Source of the DNA: Lutibacter sp. A80
Lineage (GTDB): Bacteria > Bacteroidota > Bacteroidia > Flavobacteriales > Flavobacteriaceae
Reading direction: 5' to 3'
NCBI RefSeq assembly: GCF_022429645.1
Contig: NZ_CP092480.1
Location: 2,958,501 to 3,022,500, forward strand
Length of the DNA stretch: 64,000 bases
A program made the translations under genes and the position numbers. The notes below the pieces were generated by a model. The model was not told the origin of the DNA. It made no database searches and was given only the letters and a program-made list of their open reading frames with translations. Shown here in pieces: positions 1 through 64,000 of the stretch. Within the stretch, counting starts at the first letter, position 1; each line of letters begins with the position of its first letter.

Positions 1-1472
1 AATATAAGCACAAATTAGACAATAATAATACTATCGAAGCTTCTGGATATTATAGCAATGATGATTTTAGTATCACGTCAGATTCTTTATATAGCTATAA
101 TAATAGATTAGTTTCATTAAGATGGAATAGAAGTTTTAATAATAAAAATAATGGGAGTTTAATTTTAGCTAATAGTGAATATAAATTCAATATTGAATAT
201 GATGGAGCTATTGATACAGATTTTAAACTCGGTTATAAAATAAATGAAACCGAATTAAAACTTAAAATGAAATATTTACATAGTGATACTCATAAGTTTG
301 ATTATGGAGTTTCTAGCAAATTATATGTAGTAAATCCAGGTTCTATTAATCCAACAGGTACTGAATCTATAATTGAAGCTACTGATATAGCAGAAGAAAA
401 AGCTTTAGAATCTGCTATATTTATTGCAGATAATTATAAGGTAAATAAAAAGTTACTCTTTAATGTAGGTTTACGATATTCGTTTTATACATCGTTAGGC
501 GAAGCTTCTCAAAGAGAGTATAAAAAAGATCTACCAAAAAATGAAGGCACTGTTATTGATACATTAAATTTCGATAAAAATGAAGTTGTTAAAACTTATG
601 GAGGACCTGAAGTGCGTTTATCTGCCCGTTATTTTTTAACACCAAGTCTATCAGTAAAAGGGAGTTTCAATAGTACATATCAATATATACATACGTTGTC
701 AAACAACACCACAGTTTCTCCTACAGATACTTGGAAGTTGTCTGATTTAAATATTAAACCACAGCAAGCTAATCAAGTAACCTTAGGTTTGTATAAAAAT
801 TTCGAAGATTCTTTTTACGAACTAAGTTTGGAAGGCTATTATAAAAAAACTAAAAATACTTTAGATTATAAAGTTGGAGCAGATTTATTGTTAAATGAAT
901 ATATTGAAACAGAAGTTTTACAAGGAAAAGGAAAAGCTTATGGTGTTGAGTTTTTAATTAAGAAAACTAAAGGAAATTTAAATGGGTGGATAGGTTATAG
1001 TTATTCACGTTCTATGGTGAAATTAGATAGCGATTTTTCTGAGGAAAGGGTAAATAACGGTGATTATTTTCCATCAAATTATGACAAGCCACACGATGTA
1101 AGTTTAGTTGCAAATTACAAATTAACCAAACGCTATAGTTTTTCAGCAAATTTTACATATCAAACCGGAAGACCAGTTACTTACCCTGTTGGAAAATATG
1201 TTTATAATGGAGAAGAACGCGTTTTGTATAGCGATAGAAATAAATTTAGAATACCAGATTATTATAGATTTGATGTAGGGTTTAATATTGAGGGTAATCA
1301 TAAAATTAAGAAGTTTGCACATAGCTTTTGGAATATTTCAGTATATAATGTTTTAGGACGAAATAATCCTTATTCAGTTTACTTTGTAACAGATAAAGGT
1401 GAAATTAAAGCATATCAAAGCTCAATTTTTTCAATTCCAGTACCAACAATAACCTATAATTTTAAATTTTAG
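1..1472 (+). CDS. TonB-dependent receptor, C-terminal part (5' cut by window edge)
   Basis: The reading frame is open from the first bases of the window, so the gene starts outside; the first internal ATG (267) is not its start. What is visible is the C-terminal part of an outer-membrane beta-barrel: alternating hydrophobic strands, the segment YSRSMVKLDSDF, the TonB-receptor late-barrel pattern around YNVLGRNNPYSVYF, and an aromatic terminus ending TYNFKF, as expected for a barrel's last strand. The plug domain and TonB box are not in view. It is followed after 13 bases by a DUF4249 lipoprotein and then an MG2-like protein, a common Bacteroidota trio. The receptor would take up an unknown ligand, energised by TonB. 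Substrate cannot be inferred. Confidence 0.88.
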   Translation, partial: YKHKLDNNNTIEASGYYSNDDFSITSDSLYSYNNRLVSLRWNRSFNNKNNGSLILANSEYKFNIEYDGAIDTDFKLGYKINETELKLKMKYLHSDTHKFDYGVSSKLYVVNPGSINPTGTESIIEATDIAEEKALESAIFIADNYKVNKKLLFNVGLRYSFYTSLGEASQREYKKDLPKNEGTVIDTLNFDKNEVVKTYGGPEVRLSARYFLTPSLSVKGSFNSTYQYIHTLSNNTTVSPTDTWKLSDLNIKPQQANQVTLGLYKNFEDSFYELSLEGYYKKTKNTLDYKVGADLLLNEYIETEVLQGKGKAYGVEFLIKKTKGNLNGWIGYSYSRSMVKLDSDFSEERVNNGDYFPSNYDKPHDVSLVANYKLTKRYSFSANFTYQTGRPVTYPVGKYVYNGEERVLYSDRNKFRIPDYYRFDVGFNIEGNHKIKKFAHSFWNISVYNVLGRNNPYSVYFVTDKGEIKAYQSSIFSIPVPTITYNFKF

Positions 1473-1485
1473 AAGACAATTAATT

Positions 1486-2700
1486 ATGAAAAATATAAAA
1501 TTTTTATCTTTTATTTTATTTTCAGTTGTAGCTTTTTTAACCAATGCTTGTGTGGAACAAATTGATTTAAAAACTATTTCATTTGATGATGCATTGGTAG
1601 TTGAGGGTTCAATTACTAATGAATACAAGTTTCATCAAATAAAATTAAGTAGAACGTTTAAACTAGAAGAAAATATGCCTACAACTGAAAGTAATGCGAA
1701 GGTTGAAGTTATAGATGATTTTGGTAATACTTATAATTTTGAAGAAGAAACTCCAGGTGTTTATTTATCGGAAGTTGAATTTAAAGCAGAAACTGATATA
1801 CAATATCAATTAAAAATTACAACATCAAACGGAAGGTCTTATTCTTCTCAACCAACAAAAATAACAAATGAAGCACAAATTAATGAGGTTGAAGCTGTTA
1901 AAGAAATTGATAGTAATGGAAATGAAGGTATATCTATTCAGGTAAGTAGTTATAATGCAAATGGCGATGCTAGGTATTATCGTTATGAGTTTGAAGAAAC
2001 TTATAAAATTATTGCACCGTATTGGTCTGCTTATGATGCAGTAGTTATATCTGATGTGCCTCCTTTTGAAGTTGATTTTGTTCCAAGAACTAAAGAAGAA
2101 AGAATTTGTTATAATACCATATTTTCAGAAGGTATTATTCAAACAGAAACCAATAGTTTAGTTGAAGATAGAGTGTCTAAGTTTCCTGTTAGGTTTATTT
2201 CAAAAGATGATTTTATAATTACAAATAGATACAGTATTTTGTTAAAACAATATGTACAATCAATAGAAGCTTATACCTTTTACAATATTTTAAATAATCT
2301 GTCAGGTTCAGAAAGTTTGTTTTCACAAAATCAACCAGGTTTTTTTAGTGGTAATATTTCCTCAGATGAGAATAGTGAAGAAAAAGTAATTGGATTTTTT
2401 GAAGTAGCTTCAGTAGCATCAAAAAGAATATTTGTTAATCCAAGAGAAATTATACAAACTTCACCTCCTTATATTTCAAACTGCGAATTAGTTGCTCCGC
2501 TTTTAGTAGATGAAATTGGAAATAGTTCACCATTAATTGAAGCGATTAAAGGAGGTACTTTAAAGTTTTTTCAAATAAATGGGGGTGAATTTAGTCCTGT
2601 AATTCCAATTCCAGGTGGGCCTTATCAAATGGTTCCAGTTCCTTGCAGCGATTGTACATCTATAGGAACAAATGAAAAACCAGATTTTTGGATTGAATAA
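1486..2700 (+). CDS. DUF4249 family surface lipoprotein
   Basis: 404 residues. The N-terminus is a lipoprotein signal with lipobox LTNAC (Cys22), followed by the DUF4249 opening pattern (ALVVEGSITNE) and a beta-sandwich-like region with VEVIDDFGNTY. DUF4249 proteins are outer-membrane lipoproteins usually encoded next to TonB-dependent receptors, as here (13 bases downstream of the receptor). A role as receptor partner or ligand-binding lid is inference; no biochemical function is established. Cysteines cluster at the C-terminus (PCSDC, around residue 386-390), which could form a disulfide. The start is supported by the signal peptide beginning at this ATG. Confidence 0.85.
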   Translation: MKNIKFLSFILFSVVAFLTNACVEQIDLKTISFDDALVVEGSITNEYKFHQIKLSRTFKLEENMPTTESNAKVEVIDDFGNTYNFEEETPGVYLSEVEFKAETDIQYQLKITTSNGRSYSSQPTKITNEAQINEVEAVKEIDSNGNEGISIQVSSYNANGDARYYRYEFEETYKIIAPYWSAYDAVVISDVPPFEVDFVPRTKEERICYNTIFSEGIIQTETNSLVEDRVSKFPVRFISKDDFIITNRYSILLKQYVQSIEAYTFYNILNNLSGSESLFSQNQPGFFSGNISSDENSEEKVIGFFEVASVASKRIFVNPREIIQTSPPYISNCELVAPLLVDEIGNSSPLIEAIKGGTLKFFQINGGEFSPVIPIPGGPYQMVPVPCSDCTSIGTNEKPDFWIE

Positions 2701-2720
2701 TTAAATTGAAATAAAAGACC

Positions 2721-4490
2721 ATGAAAAAACAGTTCTTTTTATTATTGATAGTATTTTATAGTCAATGTTATATTGTGAATGCACAAGTTGTATTACAAAA
2801 TAACGATGAAACTCTTTTTGAAAATATACATCAAGAAAAAATATTTATTCACTATAATAGTTCTTTTTTGCTTACTGGAGAGAATTTTTATTATAAATTA
2901 TATTGTTTAAATAGTGATAATAATACATTAAGTAATATTAGTAAAATAGCTTATGTAGCATTAATTGATAATGAGTTAAATGAAGTTTTTAGACAAAAAG
3001 TTAAATTAGATTCTGGTTTGGGGCAAGGAGATTTTTTTATTCCAACGTCCATTTTATCTGGAAATTATAAAATTGTAGCCTACACACAGTGGATGCGTAA
3101 TATGGGAGAAAAAGCCATATTTCAAGAAGATATTTCTATTGTGAATCCATTTAATGAAAATCAAGAAGCAATACTTTCAAAAAAAATAGATACTTTAAAT
3201 TTAGAAAATTCTAACAATTTAAAAACATCGAGTATAGCTGATTCGAAAATTTTTAAAAGTGATTTTTTAGAAGTATCATTAGCTCAAAAGGAATTTAAAA
3301 ATAGGGAAAAAGTACAATTTCAATTAAAGTCTATAAAAGAAAATGAGTCTTATGGTAATTATTCTATTTCTGTTAGAAAAATAAAGCCATTTCAAACACT
3401 TGAAAAAGCTTCTTCCTTTAAATATTCTACTGTTGAAACTAAAAGTATTGAAATAAATAAGGATAAAGGTGTTTTTTTACCAGAATTAAGAGGTGAATTA
3501 ATTTCCGGAACTGTTATTGAAAAAGTAACTAGTTTACCTGTAGAGGATGTGAAAGTAGGGTTGTCTATTTCTGGAAAACAAGACGATATTTTTAAAATAG
3601 CAACAACAAATAATTCAGGGCAATTCTATTTTAATCTTTCAGAAAATTATAATCAACCAACAGCAATTATACAATTGTTAAGTAATACAGATAAGTATAA
3701 GATTAATTTAAATTCTGTAGCACCATTAAGTTATACTAACTTAAAATTTAGTGATTATAAAGTTAATAAATCTATAAGTAATTATATTTTAAAACAAAGC
3801 ATTAACAACCAAATAGAGAATGCATACGGTGTTGTTAAGCCAACAGAAAAAGAGAAAGCGGCTTTAGAAGATCTATTTTACAGCTCTAAAGAAATTACGT
3901 TTAACTTAGATGATTTTACACGTTTTCCAACTATTAAAGAAACTATTATTGAAGTAGTAGATGTTGTAACTTTAAAACATAGAAAAGGTGAAATATCATT
4001 AGATGTAATTTGGGCAAATAGAACCTATAATTCTGGATTGTTACCATTGGTTCTTTTTGACGGAGTTATTATTCAAGATCACAATAAAATTATAAATTAT
4101 AATGCAAACAAAATTCAAAAAATAAGTGTTGTTAGGGAAAAATATCTATATGGTACACAAATGTTTGAAGGTATAATTTCATTTCGTTCTGTAAAAGGAG
4201 ATTTTTCTAAATTAATATCTAATGAAGATTCAACCATAAATGTTGATTTATTGAAACCTCTAGAAAAAAAGGTATACTTTAATCAACAATACGATGGTAC
4301 AGATAAATTAAAACGAATTCCAGATTTTAGAACTCAGTTATTATGGTTGCCAGATTTAACAATAAACTCTAAAACAAAAGACATAAGTTTTTTTACTTCG
4401 GATGTGAAAGGAACGTTTGAAATTTCTTTAGAAGGATTTACAAATAATGGTAAGCCTGTTTCTTTAAAAGAGGTAATTGTTGTAGAATAA
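2721..4490 (+). CDS. secreted MG2/carboxypeptidase-regulatory-like domain protein
   Basis: 589 residues with a Sec signal peptide ending near VNAQ. The first third (about 30-150) resembles a macroglobulin MG2 domain: an early HYNSSFLLTGENFYYK segment and a later YKIVAYTQWMRN, the same layout as Bacteroidota surface proteins annotated as MG2 or TonB-plug-like. Around 250-310 is a carboxypeptidase-regulatory-like fold (SGTVIEKVTSLPVEDVKV). No beta-barrel follows, so this is not a full receptor. It is the last gene of the receptor-DUF4249-MG2 set, 20 bases after the previous stop, and ends at a terminator. Likely periplasmic or outer-membrane associated; function unknown. Confidence 0.65.
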   Translation: MKKQFFLLLIVFYSQCYIVNAQVVLQNNDETLFENIHQEKIFIHYNSSFLLTGENFYYKLYCLNSDNNTLSNISKIAYVALIDNELNEVFRQKVKLDSGLGQGDFFIPTSILSGNYKIVAYTQWMRNMGEKAIFQEDISIVNPFNENQEAILSKKIDTLNLENSNNLKTSSIADSKIFKSDFLEVSLAQKEFKNREKVQFQLKSIKENESYGNYSISVRKIKPFQTLEKASSFKYSTVETKSIEINKDKGVFLPELRGELISGTVIEKVTSLPVEDVKVGLSISGKQDDIFKIATTNNSGQFYFNLSENYNQPTAIIQLLSNTDKYKINLNSVAPLSYTNLKFSDYKVNKSISNYILKQSINNQIENAYGVVKPTEKEKAALEDLFYSSKEITFNLDDFTRFPTIKETIIEVVDVVTLKHRKGEISLDVIWANRTYNSGLLPLVLFDGVIIQDHNKIINYNANKIQKISVVREKYLYGTQMFEGIISFRSVKGDFSKLISNEDSTINVDLLKPLEKKVYFNQQYDGTDKLKRIPDFRTQLLWLPDLTINSKTKDISFFTSDVKGTFEISLEGFTNNGKPVSLKEVIVVE

Positions 4491-4495
4491 TAAAA

Positions 4496-4525
4496 AAAAC
4501 TCGAATTTTTTAAGATTCGAGTTTT
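4496..4525. terminator. bidirectional intrinsic terminator
   Basis: Perfect 11-bp inverted repeat: AAAACTCGAAT (4496-4506) and ATTCGAGTTTT (4515-4525), with an 8-base loop and T-runs on both strands. It lies between the convergent MG2-like gene and the aminopeptidase gene and can serve both. Confidence 0.88.
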
Positions 4526-4544
4526 TTAAATTTTAAAGAATTAA

Positions 4545-5837
4545 TTACTTATTCATTAAATCTTCAATTTCTTCAACGGTAATTGGGATGTCTCTCATTA
4601 AGTTAAATGGTTCTCCACTTTCTTGGATAACAACATCATCTTCAATTCTAATACCCATATTTTCTTCAGGGATATAAATTCCAGGTTCAACAGTAAACAC
4701 CATATTTGCTTTCATAGGTGTTTTTAACGCTCCATAATCGTGGGTATCTAAACCTAAATGATGTGAAGTTCCGTGCATAAAATATTTTTTATAAGCAGGC
4801 CATTTTGGGTCTTCGTTTTGTACATCGGCTTTATCTAAAAGTTTTAAACCTAATAATTCATTGGTCATTATTTTACCAACTTCTTTGTGGTATTCGGCCC
4901 AATCTGCTCCAGGTACTAACATTTTTGTAGCTTCATCCTTAACGCGTAAAACGGCATTGTAAATAGCTTTTTGTCTTTCGGTAAAACGACCGTTTACAGG
5001 TATAGTACGTGTCATATCACTAGAGTAATTTGCATATTCAGCACCTACATCCATCAATAACATGTCGCCATCTTTACATTCTTTATTGTTTTCTATATAG
5101 TGTAAAACACAAGCACTATAACCAGATCCAATAATTGGAGTATAAGCAAACCCTTTAGATCTATTTCTTAAAAACTCGTGCATGTATTCAGCTTCAATTT
5201 CGTACTCCATAATGCCAGGTTTTACAAAAGGTAGAATTCTTCTAAAACCTTTGTTTGTAATATTACAAGCTGTTTGCAATAGTTCAATTTCTTCAGGTTC
5301 TTTAACACCTCTAATATTAAGCATTATTTGAGCACTTTTTTCCCATTTATGAGCAGGGAAATCTGCTTTGCATTTTTTAATAAATCGGTCTTCTCTAGTT
5401 TCTATTTCAACAGATTGTCTGTAGTGTTCGTTTGTGTTAAAGTATACGGTTTCAGCCTCTGTCATTAAGTCGTAAAAAACCTTATCAAATTCAGATAGCC
5501 AATAAATAGTTTTAATTCCTGAAACTTGTGTAGCTTCTTCTTTAGAATATTTGGCACCATACCAAATTTCAATTAATTTGCTAGTTTCGGTCAAAAATAA
5601 AATTTCTCTATGTTCTGGGTTTATAGCATCTGGAAAAAGAACTAAAATACTCTCTTCTTGATCAGCTCCACTTAAATATAATAAGTCGCTGCTTTGTTTA
5701 AATGGAAGTGTGCTGTCTGCACCTGTTGTAAAAGTGTCATTTGAATTAAAAACCGCAAGAGATTTCGGTTTCATTTGAGCTGTGAATTTTGCTCTGTTTT
5801 TTGTAAATAGTTGATTACTAATTGGAAGGTATTTCAT
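4545..5837 (-). CDS. pepP: aminopeptidase P family protein (Xaa-Pro aminopeptidase)
   Basis: 430 residues, the usual length of bacterial aminopeptidase P. It removes an N-terminal residue preceding proline, using a dinuclear metal centre in the pita-bread fold. The five expected ligands are visible: Asp263 (MDVGAEY), Asp274 (SSDMTRT), His359 (GTSHHLGLDTHD), Glu384 (VEPGIY) and Glu399 (RIEDDV). The creatinase/AMP_N N-terminal domain occupies about residues 1-170. No signal peptide, so cytoplasmic. A single gene, convergent with the preceding cluster and divergent from the ChaN-like gene; its predicted promoter is at 5936-5943. Confidence 0.93.
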   Translation of the reverse strand: MKYLPISNQLFTKNRAKFTAQMKPKSLAVFNSNDTFTTGADSTLPFKQSSDLLYLSGADQEESILVLFPDAINPEHREILFLTETSKLIEIWYGAKYSKEEATQVSGIKTIYWLSEFDKVFYDLMTEAETVYFNTNEHYRQSVEIETREDRFIKKCKADFPAHKWEKSAQIMLNIRGVKEPEEIELLQTACNITNKGFRRILPFVKPGIMEYEIEAEYMHEFLRNRSKGFAYTPIIGSGYSACVLHYIENNKECKDGDMLLMDVGAEYANYSSDMTRTIPVNGRFTERQKAIYNAVLRVKDEATKMLVPGADWAEYHKEVGKIMTNELLGLKLLDKADVQNEDPKWPAYKKYFMHGTSHHLGLDTHDYGALKTPMKANMVFTVEPGIYIPEENMGIRIEDDVVIQESGEPFNLMRDIPITVEEIEDLMNK

Positions 5838-5919
5838 TTTTAATGAATGTTTTAAAATGTTATTTAAATCCTAATAAACAAGTATATTGTAAGCTTGAAA
5901 TTTCATTATTAAGAAATAA

Positions 5920-5951
5920 TTGTAATAATTAATAACAAAGTTATAAATTTG
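5920..5951 (+). promoter_or_regulatory. predicted promoter of the ChaN-like gene (TTG-N21-TAAATTTG)
   Basis: A TTG at 5920-5922 and TAAATTTG at 5944-5951, separated by 21 bases, fit the Bacteroidota consensus. Transcription would start near 5957, about 29 bases before the ATG at 5986. Confidence 0.6.
5936..5943 (-). promoter_or_regulatory. predicted -7 box (TAACTTTG) for the aminopeptidase P gene
   Basis: On the minus strand the sequence is TAACTTTG, an exact match to the Bacteroidota TAnnTTTG -7 element, about 95 bases upstream of the aminopeptidase start. A weak TTG lies 16 bases upstream of it. It directly abuts the plus-strand box of the divergent gene. Confidence 0.5.
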
Positions 5952-5985
5952 TTCAAAACCAACCGTTAAAAAATTAATAATATTT

Positions 5986-6840
5986 ATGCGTAAACAATTA
6001 GTATTTTTTTTAGTAATTATTTTTTCTAGTGTAATTTATGCACAAAATAAGCCAGCTTATAAATTATACAATGCAAAAGGGAAAAAGATTTCTTATAAAA
6101 AAATGATAAAAAAAATGAGTAAAACCGATGTGGTTTTATTTGGAGAACATCATAATAATCCAATTATACATTGGTTACAATATGAAGCCACAAAAGACTT
6201 AAATACACAAAGAAAATTAATTTTAGGGGCTGAAATGTTTGAAGCCGATAATCAGAATGAATTAAATAACTATATAACTGGAAAAATTGATGAAAAAGCT
6301 TTAGATACTGTAGCAAGGCTTTGGAGTAATTATAGAACAGATTATAAGCCTTTGGTAGATTTTGCCAAAGAAAATAACTTAAAATTTATTGCAACTAATA
6401 TTCCTAGAAGATTTGCTAGTTTGGTTTTTAGAGGAGGTTTTGAGGTTTTAGAAACCTTAACTGATAAAGAAAAAATGTGGATAGCACCATTGCCAATTGC
6501 ATATGATAAAACTTTGCCAGGTTATGTTAGAATGAAAGAAATGATGGGTGGTCATGGAGGAGATAATTTACCGAAAGCTCAAGCAGTTAAAGATGCAACA
6601 ATGGGTTATTTTATATTAAAAAATATACAAGAAAACAGGTTGTTTATTCATTATAATGGTTCATATCATTCAGATAATTACGAAGGAATTTATTGGTACT
6701 TAAAAAAGGATAACTCCGATTTAAAAATTAGTACTGTAAGTGTAATTGAGCAAGAAAATATTAAAAAATTTGATAAAGAGAATAAATTAAAAGCTGATTT
6801 TATAATTGTTGTGCCTACAACAATGACAAAAACGTATTAA
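5986..6840 (+). CDS. ChaN-like (haem-binding uptake family) secreted protein
   Basis: 284 residues with a signal peptide ending at IYAQ (about residue 20). The core matches the ChaN/Tiki-type fold: LFGEHHNNPIIHW (Glu54, His55, His56) near the start, a middle segment KFIATNIPRRFA, and a late IHYNGSYHSDNYEGI. In Campylobacter and related bacteria ChaN binds haem at the outer membrane, and the Tiki superfamily has conserved GxxH residues that may be catalytic; which applies here is not settled. There is no lipobox, so it is probably periplasmic. It has its own promoter and no linked haem receptor. Confidence 0.82.
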   Translation: MRKQLVFFLVIIFSSVIYAQNKPAYKLYNAKGKKISYKKMIKKMSKTDVVLFGEHHNNPIIHWLQYEATKDLNTQRKLILGAEMFEADNQNELNNYITGKIDEKALDTVARLWSNYRTDYKPLVDFAKENNLKFIATNIPRRFASLVFRGGFEVLETLTDKEKMWIAPLPIAYDKTLPGYVRMKEMMGGHGGDNLPKAQAVKDATMGYFILKNIQENRLFIHYNGSYHSDNYEGIYWYLKKDNSDLKISTVSVIEQENIKKFDKENKLKADFIIVVPTTMTKTY

Positions 6841-6988
6841 TTAAAATAAATGTTTATTTCTTAAGGTTTAAACTTTTTGTATTTATTTTTTTAAATCTAT
6901 TAGTTTGCTTTTTTTGGGTTTAAATTACTATTATAGTTCATAATTTTTTAGTATTTTCGAAATTACTAAAAACTAAAAAAATATACCA

Positions 6989-8221
6989 TTGCCTAATTTA
7001 TTTCATGAAAATGAATTTGTATTTAACGTGCTCTTTGAAGCAGTTTCAGAATGTGTAATTGTTGTAGATCAGAGCCAAACAATTGTAGCAAATAATACTG
7101 CTGCAGAAAAAATGTTTGGATATGAGAAAGGAGAGTTGCAAAACCAGCACTTAAATATTTTAATTCCCAAAAATTACCATCCAGGTCACGGATCCCATTT
7201 TAATTCTTTTTATAAAAAATCGTCTGCAAGGCAAATGGGAAATAATCGAGATTTAAATGGTGCTCATAAAAACGGACATCAATTTCCGGTTGAAGTAGGT
7301 TTAAATCCTTTTGAATTTGATGGTGAAAAATATGTAATGGCTATTGTAATAGATATAACATATCGTAAAAATTCAGAAAATAAAATACGCGAATTAAACA
7401 CCTTATTAGAAGGTAAAATTTCAGAAAGAACTTCGGAACTAAATAATACTGTTGCTAATTTAAAAAATGAAATTGAGAAGCGTGTAAAGGCAGAATCTAA
7501 ATTAAGAAAAGCTCTAAAAAAGGAAAAGGAGCTTAACGAGTTGAAAACTAAATTCTTATCGCTGGTTTCTCACGAGTTTAAAACACCTTTAAGTGGTATG
7601 TTAAATGCGGCTGTTTTGGTTGGTAAATATAAAAAAACAGAAATGCAAGATAAAAGAGAAAAGCATTTACTTACCATAAAAAATAAGGTGCATTATTTAG
7701 ATGGAATTTTAAACGATTTTTTATCAGTAGAAAGGCTCGAATCTGGAAGGGTTAGTTATAAATTTAGCAATTTTAAGCTTAGTAAGGTTGTTAACGAAGT
7801 TATTTATAATGCCAATCTAATGCTTAAAAGTGGACAACATATTATTTATCCAAAAGACATTGACAATATAGATTTATATCAAGATGAAAAAATATTAGAA
7901 TTAATGTTGTCTAATGTTTTAAGTAATGCCATTAAATACTCTCCAGAAAACACTAAAATAGATTTTAAAATTAATATAAAAGGAGCAATTATTATTTTTA
8001 AAATTAAAGATCAGGGTATTGGAATTCCGTTAAAAGATCAAAAACATATTTTTAATAGATACTTTAGGGCTGAAAATGCACTTACAAATCAAGGTACTGG
8101 AATTGGTTTAAATATAGTTAAAAGCCATTTAGAAAGTTTAGGAGGTACTATTAAATTCGAAAGTATAGAGAATGAGGGTACTACTTTTATTGTTGAATTG
8201 CCAATAATTAATAAAAAATAA
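6989..8221 (+). CDS. PAS-domain sensor histidine kinase (soluble)
   Basis: 410 residues, starting at TTG; the frame is closed by a TAA at 6974-6976 and the next ATG would cut into the PAS domain. Order: PAS domain about 10-125 (NEFVFNVLFEAVSECVIVVD), coiled coil 127-185, HisKA with phospho-acceptor His195 (LVSHEFKTP), and HATPase about 290-405 with the GTGIGLNIVKSHL G-box. No transmembrane segment or signal peptide, so it senses a cytoplasmic signal. It is followed 56 bases later by a receiver-CRP fusion, its likely partner. In Bacteroidota such pairs sit beside universal stress proteins, as here; a redox or oxygen-limitation input is inference. A TATTTTCG sequence at 6952-6959 may be its -7 box. 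Confidence 0.9.
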   Translation: MPNLFHENEFVFNVLFEAVSECVIVVDQSQTIVANNTAAEKMFGYEKGELQNQHLNILIPKNYHPGHGSHFNSFYKKSSARQMGNNRDLNGAHKNGHQFPVEVGLNPFEFDGEKYVMAIVIDITYRKNSENKIRELNTLLEGKISERTSELNNTVANLKNEIEKRVKAESKLRKALKKEKELNELKTKFLSLVSHEFKTPLSGMLNAAVLVGKYKKTEMQDKREKHLLTIKNKVHYLDGILNDFLSVERLESGRVSYKFSNFKLSKVVNEVIYNANLMLKSGQHIIYPKDIDNIDLYQDEKILELMLSNVLSNAIKYSPENTKIDFKINIKGAIIIFKIKDQGIGIPLKDQKHIFNRYFRAENALTNQGTGIGLNIVKSHLESLGGTIKFESIENEGTTFIVELPIINKK

Positions 8222-8277
8222 GTGAAGTGTGCTTAAAAATTTTATTTATTGAGCTTTAAATTTTATAAGAAATATAC

Positions 8278-9342
8278 ATGAAAACATTATTATTAATTGA
8301 AGATGATACCGTTTTAAGAGAAACAACTGCAGAAATATTAGAGTTAGAAGGGTATAAAATTGTGGTAGCTCCTAATGGAAAAAGAGGTGTAGAACAGGCC
8401 AGAATTATGCTTCCAGATCTTATTATTTGTGATATAATGATGCCAGAATTAGATGGTTATGATGTGTTTAAACTTTTATCTGAAGAAGAAAAAACCAAAA
8501 AAATTCCATTTATTTTTATGTCTGCTAAAACAGAAATTAAAGATATTAGAAAAGGAATGGATTTAGGTGCAGATGATTATTTAACAAAACCAGTAGAGGA
8601 AGAGTTATTGTTAAGTGCCATCGAAAGCAGATTAGCAAAAGCTGCTCTTTTAAAAGAATCTTTAGAAGTTGAAGAAACTGAAATTCCAGAGGAAACAGAA
8701 GAAACATTTGATAATATTTCAACTATAGATGATCTTAAAAATTATTTTTGCGATTTTGGAACTGCTAAAGTTTTTAAAAAGGGTGAGTTAATTTATAAAG
8801 AATCAGAAAAATCTAATAACATTTATTTAGTTTATAAGGGTAAAGTTAAAGGTGTTAAAATTGATGAATTTGGTAAAGAACTAATTATTACAATTAATAA
8901 AGAAGATGAATTTTTTGGGTTTTCGGCAATTTTCGATGATGCACATAATTATGAATCTGCTATTGCAATGGAAAAATTGGAGATAATGAGTGTGCCCAAA
9001 GCCACTATCCAAAATATTTTAAAAAACAACTATAGCTTGTCTTTAGAAGTGTTTCAATTAATTAATGAAAACTTAACAGAAGTAAAAGATCAATTATTGC
9101 AAATGGCATACGGATCTATGCGTAGAAAAACAGCAAAAACAATTTTAAAATTTGCGCATAAGATGAAACATAAACCATCCAATAATATTAATATTTCAAG
9201 AAGAGATTTAGCAAGTGTTGCAGGTATTGCAACAGAAAGTTTAATTAGAACACTTACAGATCTGAAAAAAGAAGGTATTATAGAAATCGAAGGAAGAAAT
9301 ATTAGAATTGTTGATTTAGAGCGATTAACAGCTATTTATTAA
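8278..9342 (+). CDS. receiver-CRP/FNR fusion response regulator
   Basis: 354 residues. The receiver domain (1-122) has Asp9, Asp10, phospho-acceptor Asp52 (IICDIMMPE), Ser82 and Lys104 (YLTKP), all intact. After an acidic linker rich in Glu (about 127-148) comes a cyclic-nucleotide-binding-like domain (about 150-270) and a Crp-type winged helix (about 285-345; NISRRDLASVAGIATES). The cysteines of classical FNR are not clustered in it, so direct Fe-S oxygen sensing is unlikely; phosphorylation by the upstream kinase is the plausible input. A TGA-N6-TCA dyad at 9395-9406, just downstream and ahead of the stress-protein gene, is a candidate binding site, as is the palindrome at 42508-42525. Confidence 0.9.
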   Translation: MKTLLLIEDDTVLRETTAEILELEGYKIVVAPNGKRGVEQARIMLPDLIICDIMMPELDGYDVFKLLSEEEKTKKIPFIFMSAKTEIKDIRKGMDLGADDYLTKPVEEELLLSAIESRLAKAALLKESLEVEETEIPEETEETFDNISTIDDLKNYFCDFGTAKVFKKGELIYKESEKSNNIYLVYKGKVKGVKIDEFGKELIITINKEDEFFGFSAIFDDAHNYESAIAMEKLEIMSVPKATIQNILKNNYSLSLEVFQLINENLTEVKDQLLQMAYGSMRRKTAKTILKFAHKMKHKPSNNINISRRDLASVAGIATESLIRTLTDLKKEGIIEIEGRNIRIVDLERLTAIY

Positions 9343-9394
9343 TAATTATTTAATTTTTTAAATAAAAAATCGTTAACTACACCTAAAATTTCAC

Positions 9395-9406
9395 TGATTA
9401 ATGTCA
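9395..9406. promoter_or_regulatory. candidate CRP-family site upstream of the stress-protein gene
   Basis: TGATTAATGTCA has the TGA-N6-TCA form recognised by CRP/FNR-family regulators. Its centre (9400.5) is 36.5 bp upstream of the last G of the predicted -7 box, which places it near -41.5. It matches the perfect palindrome at 42508-42525 at 13 of 18 aligned positions and sits at the same spacing. No good -33 TTG is present, as expected if an activator replaces it. Confidence 0.45.
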
Positions 9407-9429
9407 TTTATTATTAGTAGGGCTTTTTT

Positions 9430-9437
9430 TAAGTTTG
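9430..9437 (+). promoter_or_regulatory. predicted -7 box (TAAGTTTG) of the stress-protein gene
   Basis: An exact TAnnTTTG match. Transcription would start near 9442-9444. This excludes the in-frame ATG at 9401 as the start and supports the ATG at 9455. Confidence 0.55.
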
Positions 9438-9454
9438 TACCAATAATTAATGCA

Positions 9455-10300
9455 ATGAAAAACATATTAATTTTAACTGATTTTTCTAAGAAATCTTGGA
9501 ATTCTATCATTTACGCGTTGGGTTTATTTCGTGATGAAAAATTTAATTTTCATTTGTTAAATGCGGGAAATAGATACGAGAATGAGCCTGTAGATAAACA
9601 TCTTCAAGATGTTGATTTGGTGGAGGTTGGTTCCAAAATAGATGCTAAAAGCAACATAGAAACATTAATTAATAAAATTAATACCTTAAAAATAAAAGGA
9701 GACCATACTTTTATTCCAATTTTAGATAAAAACAATATTGTTGAAGCTACCAGAAATCAAGTAAAAACAAAAAAAATTGACTTAATTGTAATTGGTGCTA
9801 ATGATATTCCTTCAAAAGGACAAATAACTAGAAATTCTATTTCCGAAGAAATTATAACCAAAGTAAAATGTTCTGTTTTGGTGGTTCCGGAAACTGCGGT
9901 TTACACTAAAATAAATGAAATTGTTTTTCCTACAGACTATACCAATTATTACGAAGCAAAATTGTTGCATTATTTAACAAGTAAATCGTGTTATACTAAT
10001 GCTGCAGTTCGTTTTTTATACCTAAATAAAAACAGTGAAGTTTTAACCGAAGAACAACTTTGGAATAAAGAAACTTTACAAGATTATTTTACAGAGAAGC
10101 AGCATAGTTTTCATTCAGAAATAAATAAAAATTTTGAACAATCTATAGAGCAATTTATAAATAAAATGCATATAGATTTAATAGTTTTGGCAGCAAAAAA
10201 CCTTAATTTATTAGAACAAATTTTATTTAGACCACAAATGGCAACTTTAGATTATTATTCCAAAACTCCTTTTTTAGCATTACACCAGTCTAATTTTTAG
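9455..10300 (+). CDS. universal stress protein, tandem UspA domains
   Basis: 281 residues from the ATG at 9455, where the canonical Usp opening (MKNILILTDFSKKSW) begins. An in-frame ATG at 9401 would add 18 residues unlike the family and lies upstream of the predicted promoter. Domain 1 is about 1-145 with the nucleotide-binding pattern GANDIPSKGQITRNSISE followed by CSVLVVPE. Domain 2 (about 150-280) opens with INEIVFPTDYTN but lacks a clear glycine-rich ATP motif, so it may be degenerate. UspA proteins act in stress or low-oxygen adaptation. Position next to the PAS kinase and receiver-CRP regulator, with a CRP-type dyad in front, suggests control by that pair. Confidence 0.86.
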   Translation: MKNILILTDFSKKSWNSIIYALGLFRDEKFNFHLLNAGNRYENEPVDKHLQDVDLVEVGSKIDAKSNIETLINKINTLKIKGDHTFIPILDKNNIVEATRNQVKTKKIDLIVIGANDIPSKGQITRNSISEEIITKVKCSVLVVPETAVYTKINEIVFPTDYTNYYEAKLLHYLTSKSCYTNAAVRFLYLNKNSEVLTEEQLWNKETLQDYFTEKQHSFHSEINKNFEQSIEQFINKMHIDLIVLAAKNLNLLEQILFRPQMATLDYYSKTPFLALHQSNF

Positions 10301-10376
10301 AATATAATTTTTATTTAAACCTTTGTAAGAAGCGTAAAATAAGTTGTTATTATATTTTCTATATTAAATACTCAAG

Positions 10377-10408
10377 TTGTTGAAGTTTAAATTATATTGT
10401 TAAATTTG
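10377..10408 (+). promoter_or_regulatory. predicted promoter of the BNR-repeat gene
   Basis: TTGTTG at 10377-10382 and TAAATTTG at 10401-10408; the nearer TTG is 18 bases from the -7 box. Predicted start of transcription is near 10415, about 24 bases before the ATG at 10439. Confidence 0.65.
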
Positions 10409-10438
10409 AAACTAAACTCTACTTAAAAAACTTTTGTA

Positions 10439-13183
10439 ATGAAAAAGCTATCTTTTCTTTCTATTTTTCTGTTTCTATTTTTTGAAATAAACGCTCAAAC
10501 TTCTTTAGTAAAAAATGTACCTTTTGAAAATATAGGACCATCTGTTATGAGCGGTCGTGTGGTAGATTTAGCCGTAAATCCTAAAAATGCTACAGAGTTT
10601 TATGTAGCTTATGCATCAGGAGGTATTTGGCATACAGTAAATAATGGAACATCTTTTACCGCAATAACCGAAAATGCACCAACCCAAAATATGGGAGCAA
10701 TTGCTGTAGATTGGGTAAATGGAATAATTTGGGCAGGTACTGGAGAAAGTAACTCTTCGCGTTCTTCTTATGCCGGAATAGGAGTTTTAAAAAGTGATGA
10801 TAATGGAAAAACTTGGCATAATGTTGGTTTAATCGATTCGCAACATATTGGTCGTATTATTATTAATAAAAACAATCCAAATGAAGTTGTTGTGGCAGCT
10901 GTTGGAAGTTTATATACATCAAATAAAGAACGTGGAATTTTTAAAACGACTGATGGTGGAAAGACTTGGAAAAATACCTTGTTTATTAATGAAAATACAG
11001 GAGTTATAGATGTTAGTGCATCTCCAACAGATCCAACTGTTTTATTTGCAGCTTCATGGGAACGTATTCGAAAAGCATGGAATTTTAATGGAAGCGGTAA
11101 AGGTTCAGCAATTTATAAAAGTACAGATGCAGGTGAAAATTGGGTGAATATTACTAGTGAAAAAAGTGGTTTTCCAACAGGAAATGGTGTGGGTAGAATT
11201 GGATTAGCAGCCTATAATAATAATGTTATTTACGCTCTTTTAGACAACCAGGATATGAGGCCTGAAAAAAAGAAAAAGAAAGTGGAAGGTTTACAGAAAA
11301 ATGATTTTAAAAACATGTCTAAAGAAGTTTTTTTAAATTTAGATGATGAGGCTTTGAGTTTATATTTGAAAACAAATAATTTTGATAGAAAATATACAGC
11401 TAAAACTGTAAAAAAAGCTATTCAAAAAGAAACAATACTACCAAGTGATTTAGCTACTTATTTAGAAGATGCTAATTATGTTTTATTAAATTCTGAAGTA
11501 ATTGGTGCTGAGGTTTATAAATCAGTTAATGGAGGAAAAACATGGAAAAAAACACATAAAGATTATTTAGATGGAGTTTACAGTTCTTACGGTTATTATT
11601 TTGGAATAATAGCAGTTAGTAAAGCTAATCAAAATAAAATTTATATAGGTGGCGTTCCATTGTTAAAATCTGATGACGGTGGTAAAAATTGGACTTCTAT
11701 AGGAAAAGAAAATGTACATGCGGATCATCAAGCATTATGGGTAAATCCAACTGTGGAAGGTCATATTATTGATGGAAATGATGGAGGTGTAAATATTACA
11801 TATGATGATGGTGAAAATTGGATTAAAAACAATTCACCAGCAGTTGGACAATTTTACTATATAAATGTAGATAATCAAAAGCCATATAATGTTTTTGGTG
11901 GTTTGCAAGATAATGGTGTTTGGTATGGTCCAAGTAATTATAAGTATTCAAAACGTTGGGAATCCAGTGGTGAATATCCTTATAAAAGTATTGGCGGAGG
12001 AGATGGTATGCAAGTTCAAATTGATAGTAGAGATAATAATTTAATATATGCTGGTTCTCAGTTTGGGTATTATTTTCGATTAAATTTAAAAACCAAAGAA
12101 CGTTTAAGAATACATCCAACACATCAATTAGGAGATTCACCTTATCGTTATAATTGGCAAGCTCCAATATTATTATCTCCTCATAACCAAGATATTTTAT
12201 ATATAGGCGCTAATAAATTATTGCGTTCAATGGATAAGGGAAAGAATTTCAATGTTATTTCTAACGATTTAACTACAGGAGGGGAAAAAGGGAATGTTCC
12301 TTTCGGAACACTAACTACAATTTCAGAAAGCCCTCTTCAATTTGGATTTATTTATGTAGGAAGTGATGATGGTTATATAAATCTTACAGAAAATGGAGGG
12401 GCAACTTGGACTCGAATTTCAGATAGCTTACCGCAAGGTTTATGGGTATCAAGAGTTATTGCTTCACAGTACGAAAAAGAAAGGGTGTATATTGTTTTAA
12501 ATGGTTACAGGAATGACGATTTTAAACCGTATGTTTTTGTTAGTGATAATAAAGGTGTTACTTGGAAAAATATTGGAAGTAAATTACCAAATTATCCGGT
12601 AAATGTAATAAAAGAAGATCCTGTAGATGAAAACACTATATATTTAGGTACAGATAATGAGGCTTATGTAAGTTTTGATAAAGGTGTAAATTGGCAACTA
12701 TTTTCTAACGGATTGCCTAAAGTTGCAATTCACGATTTGGTAATACAAAACGAAGCTAAAGATTTGCTTATTGGTACACATGGACGCTCAATTTACAAAG
12801 CGAATATTGCAGCTTTGCAAGAGTTTAATGCAGTTAAAAATTCATCAATTGCTATTTTTGAAATTCCTTCAGTACGGTTTTCTTCAAGATGGGGAAGTGT
12901 TAGAAGTAAATGGTCTAAACCCTTTGAACCGAGTATTACAATTCCTTTTTATAGCTCAAGTTCTGATGAATTTATTGTAGAAATTTTAACAGAAGAGAAT
13001 TCAAAATTAAATTCATTTATTGTAGAGGTAGATAAGGGGTTTAATTATTTCCACTACAATTTATCTGTAATGAAGCAGAAAAATAAGTTGTATAAAAAAG
13101 CAGAAAACGGTATTTATTACTTGCCAAAAGGCACGTTTTTTGTAAAAATAGGATCTGTTAAAAAAGCTTTTGAGGTAAAATAA
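10439..13183 (+). CDS. secreted BNR/Asp-box repeat beta-propeller protein (sortilin/VPS10-like)
   Basis: 914 residues with a signal peptide ending at EINAQ. At least nine Asp-box-like repeats of the form S/T-x-D-x-G-x-T/N-W are visible, for example KSDDNGKTWHN, KTTDGGKTWKN, KSTDAGENWVN, KSDDGGKNWTS and LTENGGATWTR, spread over two propeller-like blocks. This architecture is that of Bacteroidota VPS10/sortilin-like proteins often annotated as glycosyl hydrolase; no catalytic assignment is justified. A Lys-rich, helix-prone insert at about residues 271-358 starts with PEKKKKK and separates two repeats. The C-terminus (NGIYYLPKGTFFVKIG) resembles a sorting domain only loosely, so type IX export is unproven. 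It has its own promoter and may run into the following gene. Confidence 0.82.
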   Translation: MKKLSFLSIFLFLFFEINAQTSLVKNVPFENIGPSVMSGRVVDLAVNPKNATEFYVAYASGGIWHTVNNGTSFTAITENAPTQNMGAIAVDWVNGIIWAGTGESNSSRSSYAGIGVLKSDDNGKTWHNVGLIDSQHIGRIIINKNNPNEVVVAAVGSLYTSNKERGIFKTTDGGKTWKNTLFINENTGVIDVSASPTDPTVLFAASWERIRKAWNFNGSGKGSAIYKSTDAGENWVNITSEKSGFPTGNGVGRIGLAAYNNNVIYALLDNQDMRPEKKKKKVEGLQKNDFKNMSKEVFLNLDDEALSLYLKTNNFDRKYTAKTVKKAIQKETILPSDLATYLEDANYVLLNSEVIGAEVYKSVNGGKTWKKTHKDYLDGVYSSYGYYFGIIAVSKANQNKIYIGGVPLLKSDDGGKNWTSIGKENVHADHQALWVNPTVEGHIIDGNDGGVNITYDDGENWIKNNSPAVGQFYYINVDNQKPYNVFGGLQDNGVWYGPSNYKYSKRWESSGEYPYKSIGGGDGMQVQIDSRDNNLIYAGSQFGYYFRLNLKTKERLRIHPTHQLGDSPYRYNWQAPILLSPHNQDILYIGANKLLRSMDKGKNFNVISNDLTTGGEKGNVPFGTLTTISESPLQFGFIYVGSDDGYINLTENGGATWTRISDSLPQGLWVSRVIASQYEKERVYIVLNGYRNDDFKPYVFVSDNKGVTWKNIGSKLPNYPVNVIKEDPVDENTIYLGTDNEAYVSFDKGVNWQLFSNGLPKVAIHDLVIQNEAKDLLIGTHGRSIYKANIAALQEFNAVKNSSIAIFEIPSVRFSSRWGSVRSKWSKPFEPSITIPFYSSSSDEFIVEILTEENSKLNSFIVEVDKGFNYFHYNLSVMKQKNKLYKKAENGIYYLPKGTFFVKIGSVKKAFEVK

Positions 13184-13264
13184 ATATTAACGGTAAGCAT
13201 TGCTGTTCAACGGAATCAGAATAAAACAGAAGCAATTATAGTTAAATAAAAATTATCTATTTAA

Positions 13265-13897
13265 ATGAATTATTTTAAAGTTAAATTGTTAATTGTAGTG
13301 CTTCTATTTAGTTTTAATTTACAAGCTCAATCTAATTGGAGTTTATTTAAAAGTCAGTCTAGTCCGCTTAAAAAATGGGCATTATTACATCCTTTTAAAG
13401 CAAAAAAAGCCTTTAAAATTTCTAATGACGTAATTAAAATAACAGATTCAATAGCAAATACTAATTTGTTGGATAAAGATAAGGTTGGTGGTCAAGTAGA
13501 TGCTTTTAGACATGCATATTGGATGGCAGTTTTAAAGATGGAGATTGGAGAAAAAGCAGCGCGTTCTTTAGGTAAATCGTACGAGAAATCTAATTTTAAA
13601 TCATTTGAAAAAAGTGATTTAGAAGATGGAATACATCCAGATTTAGCGTCAAAAAAAATGGATTTATTTAATAATAAAATAGGGTTAACATTTTCGGTTA
13701 AAGAAAATAATTATAGTAAAAACGGACTTGTTTTTAAAGTAGTAAATGCTATTAAACGAGGCGATTTAAAAATAATTAAAAAAGATAGTTTAGGAAACTA
13801 TTTAACCTGTAATAATGTTATTATTTCTACAAAAGATTTAAAAAAATGGGACAATGGAAAATGTCTAATTTCTTCTGAAACTAAAAATAATAATTGA
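13265..13897 (+). CDS. DUF6973-family exported protein
   Basis: 210 residues with a signal peptide ending at LQAQ. The conserved core is GGQVDAFRHAYWMAV (about residues 80-94) and a later KMDLFNNKIGL, the pattern of the DUF6973 family, which carries conserved His and Asp residues suggestive of a metal site or hydrolase; no activity is established. It lies 81 bases after the BNR-repeat gene, with no clear promoter or terminator between, so the two may be cotranscribed. Predicted periplasmic or secreted. Confidence 0.7.
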   Translation: MNYFKVKLLIVVLLFSFNLQAQSNWSLFKSQSSPLKKWALLHPFKAKKAFKISNDVIKITDSIANTNLLDKDKVGGQVDAFRHAYWMAVLKMEIGEKAARSLGKSYEKSNFKSFEKSDLEDGIHPDLASKKMDLFNNKIGLTFSVKENNYSKNGLVFKVVNAIKRGDLKIIKKDSLGNYLTCNNVIISTKDLKKWDNGKCLISSETKNNN

Positions 13898-14091
13898 AAG
13901 GTTTAAAATTTCAACCAAATTTAAAAAATAAGATACTTTTTTTGTTGAATTAAATTTCTTAATTCGGAATGTTTTTTAGTGTAAAATAAATGTTTTAAAT
14001 AAGAATGTGTTAATCTGTGAATTTTATGTAATAGTTATTACGTTTTCGAAGTAAATAATGTAAATAAAGCGTGTGTTTGCTATTATATTGT

Positions 14092-14099
14092 TAAATTTG
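14092..14099 (+). promoter_or_regulatory. predicted -7 box (TAAATTTG) of maeB
   Basis: An exact TAnnTTTG match 28 bases upstream of the ATG at 14127. A clear -33 TTG at proper spacing is missing. It lies downstream of the possible GTG at 14073 and so argues for the ATG at 14127. Confidence 0.5.
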
Positions 14100-14126
14100 T
14101 TGGTACATATTAAAAATACGAATTTT

Positions 14127-16433
14127 ATGAGTAACTCAAAGTTAAGGAGAGAGGCATTATTATACCATGCAAAACCTACACCAGGAAAAATTGAAGTAGT
14201 TCCAACAAAAAAATATGCTACCCAAAAAGATTTATCTTTAGCATATTCTCCGGGGGTTGCAGAGCCTTGCTTAGAAATTGAAAAAGATCCAGATAAAGTT
14301 TATAAATATACCTCAAAAGGTAATTTAGTTGCAGTAATATCAAACGGTACAGCAGTTTTAGGGCTGGGAGATATTGGCGCTCTTGCTGGAAAGCCTGTAA
14401 TGGAGGGTAAAGGATTACTTTTTAAAGTATTTGCTGATATTGATGTGTTTGATATTGAAATTGACACTACAGATGTTGAAAAATTTATAGAAACTGTTAA
14501 AAATATAGCCCCAACTTTTGGAGGAATAAATTTAGAAGATATTAAAGCTCCTGAAGCTTTTGAAATTGAAAGAAGGCTAAAAGAGGAATTAGACATTCCT
14601 GTAATGCACGATGATCAACATGGAACTGCAATAATTTCATCAGCAGCTTTAAAAAATGCTATAGAAATTGCAGGTAAAGATATTTCTAAAGTAAAAATAG
14701 TTGTTAATGGTGCAGGAGCAGCAGCTGTTTCTTGTACTAAATTGTATATGGCTTTAGGCGCACAAAAAGAAAATATTGTAATGTGCGATAGTAAAGGGGT
14801 TATTAGAAAAGATATTGAGAATTTATCTCCGCAAAAAGCTGAATTTGCAACAACTAGAGATATTTTTACACTGGCTGAAGCAGCAAAAGATGCAGATGTT
14901 TTTATAGGATTATCGGTTGCAGATGTATTTACACCAGAAATGTTATTAAGTATGGCTCCAGACCCTGTAGTTTTTGCATTGGCAAATCCAAACCCTGAAA
15001 TAGAATACGACTTGGCTGTGCAAACTCGTAAAGATGTAATTATGGCTACGGGACGTTCAGATCATCCTAATCAAGTTAATAATGTGCTTGGTTTCCCTTT
15101 TATATTTAGAGGAGCTTTAGATGTTAGAGCAACAAAAATTAATGAGGAAATGAAAGTTGCAGCGGTACATGCTTTAGCCAATTTAGCAAAAGAATCTGTG
15201 CCTGAACAAGTAAATATAACTTATGGAGAGAAAAATATTCAATATGGTAGAGAATATATTATTCCAAAACCTTTCGATTCGCGTTTAATTACTGAAGTTC
15301 CCCCTGCAGTTGCTAAAGCAGCAATGGAATCGGGTGTGGCTAAAGAACCTATTACAGACTGGGAAGCTTATAAAGAAGTATTGGCTGAAAGACTCGGTAC
15401 CGGTAGTAAGTTAATGAGAATGATTACTGAGCGTGCCAAAGCAGATCCTAAAAGTGTTATTTTTGCAGAAGCCGATCATTTAGATGTTCTAAAAGCAGCT
15501 CAAATTGTATACGATGATGGTATAGGAAAGCCAATTTTATTGGGAGATAAAGAGATTATTAAAGAGTTAATGGAAGAATTGAATTTTGATGCAGACCTTC
15601 CTATAATCGACCCAAAATCTGATGAAGAAAAAGAAAGAAGAAATAAATTTGCTGAAATTTATTGGCAAAAGCACCAAAGAAATGGAATTTCATTATTAGA
15701 TGCACAAAAATGGATGCGTGAACGCAATTATTTTGCAGCCATGATGGTGAATGAAGGAGATGCAGACTCTTTAGTTACTGGTTATTCTAGAAACTATAGA
15801 AGTGTTGCAAAACCTATGATAGAATTAATTGGAATGTCAAAAGGTGTTTGTAGAGTTGCGGCAACAAATATTATGATGACAGATAGAGGACCTATGTTTT
15901 TTTCTGATACGGCATTTAATATAAATCCAACAGAACAAGAATTAGTTCAAATTGTTAGAATGACAGATAGAGTTATGAAAATATTTGGAATAGACCCTCA
16001 TTTAGCTGTTTTATCATATTCAAATTTTGGCTCTGCAGATTCAAAATCAGCAAATAAAGGAGCAAATGCTGTTGAATTTATACATCAACATTACCCAGAA
16101 ATTAATATTGATGGAGAAATTCAAGCCGATTTTGCACTTAGTAGAACTTTGAGAGATGAAAAATTTCCGTTTTCTAAAATTTATAAGAAAAAAGTAAACG
16201 GATTGATATTCCCTAATTTAAATTCAGCAAATATTAGTTATAAGCTTATAAAATCATTAAACAAGATAGATTCTATTGGGCCAATAGTTATGGGTTTAAA
16301 AAAACCAGCACATATTTTACAGTTAGGGTGTAGTGTAGACGAAATTGTAAATATGGTTTGTGTTGCTATTGTAGATGCGCAAGAAAATGCTAAGAATAAT
16401 ACAGATTATTTTACTACATTTGGCTGTAAATAG
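14127..16433 (+). CDS. maeB: NADP-dependent malic enzyme with phosphotransacetylase-like domain
   Basis: 768 residues from the ATG at 14127 ([14 protein letters not shown]), the family's usual N-terminus; an in-frame GTG at 14073 would add 18 unlikely residues and precedes the -7 box. Residues 1-410 are malic enzyme: YSPGVAEPC, the metal/substrate segment [10 protein letters not shown], and the dinucleotide fold [12 protein letters not shown]. Residues about 430-768 match phosphate acetyltransferase ([10 protein letters not shown], then [11 protein letters not shown]), which in MaeB enzymes is regulatory, responding to acetyl-CoA, and not normally catalytic. The enzyme decarboxylates malate to pyruvate with NADPH formation. 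It precedes ruvA by 11 bases, the known flavobacterial order. Confidence 0.96.
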
Positions 16434-16444
16434 TCTTACGTGAA

Positions 16445-17026
16445 ATGATCACTCATATTAAAGGAAAATTAATAGAAAAAAATCCAACCTATGTAGTTGT
16501 AGAATCTGCTGGGTTGGGATATTTGTTACATATTTCATTAAACACCTATTCAAAAATTTCTGATGATGAATCGGTGTTTTTGTATACGCACCTATCTATA
16601 AAAGAAGATTCGCATACATTATTTGGATTTGTAGATAAAATAGAACGTGAAATTTTTAAGCTATTAATATCTGTTTCGGGAGTAGGCCCAAGTATTGCAA
16701 GAACAATGTTGTCTTCAATGACTACTGACGAGATTCAGCAGGCTATTGCTTCAGAAAATGTGGGAGTAATTAAATCTGTAAAAGGAATTGGAGTTAAAAC
16801 AGCACAAAGAGTTTTGATAGATTTAAAGGATAAAATTTTAAAAACGTATGATTTTGATGAAGTTTCGACTTCTATAAATAATACAACTAAAAATGAAGCG
16901 TTATCTGCTCTAGAGATTCTTGGGTTTGTAAAAAAACAAGCAGAAAAAGTTATTGATAAAATTTTATTAGAAGATAATACGTTAAGTGTTGAGGCTTTAA
17001 TTAAAAAAGCTCTTAAAAATTTATAA
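16445..17026 (+). CDS. ruvA: Holliday junction branch migration protein RuvA
   Basis: 193 residues, the standard RuvA length. Domain I (1-63) is the OB fold opening MITHIKGKLIEK; domain II carries two helix-hairpin-helix motifs (VSGVGPSIARTML and VKGIGVKTAQRVLIDLKDK); domain III (about 145-193) is the RuvB-contacting three-helix bundle (EALSALEILGFVKKQAEK). RuvA binds four-way junctions and loads RuvB. It starts 11 bases after maeB and its stop is 3 bases from the sprA start, so the three are probably one transcript. Confidence 0.97.
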   Translation: MITHIKGKLIEKNPTYVVVESAGLGYLLHISLNTYSKISDDESVFLYTHLSIKEDSHTLFGFVDKIEREIFKLLISVSGVGPSIARTMLSSMTTDEIQQAIASENVGVIKSVKGIGVKTAQRVLIDLKDKILKTYDFDEVSTSINNTTKNEALSALEILGFVKKQAEKVIDKILLEDNTLSVEALIKKALKNL

Positions 17027-17029
17027 GAT

Positions 17030-20000
17030 TTGAAAAAAACAAAATTTATATTTAAAACACCTATTTTAATTATTTTATTGTTGTTTTTTAAAATAACAAT
17101 AAATGCACAAGCATTGCCTATAATACAAAAAAGTGATACTTTAAAAGTTGAAAAAAACAAAGATTCAACAAAATTGAAGTATCCATTTAAAGGTAATCAA
17201 CAAGGTGGTTTGTTTTTAGAAGATCCTTCTGAATCTGAAATTATTTACGATACAGAGCTAGGTAAATATATTATTGTTGAGAAAATTGGCGATTATTATA
17301 TTAAACGCCCTATTTATATGTCTCAAGAAGCATATAAAGAATATAAGCTTAAAAAAGACATGCTTGGCTACTATAAAAATAAAATTAGTGCCACCAATAG
17401 TAAAAAACTTGGAAGTGAAGAAGCTCAAAAGAATTTATTACCAACGTATTATGTAGAATCCGATTTTTTTCAATCTATTTTTGGAGGAAATACAATTGAA
17501 GTAAACCCTACAGGAGATATCACTATTAAAATGGGGGCTTTGTATCAAAAAGTAGATAATCCTCAATTATCGGAACGTAATAGAAGCAGTTTTACTTTTG
17601 ATTTTGATCAACAAATTAGTGCTAGTATTCAAGCAAAAGTTGGTACACGTTTAAAAGTAGGTGCACAATACGATACACAAGCATCTTTTAATTTCCAGAA
17701 TCAAATAAAATTGGAATACACTCCAACGGAAGATGATATTCTTCAAAAAGTTGAGGTTGGGAATATAAGTATGCCATTAAAAAATTCTTTAATTGTTGGA
17801 GCCCAAAGTTTATTTGGTGTTAAAACAGAATTACAATTTGGACGCACCACAGTAACAGGTGTTTTTGCAGAACAAAAGTCGCAAACTAGAACTGTTACTG
17901 CAGAAGGAGGTTCAACAATTCAAGAGTTTGAGTTACAGGCAACCGATTATGATGAAAATAGACACTTTTTCCTATCACAATATTTTAGAGATAATTACAA
18001 TAAAGCTCTAGAAAACTACCCGTTAATTAATAGTCCAATAAACATTACTAAAGTAGAAGTTTGGATAACAAATACCAATGCAACAACAGAAGATATTAGA
18101 AATATTGTTGCTTTGGCAGATATTGGGGAAGGTGATCCTACTAATATTGGACCAGCAAATGTAACTCCAAACCCAGGGTTTTTATACCCTTCAAATGATG
18201 CAAATAATATTTCTACAGTTTTAACTAGTTCAAATGCAGTAAGGCAAATTTCTACTGTAGGTAGTGGTTTAGCTCCTTTTTCAATGCAACAAGGTAGAGA
18301 TTATTCCGTGCTAGAAAATGCCATAAAATTAGGACCAGACGATTATAAACTACACCCACAGTTAGGTTTTATTTCGTTAAATAGAAGGTTGTCAGATTCG
18401 GATGTATTAGCTGTTTCGTTTGAATATACAGTTAGTGGAGATGCGAAAGTATATAAAGTAGGTGAATTTACAAGTGATGGTATTATTGCACCAGCTAATA
18501 TTGTTGTAAAATTGTTACGTAGTGAAATAATAAGCACTAAAGTTCCTATGTGGGATTTAATGATGAAAAATGTGTATTCTTTGCAAACTTACAGAATGCA
18601 AGAAGAAGGTTTTAGATTAGAACTTTTATATTCAGATGATGAAACAGGGGTAGCAATTAATGTATTACAAAATGCGCAAACAACAGGTGTTTCAGATAAG
18701 ACACTTTTAAATTTATTAAATGTAGATAGGTTAGATCAAAGTCAGTTTTATATTGCAGAAGGAGATGGATATTTCGATTATGTAGAAGGAGCAACTGTAG
18801 ATTCAGAAAAAGGGTATATTATTTTTCCTACTGTAGAACCTTTTGGGGAAGATTTAGAAACAAAATTAACCAATCCAGAAGACGATAATTATATTTTTAA
18901 TGAACTGTATGAAATTACCCAATCAGAAGCTAGAAATAATTACCAACAAAAAGATAAATACTTAATAAAAGGGTATCATAAATCTGAAAGTTCAAATGGA
19001 ATTTCACTAGGAGCTTTTAATGTACCACAAGGGTCAGTTATAGTTACATCAGGAGGAAGAGAATTAGTTGAAGGTGTAGATTATGTTGTAGATTACCAAA
19101 TGGGGAGAGTGCAAATTGTTAACCCTAGCTTAGAAGCTTCAAATGCACCGATTAGTGTTTCTGTAGAGAATAATGCGGCATTTAATTTACAAACAAAACG
19201 TTTTTTTGGTGTTGATATTGAACATAAATTTTCTGATAAATTTATAGCAGGTGCTACAATTTTAAATTTAAATGAAAAACCAATTACTCAAAAAGCACTT
19301 TTTGGTGAAGAACCAATTAATAATACAATTTTTGGATTAAATGCTAATTTTGGAACCGAGGTGCCTTTTTTAACAAAATTGGCTAATAAATTGCCAAATA
19401 TAGATACTGATTATAAATCAAACTTCTCTATTAGAGGAGATTTTGCATATTTAAAACCAGGATCTCCAAGTAGAATTGAATTAGATGGAGAAGCAACATC
19501 ATATGTAGATGATTTTGAGGGTTCTCAAATTCCTTTAGAAATCAAGTCCATTCAACAATGGCATATGGCAAGCACACCACAGTATCAAACTCAATTTGAT
19601 TTAGGAGGTAATGCCTCAGATATTACTTATGGTTACAAAAGAGCACGATTATCTTGGTATATTATAGATCCTCTTTTTTATGGAGGTTCTTCTTTAAAAC
19701 CTGGAAATATTGATAATAACGAATTATCTAGAGCTGAAGTTAGAAGAGTAAGATATGAAGAATTATTTCCAGAACAAGATTTAGACTTAACACAATCTAC
19801 TATTGTTAGAACCTTAGATTTAGCTTATTTTCCTAATGAAAGAGGTAGTTATAATTACGACACAAGTAATGTGGGTGCAGATGGTAAATTTACAAACCCA
19901 GAAGATCGTTGGGGAGGTATAACTAGAGCTCTTACTACTACTAATTTTGAACAATCAAATGTTGAGTATATACAATTTTGGTTAATGGATCCTTACGACC

Positions 20001-23000
20001 ATTATTCAATTACAAATGAAGAAGGTTTGCCTATTGGAGTAGACCCTAATAATCCTTCAAATCAAGTTGGAGAATTGTATTTTAACTTAGGAAATGTTTC
20101 TGAAGATGTTTTAAAAGATGGAAGGAAAATGTACGAGAATGGATTACCAGAAGATCCATTAAGTACTAACAATACTGAAGAAACAATGTGGGGTAAAATA
20201 CCTACAAACCAATCTTTACTTTATGCTTTTAGCGATGATGATAATGAACGTTTAAGCCAAGATATAGGTATAGATGGTTTAAATGACAGTGAAGAAATAG
20301 AAAAATTTGGAACTGGTTTTGGATCAGACCCATCAAATGATAATTACACTTATTTTAGAAGTTCTGAATATGATAATTCTAATGCTTCAATTATAACTCG
20401 TTATAAAAAATATAATAATACACAAGGAAACTCTCCAACTAATAACTTATCAACAGAAAGTTATCCAACTTCAGCTACAACTTATCCAGATACTGAAGAT
20501 ATTAATAAAGATCAAACAATGAATACTGTTGAGAGTTATTATCAATACAAAGTTTCATTAAATAAAAGCGATTTAGTTGTTGGGCAAAATAATATTGTAG
20601 ACGAAAAAACAGTTAATGTTACTTTAGACGATGGAAGTCAAAAACAATTTAGATGGTTGCAATTTAGAATTCAAGTTAGCTCTCCAGATGAGATAATTAA
20701 TGATATTACAGGTTTTAATTCCATCAGGTTTATGCGTATGTTTTTAACCAAGTTTAAAATGCCAATAGTTTTGCGTTTTGGAGAACTTCAATTGGTTAGA
20801 GGAGATTGGAGACGATATACAAAAACTTTAGATGAAGACATTACAGTACCACAAGATTTAACAAATGAGGAATTACAAAACTTTGAAGTTGGAGTTGTTA
20901 ATATTCAAGAAAATGAAGATAAAACACCAATTCCATACGTATTACCTCCAGGTATTGAACGAGAAATTTTAAGAGGTAGCACTACCTTACAACAACAAAA
21001 TGAACAATCTCTATCTTTAAAAGTAACAGATTTAGAGCCTGGTGATACACGGGCAATATATAAAAATGTTATTGTAGACTTAAGAATGTATAAATATTTA
21101 AAACTGTTTTTACATGCCGAAGGAGTACAGACTAGAGCTCAAGTGCAAAACGATGAGTTAAAGGCAATAATTAGATTAGGTAGCGACTTAGATGATAACT
21201 ACTATCAGATTGAAAAATTATTAACTATATCTGATTATAGCGCTACCGATGAGTTAGATATTTGGCCAGAAGAAAATAATATAGATGCAATGCTAGAGCA
21301 TTTAGCAAATTTAAAATTATTGAGGTTTGATGAAGGAACTGCACCAAATGTATTGTATCCGGCTGAAGGAGAAATTTCTCCAATAGAAGGTTTAGATGGC
21401 TACGAAATTAGAGTAAAAGGTAATCCTAACCTTTCAAATATAAAGACCATAATGTTAGGGGTTAAAAATGTGTCTAATTCAAATCAAAGTGCCGAGGTGT
21501 GGTATAATGAATTACGTGTTTCAGAATTCGATAATGAAGGTGGTTGGGCAGCAGTAGTTAGTGCTGATGCTAATATAGCAGATTTTGCAGACGTTGCAAT
21601 TACTGGGCGTATGGAAACTCAAGGTTTTGGAGGGATTGAGCAAAGTGTAAATGAGCGTAGCCAAGAAGATACAAAATTGTACGACCTTGTTACGAATGTA
21701 AATGTTGGAAAATTGTTACCAAAAGATTGGGGTGTTTCTCTACCTTTAAGTTACAGTGTTTCTGAAGAAATAAAAGATCCAAAATACGACTCTCAGTACC
21801 AAGATATTTTATACGAAGACACAACTATAGAAAACAGTCCAAATAGAGATAGTAATCAAGATTATACAAAACGACGAAGTATAAGTTTAATTAATGTTAG
21901 AAAAGACTACAACCCTAATGCTGAAACTAAACAGCGCTTTTATAATGTAGAAAATCTATCAGTATCTTATGCTTATAACGAAACATTTCATAGAGATTAT
22001 AATGTTGAAAAGTATGTTGATCAAAATGTAAGGGCTTCCGTAAATTATAATTATACTTTTGAACCAAAAAGTATAGAACCTTTTAAAAATTGGGAATCTT
22101 TAAATAGTAAATATTTTAAATTTTTAAAAGACTTTAATATAAATCTAATTCCTACAACCATTTCGGTAAATTCTAACATATTTAGAACTTATAATGAACA
22201 ATTATCAAGAAGTTTAGTTGAAGGTTTACCTCAATTACCAACATTAAAACAACGTCATTTTATGTTCGATTGGGATTATACAATAGGTTATAATATTACC
22301 AAATCCTTACAATTTAACTTTAGAGCAGCAAATAATTATTTATACGATGATTTTGATGCAGCTGATGATATACAGATTTTTGATAATTTCTTTTCTTTAG
22401 GAAGACCAGATCATTATCATCAAACATTAAGTGGTACATATAAACTACCAATTAATAAATTACCATTATTAGATTTTATAAATGCAGATTATACATATGC
22501 CGCAGATTTTGATTGGCAAGCATCTTCGCAATCATATGTAGAACAAGTAGGAAATGTAATTCAAAATACAAATACTCATAATTTAGGAGTAGATGTAGAT
22601 TTTGATAAATTTTATAAAAATATTGGTTTAACAAAATTATTAAATAACAAGAAGCCTACTATTAATAGTACTTCAGAAAATAGGTCTAGAACATCTTCAA
22701 ATAGAAGAGAAACTAGTAAGAAAAAATCACCAGGTGAAACTTTTAAAGAAGGCGTTTACAACTTGATAACTGCGGTTAAAAAAGCACGATTCAATTATTC
22801 TGAAAATAATGGTACCTATTTACCAGGTTATGTTCCAGAAGTTGGATTTTTAGGTCAAGATAATTACAATGGAGGTGTTGCTCCTTCATTAGGGTTTGTG
22901 TTCGGAAGCCAGATAGATATTCGTCAGAGAGCACTAGAAAATGGTTGGTTGTTATCTAGAAGTGAAACAGATCCTTATTACAATAAAACCTACAGTGTAA

Positions 23001-24076
23001 CACATATGAATAAATTAGATTATACCATTACTGTAGAACCATTTTCTAATTTTGATATTGAGTTAAGAGGTAATAAAACATATACAAAAAATACATCTCA
23101 ACAATTAGATGTTATAGATAATGTTTTAACAGATTCTCCAGTTTCTCAAATTGGTAACTTTATGATTAGCTATAACACACTTAAAACAGCATTTTCAAAT
23201 AGTGACCAAAACTTTGAAGATTTTAAAGCTAATAGAGAAATTATTGCTCTAAGATTAGCACAAGCATCTGAACAACCAATAGATGGATTTGGAGTTACTA
23301 GTCAACAAGTTTCATTACCGGCCTTTTTAGCAGCATATTCAGGCCAAGATGCATCTAAAATTAAACTGTCTGCTTTTAGAGATGTACCAATTCCTAGTTG
23401 GAACATTAATTATAAAGGTTTAATGAAAATGGACTGGTTTAAAGATAAATTTAGAAGTTTTTCACTTTCACATAGTTATAATTCTCAATATTCTATACTA
23501 AGTTTTAGTAATAATTTAGAATACAATGCTCAAGATCCTTATGGAGAAACAGATATAGCTGGTAATTATTTAAATAAAACATTATTTACAAGCGTAGATT
23601 TAATTGAAGAATTTAGTCCACTGTTAAAAGTAGATATGAAAATGAAAAATTCAATCTCATTTTCAGGAAGAGTTGATAAAGATAGAAGACTTACTTTAAA
23701 TTTTAGTAATAATACTATAACGCAAATGAAAGGACTAGAATACGTTGTTGGAATGGGTTATAGAATTAAAGATTTAGCAATGAAATTTAGATTTGGAGGT
23801 AAATTAACCAAACTTAAGGGCGATTTAGACTTAAGAGCAGATTTATCTTTAAGAGATAATAAAACAATAATTAGATCTATTGATGAAGATAACGATCAAG
23901 TTACAGGAGGTCAACGATTACTGTCATTTAAGTTTTTTGCAGATTATGCAGTAAATGCAAATTTAACAGCATCGTTCTATTTTGATCAAAGTTCTTCAAA
24001 ATATGCCATTTCAACTACGTTCCCGAGGCAGTCAGTTAGCTCAGGGTTAAGTATTAGATATGTTTTAGGAAATTAA
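17030..24076 (+). CDS. sprA: SprA, type IX secretion outer-membrane translocon / gliding motility
   Basis: 2348 residues, close to the length of known SprA (about 2400). The start is TTG, three bases after the ruvA stop in the same frame, and is followed by a signal peptide ending at TINAQ. The long chain of beta-strand-rich segments, the SprA_N-like blocks (YDTELGKYIIVEKIGDYY; RVRYEELFPEQDLDLTQS) and the barrel-type ending (SGLSIRYVLGN) identify it. SprA is the giant beta-barrel that passes type IX cargo, including the gliding adhesins, through the outer membrane. It is part of the maeB-ruvA-sprA-gcvH-vanZ-tonB array. The ORF is uninterrupted. No other core type IX gene lies in this window, as these genes are scattered in flavobacteria. 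Confidence 0.97.
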   Translation: MKKTKFIFKTPILIILLLFFKITINAQALPIIQKSDTLKVEKNKDSTKLKYPFKGNQQGGLFLEDPSESEIIYDTELGKYIIVEKIGDYYIKRPIYMSQEAYKEYKLKKDMLGYYKNKISATNSKKLGSEEAQKNLLPTYYVESDFFQSIFGGNTIEVNPTGDITIKMGALYQKVDNPQLSERNRSSFTFDFDQQISASIQAKVGTRLKVGAQYDTQASFNFQNQIKLEYTPTEDDILQKVEVGNISMPLKNSLIVGAQSLFGVKTELQFGRTTVTGVFAEQKSQTRTVTAEGGSTIQEFELQATDYDENRHFFLSQYFRDNYNKALENYPLINSPINITKVEVWITNTNATTEDIRNIVALADIGEGDPTNIGPANVTPNPGFLYPSNDANNISTVLTSSNAVRQISTVGSGLAPFSMQQGRDYSVLENAIKLGPDDYKLHPQLGFISLNRRLSDSDVLAVSFEYTVSGDAKVYKVGEFTSDGIIAPANIVVKLLRSEIISTKVPMWDLMMKNVYSLQTYRMQEEGFRLELLYSDDETGVAINVLQNAQTTGVSDKTLLNLLNVDRLDQSQFYIAEGDGYFDYVEGATVDSEKGYIIFPTVEPFGEDLETKLTNPEDDNYIFNELYEITQSEARNNYQQKDKYLIKGYHKSESSNGISLGAFNVPQGSVIVTSGGRELVEGVDYVVDYQMGRVQIVNPSLEASNAPISVSVENNAAFNLQTKRFFGVDIEHKFSDKFIAGATILNLNEKPITQKALFGEEPINNTIFGLNANFGTEVPFLTKLANKLPNIDTDYKSNFSIRGDFAYLKPGSPSRIELDGEATSYVDDFEGSQIPLEIKSIQQWHMASTPQYQTQFDLGGNASDITYGYKRARLSWYIIDPLFYGGSSLKPGNIDNNELSRAEVRRVRYEELFPEQDLDLTQSTIVRTLDLAYFPNERGSYNYDTSNVGADGKFTNPEDRWGGITRALTTTNFEQSNVEYIQFWLMDPYDHYSITNEEGLPIGVDPNNPSNQVGELYFNLGNVSEDVLKDGRKMYENGLPEDPLSTNNTEETMWGKIPTNQSLLYAFSDDDNERLSQDIGIDGLNDSEEIEKFGTGFGSDPSNDNYTYFRSSEYDNSNASIITRYKKYNNTQGNSPTNNLSTESYPTSATTYPDTEDINKDQTMNTVESYYQYKVSLNKSDLVVGQNNIVDEKTVNVTLDDGSQKQFRWLQFRIQVSSPDEIINDITGFNSIRFMRMFLTKFKMPIVLRFGELQLVRGDWRRYTKTLDEDITVPQDLTNEELQNFEVGVVNIQENEDKTPIPYVLPPGIEREILRGSTTLQQQNEQSLSLKVTDLEPGDTRAIYKNVIVDLRMYKYLKLFLHAEGVQTRAQVQNDELKAIIRLGSDLDDNYYQIEKLLTISDYSATDELDIWPEENNIDAMLEHLANLKLLRFDEGTAPNVLYPAEGEISPIEGLDGYEIRVKGNPNLSNIKTIMLGVKNVSNSNQSAEVWYNELRVSEFDNEGGWAAVVSADANIADFADVAITGRMETQGFGGIEQSVNERSQEDTKLYDLVTNVNVGKLLPKDWGVSLPLSYSVSEEIKDPKYDSQYQDILYEDTTIENSPNRDSNQDYTKRRSISLINVRKDYNPNAETKQRFYNVENLSVSYAYNETFHRDYNVEKYVDQNVRASVNYNYTFEPKSIEPFKNWESLNSKYFKFLKDFNINLIPTTISVNSNIFRTYNEQLSRSLVEGLPQLPTLKQRHFMFDWDYTIGYNITKSLQFNFRAANNYLYDDFDAADDIQIFDNFFSLGRPDHYHQTLSGTYKLPINKLPLLDFINADYTYAADFDWQASSQSYVEQVGNVIQNTNTHNLGVDVDFDKFYKNIGLTKLLNNKKPTINSTSENRSRTSSNRRETSKKKSPGETFKEGVYNLITAVKKARFNYSENNGTYLPGYVPEVGFLGQDNYNGGVAPSLGFVFGSQIDIRQRALENGWLLSRSETDPYYNKTYSVTHMNKLDYTITVEPFSNFDIELRGNKTYTKNTSQQLDVIDNVLTDSPVSQIGNFMISYNTLKTAFSNSDQNFEDFKANREIIALRLAQASEQPIDGFGVTSQQVSLPAFLAAYSGQDASKIKLSAFRDVPIPSWNINYKGLMKMDWFKDKFRSFSLSHSYNSQYSILSFSNNLEYNAQDPYGETDIAGNYLNKTLFTSVDLIEEFSPLLKVDMKMKNSISFSGRVDKDRRLTLNFSNNTITQMKGLEYVVGMGYRIKDLAMKFRFGGKLTKLKGDLDLRADLSLRDNKTIIRSIDEDNDQVTGGQRLLSFKFFADYAVNANLTASFYFDQSSSKYAISTTFPRQSVSSGLSIRYVLGN

Positions 24077-24105
24077 TAAATTATCAACTATAAAATTAAA
24101 TAAAA

Positions 24106-24486
24106 ATGAGTATTCCTGCAGAATTAAAATACACAAAAGACCACGAGTGGGTTAGAATAGAAGGCGATACAGCAACTATTGGGATCACACACTTTGCTCA
24201 AAGCGAATTGGGAGACATAGTTTATGTAGATGTAGATACATTAGACGAAACCATTGAAAAAGACGAAGTTTTTGGATCTGTTGAGGCTGTAAAAACAGTT
24301 TCAGATCTTATGATGCCACTAACTGGAGAAGTAACTGAATTTAACGAAGCTTTAGAAGATGAGCCTGAAAAGGTAAATACAGATCCATATGGAGATGGAT
24401 GGATGATTAAAAGTTCAATTTCTGATGTATCTCAAATAGATGAATTATTATCAGCAGAAGATTATAAAGCCTTGATTGGTGCATAA
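24106..24486 (+). CDS. gcvH: glycine cleavage system H protein
   Basis: 126 residues, the family's typical length. The lipoylation site is Lys63 in [10 protein letters not shown], inside the hammerhead lipoyl fold; [10 protein letters not shown] near the start is characteristic. The H protein shuttles the methylamine intermediate among the P, T and L proteins in the cytoplasm. The other gcv genes are not linked; placement between sprA and vanZ is a conserved flavobacterial arrangement. Its last 11 bases overlap the next reading frame. Confidence 0.97.
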
Positions 24487-24844
24487 AATATTTTTATTTT
24501 TTGCAATATCTTTAACATTGATTATTGGTTGGGGTAGTTTGGTAACAATTGGAGAAACTATTCCACCTACTATACAAGTTTCAGATAAACTAATACATAG
24601 TAGTGCTTATTTTCTACTAACAATGTGTTGGTTAATTGCTTATAAAAATAACCATAAATATTTGAAAATCAATACATATATAATTATTTTAATATTTTTG
24701 TATGGCATACTTATTGAGGTATTGCAAGCAACAGCAACAGCCAATAGACAATTTGAAATTAAAGATATACTAGCTAATATGTTAGGAATTGGAATTGGAT
24801 TTACAATATTTAAAATACTTCAACAAAAAAAACTTTTGAAATAG
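24476..24844 (+). CDS. VanZ-like membrane protein
   Basis: About 121-122 residues with three to four membrane helices. The signature [14 protein letters not shown] (a conserved D-K-x-x-H segment following helix 1) and the later LIEVLQ match the VanZ family. It begins inside gcvH at TTG (24476) or GTG (24479), overlapping its stop, which implies translational coupling; which codon is used cannot be told. VanZ proteins are linked to teicoplanin resistance in Gram-positives, but the role in Bacteroidota is unknown, and a resistance function should not be assumed. Confidence 0.85.
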
Positions 24845-24854
24845 GAAAATAATA

Positions 24855-24886
24855 TTGTAAAAGTTGTTATAAAATTATTAAATTAG
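24855..24886 (+). promoter_or_regulatory. possible promoter of the tonB gene (TTG-N21-TAAATTAG)
   Basis: TTG at 24855-24857 and TAAATTAG at 24879-24886, one mismatch from TAnnTTTG, spaced by 21 bases. It would start transcription close to 24892, just ahead of the ATG at 24908. Confidence 0.38.
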
Positions 24887-24907
24887 CGAACTATAAATAT
24901 TTTACAG

Positions 24908-25627
24908 ATGCAGATTAAAAAAAATCCAAAAGCAAATCTAGAGAACTACAGCAAGTTATTTATGCAATTAGGGCTAGTTTTAGCATTATTGGTGGTTTAT
25001 TTAGCCATTGAGAAGAAAACGTATGATAGAGTTATCGAAAATTTAGGGCCAGTAGTCTTAAATATGGAGGATGAAGAACAAACAATTGAAATAGAGCAGG
25101 TTAAGCCGCCAGAGCCAAAAACTCCACCACCACCAACTCCAGATAAAATTGAAGTTGTTGAAGATGAAGAAGAAATTGAAGAAACAGTAATAGAATCTAC
25201 TGAAACAGATGAAACAGAAGCTGTTGAGGTTGAGGAAATTATAGAGGTAGAAGAAGAAGAAGAGGTAATGGAAGATGTACCTTTTGCTATTATTGAGGAT
25301 GTACCAGTATATCCAGGTTGTAAAGGAAGCAAAGCAGAATTAAGAAATTGTTTACAAGAAAAAATTACGAAACACGTTAACAGAAAGTTTAATGCAGATT
25401 TAGCATCTGATTTAGGATTAGCTCCTGGTGTTAAGCGTATTTTTGTAATGTTTAAAATTGATAAGAGTGGTAATATTACAGATGTAATGGCACGTGCTCC
25501 ACATAAAAGATTACAAGAAGAAGCAATTAGAGTTGTAAATTTATTACCAAAAATGACTCCTGGTAAACAAAGAGGAAGACCAGTTGGTGTAAAATATAGT
25601 TTACCTATTGCTTTTAAAGTTGAATAG
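24908..25627 (+). CDS. TonB-family energy transducer
   Basis: 239 residues: a short cytoplasmic tail, one membrane helix at about 17-36 (LGLVLALLVVYLAIE), a proline segment (KPPEPKTPPPPTP, about 67-79), a strongly acidic linker (about 84-122, mostly Glu and Val/Ile) and a TonB C-terminal domain from about 160 (GVKRIFVMFKIDKSGNI ... VGVKYSLPIAFKVE). It links ExbB/ExbD proton flow to outer-membrane receptors. exbBD are not present here. The segment IEDVPVYPGCKG ahead of the C-terminal domain is typical of Bacteroidota TonB. The acidic linker, in place of the usual Lys-Pro/Glu-Pro rod, is a Bacteroidota trait. A strong terminator follows. Confidence 0.93.
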   Translation: MQIKKNPKANLENYSKLFMQLGLVLALLVVYLAIEKKTYDRVIENLGPVVLNMEDEEQTIEIEQVKPPEPKTPPPPTPDKIEVVEDEEEIEETVIESTETDETEAVEVEEIIEVEEEEEVMEDVPFAIIEDVPVYPGCKGSKAELRNCLQEKITKHVNRKFNADLASDLGLAPGVKRIFVMFKIDKSGNITDVMARAPHKRLQEEAIRVVNLLPKMTPGKQRGRPVGVKYSLPIAFKVE

Positions 25628-25650
25628 ATAAATACACATTGTAAAATTAT

Positions 25651-25681
25651 AAAGCCACCTTTTTTTAAGGTGGCTTTTTTT
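25651..25681 (+). terminator. intrinsic terminator after tonB
   Basis: Perfect 11-bp stem AAAGCCACCTT (25651-25661) and AAGGTGGCTTT (25667-25677), a loop of five T, and a T-run through 25681. It closes the maeB-to-tonB array. Confidence 0.93.
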
Positions 25682-25723
25682 ATTCATTTAATTTAGTTTT
25701 AAGCTTCATTTAGAATGTTTTTC

Positions 25724-25731
25724 TATATTTG
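25724..25731 (+). promoter_or_regulatory. predicted -7 box (TATATTTG) for the PKD protein gene, with a leader hairpin
   Basis: An exact TAnnTTTG match giving a leader of about 100 bases. Within the leader, AATTTATCA (25768-25776) and TGATAAATT (25787-25795) form a 9-bp hairpin with a 10-base loop, of unknown role. No TTG at good spacing. Confidence 0.45.
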
Positions 25732-25835
25732 TTAAAACAGAAAACCAACAAACCTAGCATGTTATAAAATTTATCAGCTATAAAAATGATAAATTGTGAA
25801 CAGTGTGCGACCGTTAAAAAAAATAATAAAGACGT

Positions 25836-27827
25836 ATGAAAACTTATTTGAAAATTGTTTTTTTTGTATTGAGTTGTAGTTATGTAAATTCACAATCTAT
25901 TGTTAATGATACTATAACTAGAACTGCAAAAATAGGATACACTGTAAAAGAAAATAAAGTTTCTTTTAGCCCTGAAACTCCTGAATTAAATCAAATTGCT
26001 GGTGCTCCAAAAGCCTTTTACACTTATTATTGGGAATTTGGAGATGGAAATTACAGTTTTCAAAAAAATCCTGAACATGTTTATAAAGAAACCGGTAATT
26101 ATACAGCGCAACTTTCGGTTACAAATAATTATGATGATGGAAAGCCACCTACAACTAGGCCAAAAGATGTTAGTGTAACAAATATTAATGCAAATAACAT
26201 CTCTAATGAAAAACATAACTTAATTGCAGCTCATAATGGCTTTAGACTTCAAACAAATAGAGAACCAATGCCTGAGCAAGAAATGCAATTTATTGTAAGC
26301 TATGGTAATAATAAAGAGTATACAACAGAAGGGAAAATATATTTGTTCTTTAATGAAACAAAGTATAAAGACAAAAATTTTGAATTAGTAGATGTTCGAT
26401 TACATAATAATGAGCAAGAACTTTCAGATGAAATTATTGTAGATAGTAAACGTTATATTTCAAAAAATGAATTGATTCAAACTACTGGAATTGATACGTT
26501 TTTAGATGAAAAATTATTAATTGCAGACTCTTTACAACAAAATTTACCACTTACATTAGAGGACGCAAAAATTGCTTACCAAGATGTTAAAGTGTTTGAT
26601 TTTAATAATATGCAACCTAATGAAGAGCGCAATATGTTTTTTACATTTAAAACTACACCAGAAATGTTAAAAGATACCAGTGCAATTATATCTATTAGAA
26701 GTATTTATGTACCGGAAAGAGGAAATGATGCACATAAGGTTTTAACTAAAGAAATGGAGCTTGTAACATCTCACGATCCAAATAAAATGGCAGTTTACGA
26801 TACGCGTTTAAATTATAGATTGGTAAGGTTTAAAAAGTTAAAATATAAGGTGAGATTTCAAAACGATGGAGAAGGCCCAGCGAAACTTATAAAATTAAAT
26901 GTTGATATTCCAGACATGTTAGACAAGTCAACTTTAGAAGTATTAGATATGTACCCAAAATGTCCAATTTGTCCCGAAGAAGAAGTTAGATATAGTTGTT
27001 TGGATACAATTATTAGCAAAGATCAAATATCGTTTCAATTTAAAAATATTTATTTACCAGGTACAGCTCAAAAAGGAGTACACGATAAAGATTCAACTAA
27101 GGGTTTTGTAAAATATGCCTTAAAATTTGGAGATAATTTTCATAAAGTAAAATCGAAAAGTAAAACCGCAATTATTTTCGATAAAAATGAGCCAATTATA
27201 ACAAATACTTCTACATCAAGGTTTAAACCTGGAATTTCAATTGGTGTAAAAGCAGGTTATAATAGTTTTCCAGATTTAGAAGATTCTAAAAGTTATTTTG
27301 TAGGTGCAACAATTTCACCGTATAAATCGTACAAAAAATACTTACAAGCCGAAATAATGATGAGTACCCACGAATTTAAGGATATTAATAGTGTTTCAGA
27401 TATAGTAGGCTTGGACGAAATACCTGGAGCAACAGTAGATATAGCTCTAAAAGAAGAAAACAATACGGTAACAACCAAAAAAATTAATATAGATGTTGTG
27501 CCTGTTTCATTTCGATATAATTTAAATGGAGTTATTGGTCTTGGAGTAGGTCCTCAAATTTCTTTAGATGTATCAAATGAAGTAGAAACGGTAACTGCTA
27601 CTGAATATTATACTTATTATAATGATGAAAAAGGAAAGTTTCTTGAAGAAGCATCATCAACAATAATAACTTCAGAAAACAACCCTTTTTCAGATATTAA
27701 ATATGGTATTTTTGGAGATATCACAATTGGAGCTTCTAGAATTGGACCAAGTGTTGGAGCGCGTTATATTTATAATTTTAATGAACCAAAAGCTCAACTT
27801 CATTTTTATGCAATTTGGAAAATATAA
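25836..27827 (+). CDS. secreted PKD-domain protein with C-terminal beta-barrel-like region
   Basis: 663 residues with a signal peptide ending at YVNSQ. Residues about 35-110 are a PKD domain (YYWEFGDGNYSF, then HVYKETGNYTAQL). The middle (about 120-450) includes a DUF11-like segment with a pair of cysteines in MYPKCPICPEE. The final ~200 residues (from GISIGVKAGYNSF) alternate polar and hydrophobic residues and end in an aromatic-rich strand (QLHFYAIWKI), as in outer-membrane barrels. It is 8 bases upstream of the TPR-CHAT gene and almost certainly cotranscribed with it. I know no named function; display of a PKD/Ig-like head on the surface is inferred. Confidence 0.7.
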   Translation: MKTYLKIVFFVLSCSYVNSQSIVNDTITRTAKIGYTVKENKVSFSPETPELNQIAGAPKAFYTYYWEFGDGNYSFQKNPEHVYKETGNYTAQLSVTNNYDDGKPPTTRPKDVSVTNINANNISNEKHNLIAAHNGFRLQTNREPMPEQEMQFIVSYGNNKEYTTEGKIYLFFNETKYKDKNFELVDVRLHNNEQELSDEIIVDSKRYISKNELIQTTGIDTFLDEKLLIADSLQQNLPLTLEDAKIAYQDVKVFDFNNMQPNEERNMFFTFKTTPEMLKDTSAIISIRSIYVPERGNDAHKVLTKEMELVTSHDPNKMAVYDTRLNYRLVRFKKLKYKVRFQNDGEGPAKLIKLNVDIPDMLDKSTLEVLDMYPKCPICPEEEVRYSCLDTIISKDQISFQFKNIYLPGTAQKGVHDKDSTKGFVKYALKFGDNFHKVKSKSKTAIIFDKNEPIITNTSTSRFKPGISIGVKAGYNSFPDLEDSKSYFVGATISPYKSYKKYLQAEIMMSTHEFKDINSVSDIVGLDEIPGATVDIALKEENNTVTTKKINIDVVPVSFRYNLNGVIGLGVGPQISLDVSNEVETVTATEYYTYYNDEKGKFLEEASSTIITSENNPFSDIKYGIFGDITIGASRIGPSVGARYIYNFNEPKAQLHFYAIWKI

Positions 27828-27835
27828 AATAGTAA

Positions 27836-30529
27836 ATGATAAAAAAAAGGCTAATTTTTCTATTAATTTTCTGTAATTTTTTAGCTTCAGCTCAGCAACA
27901 AAAAAAGGGTTTTAAAACAATAATTAACAGTTTAAAAGAGCAAAATAATTATTCGGAATATATTTATGTACATTTAGATGAATTTGCTAAAAATCCTGAT
28001 GTAAAAAATTTAAATATTTTTGAAACTTTAAAAGCTAATTTATGGAGAAGTCCTTCAAATAATAACGAAAATACTGCACAACTTTATTTTTACATTAATT
28101 ATGCTTATCAATTAAAAGAATTTGGTTTTATAAATCAGTCTATTAATTATTACGAAAAAGCTTATGAGCATTTTAAAATAAATGCTATAAATTATAATAT
28201 TATAGAATATTGCTTAAAACCATTAGCAAATAATTATACACGATTGGGAGATGTTGATAATGCAGAAGATATTCTTAAAATTATTATAGAACAAGCTATT
28301 TCAGAAAATAACAAAGAACAAATTGGATCGGGTTATTTAAATTTAGCAATTGTATATAGAACTAAAGGAGACCCTACAACTGCTATAAATTATTTAAATT
28401 TAGGTTTAGAGAGTGCGACTTCAAATTATTTAAAAGCTAAAATAAATTCTGATTTAGCTATTAATTATTTAATGTTAGAAAATATTAAAAAAGCAGAAAA
28501 TCACACCCGAATATCTAACAAATTAAATAAACAAGATGATGCTTCCATTTTAGCACGTAATTTTAAAACCTTAGGAAGCTGTTTTATTGTTAATAAAGAG
28601 TTTAAAAGAGCGTTGGTTGAATTTAAAAAGGCACTAAAATATTCAAAAAAAGCTTTTGGAAGTAACGATAGGGAAGTTGCTAAAATTCACAATTTAATTG
28701 CAGAGGTTTATAGACTTCAAAACAATACTAAAACGGCATTAGAGACCTATCAAAAAGCGTTGAGTACTTTGTTGCCTAATTATGCACCAAAAAATGAATT
28801 TGAAAATCCAGAAAGTACATATTTTTATCCAGAAAACACTTTAAAGATAGCTTTAGATGGAAGGGCTACTATATTTACACAAAACACAAATTTTGAAGCG
28901 GCATTAAAAAATTATGAATTGTCTTTTTTAGTTGAAAAGGAGCTTAATAATACATATTTAAATCAGAATGCAAAATTGCTGCAACAACAAGAAAATAGAA
29001 GTAGAAGCGAAAAATGCATAGAGTTATGTTATATGTTGTTTGAGCAAACAAATTTTGTTGGTTGGATTGAAAAAGCATTTGAATTTGCAGAAAAAACAAA
29101 AGCTTCAATTTTGCTAGAAAATAAATCACTTTTGGCAGCTAAATCTGCAATAAAAAGTGATAGTTTATTTAGAAAAGAAGCAGCTTTAACCTTTAAAAAA
29201 GCACAATTAAATAAAAGTATTACAATAGAACAGCTGAAAAAAGAGAATGCAGCTTTAAATGTATTGGCAGCATTAACTAAAGAACGTGTAGATGTTGGTC
29301 AACAAATTCAATTATTAAATCAGGAAATTGAATTAAAATACCCTAATTTAAAATTAGATTTAACTAAAACAGTTTCTATTAAAACCATACAAGAAGAACT
29401 ACTGGTTAATAATGACTTGTTAATCGAGTTTTTTGAAGGAATGAATTATGTTTATGTTTTTTCAATTTCAAAAAACAATCCAATTTCAGTAAAAAGAATA
29501 GAAAAAACACCAGAATTTAAAGATGAAATTTCACGATTTTTAGCATTATTTTCAGATGCTAGAGGTACAGCAATTCAAAATAATATTAAAGAGTATACTA
29601 CATTGGCATTTGGTTTATTCAATCAATTATTTGATATGAATTTACCTGCAAATACGATTATTATACCAGACGGATTGTTTTCTTTTCTACCTTTTGATGC
29701 TTTATTAACTGAAGAAACAGCAGTTACTAATTTTGAAAAGTTACCGTATTTAATTTATAAAACAGCTATAAGTTACGGTTATTCAGCTTCAATTTTATGG
29801 AATGACTCTAAAATAACAAATCAAAGAAATAATAAGTTACTTGGTTTTTTTCCAGTATTTAAAAATAACCATAGAAATTTAGCTGAATTGGGTTATACAG
29901 CGCAAGAGGCTATAAGTATAAAAAATGAATTAGATGGAGAATTCTTAATTGGAGAGGCTGCTTCAAAAACAAGTTTTAACATTTTAAAAGATAATTTTTC
30001 TATTTTGCATCTTTCTACACATGCAACAGCAGGAGATCTATATACACCACCTGCTATAGAATTTTATAACAAAACCTTGTATTTACCCGAAATTTATGGA
30101 TATAATTTAAATTATGATTTGGTAGTTTTAAGTGCTTGCGAAACAGGAGTAGGAACCTTAAGTAAAGGAGAGGGTGTTTTAAGTTTGGCAAGAGGTTTTT
30201 CGTATGCTGGTGTAAAAAATTTAATTGTTTCTTTGTGGAAAGTTAATGATAAATCAACAGAGCGCCTAATGGCTGGGTTTTATAAAAATTATAAAAAATT
30301 AGGTAATAAATCTAATGCGTTGCATGCTTCAAAATTAACTTATTTAGAAGATACTACTATCCCTGCTATAAAAAAATCGCCCTATTATTGGGCTAGTTTT
30401 ATTTATTTAGGTGAAGTAACAGCTTTAGAACATAGCATTAATAGCTATTGGTTTATTTTTATTGTGTTAATTGCAGTAATAGGTTGTTTTATCTTTTTTA
30501 AAAATAGTAGATTTGGCTTAAATAAGTAG
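27836..30529 (+). CDS. TPR-CHAT caspase-like protease, membrane anchored
   Basis: 897 residues. A signal peptide (ending ASAQQ) leads into TPR-like helical repeats over about 60-400 (for example INYYEKAYEHFK; ALVEFKKALKYSKK). The CHAT domain covers about 590-860, with the caspase-clan dyad His729 (ILHLSTHA) and Cys768 (VLSACETG), both present. A single C-terminal membrane helix (about 870-888, SYWFIFIVLIAVIGCFIFF) is followed by a short basic tail. The topology puts the protease in the periplasm. CHAT proteases are known as cytoplasmic defence effectors (for example Craspase) and as Bacteroidota envelope proteins. It is followed 6 bases later by an aspartic protease. Confidence 0.87.
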   Translation: MIKKRLIFLLIFCNFLASAQQQKKGFKTIINSLKEQNNYSEYIYVHLDEFAKNPDVKNLNIFETLKANLWRSPSNNNENTAQLYFYINYAYQLKEFGFINQSINYYEKAYEHFKINAINYNIIEYCLKPLANNYTRLGDVDNAEDILKIIIEQAISENNKEQIGSGYLNLAIVYRTKGDPTTAINYLNLGLESATSNYLKAKINSDLAINYLMLENIKKAENHTRISNKLNKQDDASILARNFKTLGSCFIVNKEFKRALVEFKKALKYSKKAFGSNDREVAKIHNLIAEVYRLQNNTKTALETYQKALSTLLPNYAPKNEFENPESTYFYPENTLKIALDGRATIFTQNTNFEAALKNYELSFLVEKELNNTYLNQNAKLLQQQENRSRSEKCIELCYMLFEQTNFVGWIEKAFEFAEKTKASILLENKSLLAAKSAIKSDSLFRKEAALTFKKAQLNKSITIEQLKKENAALNVLAALTKERVDVGQQIQLLNQEIELKYPNLKLDLTKTVSIKTIQEELLVNNDLLIEFFEGMNYVYVFSISKNNPISVKRIEKTPEFKDEISRFLALFSDARGTAIQNNIKEYTTLAFGLFNQLFDMNLPANTIIIPDGLFSFLPFDALLTEETAVTNFEKLPYLIYKTAISYGYSASILWNDSKITNQRNNKLLGFFPVFKNNHRNLAELGYTAQEAISIKNELDGEFLIGEAASKTSFNILKDNFSILHLSTHATAGDLYTPPAIEFYNKTLYLPEIYGYNLNYDLVVLSACETGVGTLSKGEGVLSLARGFSYAGVKNLIVSLWKVNDKSTERLMAGFYKNYKKLGNKSNALHASKLTYLEDTTIPAIKKSPYYWASFIYLGEVTALEHSINSYWFIFIVLIAVIGCFIFFKNSRFGLNK

Positions 30530-30535
30530 CAGTAC

Positions 30536-30988
30536 ATGAAATTAAAAAAAATTCTTTTAAGAAAAGGTTTTGTTAAAATTAAACTAAAGAAAATAAATAC
30601 CAATCATTTTGAAGTTAAAGCAAAATTAAATGGTGTAAAAGGTCGATTTATATTAGATACAGGGGCTTCAAATTCGTGTTTAGATATAACTTTAGCTGCA
30701 CATTTTAAATTAAAAGTTGAGGATTCTGAAACATTAGCTGCTGGTGCAGGAGCTACAGGAATGGAGACTAAAATAGCTCCTAATAATACTATTAAATTTA
30801 AAGACTGGAAATATTGTGATTTTAATTTAGTTTTATTGGATTTAACACACGTAAATACTGCTTTAACAGAGCATAACGCCAAAGCTGTTGATGGTATTAT
30901 AGGTGCAGATATCTTAGAAAAAGGAGAGGCAATTATAGATTATAAAAAGAAATGTGTGTACCTAAAAAAGTTTGTTTTTAAGTTTTAA
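30536..30988 (+). CDS. retropepsin-like aspartic protease (clan AA)
   Basis: 150 residues. The catalytic Asp41 lies in FILDTGASNSCLD, and the later DGIIGADILEKGEAIIDY is the conserved second half of the retropepsin fold. One copy of the motif means it should act as a dimer. No signal peptide is visible; the first 20 residues are very basic (Lys/Arg-rich). It starts 6 bases after the TPR-CHAT stop, so they are one operon. Pairing of a caspase-like and a retropepsin-like protease suggests a cascade or maturation relation, which is inference. Confidence 0.85.
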   Translation: MKLKKILLRKGFVKIKLKKINTNHFEVKAKLNGVKGRFILDTGASNSCLDITLAAHFKLKVEDSETLAAGAGATGMETKIAPNNTIKFKDWKYCDFNLVLLDLTHVNTALTEHNAKAVDGIIGADILEKGEAIIDYKKKCVYLKKFVFKF

Positions 30989-31303
30989 CTTCATACTTAA
31001 TTTGCAAAACATTTAACTAGTTATAAAATTTAATTGTAGAATTTCCCTATTCAATTTTCCAATAACATAAGCCCTTCTTTAACAAATGGGTTTAAGTTAC
31101 TGTACATTTTATTTAAAACAATAAAGGTGTAACTAATTGGTTTTCATTAGTTTTATGTAGTTAAATTTATTCGGTAAGTTTATTTTTTAAAAAAAAGTGC
31201 ATCCTAGGCAACCTTTTATATACAAATTGCGTCTTTATAAATAGAACACCAATTTAACTATAGTATGTTGTAATATTAAATATGTAAAAAGTCATTGTAG
31301 ATT
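30989..31303. other. intergenic interval before the ECF sigma gene
   Basis: 315 bases without a gene. Apart from the ECF-type promoter at 31207-31233, it is AT-rich with no perfect terminator hairpin; no small ORF with a plausible signal or domain was seen. The sigma gene's leader is about 60 bases. Confidence 0.6.
31207..31233 (+). promoter_or_regulatory. ECF-sigma-type promoter upstream of the sigma gene (autoregulation)
   Basis: GGCAACC (31207-31213), 16 bases, then CGTC (31230-31233) followed by TTTATA. This is the AAC ... CGTC form of ECF promoters with the standard 16-base spacer, and not the TAnnTTTG form. An ECF promoter directly in front of an ECF sigma gene indicates positive autoregulation. 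Confidence 0.65.
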
Positions 31304-31867
31304 GTGAAAATTGTTCAATTATTTAAAAACGAAGAAAAGCTTATTAAAAAAGCGATTCAAAATAACCGAGAAGCACAGCAACGGCTATATAATTTACATG
31401 CTCCAAAAATGCTAAGTGTTTGCAGGTATTATATTAAAGATGTCCAAAATGCTGAGGAGGCTATGTTAAATGGGTTTTTAAAAGTATTTACCAATTTAAA
31501 TAAATTTGAACATAATGGTAGTTTTGAAGGTTGGATTCGGCGTATTATGATACGAGAATCAATTTCATTTTTAAGAAAAAAGCAACATATAGAATTTGCA
31601 ACTCAAGAGGATGAATTTAAAGAAACGTCAATTAATACGGTGTATTCAGATATGAATGTTGAAGAAATTCAATATTTAATAGATGCACTACCAGATGGTT
31701 ATAGAATTGTATTTGTAATGTATGCTATTGAAGGGTATAAGCATCACGAAATTGCAACATTATTAAATATTACAGAAGGTACATCAAAATCGCAATTGTA
31801 TAAAGCGCGAAAAATCCTTCAGAAAAAAATTATTAAACTAAATACAACAAGCAATGGAACCTTATAA
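31304..31867 (+). CDS. ECF-type RNA polymerase sigma factor
   Basis: 187 residues from a GTG start. Region 2 is about 20-90 (RLYNLHAPKMLSVCRYYIKD, then GSFEGWIRRIMIRES) and region 4 about 125-180 (DALPDGYRIVFVMYAIEGYK and the helix-turn-helix HHEIATLLNITEGTSKSQLY). No extra domains. It overlaps the next gene by 14 bases, the usual sigma/anti-sigma arrangement. An ECF-form promoter lies about 70 bases upstream. Targets may include its own operon and envelope genes nearby; this is inference. Confidence 0.93.
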   Translation: MKIVQLFKNEEKLIKKAIQNNREAQQRLYNLHAPKMLSVCRYYIKDVQNAEEAMLNGFLKVFTNLNKFEHNGSFEGWIRRIMIRESISFLRKKQHIEFATQEDEFKETSINTVYSDMNVEEIQYLIDALPDGYRIVFVMYAIEGYKHHEIATLLNITEGTSKSQLYKARKILQKKIIKLNTTSNGTL

Positions 31868-32606
31868 ATTCGAAGAAGATATAAAAAATAAGCTTGAAAA
31901 ACGAACTATAAAACCAGCAGCAAATTCTTGGGATAAATTAGCTGATTCGCTAGATTCTAAAAATCAAAAAAAAGAAACAAAAGTTTGGTATTTTTTAGGT
32001 ATTGCGGCAAGTATAATTGGTGTATTGTTTATGGTTTCAATCTTCATAAAAAAAGATGTTGATACTGTTACACCTGTAATTGTTGATAGTCCAATTATAG
32101 AAAAAGAAGAGGTGCCTTCTGCTGTTGTTTTAGAAAATAATTTAAATACAATAGATACTTTACAAAATAATACTCTTAAGAATTCTGAAACCATAGAGGT
32201 TGCTACTTCAAAAGAAAAAAAATCTAAGTCTCGTGTACAGCAAAATGAAATTTTTGTTGATACCAATAAAATGAAACTTCAAAATACAGATGAAATTGCT
32301 GTAGTTACTACTGCTGAAGACGAAAAGATTGAAGAGCTAATTAGTGAAATTGAAGCGTTAAAAATTAAAAATAAAACGTTTTCTTCAACAGTAACTGACA
32401 GTGATATTGACAAGCTTTTAAAAGAAGCTCAATTAGCAATAGAATTTGAAAAATTATATAAAGAAAACACCGAAATAGTAGATGCTTATAAACTACTTCA
32501 AGACGTTGAAGCGGATATAGATAGGTCTACTAGAGTGAAGTTTTTAGAAACTTTAAGGTTAAATTATGAGAATCTAAAAACAATGATTGCGCAACGAAAT
32601 GATTAG
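31854..32606 (+). CDS. probable anti-sigma factor, single membrane helix
   Basis: 250 residues. A short N-terminal cytoplasmic part (1-44; MEPYKFEEDIKNKLEKR, then NSWDKLADSL) precedes one membrane helix (about 45-65) and a mostly acidic, coiled-coil-prone periplasmic part (LISEIEALKIKNK; LKEAQLAIEFEKLYKEN). No zinc-binding HxxxCxxC anti-sigma motif is present. Its start lies inside the sigma gene, and its stop overlaps a possible start of the following gene. Anti-sigma function is inferred from position and topology; the sequence itself is not diagnostic. Confidence 0.6.
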   Translation: MEPYKFEEDIKNKLEKRTIKPAANSWDKLADSLDSKNQKKETKVWYFLGIAASIIGVLFMVSIFIKKDVDTVTPVIVDSPIIEKEEVPSAVVLENNLNTIDTLQNNTLKNSETIEVATSKEKKSKSRVQQNEIFVDTNKMKLQNTDEIAVVTTAEDEKIEELISEIEALKIKNKTFSSTVTDSDIDKLLKEAQLAIEFEKLYKENTEIVDAYKLLQDVEADIDRSTRVKFLETLRLNYENLKTMIAQRND

Positions 32607-32637
32607 TAAATCGAATGTCAAAATTAAAAAACACACC

Positions 32638-33702
32638 ATGCAAAATATAACAAAATATATAACACTTATTTTAATAGGTTTAAGTTTACAGTTTATACAA
32701 GCCCAAGAAAACAGTAACAGTTTTAGAATTAATACATTAAAAGAATTAAAAGAAAAAATAACTATTGAAGAGCGTGATTTTTTAAAGAGTGAAGTTGAAA
32801 ATATTATGAAACGCTTTAATAATGGTGAAATTTCAGAAGAAAAAGCAACTTTATTAAAAAAAGAGGCTGCAAAAAAACGTGCTTTAAATATTGAAAATAG
32901 AACCGCTATTATAAACAATAAAATTGCACTTTTAGAACGCAATCAAGATGGTTATAACGACAATGAAGGGGAGATATCTGTAGCAGGGATTAGTATTGGA
33001 GGAAATAATGGAACAGTTATAGGCGTAAAAACAACAGGAAATAACAAACCTAGAAGATACGATAGAAGAACTTATAGTGAAATAGTAATTGCTGTTGGTT
33101 TTAATAATGCCATTATAGAAGATGAAAAAATAGATGACTCTCCTTATAAGTTCGGTGGTTCACGTTTTTTTGAACTTGGTTGGGCTTGGAAAACAAGGGT
33201 GTTTAAAAAATCAAATTTTATGCGTCTTAAATATGGTTTTTCGTTGCAGTTCAACGGCTTTAAACCTACGGATAATAACTATTTTGTTGAAAATGGAGAT
33301 GAAACTTCTCTTGAAGTTTTTCCTTATGATTTAAAAAAATCTAAATTAACTATAACTAATCTTGTATTGCCTATTCATTTTGAATTTGGCCCATCTAAAA
33401 AAAGTGTGAGTGATAATTATTTTAGATATACTACTTACGATCAGTTTAAATTTGGAATTGGAGCTTATGCTGGATTTAATATTGGAACACGTCAAAAATT
33501 AAAATACTCGGTAGATGGTGATAAAGTTAAAGACAAATTAAAACAAGATTATAATGCAAGTAATTTGGTATATGGTTTAAGTTCTTATGTGGCTTTTGGA
33601 AATGTAGCAGTGTATGCAAAATACGATTTATCTCCAATTTTTAAAGACCAACTAATTGAACAAAATAATATTTCTTTAGGTGTTAGATTTGATATGGATT
33701 AA
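32638..33702 (+). CDS. outer-membrane beta-barrel-like exported protein
   Basis: 354 residues from the ATG at 32638, where a signal peptide starts (MQNITKYITLILIGLS, ending FIQAQ). Upstream in-frame starts at 32587 (TTG) and 32599 (ATG, overlapping the anti-sigma stop) would give a charged extension before the signal and are less likely. Residues about 30-120 are a charged, coiled-coil-prone segment (RDFLKSEVENIMKRFNNGEIS); from about 150 the chain is beta-strand rich with glycine/aromatic alternation and a C-terminal NISLGVRFDMD, a small barrel pattern. It may be the structural target sensed by, or controlled by, the sigma system. No named family. Confidence 0.68.
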   Translation: MQNITKYITLILIGLSLQFIQAQENSNSFRINTLKELKEKITIEERDFLKSEVENIMKRFNNGEISEEKATLLKKEAAKKRALNIENRTAIINNKIALLERNQDGYNDNEGEISVAGISIGGNNGTVIGVKTTGNNKPRRYDRRTYSEIVIAVGFNNAIIEDEKIDDSPYKFGGSRFFELGWAWKTRVFKKSNFMRLKYGFSLQFNGFKPTDNNYFVENGDETSLEVFPYDLKKSKLTITNLVLPIHFEFGPSKKSVSDNYFRYTTYDQFKFGIGAYAGFNIGTRQKLKYSVDGDKVKDKLKQDYNASNLVYGLSSYVAFGNVAVYAKYDLSPIFKDQLIEQNNISLGVRFDMD

Positions 33703-33715
33703 TTATATAAATAAA

Positions 33716-33743
33716 GAACCCGAGCTTATATAAACTCGGGTTC
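33716..33743. terminator. hairpin between convergent genes
   Basis: GAACCCGAG (33716-33724) and CTCGGGTTC (33735-33743) form a perfect 9-bp GC-containing stem with a 10-base loop. The T-run after it is short on both sides, so termination is likely but not certain. Confidence 0.6.
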
Positions 33744-33786
33744 AATTATAAAGTTAGATTGGCTATTATCTAAATGTATAAAAGGG

Positions 33787-36162
33787 TTAGTTTAAAATAT
33801 TTCCAAATTTTAAACCAAAATATATTGTTCTAGGTGTCATTGGACCGTAGATGTAAGCAGGATCTCTATCTACACCTGTATCAAAATCTTCTTGATATGA
33901 ATTAAATATATTTTTAATTCCACCTGAAATTTCTAAGTTATTATGTGCTATTTTTAATGTTTTAGTAATTTTTAAACCTGCATCAAAAAAAGTTTCAGAG
34001 GTTCTAAGTTCTCCTTCATCTGGATTAGAAATTGTTGTACCGAAATAAGGAACTAACATTTTACCAGTATAGGTTCCTGTTCCAATAATACACCAACTAT
34101 CTGATGCTTCCCAATCAATTGTAAAAAATCCATAATTTTCTGGAGTTCTAAAAAAGTTTTTTTCATCAAACTCTTGAGCTTCTTCGTACTTGCTTTTTTG
34201 AAAAGTAAATCCAGCGTTAAGTTTTAAATTAGTACTTGGCACATAATTTAATTCTAAATTAATTCCTTGTACAAAAGCACCATCTGTAGCATTTATTCTT
34301 GTATAAGTTACCACGCCATCTGCATCTGGTTCAGAATATTCATTGGTAAAAGGATTGTTTAACTTGGTGTGAAAACCTTCTACTAAAATTCCAAAACTTG
34401 AAGTTCCAAAAGATTTACTATAATCTAAAGAAGCCATAAAACTATCGCTAGTTTCTTGTTTTAAATTTGCATCGTTTACATGAATTACTTTTCTAGATCC
34501 AGATGATTCAATATGTAAATCCTCATCAAAAATTTGAGGAGCTCTGTAACCTCCAGAATAACTTACACGTGCTTGAAAATCAGATTGTATGTCGTATAAG
34601 AAATTAACGCGTGGACTAAATACATTTCCTGTTTTTTTACTAGCATTACTTTCTTTGTCTTCCACTGAATAATTATCTAAACGTGCGCCTACAGAAAGTT
34701 TTAATTTATCAATTTTAATATCATATTGAGAGAATATACCTAAAGTATTCATTTCTTGATTGGAAATAATTGTGTTATTGGTATGTGGAATTGAAACAAT
34801 TTCATCTCCAATAATTACAGCATTTTCAATGTCTAAATATCCAAGTTTGCTATCCTTTAATGTAGCGTAAGTATCTTCAATTCCAACAATTAAATCAGAT
34901 GTTTTAAATTTTGCATTGTACTGAACACCAGCGTTTATTGTTGCATCTTTAGTAGTACCATAGTCGCTTAAAGATTGTTCTGCTCCATAGTAAGAATCAC
35001 GATTTATTTTTTGAACTGCTGCAAAAACAGATAATAAGTCATTTTCTCTATAATATTGTTCGAATGTTACTGCAGTAGTTGTTAAATTATGTTCTACAGC
35101 TTCAGAAATATCAGCTTCGTGGTTTGGATAATTAAATTTGTTACCACCTCTTCTTTCTTCATTTATATGGAAAAAATCTAAAGAAAGCTTAGCTCTAGTT
35201 CCTAGTTTGTGAAACATTCTAGAACCTAATGTAGTATTTTTAAGCAGTGCAATTTCTGAAAACGAATCTCCATTAGCATCAAAAGGTTTTCTGTTTCTGT
35301 TAAAGCCATAAAAAGCTACACCACTTTGTTGATTTTTACCAACAACTGTTGCATTAAAATTTAAAGAATAATCTGTTGCAGTAGCATCAGAATCTTCTAA
35401 TCCAACACCTATAAAAGAATTGTTTACACCAACCTCAAAAGAATTTTGTGTTGGGTCTTTTAACAATATATTTATGGTTCCAGCAACAGCATTACCTCCA
35501 TATAACGCAGATCCTCCTCCGCGTATAATCTCAACTTTTTCGATCATATTTGAAGGAATAAGTTCTAAGCCATATACACCAGCTAATCCGCTAAATATTG
35601 GTCTGCTATTAATTAATATTTGAGAATATGGGCCTTCTAAACCATTCATTCTAACCTGACTAAAACCGCAGTTTTGACAATCGTTTTCCATTCTTAACCC
35701 AGAACAAAAATTAAGTCCTTCACTTAATGTTACGGATTGGGTAGATTCAAAAATTTCGCTGTTAATTATGTTAACTATATTTGAAGCTTTTTTTCGAATT
35801 ATTCTAGATCTATTACCTGTAACAATAACTTCTTCTAAACCTAAAATATCGGTTTCTAACTCTATATTTATATGTTTGTTTTCATTGTTTTGTAATTCAA
35901 TATTTTGCTCAAAAGGTTTAAAACCTATAGCTTGTATTTGGATAGTGTATAATCCAGGCTTTAAGTTTGTAATATTAAATTCTGCATTTTCGTCTGTAGA
36001 GGTTCCAATTGTTGTACCTTTTAAAAAGATAGAAACATATGGAATTTCTCCACCATTACTTGTAGTTTTCCCTGTAATACTTGCACTTTTGTTACTGTCT
36101 TGTGCAAATATAGTTTGACTAATAAACACTATGCTTATTAGAATAAGTATAATTTTTTTCAT
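33787..36162 (-). CDS. TonB-dependent receptor with CPD-like N-domain, Cys-motif plug (probable metal uptake)
   Basis: 791 residues. Signal peptide (ending TIFAQ), carboxypeptidase-like N-terminal extension (about 26-102), TonB box-like EEVIVTGNR (about 110-118), plug (about 120-235) and barrel to a C-terminal TIYFGLKFGN. The plug has Cys153, Cys162 and Cys165 (NDCQNCGFSQVRMNG), a Cys-x-x-Cys that is frequent in Bacteroidota receptors near heavy-metal genes; a metal or metal-complex ligand is plausible but unproven. The gene lies directly downstream of a His-rich membrane protein, and the shared promoter carries a dyad operator candidate. Confidence 0.88.
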   Translation of the reverse strand: MKKIILILISIVFISQTIFAQDSNKSASITGKTTSNGGEIPYVSIFLKGTTIGTSTDENAEFNITNLKPGLYTIQIQAIGFKPFEQNIELQNNENKHINIELETDILGLEEVIVTGNRSRIIRKKASNIVNIINSEIFESTQSVTLSEGLNFCSGLRMENDCQNCGFSQVRMNGLEGPYSQILINSRPIFSGLAGVYGLELIPSNMIEKVEIIRGGGSALYGGNAVAGTINILLKDPTQNSFEVGVNNSFIGVGLEDSDATATDYSLNFNATVVGKNQQSGVAFYGFNRNRKPFDANGDSFSEIALLKNTTLGSRMFHKLGTRAKLSLDFFHINEERRGGNKFNYPNHEADISEAVEHNLTTTAVTFEQYYRENDLLSVFAAVQKINRDSYYGAEQSLSDYGTTKDATINAGVQYNAKFKTSDLIVGIEDTYATLKDSKLGYLDIENAVIIGDEIVSIPHTNNTIISNQEMNTLGIFSQYDIKIDKLKLSVGARLDNYSVEDKESNASKKTGNVFSPRVNFLYDIQSDFQARVSYSGGYRAPQIFDEDLHIESSGSRKVIHVNDANLKQETSDSFMASLDYSKSFGTSSFGILVEGFHTKLNNPFTNEYSEPDADGVVTYTRINATDGAFVQGINLELNYVPSTNLKLNAGFTFQKSKYEEAQEFDEKNFFRTPENYGFFTIDWEASDSWCIIGTGTYTGKMLVPYFGTTISNPDEGELRTSETFFDAGLKITKTLKIAHNNLEISGGIKNIFNSYQEDFDTGVDRDPAYIYGPMTPRTIYFGLKFGNILN

Positions 36163-36166
36163 TAAA

Positions 36167-36216
36167 TATTTTAAATAGTTGATTTGATGTTTATTGTTTA
36201 AATACTATTTAAAATA
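36167..36216. repeat. 13-bp inverted repeat between the His-rich gene and the TonB receptor
   Basis: TATTTTAAATAGT (36167-36179) and ACTATTTAAAATA (36204-36216), perfect, with a 24-base spacer. One arm overlaps the last codons of the His-rich gene. In RNA it would form a long hairpin in the intercistronic region, possibly for differential stability or attenuation. AT-only composition (apart from G/C one pair) tempers confidence. Confidence 0.5.
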
Positions 36217-36569
36217 GGGGGAGATTTGTTTTGTTTATAATGAAAATATAATTGTTTTATTAACGTTTTTGGAAAATAATACTTTGTAGAGATTATCGAT
36301 TTTAAAGCTAATAAAGTAAATGCAATAATAGTTAAGTTAAATATGTTTATCGCACTTAATAATAAATACTCTAGCTTGGTGTGTTTATGAGATTTTAAAG
36401 GGTCATGGTCTTGTTGCTGATCAAAAGGGTGGGCGTGTGTTACTATTTCACCATTTGCTAGTTTATGTGAATGTAAGTAAACACTTTTGTTAGCAATATT
36501 TAATAATAGAATGCTTATGCTTAGTAAGCTTAAGAACTTTAAAATAAATTTATTTCTAAAGAATTTCAT
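36198..36569 (-). CDS. small His-rich two-helix membrane protein
   Basis: 123 residues from the ATG at 36569; a start 12 codons further upstream (36605) is in frame but would run into the predicted promoter. A hydrophobic helix at about 10-25 is followed by an extracytoplasmic His loop with His33, 35, 45, 47, 55, 61 and 63 (YLHSHKLANGEIVTHAHPF and SHKHTK), then a second helix (about 68-90) and a basic tail. The loop is fit to bind a transition metal. It is the first gene before the TonB receptor, so metal delivery or sensing for that system is the best guess. I recognise the His-x-His ... HAHPF pattern from Bacteroidota proteins of unknown function. Confidence 0.66.
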   Translation of the reverse strand: MKFFRNKFILKFLSLLSISILLLNIANKSVYLHSHKLANGEIVTHAHPFDQQQDHDPLKSHKHTKLEYLLLSAINIFNLTIIAFTLLALKSIISTKYYFPKTLIKQLYFHYKQNKSPPILNSI

Positions 36570-36590
36570 TCTATATCTTGGTTTGAGGCA

Positions 36591-36621
36591 CAAAATTAGA
36601 ACCATTCTAAATAAGAAACAA
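36591..36621 (-). promoter_or_regulatory. predicted promoter of the His-rich/TonB-receptor operon
   Basis: Reading the minus strand, TTG (36621-36619), 20 bases, then TAATTTTG (36598-36591): an excellent Bacteroidota promoter. Transcription would start near 36585, just upstream of the ATG at 36569. Confidence 0.7.
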
Positions 36622-36633
36622 GCTTATTTAGAA
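36605..36633. promoter_or_regulatory. 11-bp dyad operator candidate over the -33 region
   Basis: TTCTAAATAAG (36605-36615) and CTTATTTAGAA (36623-36633), perfect, with a 7-base spacer, centred at 36619 on the predicted -33 TTG. A further TAAATAAG half-site is at 36640-36647. The position fits a repressor, for example a metal-responsive one; the 11-7-11 shape differs from the classic Fur/Zur 7-1-7. Confidence 0.55.
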
Positions 36634-36665
36634 CAAATTTAAATAAGGATGACATTTATCATAAA

Positions 36666-36692
36666 AAAAGCCGAACGTATAGTTCGGCTTTT
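36666..36692 (-). terminator. intrinsic terminator of the odhA-odhB operon
   Basis: Perfect 11-bp stem AAAAGCCGAAC (36666-36676) and GTTCGGCTTTT (36682-36692) with a 5-base loop; on the minus strand it is followed by a run of T. It lies 21 bases after the sucB stop. Confidence 0.92.
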
Positions 36693-36713
36693 AATTTAGT
36701 AAGGTATTATTTT

Positions 36714-37922
36714 TTATAATTCCAATGCTTTTTTAGGATTGTTATCCATCAATAGTTCAGTAGGATTTTCAAGTGCTTCTTTAACAGCTACTAAGAAACC
36801 AACAGATTCTTTTCCATCAATAATTCTATGATCGTAAGAAAGTGCTACATACATAATTGGTCTTATTACCACTTCGCCATTTACAGCAATTGGGCGTTCT
36901 ACAATATTGTGCATTCCTAAAATTCCACTTTGTGGTGGGTTGATAATTGGTGTAGAAAGCATAGAACCGAACACACCCCCATTTGTAATGGTAAAAGTAC
37001 CTCCAGTCATTTCATCAACCGTAATTTGTCCATCTCTAGCTCTTATTGCTAAGCGTTTTACTTCACTCTCAACACCTCTAAAGCTTAAATTTTCAGCATT
37101 TCTAATAACAGGAACCATCAATCCTTTTGGTCCAGAAACAGCAATAGAAATATCTTGAAAATCGTGTGAGATTTTATAATCGCCATCTAACATAGAGTTT
37201 ACATCTGGATATATTTTTAGAGCTCTTACAACTGCTAATGTAAAGAAACTCATAAAACCTAAACTTACACCGTGTTTAGCTTTAAAATCTTCTTTAAACT
37301 CTTTACGTAAATCAAAAATAGGTTTCATATCTACTTCGTTAAAAGTAGTAAGCATAGCAGTTTCGTTTTTAACAGCAACTAAACGTTGTGCAACTTTTCT
37401 ACGTAACATAGAAAGTTTGCTTTTTTCTGAACCACGAGCGCCTCCAGTTGGAGTTCCCATGCTTGGAACAGCTTTTACAGCATCATCTTTTGTAATTCTA
37501 CCATCTTTACCAGTTCCTTTTATTTCTGAAGCAGCAATTCCTTTTTCAGCCAATACTTTTTTTGCGGCTGGAGAAGCTGCACCACTAGCGTAAGTTGTTT
37601 TTTCTTCTTTAGGTTGTGCTTCTGTTTTTGGACTTTCAACTTCAACTGTAGTGTTTGTTTCGGTTGATGTACCTTCGGGTTTTTTAGCATCCATATCTAT
37701 TAAGCAAACAACTGCTCCAACTTCTACAGCATCACCTTCTTCAGCTTTTAAAGTTATAATTCCGCTTTCTTCTGCAGGTAATTCTAGAGTTGCTTTGTCT
37801 GAATCTACTTCAGCAATTGGTTGATCTTTTTCAACATAATCACCATCTTCTACAAGCCACGTTGCAATTTCTACTTCTGTGATTGATTCTCCCGGAGAGG
37901 GAACTTTCATTTCTAAAACCAT
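36714..37922 (-). CDS. sucB: 2-oxoglutarate dehydrogenase E2 (dihydrolipoyl succinyltransferase)
   Basis: 402 residues. Lipoyl domain 1-78 with lipoyl-Lys43 ([12 protein letters not shown]), a flexible linker, a peripheral-subunit-binding domain at about 113-150 ([14 protein letters not shown]), and the catalytic acyltransferase domain from about 175 with the active-site [15 protein letters not shown]. It transfers succinyl groups from E1 to CoA in the TCA cycle. It follows sucA by 35 bases on the minus strand and ends at a terminator. The E3 gene is not here. Confidence 0.96.
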
Positions 37923-37957
37923 TGTTGTTAATTTTTTGTCTTTTTATGACGATTTTT

Positions 37958-40687
37958 TTATTCGTTAGTTTGAAATACTTTGTCTAATATTCTTTTATGT
38001 CTTCTTTTAAAACGTGCAGATGAACCTGCTGCAGGAACAGCATAAAATGGCTGTGAAGCTACTTCTAAAGGTACTAATCTAAAACGTTGTAACATATAAC
38101 TCCAAGCACCCATGTTTTCAGGTTCTTCTTGTGCCCAAACATAATTTTTTACATTTGGATATTTATCAATAATTTGTTGTAATTTATCTAGATGAAGCGG
38201 GAAAAGTTGCTCAATTCTTACAAAAGCAATATCGTTTCTTTCTAAACTTGTTCTTTCAGCAAGTAAATCATAATAAAATTTACCTGTACAAAATACTAAT
38301 TTAGTTACATTTTCTGGAGCAATAGTATCATCTATTACTTCTTCAAAATTACCATTTGCAAATTCATCTAAAGTTGATGTAACTAATGGATGACGCAATA
38401 AACTTTTTGGTGTAAATACAATAAGAGGTTTTCTGTATTTACGAATCATTTGACGGCGTAGTAAATGGTAAAAGTTAGCTGGTGTTGTACAGTCTGCAAC
38501 AATCATATTATCTATTGCACATAATTGTAAATAACGTTCCATACGTGCAGATGAATGCTCAGACCCTTGTCCTTCGTAACCGTGAGGGAGTAGAACTACA
38601 ATACCATTTTGAAGTTTCCACTTATCTTCTGCAGCAGATAAGTATTGGTCGAAAATAATTTGTGCACCGTTACTAAAATCTCCAAATTGCGCTTCCCAAA
38701 TAGTTAATGTATTTGGATTTGCCATTGCATAACCATAATCAAACCCAAGAACACCGTATTCAGATAATAAAGAGTTGTAAATATACATTTGCCCTTTATT
38801 GCCTTTAACAGTATTTAATAGGTTTATTCTTTCTTCAGAAATTTCATCTCGTATAATTGCGTGTCTGTGGCTAAAAGTACCACGTTCAACATCTTGACCC
38901 GATATACGAACGTCAAAACCTTCTTGAAGTAAACTTCCGTAGGCTAAGGTTTCTCCCATTCCCCAATCAATTTTATCGGTTTCAAAAACCATTTTATTTC
39001 TATCTCTAAGAATACGTTCAGCTTTTCTTAAAAATTTTACACCTTCAGGAACTGTAGAAACTGTTTTTGAAATTTCTTGTAATTTTGATTTTGGATAATC
39101 TGTAGTTTCAGAAATTAACATAGCATCTAATCTATGTCTTTCAAAATCTTTCCAAGTATCTTTCATAAACTCTCTAACTTTAGAGGTTTCAGCTTGTTTA
39201 GATAGTTGGTATTCTTTTTCTAATAAGTTTTTAAAATCAGCAATTGTATTGTTTAAATATTGCGAATCGATAACGCCTTCTGAAATTAATTTTTCAGCAT
39301 AAATATCTCTAGGATTTTTATGTTTAGCAATTGCTTTGTATAATTTTGGTTGTGTAAATCTAGGTTCGTCACCTTCATTATGGCCATATTTTCTATAACC
39401 TAATAGGTCTATAAAAATATCGCGCTTAAATTTCATTCTAAAATCTAAAGCCATTTCAACTGCGTGTACAACGGCTTCAACATCATCTGCATTTACGTGT
39501 AAAACGGGTGATAAGGTAACTTTGGCAATGTCTGTACAGTAAGTACTAGATCTACCATCTAGATAGTTAGTAGTAAACCCAATTTGGTTGTTTATAACAA
39601 TATGAATTGTTCCACCTGTAGTATATCCAGGCAGTTTGCTCATTTGTGTTACTTCATATACCAAGCCTTGTCCAGCTATTGCAGCATCACCGTGAACGAT
39701 AATTGGTAATATTTTGGAATTATTTCCGTTATATGTTTTGTCTATTTTTGCACGTGTAATACCTTCTACTATTGGCCCAACAGTTTCTAAATGTGAAGGG
39801 TTTGGAACTAAATTCATTTTTAGTTCCTTATTGTTTTTTAAGGTTTTGTTAATTGTTAATCCTAAATGGTATTTAACATCTCCATCAATGGTTTCATCTT
39901 CAAAATCTTTTCCTTCAAATTCACTAAAAATATCGCGAATAGGTTTTCTAAAAATATTGGCAAGTGTATTTAAACGCCCTCTATGAGCCATACCCAAAAC
40001 AAATTCGTCTGCATCATAAATTTCTGCAGCATTTCTAATAACAGACCCTAATGCTGGTATTAAAGTTTCACCACCTTCTAAAGAAAATCGTTTTTGCCCA
40101 ACGTATTTAGTTTGTAAAAAGTTTTCAAAAGTTACAGCTTGATTTAATTTTTGAAGAATGTACTTTTTAGATTCAACAGAGTAATTAGGGTGATTAGAGT
40201 TTTTGTTTAATTGTTTTTGAAGCCATTTTATTTCTTTTGGATTTCGAATATACATATATTCTACACCAATAGAATCGCAATAAATGTTTTGAAGGTGTTT
40301 TATAATATTACGAAGCGTATTTTTACCTGACCCAATCATGCCACCGGCATCAAAAACCGTATCTAAATCGTTTTCGGAAAGACCGAAATTTTCGATATCT
40401 AAAGTAGGTGTATATTGCCTGCGTGCACGAACTGGATTTGTTTTTGTAAAAAAGTGTCCACGTGTTCTATATCCGTTAATTAAATCAATTACTTTAAATT
40501 CTTTAAATACATTTTCTGGAATTTGAACTTCAGCATCTGTTACTGAGTAGTTCTCATTTGCAAAATCATATCCTTGAAAAAAACTTCTCCAGCTTGTTTC
40601 TACACTGTCTGGGTTAATTAGATACTGATCGTATAAATCGGCTATAAATTCTGTATGTACAGCATTTAAAAATGAAAATTTATCCAT
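37958..40687 (-). CDS. sucA: 2-oxoglutarate dehydrogenase E1
   Basis: 909 residues, typical for SucA. The N-terminus has the SucA-specific E2-binding segment (FIADLYDQYLINPDSVETSW). The thiamine-diphosphate part is seen at GMAHRGRLNTLANI and VHGDAAIAGQGLVYE (GDA ... N motif), and the transketolase-like Pyr domain at about 590-780 (ISGQDVERGTFSHRH; LPHGYEGQGSEHSSARMERY). It decarboxylates 2-oxoglutarate and transfers the succinyl group to E2. It is first in the sucAB operon; a -7 box is at 40725-40732. Confidence 0.97.
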   Translation of the reverse strand: MDKFSFLNAVHTEFIADLYDQYLINPDSVETSWRSFFQGYDFANENYSVTDAEVQIPENVFKEFKVIDLINGYRTRGHFFTKTNPVRARRQYTPTLDIENFGLSENDLDTVFDAGGMIGSGKNTLRNIIKHLQNIYCDSIGVEYMYIRNPKEIKWLQKQLNKNSNHPNYSVESKKYILQKLNQAVTFENFLQTKYVGQKRFSLEGGETLIPALGSVIRNAAEIYDADEFVLGMAHRGRLNTLANIFRKPIRDIFSEFEGKDFEDETIDGDVKYHLGLTINKTLKNNKELKMNLVPNPSHLETVGPIVEGITRAKIDKTYNGNNSKILPIIVHGDAAIAGQGLVYEVTQMSKLPGYTTGGTIHIVINNQIGFTTNYLDGRSSTYCTDIAKVTLSPVLHVNADDVEAVVHAVEMALDFRMKFKRDIFIDLLGYRKYGHNEGDEPRFTQPKLYKAIAKHKNPRDIYAEKLISEGVIDSQYLNNTIADFKNLLEKEYQLSKQAETSKVREFMKDTWKDFERHRLDAMLISETTDYPKSKLQEISKTVSTVPEGVKFLRKAERILRDRNKMVFETDKIDWGMGETLAYGSLLQEGFDVRISGQDVERGTFSHRHAIIRDEISEERINLLNTVKGNKGQMYIYNSLLSEYGVLGFDYGYAMANPNTLTIWEAQFGDFSNGAQIIFDQYLSAAEDKWKLQNGIVVLLPHGYEGQGSEHSSARMERYLQLCAIDNMIVADCTTPANFYHLLRRQMIRKYRKPLIVFTPKSLLRHPLVTSTLDEFANGNFEEVIDDTIAPENVTKLVFCTGKFYYDLLAERTSLERNDIAFVRIEQLFPLHLDKLQQIIDKYPNVKNYVWAQEEPENMGAWSYMLQRFRLVPLEVASQPFYAVPAAGSSARFKRRHKRILDKVFQTNE

Positions 40688-40724
40688 GTTTTATGTTAGT
40701 AGTCTATTGTTTTATTTATCTTGA

Positions 40725-40732
40725 CAAAAATA
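40725..40732 (-). promoter_or_regulatory. predicted -7 box (TATTTTTG) of sucA
   Basis: An exact TAnnTTTG match on the minus strand about 38 bases upstream of the sucA ATG. No clear TTG at the -33 position. Confidence 0.45.
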
Positions 40733-40966
40733 CAACTTTTACTAAAACTACCATTTTAATTAGGGTATTTTATGAATTATTGTATAAATGACAAAAAAAA
40801 AGTAATTAGGTTATAAAAGTGTATTTTTAACAACTTTTTTTATTATAAATAACAAAAATGTTCTAAAAAAATACATTTTTTTGATTCTACAAAATTCTAA
40901 TTTACAAGTATTTATAAATGTGAAAAAAAATAAGTAAAAAAAAAGTGAAATTTTTTTAAAAAAACA

Positions 40967-40996
40967 TTGCAAAAATAAGAAAAGCTTGTATATTTG
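40967..40996 (+). promoter_or_regulatory. promoter of tRNA-Asn (TTG-N19-TATATTTG)
   Basis: TTG (40967-40969), 19 bases, TATATTTG (40989-40996): a model Bacteroidota housekeeping promoter. Transcription would start near 41002, about 17 bases before the tRNA. Confidence 0.82.
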
Positions 40997-41018
40997 CACT
41001 CGCAAAAGCAAATTGCAT

Positions 41019-41092
41019 TCCTCCTTAGCTCAGTTGGTTAGAGCATCTGACTGTTAATCAGAGGGTCCTTGGTTCGAGCCCAAGAGGGGGAG
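41019..41092 (+). tRNA. tRNA-Asn (anticodon GUU)
   Basis: 74 bases that fold as a complete cloverleaf. Acceptor stem 41019-41025 with 41085-41091 (one T-G pair), discriminator G41092; D-arm AGCTCAGTTGGTTAGAGC; anticodon stem TCTGA/TCAGA with loop CTGTTAA, anticodon GTT at 41053-41055; T-arm CTTGG-TTCGAGC-CCAAG. CCA is not encoded. It is transcribed alone, from its own promoter to its own terminator. Confidence 0.97.
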
Positions 41093-41099
41093 CAAAATT

Positions 41100-41127
41100 A
41101 AACCTGCAGATTCTGCAGGTTTTTTTG
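41100..41127 (+). terminator. intrinsic terminator of tRNA-Asn
   Basis: AAACCTGCAG (41100-41109) and CTGCAGGTTT (41113-41122), a 10-bp stem with a 3-base loop, followed by T through 41126. It begins 8 bases after the tRNA. Confidence 0.9.
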
Positions 41128-41150
41128 TGCTTTTTAATGAAATATACTTT

Positions 41151-41555
41151 ATGAGATTAAAATTTTTAATTCCTTTTCTGTTGTTTTATTCAGTAATATT
41201 TTGTCAAGAGATTGGGAATGTGAAAGTTGGTACTCATTTTGTAAAACTTCTAAAAATTGACAATCTGTTTTCGTTGGTTTATTCAGATGTAAAATCTGTA
41301 ACTTCTACTCACGAAAAATCATTTAACTTTCCTAATAAAGAAACTATTTATTCTATACTAATAAATGGTTTTAATAGAAATAAAGGGCATCAAGTTATTA
41401 TACAAACAAATAATGATACTATTGTGAAATTTAATTTTAAAAAATTAAATGGTGAATATATGCTCTATGTATACCAAAATAATTTAAACAATAATACATT
41501 TGGTAGAAGTGCATTTTTTACTAAAAATCAGATTATTCAACTTTTTGGCATGTAG
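41151..41555 (+). CDS. small exported protein of unknown function
   Basis: 134 residues from the ATG at 41151, which begins a clear signal peptide (MRLKFLIPFLLFYSVIFCQ). An in-frame start at 41127 is inside the T-run of the tRNA terminator, so it is rejected. The mature part is a small mixed alpha/beta domain with no recognised motif. It has no cysteine after the signal region and ends abutting the convergent META-domain gene with no gap. Function unknown; no promoter box was found, and readthrough from the tRNA is possible. Confidence 0.65.
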   Translation: MRLKFLIPFLLFYSVIFCQEIGNVKVGTHFVKLLKIDNLFSLVYSDVKSVTSTHEKSFNFPNKETIYSILINGFNRNKGHQVIIQTNNDTIVKFNFKKLNGEYMLYVYQNNLNNNTFGRSAFFTKNQIIQLFGM

Positions 41556-42032
41556 TTAAAAGTAGACAGCTTCAAAAACGGCTAAAGGTGCACGCTTTCC
41601 AATATTTAAATTTAAGGTGTCTCCATTTATGGTGTAGTTATCTACAAGATTAAATATTTTTAAAAATTCAGATTCGTTGATGTTCAGGTCTGGACAAGCT
41701 TTTAGTGTTGAAAATATTTGTTTAAAACGAATACGATTTCCTTCTTCTATTGTAAAAGTTCCACTAAAGTTATTGCATCCAGCAAATCCAACAACTCTAT
41801 TTTCATCAGACTTTAAAGTAAAATAGATTTCTCTTTCTTGTTTTTCATCCATTTTAATATCCTTTCCAGATAAAGTTTTTAATTTCCAATATTTTTCGGT
41901 AATCGGATTGTTATTTGTAATTTCTTGTTTTATGTCTGAGCTACCTTTAGTTTCTGTATTCACTGTTTTTGTTGTGTTGCAACTTATTATAACTAGTGTG
42001 ATTAATGAGAGTATTATGTTTTTTGTATTCAT
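41556..42032 (-). CDS. META-domain (HslJ-like) lipoprotein
   Basis: 158 residues: signal peptide with lipobox VIISC (Cys18) and a META domain from about 47 (YWKLKTLSGKDI; VGFAGCNNFSGTF; FSTLKACPD). HslJ-type META proteins are outer-membrane lipoproteins tied to heat or novobiocin resistance in E. coli; the Cys pair AGC ... KACPD is conserved in the family and may form a disulfide. It is a single gene, convergent with the preceding one. Confidence 0.88.
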   Translation of the reverse strand: MNTKNIILSLITLVIISCNTTKTVNTETKGSSDIKQEITNNNPITEKYWKLKTLSGKDIKMDEKQEREIYFTLKSDENRVVGFAGCNNFSGTFTIEEGNRIRFKQIFSTLKACPDLNINESEFLKIFNLVDNYTINGDTLNLNIGKRAPLAVFEAVYF

Positions 42033-42507
42033 ATTTGGTTTTTAAAACTTTAATTTTTTTTTATGCTAAAAGTGTGCCAAGTTTATTAAGTAGAGGCTAA
42101 GTAGATTAAAGTTGATGGTAACTTAACATATTGTTAATAATGAAATGCAAAATATTTTTTAAAACTGCTATTTAAACTTCAAACTTAAAAACATCTCTTA
42201 AGTTTCTTAATATCAATTTTTTAGTTTATTTTTATTATTAAACTGTAAAATGTGGTTAAGAACTTCTTTTTTTAAAGTGTTAATTTTATGTAATCATTGT
42301 CTGTTAGGGTTTTTTTGGGAGTTATTTCTTTTAATTTTGATCTTAAATCTGTAGGGTATTTTCATATATAAAAAATAATAAAACCATAAAAAAACACTAC
42401 ACTAGGCTGTTATAATTTATTATAAACACTACATAAGTGTTTTAATCTGTTTATTTTCAGTAGTATAAAATTTTAAATAACCTACATTTTTTAAAGTGAA
42501 CTTTAAT

Positions 42508-42525
42508 AAGTGACATATGTCACTT
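42508..42525. promoter_or_regulatory. perfect 18-bp palindrome, candidate CRP/FNR-family operator
   Basis: AAGTGACATATGTCACTT is identical to its reverse complement. TGA (42511-42513) and TCA (42520-42522) are spaced by 6, as in CRP-family sites. The centre, 42516.5, is 36.5 bp upstream of the final G of the predicted -7 box, which puts it near -41.5, the class II activator position. No -33 TTG is present at usable spacing. Confidence 0.7.
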
Positions 42526-42545
42526 TTAATACTTGAATGTATATT

Positions 42546-42553
42546 TAACTTTG
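42546..42553 (+). promoter_or_regulatory. predicted -7 box (TAACTTTG) of the phosphate cluster
   Basis: An exact TAnnTTTG match. Transcription would start near 42558-42560, about 13 bases before the ATG at 42572. The palindrome takes the place of the -33 element. Confidence 0.62.
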
Positions 42554-42571
42554 GTGTAAAGATTTTGAATT

Positions 42572-43222
42572 ATGATTAGAATATTTAAAACTTCCAAAAA
42601 TGTTATTCTAAATATTGATGAATATTTTGATACTGTTGAGTTAGGGATATTAAACTTTAAAGAAGGTATCAATAATTATTTAGAAGGGAATCTTTCTGAG
42701 TTTGAAAACAATTTAGATAAAGTTAATAAACAGGAAGAATCTGCTGATGCAATAATTAGAAAGATTGAAAATGATTTTTATGTACATTCTTTAATGCCTA
42801 ATTATTCGAGTGATATTTTAAGTCTATTAGAAAAAACAGATGACATTATAGATAAGATAAAAGATAATTTAAGTCAGTTTGATGTAGAAGATCCATATTT
42901 TCCAGAAGATATAAAAAATGATTTCTCAAGGTTGGTTTCTTTATCTGTAAAGTCTGCTGAAAATGTAATACCAGCAGCAAGAGTTTTTTTTACGGCTCCT
43001 AATTTAGTAAAAGATAAGTTACAAAAAGTAATTTTTTACGAACGTGAAACTGAAAAGTTAGCAACCAAAATAAAAAGAACATTGTTTAAAGACATGCCTT
43101 TTTTAAAGTTAAGTGAAAAAATACATTTACGTTATTTCACATTACATGTAGAACAGGTTGCCGAAGCATCAAAAGTAGTTGCTAAACTGCTTTCTTCATT
43201 AGTTATAAAAATAAAAATGTAA
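42572..43222 (+). CDS. DUF47 (PhoU-like) protein
   Basis: 216 residues, all-helical. The E/D-rich metal-type motifs of DUF47/PhoU-like proteins are visible: SADAIIRKIENDFYVHSLMP at about 57-76 and YERETEKLATKIKRTLF at about 160-176. DUF47 proteins are usually encoded immediately upstream of PiT phosphate transporters and are thought to modulate them; that is the case here, 14 bases apart. Cytoplasmic. First gene of the proposed phosphate transcript, with a palindrome and -7 box just ahead. Confidence 0.9.
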   Translation: MIRIFKTSKNVILNIDEYFDTVELGILNFKEGINNYLEGNLSEFENNLDKVNKQEESADAIIRKIENDFYVHSLMPNYSSDILSLLEKTDDIIDKIKDNLSQFDVEDPYFPEDIKNDFSRLVSLSVKSAENVIPAARVFFTAPNLVKDKLQKVIFYERETEKLATKIKRTLFKDMPFLKLSEKIHLRYFTLHVEQVAEASKVVAKLLSSLVIKIKM

Positions 43223-43236
43223 TAAAACAACATCCT

Positions 43237-44985
43237 ATGTTTTTATTCTTTTTATCAAGTGGTTTATTTTTAGGTTGGTCTTTAGGAGCCAACGATGCAG
43301 CTAATATATTTGGCTCTGCAGTAGGATCTAAAATGGTGAAATTTAGTGTAGCTGTTATTATTGCTTCTATCTTCGTTATTTTAGGAGCTGTATTACAGGG
43401 AGCTGGTGCATCGGATACACTTGGTAAATTAGGATCTGTAAATGCTATAGGTGGTGCTTTTACTGTTGCTCTTTGTGCAGGTGTTACAGTTTTTTGGATG
43501 ACTCGTTTAAAATTACCTATATCTACGTCACAAGCAATTATTGGTGCAATTATTGGTTGGAATTTTTATTCAGGGAATACAACAGATATTACTGTTTTAG
43601 GTAAAATTGTTAGTACTTGGGTAGCAGGGCCAATTTTGGGTGCTATTTTTGCAATTTTATTGTATTTATTGTTGAAATTCTTTCTTGAAAGAAGTCAAAT
43701 TCATCTCATAAAATTAGATGCTTATTTAAAATATGCACTTTTAATAATAGGTGCTTTTGGTGCTTATAGTTTGGGAGCAAATAATGTAGCAAATGTTGTT
43801 GGGGTATTTATACCTTCTGTACCCGATATTTATTTAGACTTTGGATTTTTTGCCTTAGATGGTATTCAGTTATTATTTTTAGTAGGTGGTATTTCTATTG
43901 CAGTAGGTATAGTAACTTATTCTAAAAAAGTAATGATGACTGTGGGTAGTGATTTAATGAAATTATCCGCAGAAGCTGCTTTGGTAATTGTGTTAGCACA
44001 TGCTATGGTTTTATTTATTTTTTCATCCTCTTCTTTATCAAATGCCATACAAAGTATTGGCTTACCAGGAATACCTTTGGTGCCAGTTTCAAGTTCGCAA
44101 GCTATTGTTGGTGCAATTATGGGTGTTGGCTTGTTAAAAGGTGGTAGAGGAATTAAATTTAATGTATTGGGTAGAATTTCATTAGGGTGGATTACCACAC
44201 CAATAATTGCTGGTTTTGTTTCATTTGTATCTTTGTTTTTTATGGACAATGTCTTTAAATTACAAGTGTTTAATGGCACAAATACAGCTTTAAAATCTGC
44301 AACTACTAATCTTAATAATTTACCAACTTCAGCTGAAACTGCTTTAAATATTAACTTGTTTCAACCTTTGTTATATACCATAATTATAATATTAATAGCT
44401 GTAATAATTGTTTTAGCATTAAAATTAACAAGCGACAAATTACATTCTAAAGATGAGCAATCAACAGATATAGTTAGAAAGTATAAAACACAAGAAGCCT
44501 TTTTAAAGACAGAATTAACTAAGGTAAATTCAGAAAATGCAGAGCTTGAAAAAGAAATTGAATTTAAAAGAAAAGAGCAAATGAATATTGCTTTAAGTAT
44601 TATTCAAAAGAATCGGTTTCTAGAAAAGTTACGAACTAAAATTGATGCAATAATAAATAAATCAGACACCAATCAAGAAGAGCTTTCGAACTTAAAAAAA
44701 CTAATTGTTGAAAATCTTAGTATTGATAAAGAACGTCAGCGTTTTAATATTTATATCAACGAATTAAATAGAGATTTTTATTTCAGATTGTTAAATAGAT
44801 ATCCGAACTTAACTGAGAACGAACAGCATTTATGTGCTTTAGTTCGCTTAAATTTAAGTTCAAAAGATATGGCTTCAATTTTAAATATTTCAACAAAAAG
44901 TGTTGAGGTAAACAGACATAGGTTACGGAAAAAAATGCATTTAAAACGCGAAAATAATTTATCGGAAATAATCAGTAAACTATAA
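43237..44985 (+). CDS. PiT-family phosphate transporter fused to coiled coil and LuxR-type HTH
   Basis: 582 residues in one uninterrupted frame. Residues 1-395 are a PiT (SLC20) transporter: first signature GANDAANIFGSAVGSK (about 17-32), its inverted repeat copy GANNVANVVGVF (about 184-195), and motifs PISTSQAIIGA and PVSSSQAIVGA. After the last membrane helix (about 375-395) come a long charged coiled coil (about 405-510, ending RFNIYINELNRDFYFRL) and an LuxR/GerE-like helix-turn-helix (about 522-582: NLTENEQHLCALVR, NLSSKDMASILNIST, KSVEVNRHRLRKKM). PiT proteins normally lack DNA-binding domains. The HTH is of the type found at the C-terminus of Bacteroidota TPR and triple-tyrosine regulators. 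With the N-terminus in the membrane, it would be a membrane-bound transcription factor. Next are an OprP-like porin and accessory genes. Confidence 0.9.
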   Translation: MFLFFLSSGLFLGWSLGANDAANIFGSAVGSKMVKFSVAVIIASIFVILGAVLQGAGASDTLGKLGSVNAIGGAFTVALCAGVTVFWMTRLKLPISTSQAIIGAIIGWNFYSGNTTDITVLGKIVSTWVAGPILGAIFAILLYLLLKFFLERSQIHLIKLDAYLKYALLIIGAFGAYSLGANNVANVVGVFIPSVPDIYLDFGFFALDGIQLLFLVGGISIAVGIVTYSKKVMMTVGSDLMKLSAEAALVIVLAHAMVLFIFSSSSLSNAIQSIGLPGIPLVPVSSSQAIVGAIMGVGLLKGGRGIKFNVLGRISLGWITTPIIAGFVSFVSLFFMDNVFKLQVFNGTNTALKSATTNLNNLPTSAETALNINLFQPLLYTIIIILIAVIIVLALKLTSDKLHSKDEQSTDIVRKYKTQEAFLKTELTKVNSENAELEKEIEFKRKEQMNIALSIIQKNRFLEKLRTKIDAIINKSDTNQEELSNLKKLIVENLSIDKERQRFNIYINELNRDFYFRLLNRYPNLTENEQHLCALVRLNLSSKDMASILNISTKSVEVNRHRLRKKMHLKRENNLSEIISKL

Positions 44986-45018
44986 ATATAATATGAATTT
45001 AAACTAAACCATAAAATA

Positions 45019-46374
45019 ATGAAAAGTAAAGTTAGTACATTAGTTGTAGCATTAATTCTATTTGGAATAGGGTTAAATGCCCAAGAAAAAAAGGATAATA
45101 TTCGTATTAACCAATACGGACAAGAAGTAGAGGCAATTCCTCTACATACTGAGGCGCAAGATGGTTTTATCAAGTGGTTTTCAGAAGATGGTAATTATAA
45201 AATGTGGATGGATAACAGAGCTCAATTAGATGCGTATATGTTTTCTAATGATGCGTTAAACGAGCTAGGTAATGGTATTACAATACGTAGAATGCGTTTT
45301 GCTTTAAAAGCCGAATTTTGGAAAAATTGGTATGGAGAAATAGATTTAGATTTTGAAAGTTCTGGAACAGAAATTAAAGATGCTTATCTAAAATATACCG
45401 CAGATTCTAGAAAATGGGATATTAAAGCTGGTCATTTTAAAGAAGGTTATGGTATGGAAACTACTACAACTTCTAGATATTTATTATTTATGGAGCGATC
45501 TTTAGCTTCAACATTCGACCCTTCTCGTCATTTAGGTTTTCAAACAAATATTTATGCAAATAAGTTTTTATTTGTTGCAGGTGTTCACTTTAATACTGTT
45601 GGTGATGCTGAAGAAGTTACTATAACAAAAGATGCCAATAAAGATGATGGTGTAGATGAAGGATATTCTTTAACTGGTAGAGCTGTTTGGGCTCCTATTA
45701 ATGACAATGAAAAGTTACTACATATAGGTGTTGCGGCTACACATAGAACTCCAAAAACATATTGGGAAGGTGGTGCTTATAGACTTAGTACACGTTCTCA
45801 TTCAGTAGTAAATAGAAAAAAATTCTTAGATACTGATGATATTTCAGGAGTAGATAATGTTTTTGGTTATACGTTTGAATTAGCAGGAAAATATAAAGGA
45901 GTTATGTTCCAAGGAGAATATAAAGAACATAATGTTAATATGATTGATGGTATTGATGCTTCTTTTAAAGGTTATTATGCACAAGCAGCCTATTTATTAT
46001 TAGGTGGTAAACATAATTACAATACTAAAGAAGGTGAATTTACAAGAATTACACCAGGTTCTGATAAAGGAGATATTGAATTAGCTTTACGTTACGATTT
46101 TATTGATTTAAACGATTTTGATGCTTCAATTTATGGAGGATCAGCTGAAGGGTATTCAGCAGGTTTAAATTACTATGTTAATCCTAATGTAAAAGTTGCT
46201 CTAAATTATGTGTATCATAACCATGACCGTTTTGCAAATGGAAAAGGGAAATTATATGTAGGTACAGATGCTTCTGGAAACCCAACTAAAGATTGGTCTT
46301 TAGTAACAGAATCCGAAGGAGAAGCAGGTGATGATTATGGTCAGGTTTCTTTAAGACTTGAAGTTAATTTTTAA
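45019..46374 (+). CDS. OprO/OprP-family phosphate-selective porin
   Basis: 451 residues with signal peptide (ending GLNAQ). The porin O/P pattern is evident: NGITIRRMRFALKAEFWKNW, YGEIDLDFESSGTEIKDAYL, the AGHFKEGYGMETTTTSRY region, and a C-terminal QVSLRLEVNF. Such porins pass phosphate, pyrophosphate or polyphosphate through an arginine-lined pore across the outer membrane. It lies 33 bases after the PiT fusion gene and is presumably on its transcript, which strengthens a phosphate role for both. Some members transport other anions, so specificity is not proven. Confidence 0.88.
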   Translation: MKSKVSTLVVALILFGIGLNAQEKKDNIRINQYGQEVEAIPLHTEAQDGFIKWFSEDGNYKMWMDNRAQLDAYMFSNDALNELGNGITIRRMRFALKAEFWKNWYGEIDLDFESSGTEIKDAYLKYTADSRKWDIKAGHFKEGYGMETTTTSRYLLFMERSLASTFDPSRHLGFQTNIYANKFLFVAGVHFNTVGDAEEVTITKDANKDDGVDEGYSLTGRAVWAPINDNEKLLHIGVAATHRTPKTYWEGGAYRLSTRSHSVVNRKKFLDTDDISGVDNVFGYTFELAGKYKGVMFQGEYKEHNVNMIDGIDASFKGYYAQAAYLLLGGKHNYNTKEGEFTRITPGSDKGDIELALRYDFIDLNDFDASIYGGSAEGYSAGLNYYVNPNVKVALNYVYHNHDRFANGKGKLYVGTDASGNPTKDWSLVTESEGEAGDDYGQVSLRLEVNF

Positions 46375-46398
46375 TAATTATATCTAAAAAATAAAACA

Positions 46399-47997
46399 AT
46401 GAAAAATTTAAAATATATAGTTCTAAGTATTATTATGTTATCTGCTACTATAGGTTGTGTAGAAGATGAGATGATGACAAAAGATGAGCCTATTGTAGAA
46501 GGTAGTGTGCTGAAATTAAATGAAATTATGTCGAAAGATGTAAATGATGCTCCAGATTGGATTGAAGTTTACAATAGTGGTACCACAGATATGGATATCT
46601 CAGGTTACTTTTTAAATGATAAAGCAACAGTAGGTGGTTATGAAATACCTTCTGGAACAATTATATCAGCAGGTGGTTTTTACCTTGTTGATGCTGACGA
46701 ATCTGGAGAGTCTATTAGTTCTGGAGGAGAAGATGTAGGTTTATTTGAGCCTGATGGAACAATTGTAGATCATACGGTTACACCAGATATGAGTAGTAAT
46801 GTTGGCTTAACTTGGGCAAGAGAAATTGATGGTGCAGGTGAATGGAAAATTAGTTCTCCAACTCCAAATTCTTCTAATGGGTCTGTTGCAAATACAGCAC
46901 CTTTTTTAGATGCTAGTTCCATTACTGAGTATACAGATGTTTATGCTGTTAGTGCATCAGATGCCGATGGTATTTCTTCAGTAAAATTAGTTCTTATTAT
47001 TGGTGAAAGTGTACAATCTTTAGATATGGCATTGGTAGATGGTGAGTACAAAACTTCTGTACCTAAAGCAAATGTTGGTGAGCTTGTACAATATTATGTT
47101 GTTGCAACAGATAATACTGGTTTAAAATCGTATTACCCAAGTAATGGAACTAACGAACCTGCAGAATTTTTAGTTGTTGGTGGTTTAAGTGAGTTAAATT
47201 TTGAAGGCGAAATAGATGGTAATAGAGGTAATGTTACTTTTACTGCTACACCATTATATCCAGAGCAAGTTGATGAATTAAGATTGTATTATTTATTACC
47301 TGGTGAACAACAAGATGAAGACAATGGTTTTGATGATAAGACTAAAATTGTAATGACTCAAAATGGTGATAGCTGGGAAGCTGTAGTTCCTGCTCTTAAT
47401 ATAGAAGGTGAAGTTCACTATTATATTAGAGTTGAATATGTAGATGGTACAAAAACGTATTACCCAATGGAAGAAGATGGTGGAGATTTTAATCACGATT
47501 TAGGTACAACTTGGCCTAGTTATACTGTTGAAGCCATAACATATAATGATGTTGTAGATACTACAATTACATCTACAGAAGGACCTTTAACAAGTTTAAC
47601 ATTTCCAACAAATCCAACTCCAGGATCAGATATTAACCTTGTATTAGCATATACTAGCTCTGAAGAAATTACAGAAGCCAGAGTTTATTTTGCTGTAGGT
47701 GATGAACCAGAATATATTAAAGCAAATAAAGTTTCTGGAGAAGATGATGCTACATTTACACAAACAGGTGTAACTATTAATTTAAAAGATGTTGTTACAG
47801 ATGGAGATGAATTATCTTTAAGCGAAACAGGAGCTAAAGTGTCATTCTATGTACGTATATCTACAGATACTGCAGAATACTACTATTCAAATACAGGAGC
47901 AATGTCTCTAGATGATACACCAGGCGGAGGAACTGTTGATGAGTCAGACGATTTTAAAGATGATCCAACACTTTGGAATGTTTATACAGTTCAATAA
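46399..47997 (+). CDS. lamin-tail-domain surface lipoprotein
   Basis: 532 residues. Lipoprotein signal with Cys20 (SATIGC). A lamin-tail domain fills about 35-150 (LKLNEIMSKDVNDAPDWIEV, GTTDMDISGYFLND, IPSGTIISAGGFYLVDAD). Two or three Ig-like beta-sandwich modules follow (VQYYVVATDNTGLKSYYP; VHYYIRVEYVDGTKTYYP). It is strongly acidic, which suggests cation or calcium binding. LTDs in bacteria commonly sit on secreted nucleases and phosphatases or surface proteins; here no hydrolase domain is fused, so it may bind or present one. It lies 24 bases after the porin. Confidence 0.8.
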   Translation: MKNLKYIVLSIIMLSATIGCVEDEMMTKDEPIVEGSVLKLNEIMSKDVNDAPDWIEVYNSGTTDMDISGYFLNDKATVGGYEIPSGTIISAGGFYLVDADESGESISSGGEDVGLFEPDGTIVDHTVTPDMSSNVGLTWAREIDGAGEWKISSPTPNSSNGSVANTAPFLDASSITEYTDVYAVSASDADGISSVKLVLIIGESVQSLDMALVDGEYKTSVPKANVGELVQYYVVATDNTGLKSYYPSNGTNEPAEFLVVGGLSELNFEGEIDGNRGNVTFTATPLYPEQVDELRLYYLLPGEQQDEDNGFDDKTKIVMTQNGDSWEAVVPALNIEGEVHYYIRVEYVDGTKTYYPMEEDGGDFNHDLGTTWPSYTVEAITYNDVVDTTITSTEGPLTSLTFPTNPTPGSDINLVLAYTSSEEITEARVYFAVGDEPEYIKANKVSGEDDATFTQTGVTINLKDVVTDGDELSLSETGAKVSFYVRISTDTAEYYYSNTGAMSLDDTPGGGTVDESDDFKDDPTLWNVYTVQ

Positions 47998-48005
47998 TTA
48001 ATAAA

Positions 48006-48033
48006 ACCAGCTTGTAAATTTATACAAGCTGGT
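48006..48033 (+). terminator. 11-bp hairpin between the LTD and SdiA-regulated-type genes
   Basis: ACCAGCTTGTA (48006-48016) and TACAAGCTGGT (48023-48033), perfect, with a 6-base loop, followed only by ACTTTT. It could be a partial terminator that lowers expression of downstream genes. Confidence 0.55.
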
Positions 48034-48042
48034 ACTTTTAAA

Positions 48043-48798
48043 ATGATGCGTTTAAGTAAAATATTGTGTTTTACCATGGCTTTTATGGCCTTACTTTTAG
48101 CTTGTAATAAGAGCGATTCTAATGTTGAAGAAATAAATAATGATCTCGAACTTATTTCAAGTACTAAAATAAATGTATCAGAAGCATCAGGTTTGGCAAT
48201 TAATACATCAGGTACAACTTTATATACAGTTAGTGATAATACAAATAATATTTACCAGTTATCTACCGACGGAACAGTGTTAAAAGAGTACCCGTATAAC
48301 GGAGAAGATATTGAAGGAATTTCAGTAGTTTCAGCTAGTAAAGTAGTACTAGTTGAAGAAAGAGCTAAACAAATTGTTGAATACGATTTAATTCTAAAAA
48401 ATTATAAAAAAAATAATGTGATTTATGGTAATAACGAGTCCAACAGTGGTCTTGAAGGAATTGCCTATAATTTAAATGACAATACATTTTTTGCTATTAA
48501 TGAAAAAAATCCAGGAATATTGATGCGTTTAAGAACTGATTTTTCAATTATTGAATCTTATAATTTAGATTTTGCTTCAGATTATTCGGGAATATTTCAT
48601 GATAAAGAATTAAACATATTGTGGATTTTAAGCGATGAAAGTAAAACAATAAATAAATGCAGTTTAAAAGGAGTTCTAATTAAAAGTTATAAAATAGATG
48701 TTATTAAAGCAGAAGGAATAGCAGTAACTAATAGTAATATTTATGTAGTGAGTGATTCAAATTCTACACTATATAATTTTAAAAAACCAATTGAATAA
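48043..48798 (+). CDS. SdiA-regulated-family beta-propeller lipoprotein
   Basis: 251 residues. Lipoprotein signal with Cys21 (ALLLAC). The rest is a six-bladed-propeller type sequence: EASGLAINTSGTTLYTVSDN, YNGEDIEGISVV, NSGLEGIAYNLNDNTFFA, SDYSGIFHDKELNILWILSD, KAEGIAVTNSNIYVVSDS, a recurrent E-G-I/L-x pattern typical of the SdiA-regulated family, which is related to esterase-like phytases. Its metal and phosphate ligands cannot be identified by eye. In a phosphate cluster a phosphoester or phytate hydrolase role is attractive, but unproven. Confidence 0.78.
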   Translation: MMRLSKILCFTMAFMALLLACNKSDSNVEEINNDLELISSTKINVSEASGLAINTSGTTLYTVSDNTNNIYQLSTDGTVLKEYPYNGEDIEGISVVSASKVVLVEERAKQIVEYDLILKNYKKNNVIYGNNESNSGLEGIAYNLNDNTFFAINEKNPGILMRLRTDFSIIESYNLDFASDYSGIFHDKELNILWILSDESKTINKCSLKGVLIKSYKIDVIKAEGIAVTNSNIYVVSDSNSTLYNFKKPIE

Positions 48799-48825
48799 AA
48801 AAATATTGAAATTAAAAATATAATT

Positions 48826-49467
48826 ATGACAAAACCAGCAATGAAAGTAGGCGAAATCTCAAAACCACGTTTTGAGTTTAGAACTTTTGGTCAAAACTTT
48901 GACCTAGAATCAAAATATATGGCACGTTTATCAGTGCCAATTCCAGAAAAAGTTTGGGAAAGAACTTCAGAAGAAATATATATTTTATCTAAAACCAACG
49001 ATATTAATAATACCAAAATACGCGATGGTAAAATGGATATTAAAACATTTGTACAAAGTGTTGATGGTTTAGAGCAATGGAATCCATTAATGAAAGGTGA
49101 ATTTCCAATTTCAAAACAAGTATTAGAAAACGATGTTTTTCCAGCATTTCAAGTTGCAATGCCAGCATTAACTAAAGAAACGTATACTCTAGAAGAATTT
49201 TTAGAAATGATTGATGCTAATCCAGATTTACAAGGAGTTCGAGTACACAAACAACGCTTTGGGTATATGGTAAATAATACTTTATGTGAAGTAGGAAATG
49301 TATTAATTAACGGAGCAAAAGTAGTAACTATTAATTCTGAATCTACAGAGTTAGATGATATTAAAAAAACAATTGTAGATTGTAAACTAGAAGGTGCAGA
49401 AAACATCAATTATTTACAAGCAATAAAACGTGTAATAGGTTGGATTAATAAACCATTAGCAAATTAA
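48826..49467 (+). CDS. uncharacterised protein with CYTH-like features
   Basis: 213 residues, cytoplasmic. I do not recognise a named family with certainty. A CYTH-like pattern is visible: an early RFEFRTFGQNF, then RTSEEIYILSKTNDINNTKI, RDGKMDIKTFVQ, and GLEQWNPLMKGEFP, similar to the alternating acidic and basic strands of triphosphate tunnel enzymes. It stands 12 bases ahead of a true CYTH gene, so it could be a paralogue or partner subunit. No ExExK motif at the N-terminus. The function is unknown; triphosphate or polyphosphate binding is a hypothesis. Confidence 0.6.
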   Translation: MTKPAMKVGEISKPRFEFRTFGQNFDLESKYMARLSVPIPEKVWERTSEEIYILSKTNDINNTKIRDGKMDIKTFVQSVDGLEQWNPLMKGEFPISKQVLENDVFPAFQVAMPALTKETYTLEEFLEMIDANPDLQGVRVHKQRFGYMVNNTLCEVGNVLINGAKVVTINSESTELDDIKKTIVDCKLEGAENINYLQAIKRVIGWINKPLAN

Positions 49468-49479
49468 AAATATAATAAA

Positions 49480-49953
49480 ATGGCACAAGAAATAGAAAGA
49501 AAGTTTTTAGTAAAAAACGATGATTTTAAAGAAGCTTCTTTTAATCAAACAAAAATAGTTCAAGGGTTTTTATCAACAGTTCCAGAACGTACTGTTCGTA
49601 TTAGAATTAAAGGAGATAAAGGTTTTATTACAGTTAAGGGTATTGGAAATAAATCTGGAGCCTCTAGGTTTGAATGGGAAAAAGAAATTTCTGTTAAAGA
49701 CGCTACAGATTTGCTAAAAATTAGTGAACCAGGTGTAATAGATAAAACACGTTTTAATGTAAAATCTGGAGAGCATACGTTTGAAGTTGATGAGTTTTAT
49801 GGTGAAAATGAAGGATTAACAGTTGCTGAGGTAGAACTTTCTTCAGAAGAAGAAGACTTTGTTAAGCCAAGTTGGTTGGGTGAAGAAGTAACAGGACAGG
49901 TAAAATATTACAATTCTATGTTAATGAAAAATCCTTATAAGGATTGGAAATAG
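49480..49953 (+). CDS. CYTH-domain triphosphate tunnel metalloenzyme
   Basis: 157 residues, the full domain alone. ExExK motif at Glu4-Glu6-Lys8 (EIERKF), followed by RTVRIRIKGDKGFITVK, FEWEKEI, KTRFNV, FEVDEFYGENEGLTVAEVELSSE, the tunnel's alternating charged strands. Members hydrolyse tripolyphosphate or related triphosphates, and a few are adenylate cyclases. No CHAD domain is fused. Placement between phosphate uptake genes and a DASS-type transporter fits a tripolyphosphate or polyphosphate role. Also known to be placed near such genes in Bacteroidota is only my impression. Cytoplasmic. Confidence 0.9.
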   Translation: MAQEIERKFLVKNDDFKEASFNQTKIVQGFLSTVPERTVRIRIKGDKGFITVKGIGNKSGASRFEWEKEISVKDATDLLKISEPGVIDKTRFNVKSGEHTFEVDEFYGENEGLTVAEVELSSEEEDFVKPSWLGEEVTGQVKYYNSMLMKNPYKDWK

Positions 49954-49992
49954 TTTAAAAATAATTGAAATTATAATTTAAAAAATAAATAA

Positions 49993-51588
49993 ATGAGTGC
50001 ACTATTACAAAATGGGTTTGATGTATTAGATATGAAAAACTATCGAATGGAGAAACTTCCTAAACGTGAAAAATCTAAATTTGAACAGTTTTTAATGCGG
50101 ATAGGAGGACCTTTGGCAATTATTTCTTTTGTACTCATTTTATTTGTTTTAAAAATACCATTTTTAGATAATTTAGATGTCGCAAACTTAAGTGAAAGCG
50201 CTCATAATAATCTAGAAAATATTGGGTTAGAAAAGTTTATTTTTTCTAATAAAGCAATGCTAGCAATCTTTGTATCTTCCTTAATTTTATGGATTACAGA
50301 AGCAATTCCTAATTATTTAACCTCTTTGATTTTAATTATAGCTTTGGTGTTAACACAAGTATTACCAGAACAAGTGGCTTATGCGCAATTAGGTCATAAA
50401 GTAATGTGGTTAAACATTATGTCATTTGTTTTGGCAAGCATGTTAGTGGCAACCGGAGTGGCTAAAAGATTTGCTCTTTGGTTTATAATTAAATTTGGGA
50501 AAAGTGCTTCTTCTGTTATTTTAAGTTTTATGGTTATTAATGTTGTGTTGTCTTTATTTATTTCAGCAACTACTGCAAAAACAGCTATTTTATTACCAGT
50601 TTTTATGGTAGTTGCTGCAATTTATGGAGCTTCAAATGGCAAAAAAAATAATGTAGGACGTAATGTGTTGCTTCAAAATTTATTTCAAAATAATATGGGA
50701 GCAAGTTCGTTTTTAACGGGTTCTGGGGCTAATTTGTTAGCAGCTTCGTTAATAGCAGGTGCCGTTGGAAGTGATATCTTTTTCTCGGAATGGATGATTG
50801 CTTCTTTTCCAGTTGCAATGGCTTTAATGCTAATAGGATGGATAATTGGTATTAAAATTATTTTTCCAATAAAAAAAGAAGATCGTGCGCCAAGTATTCC
50901 TGGAGGAATGGAAAGCCTTAAAAAAGACTTAAAAGATCTTGGTAAAATTTCGTTTACAGAAATTAAATCAATTATAATCTTTGTAAGTATTTTGGCTTTA
51001 TGGGTTACAGATAAATGGCACGGTGTTAGTCCTACTGCAGTAGCTTTTGTTGGTGCAATTATTGCTTTAATGCCTAAAATTGGTATTGTAAAGTGGAACG
51101 ATGTAGATATTCCTTGGCATTTATTATTATTCTCTGCCGGTGCTTATACTTTAGGTGCAGGTTTTAAGGTAACAGATCTTCCTTCAATATCTGTAAATGC
51201 ATCGTTTGATGCTTTAGGTTTTGGAGCAGAAACTCCATTTTGGGTTTTATATGTTGTATTAACTGCTGCAATGATTTTTAGTGCGTTATTTATGCAGTCT
51301 AAAACCATGCGAGCAATGATTTTTATTCCGATAGCTATTGGTATTGCAACACGTTTTAATTTTTCAATTATGAGTTTGGCATTTCCAGTAGCAATGTTAA
51401 TAGAACATGTATATACTTTGCCATTTAATAGTAAACCAGCGTTACTGTCATACTCTACAAATCATTACAGTATGTCCGATGGATTTAAATTTGGATTTAC
51501 GATGCAAGTTATTGCTTGGATTATGTCAATTGTAATGGCAATGACCTATTTTAAATGGTTAGGTATTACACCAAATGGTTTATTTTAG
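49993..51588 (+). CDS. DASS/SLC13-like anion transporter with altered SNT motifs
   Basis: 531 residues with about 11-12 membrane helices. The overall order and GGM-like loop (EDRAPSIPGGMESLKK) match divalent-anion:sodium symporters. The two SNT motifs, which bind Na+ and substrate, read SATTAKTAILLP (about 196) and QSKTMRAMIFIP (about 436), so the asparagines are replaced, the second by Lys. It could therefore use a different ion or an anion other than dicarboxylate. In yeast, Pho91 is a DASS-type phosphate carrier; here the location makes phosphate or polyphosphate plausible. The first 45 residues are a basic cytoplasmic extension. It starts 39 bases after the CYTH gene. Confidence 0.82.
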   Translation: MSALLQNGFDVLDMKNYRMEKLPKREKSKFEQFLMRIGGPLAIISFVLILFVLKIPFLDNLDVANLSESAHNNLENIGLEKFIFSNKAMLAIFVSSLILWITEAIPNYLTSLILIIALVLTQVLPEQVAYAQLGHKVMWLNIMSFVLASMLVATGVAKRFALWFIIKFGKSASSVILSFMVINVVLSLFISATTAKTAILLPVFMVVAAIYGASNGKKNNVGRNVLLQNLFQNNMGASSFLTGSGANLLAASLIAGAVGSDIFFSEWMIASFPVAMALMLIGWIIGIKIIFPIKKEDRAPSIPGGMESLKKDLKDLGKISFTEIKSIIIFVSILALWVTDKWHGVSPTAVAFVGAIIALMPKIGIVKWNDVDIPWHLLLFSAGAYTLGAGFKVTDLPSISVNASFDALGFGAETPFWVLYVVLTAAMIFSALFMQSKTMRAMIFIPIAIGIATRFNFSIMSLAFPVAMLIEHVYTLPFNSKPALLSYSTNHYSMSDGFKFGFTMQVIAWIMSIVMAMTYFKWLGITPNGLF

Positions 51589-51602
51589 ATTATTAAGTAC
51601 AA

Positions 51603-53069
51603 ATGATACAAGATAACGTAAAAATACACGATAATTTTTCTTTAGAAATAAAATCTATTTATGAAATACTTTCTGAAAAGAAGAAAACTACCTATAATAC
51701 ACTTACGTATCTTTTTATTCCTAATGGCTTAAATATTAACAATCAAACCTATCCGAAATCTAAATTTTATAACGATGTTAAAGTATATATTAGGTACAAT
51801 GCATCTGAATATACGTTAGATGAAATTCTTAATGTAAAAACGGGGCCACTACATCAATTAATTAAAATTGTAAAAAAAATATCGGGTAAAAAAGTATCAA
51901 AAAAGAATAAGCTAGAGTTTGAATCTAGGGTTAAAATGTTGGGTGCTATTTTAAATAATACACTTAGAACAGCAACATTATTATTAAAAAATAACAGAAA
52001 ATCAGAGATAATAAAATCGATAGAATATTTTAATAAACTTAAAAAAGTTTTAGTAATCTATAGAGATTTGGTTTTACGTATTGAAGCCTTAAAAGTAGCT
52101 GAAGATTTAAAAAATACTATAAAATATGGAGATGAATATATTAGTAATATAATAAATTATTACTTAATTGTTTGGTTAGAGTTTTATAAAATTAATAATG
52201 TAGATAAAGAAATTTTAAAAGAATTAATTGCCTTTATTAAAGAGGAGCAAACCTATAGGAAATTACAAAATTTTGATGTTACTAATAGTGAAGATTATTT
52301 TGATGAAATACTGTTTCATAAAAGAAGTCAACTAAAAAAGTTTATAGAAAGTGTGTTGTTTTTAAATAGAGATATTAGAAAAGATGGCGCCTTTTTTGAA
52401 CAGTCTATATTTGCCTTTGCAGCGGGTTTAGCAATGGTTTTTTCTACAGCAGTTGCTTTTTATTACCAACAAATATACGGTAATTTTACCTTGCCTTTTT
52501 TTATAGCATTGGTAGTTGGTTATATGTTTAAAGATAGAATAAAAGCATCGATAGGTTTATTATTTGTAAGTAGAGCTAGTTCTTTTTATCACGATTTTAA
52601 AATAAAAATTAAAGATTCAGGGGCAAATTTAATTGGTATTGTTAAAGAAAATTTTACGTTTGTTCCGTTTAATAAATTAGGTCCAAAAGTTAAAAAACAC
52701 CGTTTAAAAAATAAATTTATAGCTGCAGATTATAATTTTTTAGGAGAGCAGATTATCCAATACAAAAAGAAAATTGTAATCTACCCTAAAAAATTTGGTG
52801 AAGAAATTTCTGACAATAGATTAAATAGTATTGTGGATATTACGCGTATAAATTTGTATAGATTTACTACTCAAATGGACGATCCAAAAAAAGAATATTC
52901 TTTACTAAAAAAAGGTAAAATTATTAATAGAGTAGGCAATAGAATTTATCATATAAATCTTATTCAAAAATTTTATACTGAAAAAGGAATAACATTTAAA
53001 CGGTATCTTGTAATTATGAATAGAAAAGGAATAAAACGCATTGAACCTATTGAATTGGATGCGTTATAA
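51603..53069 (+). CDS. large membrane protein of unknown function
   Basis: 488 residues, very Lys-rich (basic). No recognised family. The first ~255 residues are helical and charged, the centre has two adjoining membrane helices (about 266-285 and 293-310, FAAGLAMVFSTAVAFYY and LPFFIALVVGYMFKDR), and the last ~170 residues look like a soluble beta-rich domain (FTFVPFNKLGPKVKKHR; KIINRVGNRIYHIN). Both tails should be cytoplasmic. The many Lys residues could bind polyanions such as polyphosphate. It follows the DASS-type gene by 14 bases and appears to end the operon; a convergent gene begins right after. Confidence 0.7.
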   Translation: MIQDNVKIHDNFSLEIKSIYEILSEKKKTTYNTLTYLFIPNGLNINNQTYPKSKFYNDVKVYIRYNASEYTLDEILNVKTGPLHQLIKIVKKISGKKVSKKNKLEFESRVKMLGAILNNTLRTATLLLKNNRKSEIIKSIEYFNKLKKVLVIYRDLVLRIEALKVAEDLKNTIKYGDEYISNIINYYLIVWLEFYKINNVDKEILKELIAFIKEEQTYRKLQNFDVTNSEDYFDEILFHKRSQLKKFIESVLFLNRDIRKDGAFFEQSIFAFAAGLAMVFSTAVAFYYQQIYGNFTLPFFIALVVGYMFKDRIKASIGLLFVSRASSFYHDFKIKIKDSGANLIGIVKENFTFVPFNKLGPKVKKHRLKNKFIAADYNFLGEQIIQYKKKIVIYPKKFGEEISDNRLNSIVDITRINLYRFTTQMDDPKKEYSLLKKGKIINRVGNRIYHINLIQKFYTEKGITFKRYLVIMNRKGIKRIEPIELDAL

Positions 53070-53084
53070 TTTTAACTCAGTTTT

Positions 53085-53474
53085 TTAATTCCATTTAACA
53101 TTCAACTTTTCCAATTCAGTATTTAATTCTATAAGTGAGTCTGGGTCTATTATTTGTGTATTGATTGTCAATTCTTTTTTATCGGTTTTTAGAATATAAT
53201 CTCCAGCAAATTTTTTAATTTGTTTTACTTTAGATAGGTTAATTTTCTTTCCAAAAGCACCATTTATCTTTAAAATTCCGTTTTCAATGGTTATATATTT
53301 ATATTGTTTTTGGTAAAAATATGTAAGTAAATATAAGATTGAAATTATTATATATCCATAATCTGTCCAATAAGCCTTTTCTTTAGTGAAAATACTTAGT
53401 AATCCAAATATTAGCCAAACAATTCCAAAAATTAGATTAATTTTTAAATGTCTTTTTTTAAATTTTATATTCAT
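53085..53474 (-). CDS. small bacterial-PH-like membrane protein
   Basis: 129 residues: two membrane helices (about 12-28 and 41-55) then a bacterial PH-like domain (YKYITIENGILKINGAFGK, then INLSKVKQIKKFAGDYIL). This architecture is common in Bacteroidota small membrane proteins of unknown function. It is convergent with the phosphate cluster, with 15 bases between their stops, and not part of the cyd operon as far as can be seen. Confidence 0.7.
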   Translation of the reverse strand: MNIKFKKRHLKINLIFGIVWLIFGLLSIFTKEKAYWTDYGYIIISILYLLTYFYQKQYKYITIENGILKINGAFGKKINLSKVKQIKKFAGDYILKTDKKELTINTQIIDPDSLIELNTELEKLNVKWN

Positions 53475-53532
53475 TTTTTAAAATTCAATAATAAATATAA
53501 CTAATTTTTACGATATTATTTTTTAGAATGTA

Positions 53533-53910
53533 TTATAGATAGTCTTTTAAAATTTCAGAAATAGCATCAATTTTTACTAATTTATAATCGAAATCTCCTT
53601 TTTTTAAAGTTTTACGCATATATTTTCCCACGGCTCTTACCAATAAAAGATCTATATCAGTTAAAATTTCTAAAAGATCGTCATGGCTGTGTTCTCCATG
53701 TTCATGTGCATGTCCACCATGGTCATGTTCTTCGTGTTCACCACGATGATGTCCTTCATTTCTATCGTGATCATTGTGGCTATGTGTATTTTCTTTGTAG
53801 GTTACAGATTCAATTTCTCCGTTTTTAATGGAGTAAAAAGCAAATTCTGAAGCTCTTCCAGTTCTTTTTGCAATGGAGACTCTATCGTTTGTTGGTATGG
53901 CTATTTTCAT
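53533..53910 (-). CDS. His-rich NifX/FeMo-cofactor-family protein
   Basis: 125 residues. The fold of the dinitrogenase FeMo-cofactor family is seen at the ends (MKIAIPTNDRVSIAKRTGRA; LLEILTDIDLLLVRAVGKYM). Between residues 43 and 76 there is a spacer with 13 histidines (segments HSHNDHDRNEGHH and HEEHDHGGHAHEHGEHSH), replacing the usual cofactor loop. The family is used for metal-cofactor delivery or regulation outside nitrogen fixation too. It overlaps the preceding small membrane gene by 4 bases (ATGA) and trails cydAB, so it may serve haem/iron or other metal supply to the oxidase or handle nickel, zinc or copper. Confidence 0.82.
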   Translation of the reverse strand: MKIAIPTNDRVSIAKRTGRASEFAFYSIKNGEIESVTYKENTHSHNDHDRNEGHHRGEHEEHDHGGHAHEHGEHSHDDLLEILTDIDLLLVRAVGKYMRKTLKKGDFDYKLVKIDAISEILKDYL

Positions 53911-54209
53911 GTGTTTTTATTTAAAATTATTTTTAATTTTTTAATCAGTATTAAAGCAATTACACCTCCTAAAAATGAAACTAATAAGTTTAAAAAAAAT
54001 AGAATAACATTTATAGAACCTGATTTAACTATTGTAAAAGGATCAAAACCTAAACGGCCAAAAGATTTAATAAACAAAATGCTTCCAAATACACCTGCAA
54101 TGGTGTTTCCAATAACACCTAACGAATGTTTTTTAAAAGTAATAGCAGCTGTATTAGCTCCAATTATACCTATTAAAATACTAATTAATGAAATTAAAGT
54201 TGCAGTCAT
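53907..54209 (-). CDS. small membrane protein of GlsB/YeaQ-like type
   Basis: 100 residues from the ATG at 54209, 10 bases after the cydB stop; an upstream start at 54245 would lie inside cydB. Three membrane helices are seen, with a Gly/Asn pattern (GVIGNTIAGVFGSILF) resembling the YeaQ/YmgE transglycosylase-associated family; the similarity is by eye. Stop overlaps the start of the His-rich gene, implying coupled translation. Role unknown; possibly assembly or stability of the oxidase. Confidence 0.7.
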   Translation of the reverse strand: MTATLISLISILIGIIGANTAAITFKKHSLGVIGNTIAGVFGSILFIKSFGRLGFDPFTIVKSGSINVILFFLNLLVSFLGGVIALILIKKLKIILNKNT

Positions 54210-54219
54210 AATTATTAAA

Positions 54220-55293
54220 TTAATGTCCGTAATCCATCTTGTCAATTTTTCCTTTTAAAAGTCTTCTTTGAATAATAATATAAATTGCAAGTAAAATAAT
54301 ACCCACAATTGCCCAATTAAATGCAACAGATAATCCGTAATTAGAGGCAGCTGTATTGTAAATTGTTAATGAATCGTTTTCTGGATTTGTAGAAGGTAAT
54401 ATTACAGGGAATATTGAAGCTAAAGAGGATGTTATTCCGCCAATTATTAGCAATGTTGAAAAGATAAAACTATGAACATCTTTTTTTATTTTCTTAATAA
54501 AAAATAACCCTATTAATCCTATTAAATATAAAATTGGAAATATTAATAAATATGGTTTTTCAACAAAATTATTTAATGAATTTGGATTAACAATTTGCCA
54601 TATAATTAAAGAAAATACAGTTAGAAAACTTAAAGCAATAGTTAGGGTAAAAATTACATTTTTTAATTTTTCATTAATAGATGCATTTGTTTTTAAACGA
54701 ATCCAAGTAGCTCCATGAATAGCTAGAGTTACTACGGCAATAACTCCAATAATTAACGTAAACCAATCTATAACTCCAGGGTGCTCGGTTAATGGGCTAA
54801 AACTGCTATCCCATAGTGGTAAGAAAAAGTAATGAGCTTCATATAAAGATGCTCCATCTTCTACACCTCCTAAATTAACACCTCTAACAACATTTCCAAG
54901 GGCAACACCAAAAAATAGAGCTAACAATAAACTAGAAATTCCAAAAGAGGTATCCCAAATTGAAGTCCACATTTTATTGTTAAACTGACTTCTAAATTCG
55001 AGTCCTATAGCTCTAAATACAATTAACCAAAGCACAATAATTAACGGTAAATAAAAACCGCTAAATACAGATGCGTAAAATGTTGGAAAAGCCATAAAAA
55101 GCATTCCTCCACCAGCTACAAGCCAAACTTCATTAAAATCCCAAAATAGTCCAGCAGCTTTTGCTACTACTTTTTTATCTTTTTCTTTTTTTGCAAAAAA
55201 TAAATGAATAATACCTGTACCAAAATTATAACCATCTAAAACAAAGAAAATGGCCAATACAAGTGCAATAATAATATACCAAAATAGTTCCAT
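54220..55293 (-). CDS. cydB: cytochrome bd quinol oxidase subunit II
   Basis: 357 residues, polytopic with about nine helices. The subunit II opening (FWYIIIALVLAIFFVLDGYN) and the early WLVAGGGMLFMAFP and AIGLEFRSQF segments are characteristic. It forms the oxidase with CydA, which precedes it by 3 bases. Terminal oxidase bd works at low oxygen or under stress. It is followed by a small membrane protein and a His-rich NifX-like protein that appear to belong to the same operon; no CydX-sized ORF is apparent. Confidence 0.95.
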   Translation of the reverse strand: MELFWYIIIALVLAIFFVLDGYNFGTGIIHLFFAKKEKDKKVVAKAAGLFWDFNEVWLVAGGGMLFMAFPTFYASVFSGFYLPLIIVLWLIVFRAIGLEFRSQFNNKMWTSIWDTSFGISSLLLALFFGVALGNVVRGVNLGGVEDGASLYEAHYFFLPLWDSSFSPLTEHPGVIDWFTLIIGVIAVVTLAIHGATWIRLKTNASINEKLKNVIFTLTIALSFLTVFSLIIWQIVNPNSLNNFVEKPYLLIFPILYLIGLIGLFFIKKIKKDVHSFIFSTLLIIGGITSSLASIFPVILPSTNPENDSLTIYNTAASNYGLSVAFNWAIVGIILLAIYIIIQRRLLKGKIDKMDYGH

Positions 55294-55296
55294 AGT

Positions 55297-56628
55297 TTAA
55301 TGTTTTATAGGTTTAGGACCTTGATGAATAGTTTTACCAACCAATATTAAAAATAACAATCCAAGCAGTAAATATAGGCCTACAAAACCTAAGAGTGTAA
55401 ATAGTGTGTTTCCGGAAGAAACCGTAGGTGAAACACCTTCGATTGTTTTTAATAAACCATAAACTAAGTAAGGTTGTCTTCCTAATTCTGCAACATACCA
55501 ACCTGTAATATTTGCAATATATGGAAACGGTACCAAAAACATAATGGCCCATAGTAAAGGTCTAATTAGATGTAATTTTTTCTTCCAAAGGAAAAAAGCA
55601 GCTAGAAACATAATACCAATAAAAATTGTACCTAAGCCAACCATAATATGGTAAGAATAATATAGAGCAGGAATATTATCTGGCAGTTCTTCTTTTTTAA
55701 ACTGATCCATACCTGCAATTTGCCTGTTCCAATCTTGATAGGTTAAAAAGCTTAAAATATTAGGCACAGCAATTTTATTGTCCAATTTTTTTTCAACCAT
55801 ATTTGGTTGTCCAATAAGCACAATTTCGGCACCAGCATCTTCAGTTTCAAAAATACCTTCCATTGCGGCAAAAGCTGCAGGTTGATATTTAGCTACATTT
55901 TTAGCATTCCAATCTCCTGTTGGAAAAGCAACTAATAAGCTAGAAACTAATCCGAAAATAACACCGGTTTTTAAAAATAACCTACCGTGTTCTAAGTTTT
56001 TATTTCTTAAAATATAAAAGGCTCCAATACTTGCCACTACAAAGGCAGAAGTAACTACAGAAGCAAATTGATTGTGTAAAAAGGCGGGTATTAACCAAGG
56101 GTTACTAAATAATTCTGAAAAGTTTTCAAGTACAAATTTTCCATTATCTAAAATTTCATAACCAACAGGATGTTGCATCCAAGCATTAGTAGCTAAAATA
56201 AACCAACCACTAGCCCAAGAACCTAAGAACACCAAAAAGCCAGTTAAAAAATGCAATTTTTGTCCCATTAATTTTTCACCAAAAATAAATAAGGCTAGAA
56301 ATGAAGATTCTAAAAAGAAAGAAAACATTCCTTCCATTGCTAATGTTTGTCCAATTATTCCACCTGTTAGTTCAGAGAATTTAGCCCAGTTGGTTCCAAA
56401 TTGAAACTCCATTGGAATTCCTGTAACAACACCCATTGTAAAATTAATGGCAAATATTTTCATAAAAAATAAAGCAGCATCGTTGTATTTTTGAATTTTT
56501 GTTCTTAAAAATTTCCATTTAAAAAAAACAATGATTAGAGAAAGTCCCATTGTTAATTGTGGAAATATATAGTGAAATGTGATAGTAAATGCAAACTGCA
56601 ATCTATCGTAGAAAATCATATCTTCCAT
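55297..56628 (-). CDS. cydA: cytochrome bd quinol oxidase subunit I (short Q-loop)
   Basis: 443 residues, at the short end of the family, so the quinol-binding Q-loop is the short type. Haem ligand His19 (FTITFHYIFPQLTMG) is present; the other helices with His and Met ligands follow. The GRQPYLVYGLLKT segment (about 385-397) is the conserved quinol site near the haem b595 ligands. First gene of the cydAB set on the minus strand, with a possible -7 box TACTTTCG at 56675-56668. It lets the cell respire at low oxygen. Confidence 0.95.
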   Translation of the reverse strand: MEDMIFYDRLQFAFTITFHYIFPQLTMGLSLIIVFFKWKFLRTKIQKYNDAALFFMKIFAINFTMGVVTGIPMEFQFGTNWAKFSELTGGIIGQTLAMEGMFSFFLESSFLALFIFGEKLMGQKLHFLTGFLVFLGSWASGWFILATNAWMQHPVGYEILDNGKFVLENFSELFSNPWLIPAFLHNQFASVVTSAFVVASIGAFYILRNKNLEHGRLFLKTGVIFGLVSSLLVAFPTGDWNAKNVAKYQPAAFAAMEGIFETEDAGAEIVLIGQPNMVEKKLDNKIAVPNILSFLTYQDWNRQIAGMDQFKKEELPDNIPALYYSYHIMVGLGTIFIGIMFLAAFFLWKKKLHLIRPLLWAIMFLVPFPYIANITGWYVAELGRQPYLVYGLLKTIEGVSPTVSSGNTLFTLLGFVGLYLLLGLLFLILVGKTIHQGPKPIKH

Positions 56629-56667
56629 TTGGTGAAGTGTTTAAAATAAATTGGTAAAATGTAGATA

Positions 56668-56675
56668 CGAAAGTA
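56668..56675 (-). promoter_or_regulatory. possible -7 box of cydA (TACTTTCG)
   Basis: One mismatch from TAnnTTTG on the minus strand, about 40 bases upstream of the cydA ATG. No dyad at the -41.5 position was found, so the receiver-CRP regulator is not implicated here. Confidence 0.35.
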
Positions 56676-56686
56676 CAAATTAAAAA

Positions 56687-56720
56687 AAAACTATATGTAA
56701 GCAAAAGCACATATAGTTTT
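56687..56720 (-). terminator. intrinsic terminator after the FadL-like barrel gene
   Basis: 12-bp perfect stem AAAACTATATGT (56687-56698) and ACATATAGTTTT (56709-56720), with a 10-base loop. On the minus strand it runs into nine T residues, so it terminates the barrel gene ahead of cydA. Confidence 0.82.
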
Positions 56721-56793
56721 TAAAAACAAGAGAATTAATATTAAATTTAGTGTGTAAAGGAATTATGTTAAAGTTAAATAACTCTCGTTTTAA

Positions 56794-58050
56794 TTAAAAA
56801 ATCTTTCTTTTTTGAAACCAATTACCTAATAAACTTAAATTTAAAGATAGTTTATGGTAATTGTCTTGTATTAGTTTATTGTTAATAGTTCCTTCTTTTC
56901 CGTAAGAGTAATTAATATTAATCATAGAAGTGTAGATACTTTTTGAAAGTGGAATTCCTACACCTAAAGAAACAGCATAATTGTCTATTTTTTGTTTTGA
57001 TAAGATTAAATACCCAGTATTGTAATTTACACCAGCTCTATACTTTAAATTGTTCCAAAAAGTGTTTAAATTTTGTGTAGGTTGGTATTCAACTCCAGCT
57101 CCATAAATTTCTTGATCTTGATACTTATAGGTGTTGTTTGAAGTGTAGGTATCTGACCAATAATTTTTCTTATAATCTACATTTACAGTTAATTTTTTGT
57201 TGATGATTGAAGAAATACCAAAACCTACTTTTAAAGGTAAATCGTAATCGTCTAGATCTATATCTGTTTCATTTAAAATTTCGACTTCACTTGATCCAGA
57301 GAAGGATTTGGTTGCAGTTTGATCTTCTGTACCGCTTAAATAGGTTGGTATACTAAACGTAGCACCAAAAGTTGTTTGTGTGCCAAAAATATTATTAATA
57401 GTATATTGTAGTCCGGTATTTAAACCAAATCCAAAATAGTTTTTAGAATTTGTTATAGTAGCAGTTGAGTACCCAATATATACTAATTCAGTTTCATCTA
57501 TATTACCAAATAGAGCAGATAATTCAAATCCTACAGAAAGGTTTTTACCCAATTTTATTCCGTTTCCCCAAAAGACTTCATTAATTCCTCCAGAACCAGT
57601 GATTGAAGTACTTAAATATTGCGAAGATCCTTCAACAGGTTTAATCAAATCAATTTCATAACTAACTTTAGAATAAGGAACCAATCCAAAATTCATTTTC
57701 CAGTAATCTTTTACTTGAAAAGAGAAAGCTAAATGAGAAACATTTAAATCGACATTTTTCTGTGAAGAATTTACAGTTTCTTTATTAGAAAAAGTACTAC
57801 TTAAACCCAGTTCATATAAAAATGAATTTGAAGCGATAGAAGTTATTGATGCGGGATTTGATTTGTTAATTGAAAAAAGATTTTTACTGGCAATACCTGT
57901 GTTTCCAAGGGCTGAAAAGCCTCCAAAATAGTTCGAGTTTTCTACACCTAAACCAAATAATGAATAGGGCGAACTAAAATCGCTTTGTGCTTTTGCAATA
58001 AAAACGGATGTATAGGTAACTATTAGAAATGAAAATAGTATTTTTTTCAT
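56794..58050 (-). CDS. outer-membrane beta-barrel protein, FadL-like
   Basis: 418 residues with a signal peptide ending at IAKAQ. N-terminus SPYSLFGLGVENSNYFGGF, followed by a GNTGIASKNLFSINKSNPAS, is the pattern of FadL-type (outer membrane transport) barrel proteins with an N-terminal plug. The remainder is regular beta-strands with terminal aromatics. It forms a pair with the DUF4270 lipoprotein 78 bases upstream. A hydrophobic substrate is typical of FadL proteins, but is not shown here. It ends at a strong terminator. Confidence 0.75.
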   Translation of the reverse strand: MKKILFSFLIVTYTSVFIAKAQSDFSSPYSLFGLGVENSNYFGGFSALGNTGIASKNLFSINKSNPASITSIASNSFLYELGLSSTFSNKETVNSSQKNVDLNVSHLAFSFQVKDYWKMNFGLVPYSKVSYEIDLIKPVEGSSQYLSTSITGSGGINEVFWGNGIKLGKNLSVGFELSALFGNIDETELVYIGYSTATITNSKNYFGFGLNTGLQYTINNIFGTQTTFGATFSIPTYLSGTEDQTATKSFSGSSEVEILNETDIDLDDYDLPLKVGFGISSIINKKLTVNVDYKKNYWSDTYTSNNTYKYQDQEIYGAGVEYQPTQNLNTFWNNLKYRAGVNYNTGYLILSKQKIDNYAVSLGVGIPLSKSIYTSMININYSYGKEGTINNKLIQDNYHKLSLNLSLLGNWFQKRKIF

Positions 58051-58128
58051 GTGTTTATATTATTGTTTTTTAAGGTCTTATTTCTACTTCTTTCAGCACA
58101 AGTATATTGTTTGTTATATATTTTATAA

Positions 58129-59430
58129 TTAATAGAGTAAATAAGTAACTGAAAGTTTCATACTCTTGTCCGAATTATCAGCATCGTAAATATTTACCTT
58201 ATTTACACCATTATTGTTATTTGGAAGTTGAAATAATAAAGCGTAATCTAAATCATAAGTACTAGTTAAAACTTGTTCTACAAAATATGTTAAATCTACA
58301 GTGTAATAATTTTCCGAATCAAACTCATCATTTTGGCTGGATAATGTTGCGTAAACAGAACTACCACTTAAGCTTGATAATTGGCTTACTACTCTATTTT
58401 TTTTATCAATAACATATACTGCAAGTGAATCTACTCCAGTTTCACTAGTATCATAACTCTCTAATGTTGGGTAAAATTTTAAAGTAGCATTAATGGCTGT
58501 GCTATTTTGTTCTAATTCATTTAAATTTTCAATTGCAGGAAATTCTACTCGCATATTAAACGATGTTCCAGATTGTATATACGCTAAATTACCTGTGTTT
58601 TTTGTGCTTAATATATCGGTATAAGATTCAATAGAATTTAATACGGTATTAGATTTGTCGCTTGTTGTTTGATTAAAGCTTTGGGTATAACTTTGTATGG
58701 TAAAATCGTTGTAATAATCATTATCTTCATCATCTTCACCTTTTATGGTGTAGTACATTCTCATTACAGTAGAAGGTTGGCTAAAACCAAGTACGGCATT
58801 ACTATTTTCGTCTGGTGCAATTGTTAAACCTTTAAATATTTGATATAAGTCATCAGAATTATTGATGTCGTTATCTTGAAGTTTTTCAAATAAATCGCTT
58901 CCAAAATCTTGATTTATAGGAATGTAAATAGAATCCTTTTTGTTTGGATATGGCGTAAAAGTAAGCTCTCCTAAAGTAGTATCGCTATATTCTAATGTTG
59001 AAGTATTGTAAAAATTATCATCGTCTTCATTATGCGATTCAAAATTTTCTATTATTTCGTGTACTTTAAACGTTTGTGTTTTGGTAGTGTCTCCATAATA
59101 ATAGGTATCGTAATATAAAATAATACCAATAGAATCAAAAGTTGCATCATTGTTAATATCATAAGTAGATGTAAGCAAGTTAAAGAAAGTTTTGCTTTTT
59201 AAATTACCAAAATCTTGATCTTGCAAAGCACCAATTAATAAACGAGTAGGGTTTGTTGTATTTACAGAATCTAATTGTATGGTTGATGTTTCAATTGATA
59301 TTGTATCAGTTACAATAACCTTGGTATCTACATCTAAAAAATCTTCTCCTACGGTATACGTATCTGTATCACTTTCACAAGCAATAAATGCTGTAAAACT
59401 TAGAAAAAGTATTAATAAATAGTTTCTCAT
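58129..59430 (-). CDS. DUF4270 family lipoprotein
   Basis: 433 residues, lipobox FIAC (Cys18 region: TAFIACES). The opening YTVGEDFLDVDTKVIVTDT and TRLLIGALQDQDFGNLKSKTF are the conserved DUF4270 blocks, and the C-terminal half repeats the pattern of the first. DUF4270 lipoproteins are found in most Bacteroidota, in outer-membrane-associated clusters. It precedes a FadL-like barrel and likely acts with it. The function is unknown. Divergent from a DUF6268-type barrel gene. Confidence 0.85.
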   Translation of the reverse strand: MRNYLLILFLSFTAFIACESDTDTYTVGEDFLDVDTKVIVTDTISIETSTIQLDSVNTTNPTRLLIGALQDQDFGNLKSKTFFNLLTSTYDINNDATFDSIGIILYYDTYYYGDTTKTQTFKVHEIIENFESHNEDDDNFYNTSTLEYSDTTLGELTFTPYPNKKDSIYIPINQDFGSDLFEKLQDNDINNSDDLYQIFKGLTIAPDENSNAVLGFSQPSTVMRMYYTIKGEDDEDNDYYNDFTIQSYTQSFNQTTSDKSNTVLNSIESYTDILSTKNTGNLAYIQSGTSFNMRVEFPAIENLNELEQNSTAINATLKFYPTLESYDTSETGVDSLAVYVIDKKNRVVSQLSSLSGSSVYATLSSQNDEFDSENYYTVDLTYFVEQVLTSTYDLDYALLFQLPNNNNGVNKVNIYDADNSDKSMKLSVTYLLY

Positions 59431-59639
59431 TATTCTATTTTTTGTGTAAAGGTATTTTAACCCATTTGTTTTACCACTGTAAAATAGATGAGTACTTGAA
59501 TTGTATCGATAAAAAAGTTAACAAAATGTTAAACAGCTAATAATCAATATATATTAAGCTTCGTAGACTATAAGGTACTTTAGGTAGATAAAAAAGGCTT
59601 GTTAGTATATTTTAGGTATCTATACAAATAATAACTAAA

Positions 59640-59647
59640 TACTTTTG
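59640..59647 (+). promoter_or_regulatory. predicted -7 box (TACTTTTG)
   Basis: An exact TAnnTTTG match; transcription would start near 59653, just ahead of the ATG at 59662 or 59668. No -33 TTG at usable spacing. Confidence 0.45.
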
Positions 59648-59661
59648 AAAAATAATTATAA

Positions 59662-60543
59662 ATGATAATGGCTTATAGAGTATTGTTAATTTTTTTAATG
59701 TTAGGTGCTAATTTGATTGTAGCTCAAACGAATGATGATTTGTTTGTTACAGGATTTAATTATGTTCCTGGTACTTCTAATTCTGTTGGATTTCAAGAAG
59801 CTAATGTTGCTTTTGATTATTCGGTAGATTTTAAAGAAGGTGTTTTAACAAACAGTTTAGCATATTCTAATCATAAAATTAATTACAACTCTAATGAGGT
59901 TTTAAATGAAAGCCTTTTAGGTATTGAAAGTTTTGAATCTGTTGCATATACTTTACAATTTAAGAAAGCCATTTCAAATGGCTGGGGATATTTAATTAGT
60001 GCTTCTCCATCAATTTCATCAAATTTTGAATCTAGTATTTCTTTTGATGATGTTATTTTTAATGGAGCTGTTATTTTTTCTAAAATGTTTATCAATAAAA
60101 AGCTTAATTTTGGAGTTGTTAGAAATTCATCTTACGGATTTAGTACACCAATACCAGTTGTAAGTATTGCAGGCGCTATAAACCAAAAGTTAACGTATAG
60201 TGTAGGTTTTCCAATTATCGAATTTTTGTATAAAGTAAATACAAAAAATCAGTTTAGTTTGTATGCAAAACCAAAAGGGTTTTACTCAAATATAACAAAT
60301 GAAATAGTAGTGAATATAGATGATGAGGTAGAAAAAGCACAGTTTAACTCTATTGTTTCAGGCTTAAAATACAGTCATAGTATAGATGATAATTGGAAAG
60401 TAGAACTTGATGCAGCATATCAATTAAAATCCGATTATGAATTATTAGATAAAAATTTGAATAGTGTGTATGAATTTAAAACTAAAAATAATTTTAGTGC
60501 AGGAGTTAGTTTAAAATTCAATTTATTAAATGATAAAAGTTAA
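59662..60543 (+). CDS. DUF6268-like outer-membrane barrel protein
   Basis: 293 residues (MIMAYR; the second Met at 59668 is an alternative start) with a signal peptide ending at LIVAQ. The remainder consists of beta-strand pairs (FQEANVAFDYSVDFKEGVL; FSAGVSLKFNLL at the C-terminus), consistent with a DUF6268-type barrel. The gene overlaps the reading frame of the next by 14 bases if that gene used an earlier start, but with the preferred start at 60554 there is a 10-base gap. Function unknown. Confidence 0.7.
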   Translation: MIMAYRVLLIFLMLGANLIVAQTNDDLFVTGFNYVPGTSNSVGFQEANVAFDYSVDFKEGVLTNSLAYSNHKINYNSNEVLNESLLGIESFESVAYTLQFKKAISNGWGYLISASPSISSNFESSISFDDVIFNGAVIFSKMFINKKLNFGVVRNSSYGFSTPIPVVSIAGAINQKLTYSVGFPIIEFLYKVNTKNQFSLYAKPKGFYSNITNEIVVNIDDEVEKAQFNSIVSGLKYSHSIDDNWKVELDAAYQLKSDYELLDKNLNSVYEFKTKNNFSAGVSLKFNLLNDKS

Positions 60544-60553
60544 AAAGAAGATT

Positions 60554-61540
60554 ATGATTACAAAAAAAATGTATTTAAAATGTTTAACAATTTTAATTGC
60601 CGTAATAAGCATTTCTTGTTCATCAGATGATGATACAGAATATGGTAACTGGGTGGAAAGTTCATCGTTTGATGGAACCGCAAGAGGGAATTCTGTTTCA
60701 TTTGTAATAGGTGATAAAGGATATGTAGTAACAGGTTATGATGGAGAGGACTACTTAAGTGATCTTTGGGAATATAACAAAAATGGAGATTATTGGGTGC
60801 AATTAGCAGATTTTCCTGGTGTTGCTCGTAGTGGTGCTGTTGGTTTTGAATTAAATGGAAAAGGATATATAGGTACTGGTTATGATGGAGAAGATAAACT
60901 AAATGATTTTTGGTGTTACGATCCAGCTACAAATACTTGGGAACAAAAAGCAGATTTTATGGGTACTGCTAGATATGGTGCCGTTGGTTTTTCAGTTGGT
61001 AATAAAGGGTACATTGGTACAGGATATGATGGAAGTGAATTAAAAGACTTTTATGAGTATGATGATGTTTCAAACACTTGGACACAATCTGTTGGTTTTG
61101 GTGGTAATAAACGTAAAGATGCCTTAGTTTTTGTGATTAATGATAATGCTTATTTAGCATCAGGATTAAGAAATGGAGCTTATGAAAATGATTTTTATGT
61201 TTTTAATGGGGCTTCAAAATCTTGGAACAGATTAACAGATTTAGATGATGAAGATGCGGATTATAGCGTATTACTTTCTAGTGGTGTATCTTTTACTTTA
61301 GATGGTTTAGGTTATATTGCAACAGGAGAATCTTCTGGAATTACTAAAAATTTATGGGTGTACGAACCTTCTTCAGATACTTGGGACGAACAACCAGATT
61401 TTGAAGGTACTGCAAGACAAGATGCTGTTTCATTTAGTTTTTCAGATAAAGCATTTGTATTAATGGGTAGAAGTGGTAGTTATTACTTTGATGATAACTG
61501 GGAATATAGACCATTAGAAGAAGTTGACGAAGACGACTAA
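60554..61540 (+). CDS. Kelch-type repeat lipoprotein
   Basis: 328 residues from the ATG at 60554 (an in-frame start eight codons earlier overlaps the previous gene). Lipobox Cys22 (VISISC). Six Kelch-like blades of about 50 residues are visible: each has a G-x-A-R start, a K/G-Y-I/V-G/T-T-G-Y-D-G turn and a W-E/T-Q-x-A-D-F end, for example GYIGTGYDGEDKLNDFW and NTWEQKADF. The acidic tail (EEVDEDD) follows. Kelch propellers bind proteins or sugars; nothing more specific can be said. Terminator after the gene. Confidence 0.85.
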   Translation: MITKKMYLKCLTILIAVISISCSSDDDTEYGNWVESSSFDGTARGNSVSFVIGDKGYVVTGYDGEDYLSDLWEYNKNGDYWVQLADFPGVARSGAVGFELNGKGYIGTGYDGEDKLNDFWCYDPATNTWEQKADFMGTARYGAVGFSVGNKGYIGTGYDGSELKDFYEYDDVSNTWTQSVGFGGNKRKDALVFVINDNAYLASGLRNGAYENDFYVFNGASKSWNRLTDLDDEDADYSVLLSSGVSFTLDGLGYIATGESSGITKNLWVYEPSSDTWDEQPDFEGTARQDAVSFSFSDKAFVLMGRSGSYYFDDNWEYRPLEEVDEDD

Positions 61541-61558
61541 AATATAGGTTTGATTTTA

Positions 61559-61592
61559 GAAGGGTTATACACTTAATAAGGTATAACCCTTC
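61559..61592 (+). terminator. 12-bp hairpin terminator
   Basis: GAAGGGTTATAC (61559-61570) and GTATAACCCTTC (61581-61592), perfect, with a 10-base loop and a following ATTTTAT. Placed 19 bases after the Kelch stop. Confidence 0.75.
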
Positions 61593-61661
61593 ATTTTATC
61601 AAAAAAATAATTTTAACATGTTATTACAATTTTAAAACCTGCCAAAATAATTTTTAAAAAG

Positions 61662-61669
61662 TAAATTTG
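61662..61669 (+). promoter_or_regulatory. predicted -7 box (TAAATTTG) of the LytS-type kinase gene
   Basis: An exact TAnnTTTG match; transcription would start near 61675, about 12 bases before the TTG start at 61687. Confidence 0.5.
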
Positions 61670-61686
61670 TTTCTTATTTAATTCTA

Positions 61687-62751
61687 TTGAAAATTTATTT
61701 TAAAAATATTAACCCAATTATTATCCATGTATTATCTTGGATGCTTATTGTCTTAATAAGTATATTGGCTTTTTATAATAGATTTCAAGAGTTCCCACTA
61801 GAATATCAATTCTATTTTAGAACACTTTTAGATATTCTAATATTCTATTTAAATTATAGTTTTTTGGTACCGAAATTATTATTGAATAAAAAAATTCTAT
61901 TATATATAGTTGTATCAATAACATTTATTTTTCTGTTAAGTTATTTAAAAGATGTGCTAATTCCTCCAAGAAATTTTAATCCAGAAATGTTGATTAATGA
62001 GGAAGGAATTACAATGTCACGACCTAATAGGGTTGGAAGATTAAGACCTAATAGGAGTATTTTTATGGGTGTTCAAATTTTATTTGGTGTGCTTTTATTT
62101 GCTGTTGGAGCAAGTGTTAAACTTGTATCGGAATGGTATAAAAATGAAAAACAAAAAGCATTAATTGAGACTCAAAAAATTAATACAGAACTTTCCTTTT
62201 TAAAAGCACAAATTAACCCTCATTTTTTATTCAATTCATTAAATAGTATTTATTCATTAGCTAATAAAAAGTCAGATTTTACAACTGATGCAATTATAAC
62301 GTTATCTGAATTAATGAGGTATATGTTATACGAGACAGATAGAGAATATGTATCTTTAAAAAAAGAAATTGATTATATAAAAAATTATATAGCACTTCAA
62401 AATCTTAGATTAAAAGATTCTAGTGGTGTTAGATTTAATGCCCGAGGTAATTTAGATCACTATATTGAGCCATTATTATTAATTTCATTTATTGAAAATG
62501 CGTTTAAATATGGTACAGATTATACGGGTAAAACAAATATTAATATTCAAATTTCTATTGAGGATCAAAAGCTTATTTTAACTAGCACTAATTATATTTC
62601 TATAAACGAAAAAAATAAAGATAGCTCTGGAATAGGCCTACAAAATATAAGAGCTAGGTTAAACTTATTATATCCTAATACACATTCTTTAAAAATTAAA
62701 GAATCAGAAAAATTATACAGCCTAGAATTAGTACTAAATCTTAAAAAATGA
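61687..62751 (+). CDS. LytS-type sensor histidine kinase, membrane
   Basis: 354 residues from a TTG start. Four membrane helices (about 8-28, 45-62, 68-88, 126-147) are followed by a coiled segment and the His_kinase domain, with phospho-acceptor His179 (KAQINPHFLFNSLNSIYS). The ATP-binding part ends GIGLQNIRARLNLLYP. No extra sensory domain. It overlaps the downstream LytTR regulator by 4 bases (ATGA), so the pair is translationally coupled. These systems generally tune single or few genes; the target is not evident. Confidence 0.93.
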   Translation: MKIYFKNINPIIIHVLSWMLIVLISILAFYNRFQEFPLEYQFYFRTLLDILIFYLNYSFLVPKLLLNKKILLYIVVSITFIFLLSYLKDVLIPPRNFNPEMLINEEGITMSRPNRVGRLRPNRSIFMGVQILFGVLLFAVGASVKLVSEWYKNEKQKALIETQKINTELSFLKAQINPHFLFNSLNSIYSLANKKSDFTTDAIITLSELMRYMLYETDREYVSLKKEIDYIKNYIALQNLRLKDSSGVRFNARGNLDHYIEPLLLISFIENAFKYGTDYTGKTNINIQISIEDQKLILTSTNYISINEKNKDSSGIGLQNIRARLNLLYPNTHSLKIKESEKLYSLELVLNLKK

Positions 62752-63467
62752 TGAATTGTTTAATTATAGATGATGAGCCTTTGGCTGTAGAATTGTTAGA
62801 AGATTTTGTATCTAAAGTTCCATTTTTAAAGTTAGTTGCTACTTGTTCAAATGGTATTGAAGCAATTTCAGTTGTTAAAGGGAATAATATAGATTTAATT
62901 TTTACGGATATTGAAATGCCCGATTTTTCTGGAATTGAATTTATAAAAGCATTAGATGTAAAACCGTTATTTATTTTTACAACTGCGTATTCGCATTATG
63001 CAATTGAAGGTTTTAATTTAAATGCTGTAGATTACTTAGTAAAGCCAATTCCATTTCATAGGTTTTTAACAGCTGTAAATAGAGCTCAGGAAATATTTTT
63101 AATGAAAAATAAAGATACCGTTAAAGTGGTGCAACCAGCTGCTTCTAAAGAAACTCTTGATTTTATTTTTGTTAAAGCCGATTACGAAAACATTAAATTA
63201 AACTTAGATGATATAAAATATATCGAAGGGTTAAAAGATTACATTAAAATATTTTCAAATTCACATAAGCCAATTTTAACCTTAAGTAGTTTTAAAAAAA
63301 TTGAAGAAAAATTACCAGTAAATTTATTTGTTAGAGTGCATAGATCGTATATAGTATCTTTAAAATATATACATTCTGTTCAACGAAATAGAATTTTAAT
63401 TGATGATGTAAGAATTCCTATAGGGAATAATTATAAAGATGATTTTATAAAACGAATAGGAGGGTAA
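62748..63467 (+). CDS. LytTR-family response regulator
   Basis: 239 residues. The receiver domain has Asp8-Asp9, phospho-acceptor Asp54 (IFTDIEMPD) and Lys in VKPIP; the LytTR DNA-binding domain is about 140-239 (FIFVKADYENIKLNLDDI, then VRVHRSYIVSLKYIHSV). It is the cognate regulator of the kinase before it. LytTR dimers bind paired direct repeats; none was searched reliably by eye. Confidence 0.95.
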   Translation: MMNCLIIDDEPLAVELLEDFVSKVPFLKLVATCSNGIEAISVVKGNNIDLIFTDIEMPDFSGIEFIKALDVKPLFIFTTAYSHYAIEGFNLNAVDYLVKPIPFHRFLTAVNRAQEIFLMKNKDTVKVVQPAASKETLDFIFVKADYENIKLNLDDIKYIEGLKDYIKIFSNSHKPILTLSSFKKIEEKLPVNLFVRVHRSYIVSLKYIHSVQRNRILIDDVRIPIGNNYKDDFIKRIGG

Positions 63468-63490
63468 TTTATAAATAACTTTATAAAACT

Positions 63491-63520
63491 TTTTCACTCC
63501 TGTTTTCACAGGAATGAAAA
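63491..63520. repeat. imperfect hairpin between convergent genes, REP-like sequence
   Basis: TTTTCACTCCTGT (63491-63503) and ACAGGAATGAAAA (63508-63520), 13-bp arms with one C-A mismatch and a TTTC loop. The core CCTG ... CAGGAATGA resembles palindromic elements often seen between flavobacterial genes; a single copy here, so classification is uncertain. Without a T-run, it is a poor terminator. Confidence 0.45.
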
Positions 63521-63543
63521 GTATTTATGATGTTTTAAACAGT

Positions 63544-64000
63544 TTATTTTTGTCTAAAATAAATTATAATTGGTACACCTTCAAAGTCGAATAATTCGCG
63601 TAACTTATTTTCAACAAAGCGTTTGTATGGTTCTCTAATATACTGCGGTAAATTACAGAAAAACACAAATTGAGGTGTTGGTGTTGGTAATTGCATACAG
63701 TATTTAATTTTTACAAACTTGCCTTTATAAGCAGGAGGTGAATATTGTTTAACAATTTCTAACATAGTATCGTTTAGTTTACTAGTTGGAATTCGTTTTT
63801 TTCTATTCTCAAAAACTTCAACAGCTGTTTCAATAGCTTTAAAAATACGTTGTTTTGTTAGAGTACTAATAAAAATAATTGGAACGTCTGTAAACGGTGC
63901 AATTTCACGTCTTACTTGCGCTTCAAAATCGCGCATGGTATTAGTTTCTTTTTCAATAAGATCCCATTTGTTAACTAAAATTATAATTCCTTTTTTGTTT
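63544..64000 (-). CDS. der: ribosome-associated GTPase Der, C-terminal part (5' cut by window edge)
   Basis: The frame stays open on the minus strand to the window end, so the gene begins outside; an internal ATG at 63936 is not the start. The extreme 5' visible part reads NKWDLIEKE, the G4 guanine-specificity motif (NKWD) of the second G domain. After it come the typical Der segment [15 protein letters not shown] and the KH-like C-terminal domain ([32 protein letters not shown], ending IIYFRQK). Der has two G domains and is needed for 50S ribosome assembly. Convergent with the LytTR gene. Confidence 0.95.

Follow-up and report, generated by a model that had tools for sequence, protein, structure and literature searches.

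A PiT transporter fused to a LuxR-type helix-turn-helix in Lutibacter sp. A80 and its relatives, a candidate membrane-bound regulator of its own operon

The Amt-histidine kinase sensor of ammonium in Kuenenia is named Ks-Amt5. It is described as a transporter fold of the Amt family with a kinase as output domain (PMC5764959). In CbrA of Pseudomonas, the description given is of a complete secondary transporter of the SLC5 family, a helical linker domain and a signalling output on one chain, the output being a histidine kinase situated behind a STAC domain, and its authors suggest that rearrangements of the transporter could be passed to the kinase (PMC13022988). The output of both these transporter-sensor fusions found in print is a kinase. 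CadC/ToxR-type regulators are one-component proteins with a DNA-binding domain tethered to the membrane, and most of those in a survey are single-pass, with proteins of up to 22 transmembrane regions in the survey set (PMC10269533). In the PstSCAB-PhoU-PhoR-PhoB system, an ABC transporter reports phosphate to transcription by way of a separate kinase and regulator (PMC6978683). Two further points of comparison are the Bacteroidota regulators composed of a membrane helix, a coiled coil and a LuxR-type helix-turn-helix (HTH) (NCBIfam BT3442 family, NF053779) and the solved PiT transporter TmPiT (PDB 6l85).

On the window analysed here (a stretch of 64,000 nucleotides of the Lutibacter sp. A80 genome), a single frame of 582 residues was identified at 43237..44985 (+), encoding a PiT transporter, a linker, a membrane helix with coiled coil and an HTH of the LuxR/GerE type. 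A preliminary description of this DNA had read a complete PiT transporter, a coiled coil and a LuxR-type HTH in one frame, and this was confirmed. The parts of the protein are:

43237..44256, + strand: PiT transporter domain, residues 1-340 (PHO4 profile, solved PiT fold)
44257..44358, + strand: variable linker, residues ~341-374, partly disordered (pLDDT <50 at 348-367)
44359..44658, + strand: continuous helix, residues 375-474, consisting of an extra membrane helix (~375-400) and then a coiled coil
44782..44982, + strand: LuxR/GerE-type HTH, residues ~516-582 (GerE profile on the tail; DosR/NarL fold matches)

The Pfam PHO4 score of 216.4 bits (cut-off 33.7) places the protein in the PiT/SLC20 family, and residues 1-340 were found to align with TmPiT and to have its fold. 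The 400-residue chain of TmPiT matches these residues only, and possesses two GAND motifs in comparison to the GAND and GANN found here. An HMM search of the tail and a structure prediction of the C-terminal part, both proposed as checks in the preliminary description, each identified an HTH. The tail alone scored 24.7 bits with the GerE profile (cut-off 23.5), with the whole protein scoring 22.1 bits and so falling below the cut-off, and the predicted fold of the tail is that of a NarL/FixJ-type C-terminal domain, with structure matches to DosR and NarL. The structure model used was obtained with an input of 79 sequences, a 4-sequence model being poor (pLDDT 48.5) and set aside. No HisKA, HATPase or receiver domains were found in the fused protein (Pfam, E 0.1), indicating a regulator of the one-component type, and the presence of an HTH and at least one membrane helix in a single chain assigns it to the transmembrane transcription regulators. 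The chains of PiT proteins end on the periplasmic side, and the linker of residues ~341-374 probably lies on that side also.

Comparison with the described systems showed that the fused protein is like CbrA and the Kuenenia sensor in having a transporter fold and an output domain within the same chain, CbrA also having a helical linker domain between the two. It differs from both in that its transporter fold is that of PiT and its output is an HTH, with no kinase domain found. It is like the CadC/ToxR-type regulators in its tethered DNA-binding domain, but most of those surveyed are single-pass. It may sit unremarked in the lists of that survey (PMC10269533), the main text of which does not contain the terms LuxR or GerE and contains 'transporter' once, in a reference. 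The NF053779 regulators share its membrane helix, coiled coil and HTH but not its PiT part; residues 370-576 matched positions 352-554 of that model with 26.1 bits (cut-off 940), and tail-only matches start at query residues of at least 325 among the matches listed. With the Pst system, as described in PMC6978683, it would share the reporting of phosphate to transcription by a transporter, with a PhoU-like neighbour in common, whereas here a single chain with a PiT fold takes the place of the ABC transporter and the separate kinase and regulator. No PiT-LuxR fusion was found in the titles and abstract starts of open-access (PMC) papers. As transporter-kinase fusions and membrane-bound regulators are already known, what appears to be new here is the pairing of PiT with LuxR as a variant. 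A transporter joined to a DNA-binding domain would, if true, be the shortest path from a membrane substrate to a promoter, and the fusion would give a simple sensor of phosphate or sulfate.

A search for PiT and LuxR-type HTH in the same protein had also been proposed in the preliminary description. Named genomes were scanned and the best 80 of 560 confirmed stretches were analysed (designated L-numbered loci), of which 43 were found to possess an HTH tail, 22 a short tail, 8 no tail and 5 another tail, with 2 cut by the contig. Loci L044 and L052, the contigs of which end within the coiled coil, were counted as HTH loci, while L046 and L056, whose contigs stop short of the HTH, were left out of every HTH tally. 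The HTH of L069 is degenerate by eye, its tail scoring 49.9 bits versus at least 90.8 bits for the other uncut HTH tails. Among these best 80 of 560, fused loci were found in Flavobacteriaceae, Bacteroidales, Saprospiraceae, Chitinophagaceae, Salinivirgaceae, Lentimicrobiaceae and one Ignavibacteriota MAG, the nearest named relative being Lutibacter litoralis (L034; 89% in the PiT part). A draw of genomes from the family contained this PiT in 5 of 299 (E 1e-20), all with frames of 583-609 codons and therefore fusion-sized. A draw from the phylum contained it in 13 of 395 (E 1e-50) and, on frame lengths alone, a fusion-sized frame (599) was present only in Lutibacter sp. A80, the others being of 391-404 or 492-528 codons. 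A local accident or an assembly error as the source of the fusion was rejected, since it recurs in related loci.

A PiT tree with 81 rows separated those of Bacteroidota and Ignavibacteriota (44 HTH, 22 short, 2 cut) from 13 rows belonging to other phyla, all of which are without HTH. The HTH rows do not form one clade (AU p 5e-7) and five changes are required, which can be read from the tree as one gain of the HTH and about four losses (a short-tail clade of 19 rows, L059, L064 and L078). A single origin of the tail fits, because 28 PiT-linked tails form one group that is separate from 26 LuxR paralogs (SH-aLRT 93). Lineages without the HTH, or without its function, represent natural controls.

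The short-tail clade consists of Bacteroidales loci (L063, L066, L072, L075, L076, L079, L080, L082, L083, L087-L090, L094, L096, L098, L101, L103 and L108). By eye, a hydrophobic segment is kept where the extra membrane helix stands, followed by a short conserved stub (SEEKFWKNIK, for example, in part of the clade). Neither an HTH nor a two-box locus was identified in this clade, and none of the 18 loci (of 19) in which the neighbourhood could be assessed has a porin gene alongside. A different C-terminal tail, of ~140-155 residues, was observed in PiT relatives from other phyla (L070, L073, L097, L104 and L107).

The frame is part of a same-strand cluster with the following genes:

42572..43222, + strand: DUF47/PhoU_div protein of 216 aa, the gene of which opens the cluster (PF01865, E 2.2e-19)
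45019..46374, + strand: Porin_O_P outer-membrane porin, 451 aa (PF07396, E 1.7e-41)
46399..47997, + strand: Lamin Tail Domain (LTD) protein, 532 aa (PF00932)
48043..48798, + strand: SdiA-regulated/phytase-like protein, 251 aa (PF06977, E 1.9e-29)
48826..49467, + strand: 213-aa orphan (no Pfam or NCBIfam match)
49480..49953, + strand: CYTH-domain protein, 157 aa (PF01928, E 8.1e-15)
49993..51588, + strand: DASS (Na_sulph_symp) anion symporter, 531 aa (PF00939, E 2.6e-47)
51603..53069, + strand: 488-aa orphan, end of the cluster (no family match)

The DUF47/PhoU_div gene precedes PiT in relatives too. A Porin_O_P gene adjoins the fusion in 37 of the 38 HTH loci for which sufficient DNA was available versus 1 of 30 others (best 80 of 560; 12 indeterminate), L069 being the sole exception among the 38. 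Only three supported independent contrasts were obtained for HTH and porin on the tree, two that agree and one with no difference; the adjacency was rejected as proof of function for this reason and serves as context. The LTD protein is situated at the same place in L042 and L065, and several of the downstream cluster genes have look-alikes, by eye, after the PiT gene in L034, L042, L059 and L084. Look-alikes of the 213-aa orphan were also observed near the operon in L034, L042, L065, L084 and the unfused L059. The DASS symporter scored 185.6 bits with TIGR00785, under the cut-off of 198.6.

Upstream of the cluster, the following elements were identified:

42393..42401, + strand: box 1, AACACTACA, candidate operator of the HTH (PWM 12.6 bits)
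42425..42433, + strand: box 2, AACACTACA, 32 bp after box 1 (PWM 12.6 bits)
42478..42486, + strand: degenerate box 3, TAACCTACA (by eye; below the PWM threshold of 6.5)
42508..42525, no strand: perfect 18-bp palindrome, AAGTGACATATGTCACTT, probably an Fnr/Crp-type class II site
42546..42553, + strand: TAACTTTG, Bacteroidota-type -7 promoter element (TAnnTTTG match)

The last of these owes its identity to TAnnTTTG, which we take to be the -7 consensus of Bacteroidota; no TAnnTTTG was found in L081 and L095. The boxes (AACNCTACA) lie upstream of the promoter as helically phased direct repeats and their positions are kept in relatives, box 3 being near a conserved offset of -67/-68 from the -7 box. 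In the 64-kb window, 42393/42425 is the sole pair of sites of at least 9.5 bits at a distance of 20-60 bp. The pattern ACACTAC-N10-40-ACACTAC occurs once in the 3.93-Mb genome of Lutibacter sp. A80 and once in that of G269, both times at this operon. This exact pair is absent from the fused genomes G116 and G146, occurs once in fused G134 on a contig other than that of the fusion, and is no commoner in fusion-less genomes than a reversed control. A looser pair pattern has a second match in Lutibacter sp. A80, within a frame of 550 codons.

Allowing one mismatch on either strand, ACACTAC was found upstream of the palindrome in 12 of 14 Flavobacteriaceae fused promoters (shuffled maximum 7-8). 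Forward, reverse and shuffled matches per promoter, also with at most one mismatch, were 2.42, 0.26 and 0.76 for Flavobacteriaceae fused loci (19), 1.52, 0.20 and 0.71 for other fused loci (25), and 0.13, 0.06 and 0.24 for loci that are not fused (31). A de novo search without a seed in 22 other fused promoters returned CCCTACA among its top words (19 of 22; shuffled 5.8), along with CGCTACA (17; shuffled 4.2) and ACGCTAC (15; shuffled 3.4). The short-tail set gave unrelated words with a similar z-score, and word counts are therefore weak alone. A PWM derived from the 14 Flavobacteriaceae promoters identified 61 forward and 8 reverse sites in the 22 other fused promoters at threshold 6 (shuffled mean 22.7, largest of 20 shuffles 34), and the reciprocal PWM identified 34 forward sites versus 1 reverse and 7.3 shuffled in Flavobacteriaceae at the same threshold. 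For the 19 short-tail loci, these values at threshold 6 were 7 forward, 8 reverse and 10.2 shuffled, and 6, 4 and 4.8 with the other PWM. At threshold 7.5 the same loci gave 6 forward and 3 reverse sites (shuffled mean 2.6, maximum 5) with no two-box locus, and because of these six forward sites their single boxes are not fully at background. The near-duplicate or cut loci L038, L039, L040, L044, L046, L052, L056, L109 and L110 were excluded from the cross-PWM test, and loci lacking a usable 150 bp upstream (L062, L076, L078, L083 and L104) are outside all box counts.

Using a PWM from both sets at threshold 6.5, at least two boxes were found in 36 of the 42 loci whose HTH is intact or presumed to be so, as against 0 of the 32 others (best 80 of 560), L069 with its degenerate HTH being counted among the 32. 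The former figure was 34 of 42 before the gene starts of L077 and L109 were corrected, each having four boxes near the opening of the frame. In the Lutibacter group of L035-L040 the HTH is kept and fewer than two boxes reach the threshold; the boxes of this group have drifted. No boxes were found in L059 (HTH lost, porin kept) or L069 (HTH degenerate, porin gone), while L084 and L091, the sisters of L059, possess them. On the tree, HTH and boxes give from three (supported branches) to five (all branches) independent contrasts, with p 0.25 at best; agreement in the three supported contrasts is 2.9 of 3 on average with none opposed, a number too few for significance.

Box offsets from the -7 element are often close to -165/-153, -121/-127 and -67/-72, and in some cases to -35/-39, although L053 and L084, for example, depart from this; common spacings of box pairs are 11, 21, 32, 43, 54, 86 and 97. 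The period is 10.9 bp with R 0.65 versus at most 0.26 in 1000 random placements, a descriptive value in that related loci were pooled and the PWM that called the boxes had these promoters as its training set (eight of the nine loci above were excluded from this offset and period test, L109 being kept). Among ten loci listed for the gap between PiT and porin, this gap (80-269 bp) contains no boxes in eight fused loci (L053, L054, L055, L062, L065, L067, L086 and L110), the gap of L058 (464) contains two, and in L112, which is unfused, the porin-like gene is at a distance of 3 kb; on these loci there is no regular second box site between PiT and porin. The Pho box of E. coli consists of direct repeats of CTGTCAT. 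On this ground a reading of the boxes as PhoB boxes was set aside, although some loci do have pairs 11 bp apart.

The observed architecture, its conservation, the selection on the HTH and the co-occurrence of boxes with the HTH lead us to favour, as the likely explanation, a membrane-anchored one-component regulator with a PiT-fold transporter as its sensor, the HTH of which activates its own operon from the boxes. The fused protein, from its position in the membrane, is likely to regulate its own genes directly. From the periplasmic end of the PiT domain, the added membrane helix would return the chain to the cytoplasm, where the coiled coil would dimerise the LuxR-type HTH. The HTH would then bind several AACNCTACA boxes that share one face of the DNA and lie between ~-67 and ~-170 relative to the -7 element. 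This binding is inferred from co-occurrence, because the short-tail clade, L059 and L069 are without the array and the sisters of L059 have it. Because the boxes share one face upstream of the promoter, the protein would act as an activator in the form of several dimers, activating and not repressing DUF47-PiT-HTH-porin and probably the later genes too. Activation would follow the state of the transporter, as suggested by the architecture and by analogy with CbrA, and in Flavobacteriaceae an Fnr/Crp-type regulator may provide a second, class II input. The locus would offer a clean case for how a membrane-fixed protein finds its operator, with the protein, one likely target and candidate boxes named. 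With evenly balanced confidence, we propose further that these proteins form a kinase-free transceptor family in which a PiT transporter is the DNA-binding activator of its own operon, reading transport or substrate occupancy without a soluble messenger on phased, membrane-docked boxes; such a family would be ancestral to the Bacteroidota-Ignavibacteriota PiT clade and repeatedly lost along with the boxes.

The boxes could alternatively be bound by an unlinked regulator (e.g. PhoB-like or another of LuxR type) with the fused HTH acting elsewhere. Many LuxR-type paralogs of the tail are encoded in Flavobacteriaceae, the independent contrasts on the tree are few, and such a regulator could have been gained and lost together with the tail. 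Even so, this appears unlikely, as loci that lack the HTH or have a degenerate one lack the boxes too, including L059 with its retained porin, as the Lutibacter sp. A80 genome contains the strict array a single time, unlike the sites of a global regulon, and as the fused HTH is under strong purifying selection.

Values of dN/dS were 0.005-0.12 for the HTH (8 pairs), 0.037-0.096 for the PiT part (7 pairs where computable) and 0.028-0.26 for the coiled coil (5 pairs), and 0.2-0.46 for the linker with membrane helix (counted as 341-400; 7 pairs), which in most pairs exceeds the other three parts; several dS values are near saturation. Purifying selection thus acts on the HTH, which has a lower dN/dS than the transporter part in 5 of the 7 pairs that can be compared, and its KSVEVNR-RLR recognition region is invariant in a four-row alignment. 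These results, and the co-occurrence of boxes with the HTH, argue against the tail being a dimerisation or anchoring module on a transporter that works alone, with an HTH that regulates nothing. Such a role would agree with the HTH having been lost about four times on the tree as read, implying that the transporter manages without it, with the retention of a degenerate HTH in L069, and with the single boxes of short-tail loci at threshold 7.5 and the operons of G116, G134 and G146 without the exact pair; we regard it as very improbable.

Returning to direct activation through the boxes as the preferred reading, the preliminary description had named the adjacent promoter and the palindrome as natural targets. 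The promoter region likely is a target, by way of the other boxes ~20-115 bp upstream of the palindrome, whereas the palindrome does not hold up. It contains TGA-N6-TCA, presumably the core of an Fnr/Crp-type site, which 17 of the 19 Flavobacteriaceae fused loci (best 80 of 560) have at a similar position, and it was first favoured as the operator of the HTH for this conservation before fused operons, being also a perfect 18 bp whose distance from the -7 box is inferred to be that of a class II activator. However, TGATANNTRTCA with TANNTTTG 22-24 bp downstream, that is, TGA-N6-TCA at this distance from TAnnTTTG, was identified in 20 of 25 fusion-less relatives as well as in 5 of 5 fused genomes, with one control match across all 30. 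In Lutibacter sp. A80 it occurs at eight places, namely five named genes, two without a Pfam match and one without a downstream frame. The named genes (Pfam) are feoB, pckA and those of a FixN/FixO-type (cbb3) oxidase, a metal P-type ATPase and a cytochrome c read as norC-like, and TGATAnnTRTCA with TAnnTTTG lies ahead of these five at C1:906803, 909268, 2285730, 3557660 and 3683165. Binding of the palindrome by the fused HTH was ruled out as the working reading by the pckA, oxidase and feoB sites, and is now considered extremely improbable. Because motif and spacing recur before oxidase, feoB and pckA genes and in fusion-less relatives, the palindrome is most likely an Fnr/Crp-type site, a general element of Flavobacteriaceae.

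One of these sites was found between the metal P-type ATPase gene and an opposite-strand gene of 228 aa with a Crp/Fnr-type HTH, and five Crp-type HTH genes are present in the genome. The exact TGAYATATRTCA occurs at only three places of the genome: at this operon, before pckA and ~225 bp before galT. TGA-N6-TCA lies upstream of pckA in three of the four fused genomes for which the gene start was reached (G000, the genome of Lutibacter sp. A80, G269 and G134; not G146), the start not being reached in G116, which is outside this count. It also lies there in three of 25 fusion-less genomes (G025, G047 and G002), an estimated chance rate or so for loose matches, and in these three the spacing of 23-24 bp to the TAnnTTT box is kept by eye, which likewise speaks against the palindrome as operator of the HTH. 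The copy at 42508-42525 has C/G inside where relatives have T/A.

Regarding the substrate, D20 of the first motif (GAND) is retained and the second motif is GANN, with N183, in 79 of 79 sequences, fused or not. Both Asp residues are described as essential for phosphate in PiT, with CysP carrying Gly and Asn there (PMC5840216), and the protein does not possess the Asp in both GANDVANA motifs that marks a phosphate-specific PiT by that description. The best NCBIfam model was the CysP sulfate permease (NF053884), with 76.5 bits, far under the equivalog cut-off of 400. Because of the DUF47 neighbour and the family name of the porin, phosphate appears more likely than sulfate as the substrate.

A second PiT was observed in the Lutibacter sp. 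A80 genome (L002; G000:C1:2922479-2923876, minus strand, 750 aa), with no LuxR-type tail visible by eye in its listed sequence. Furthermore, two similar PiT copies (L041 and L046) were observed on separate contigs of one Lutibacter MAG, which may be a real pair or the result of a mixed bin.
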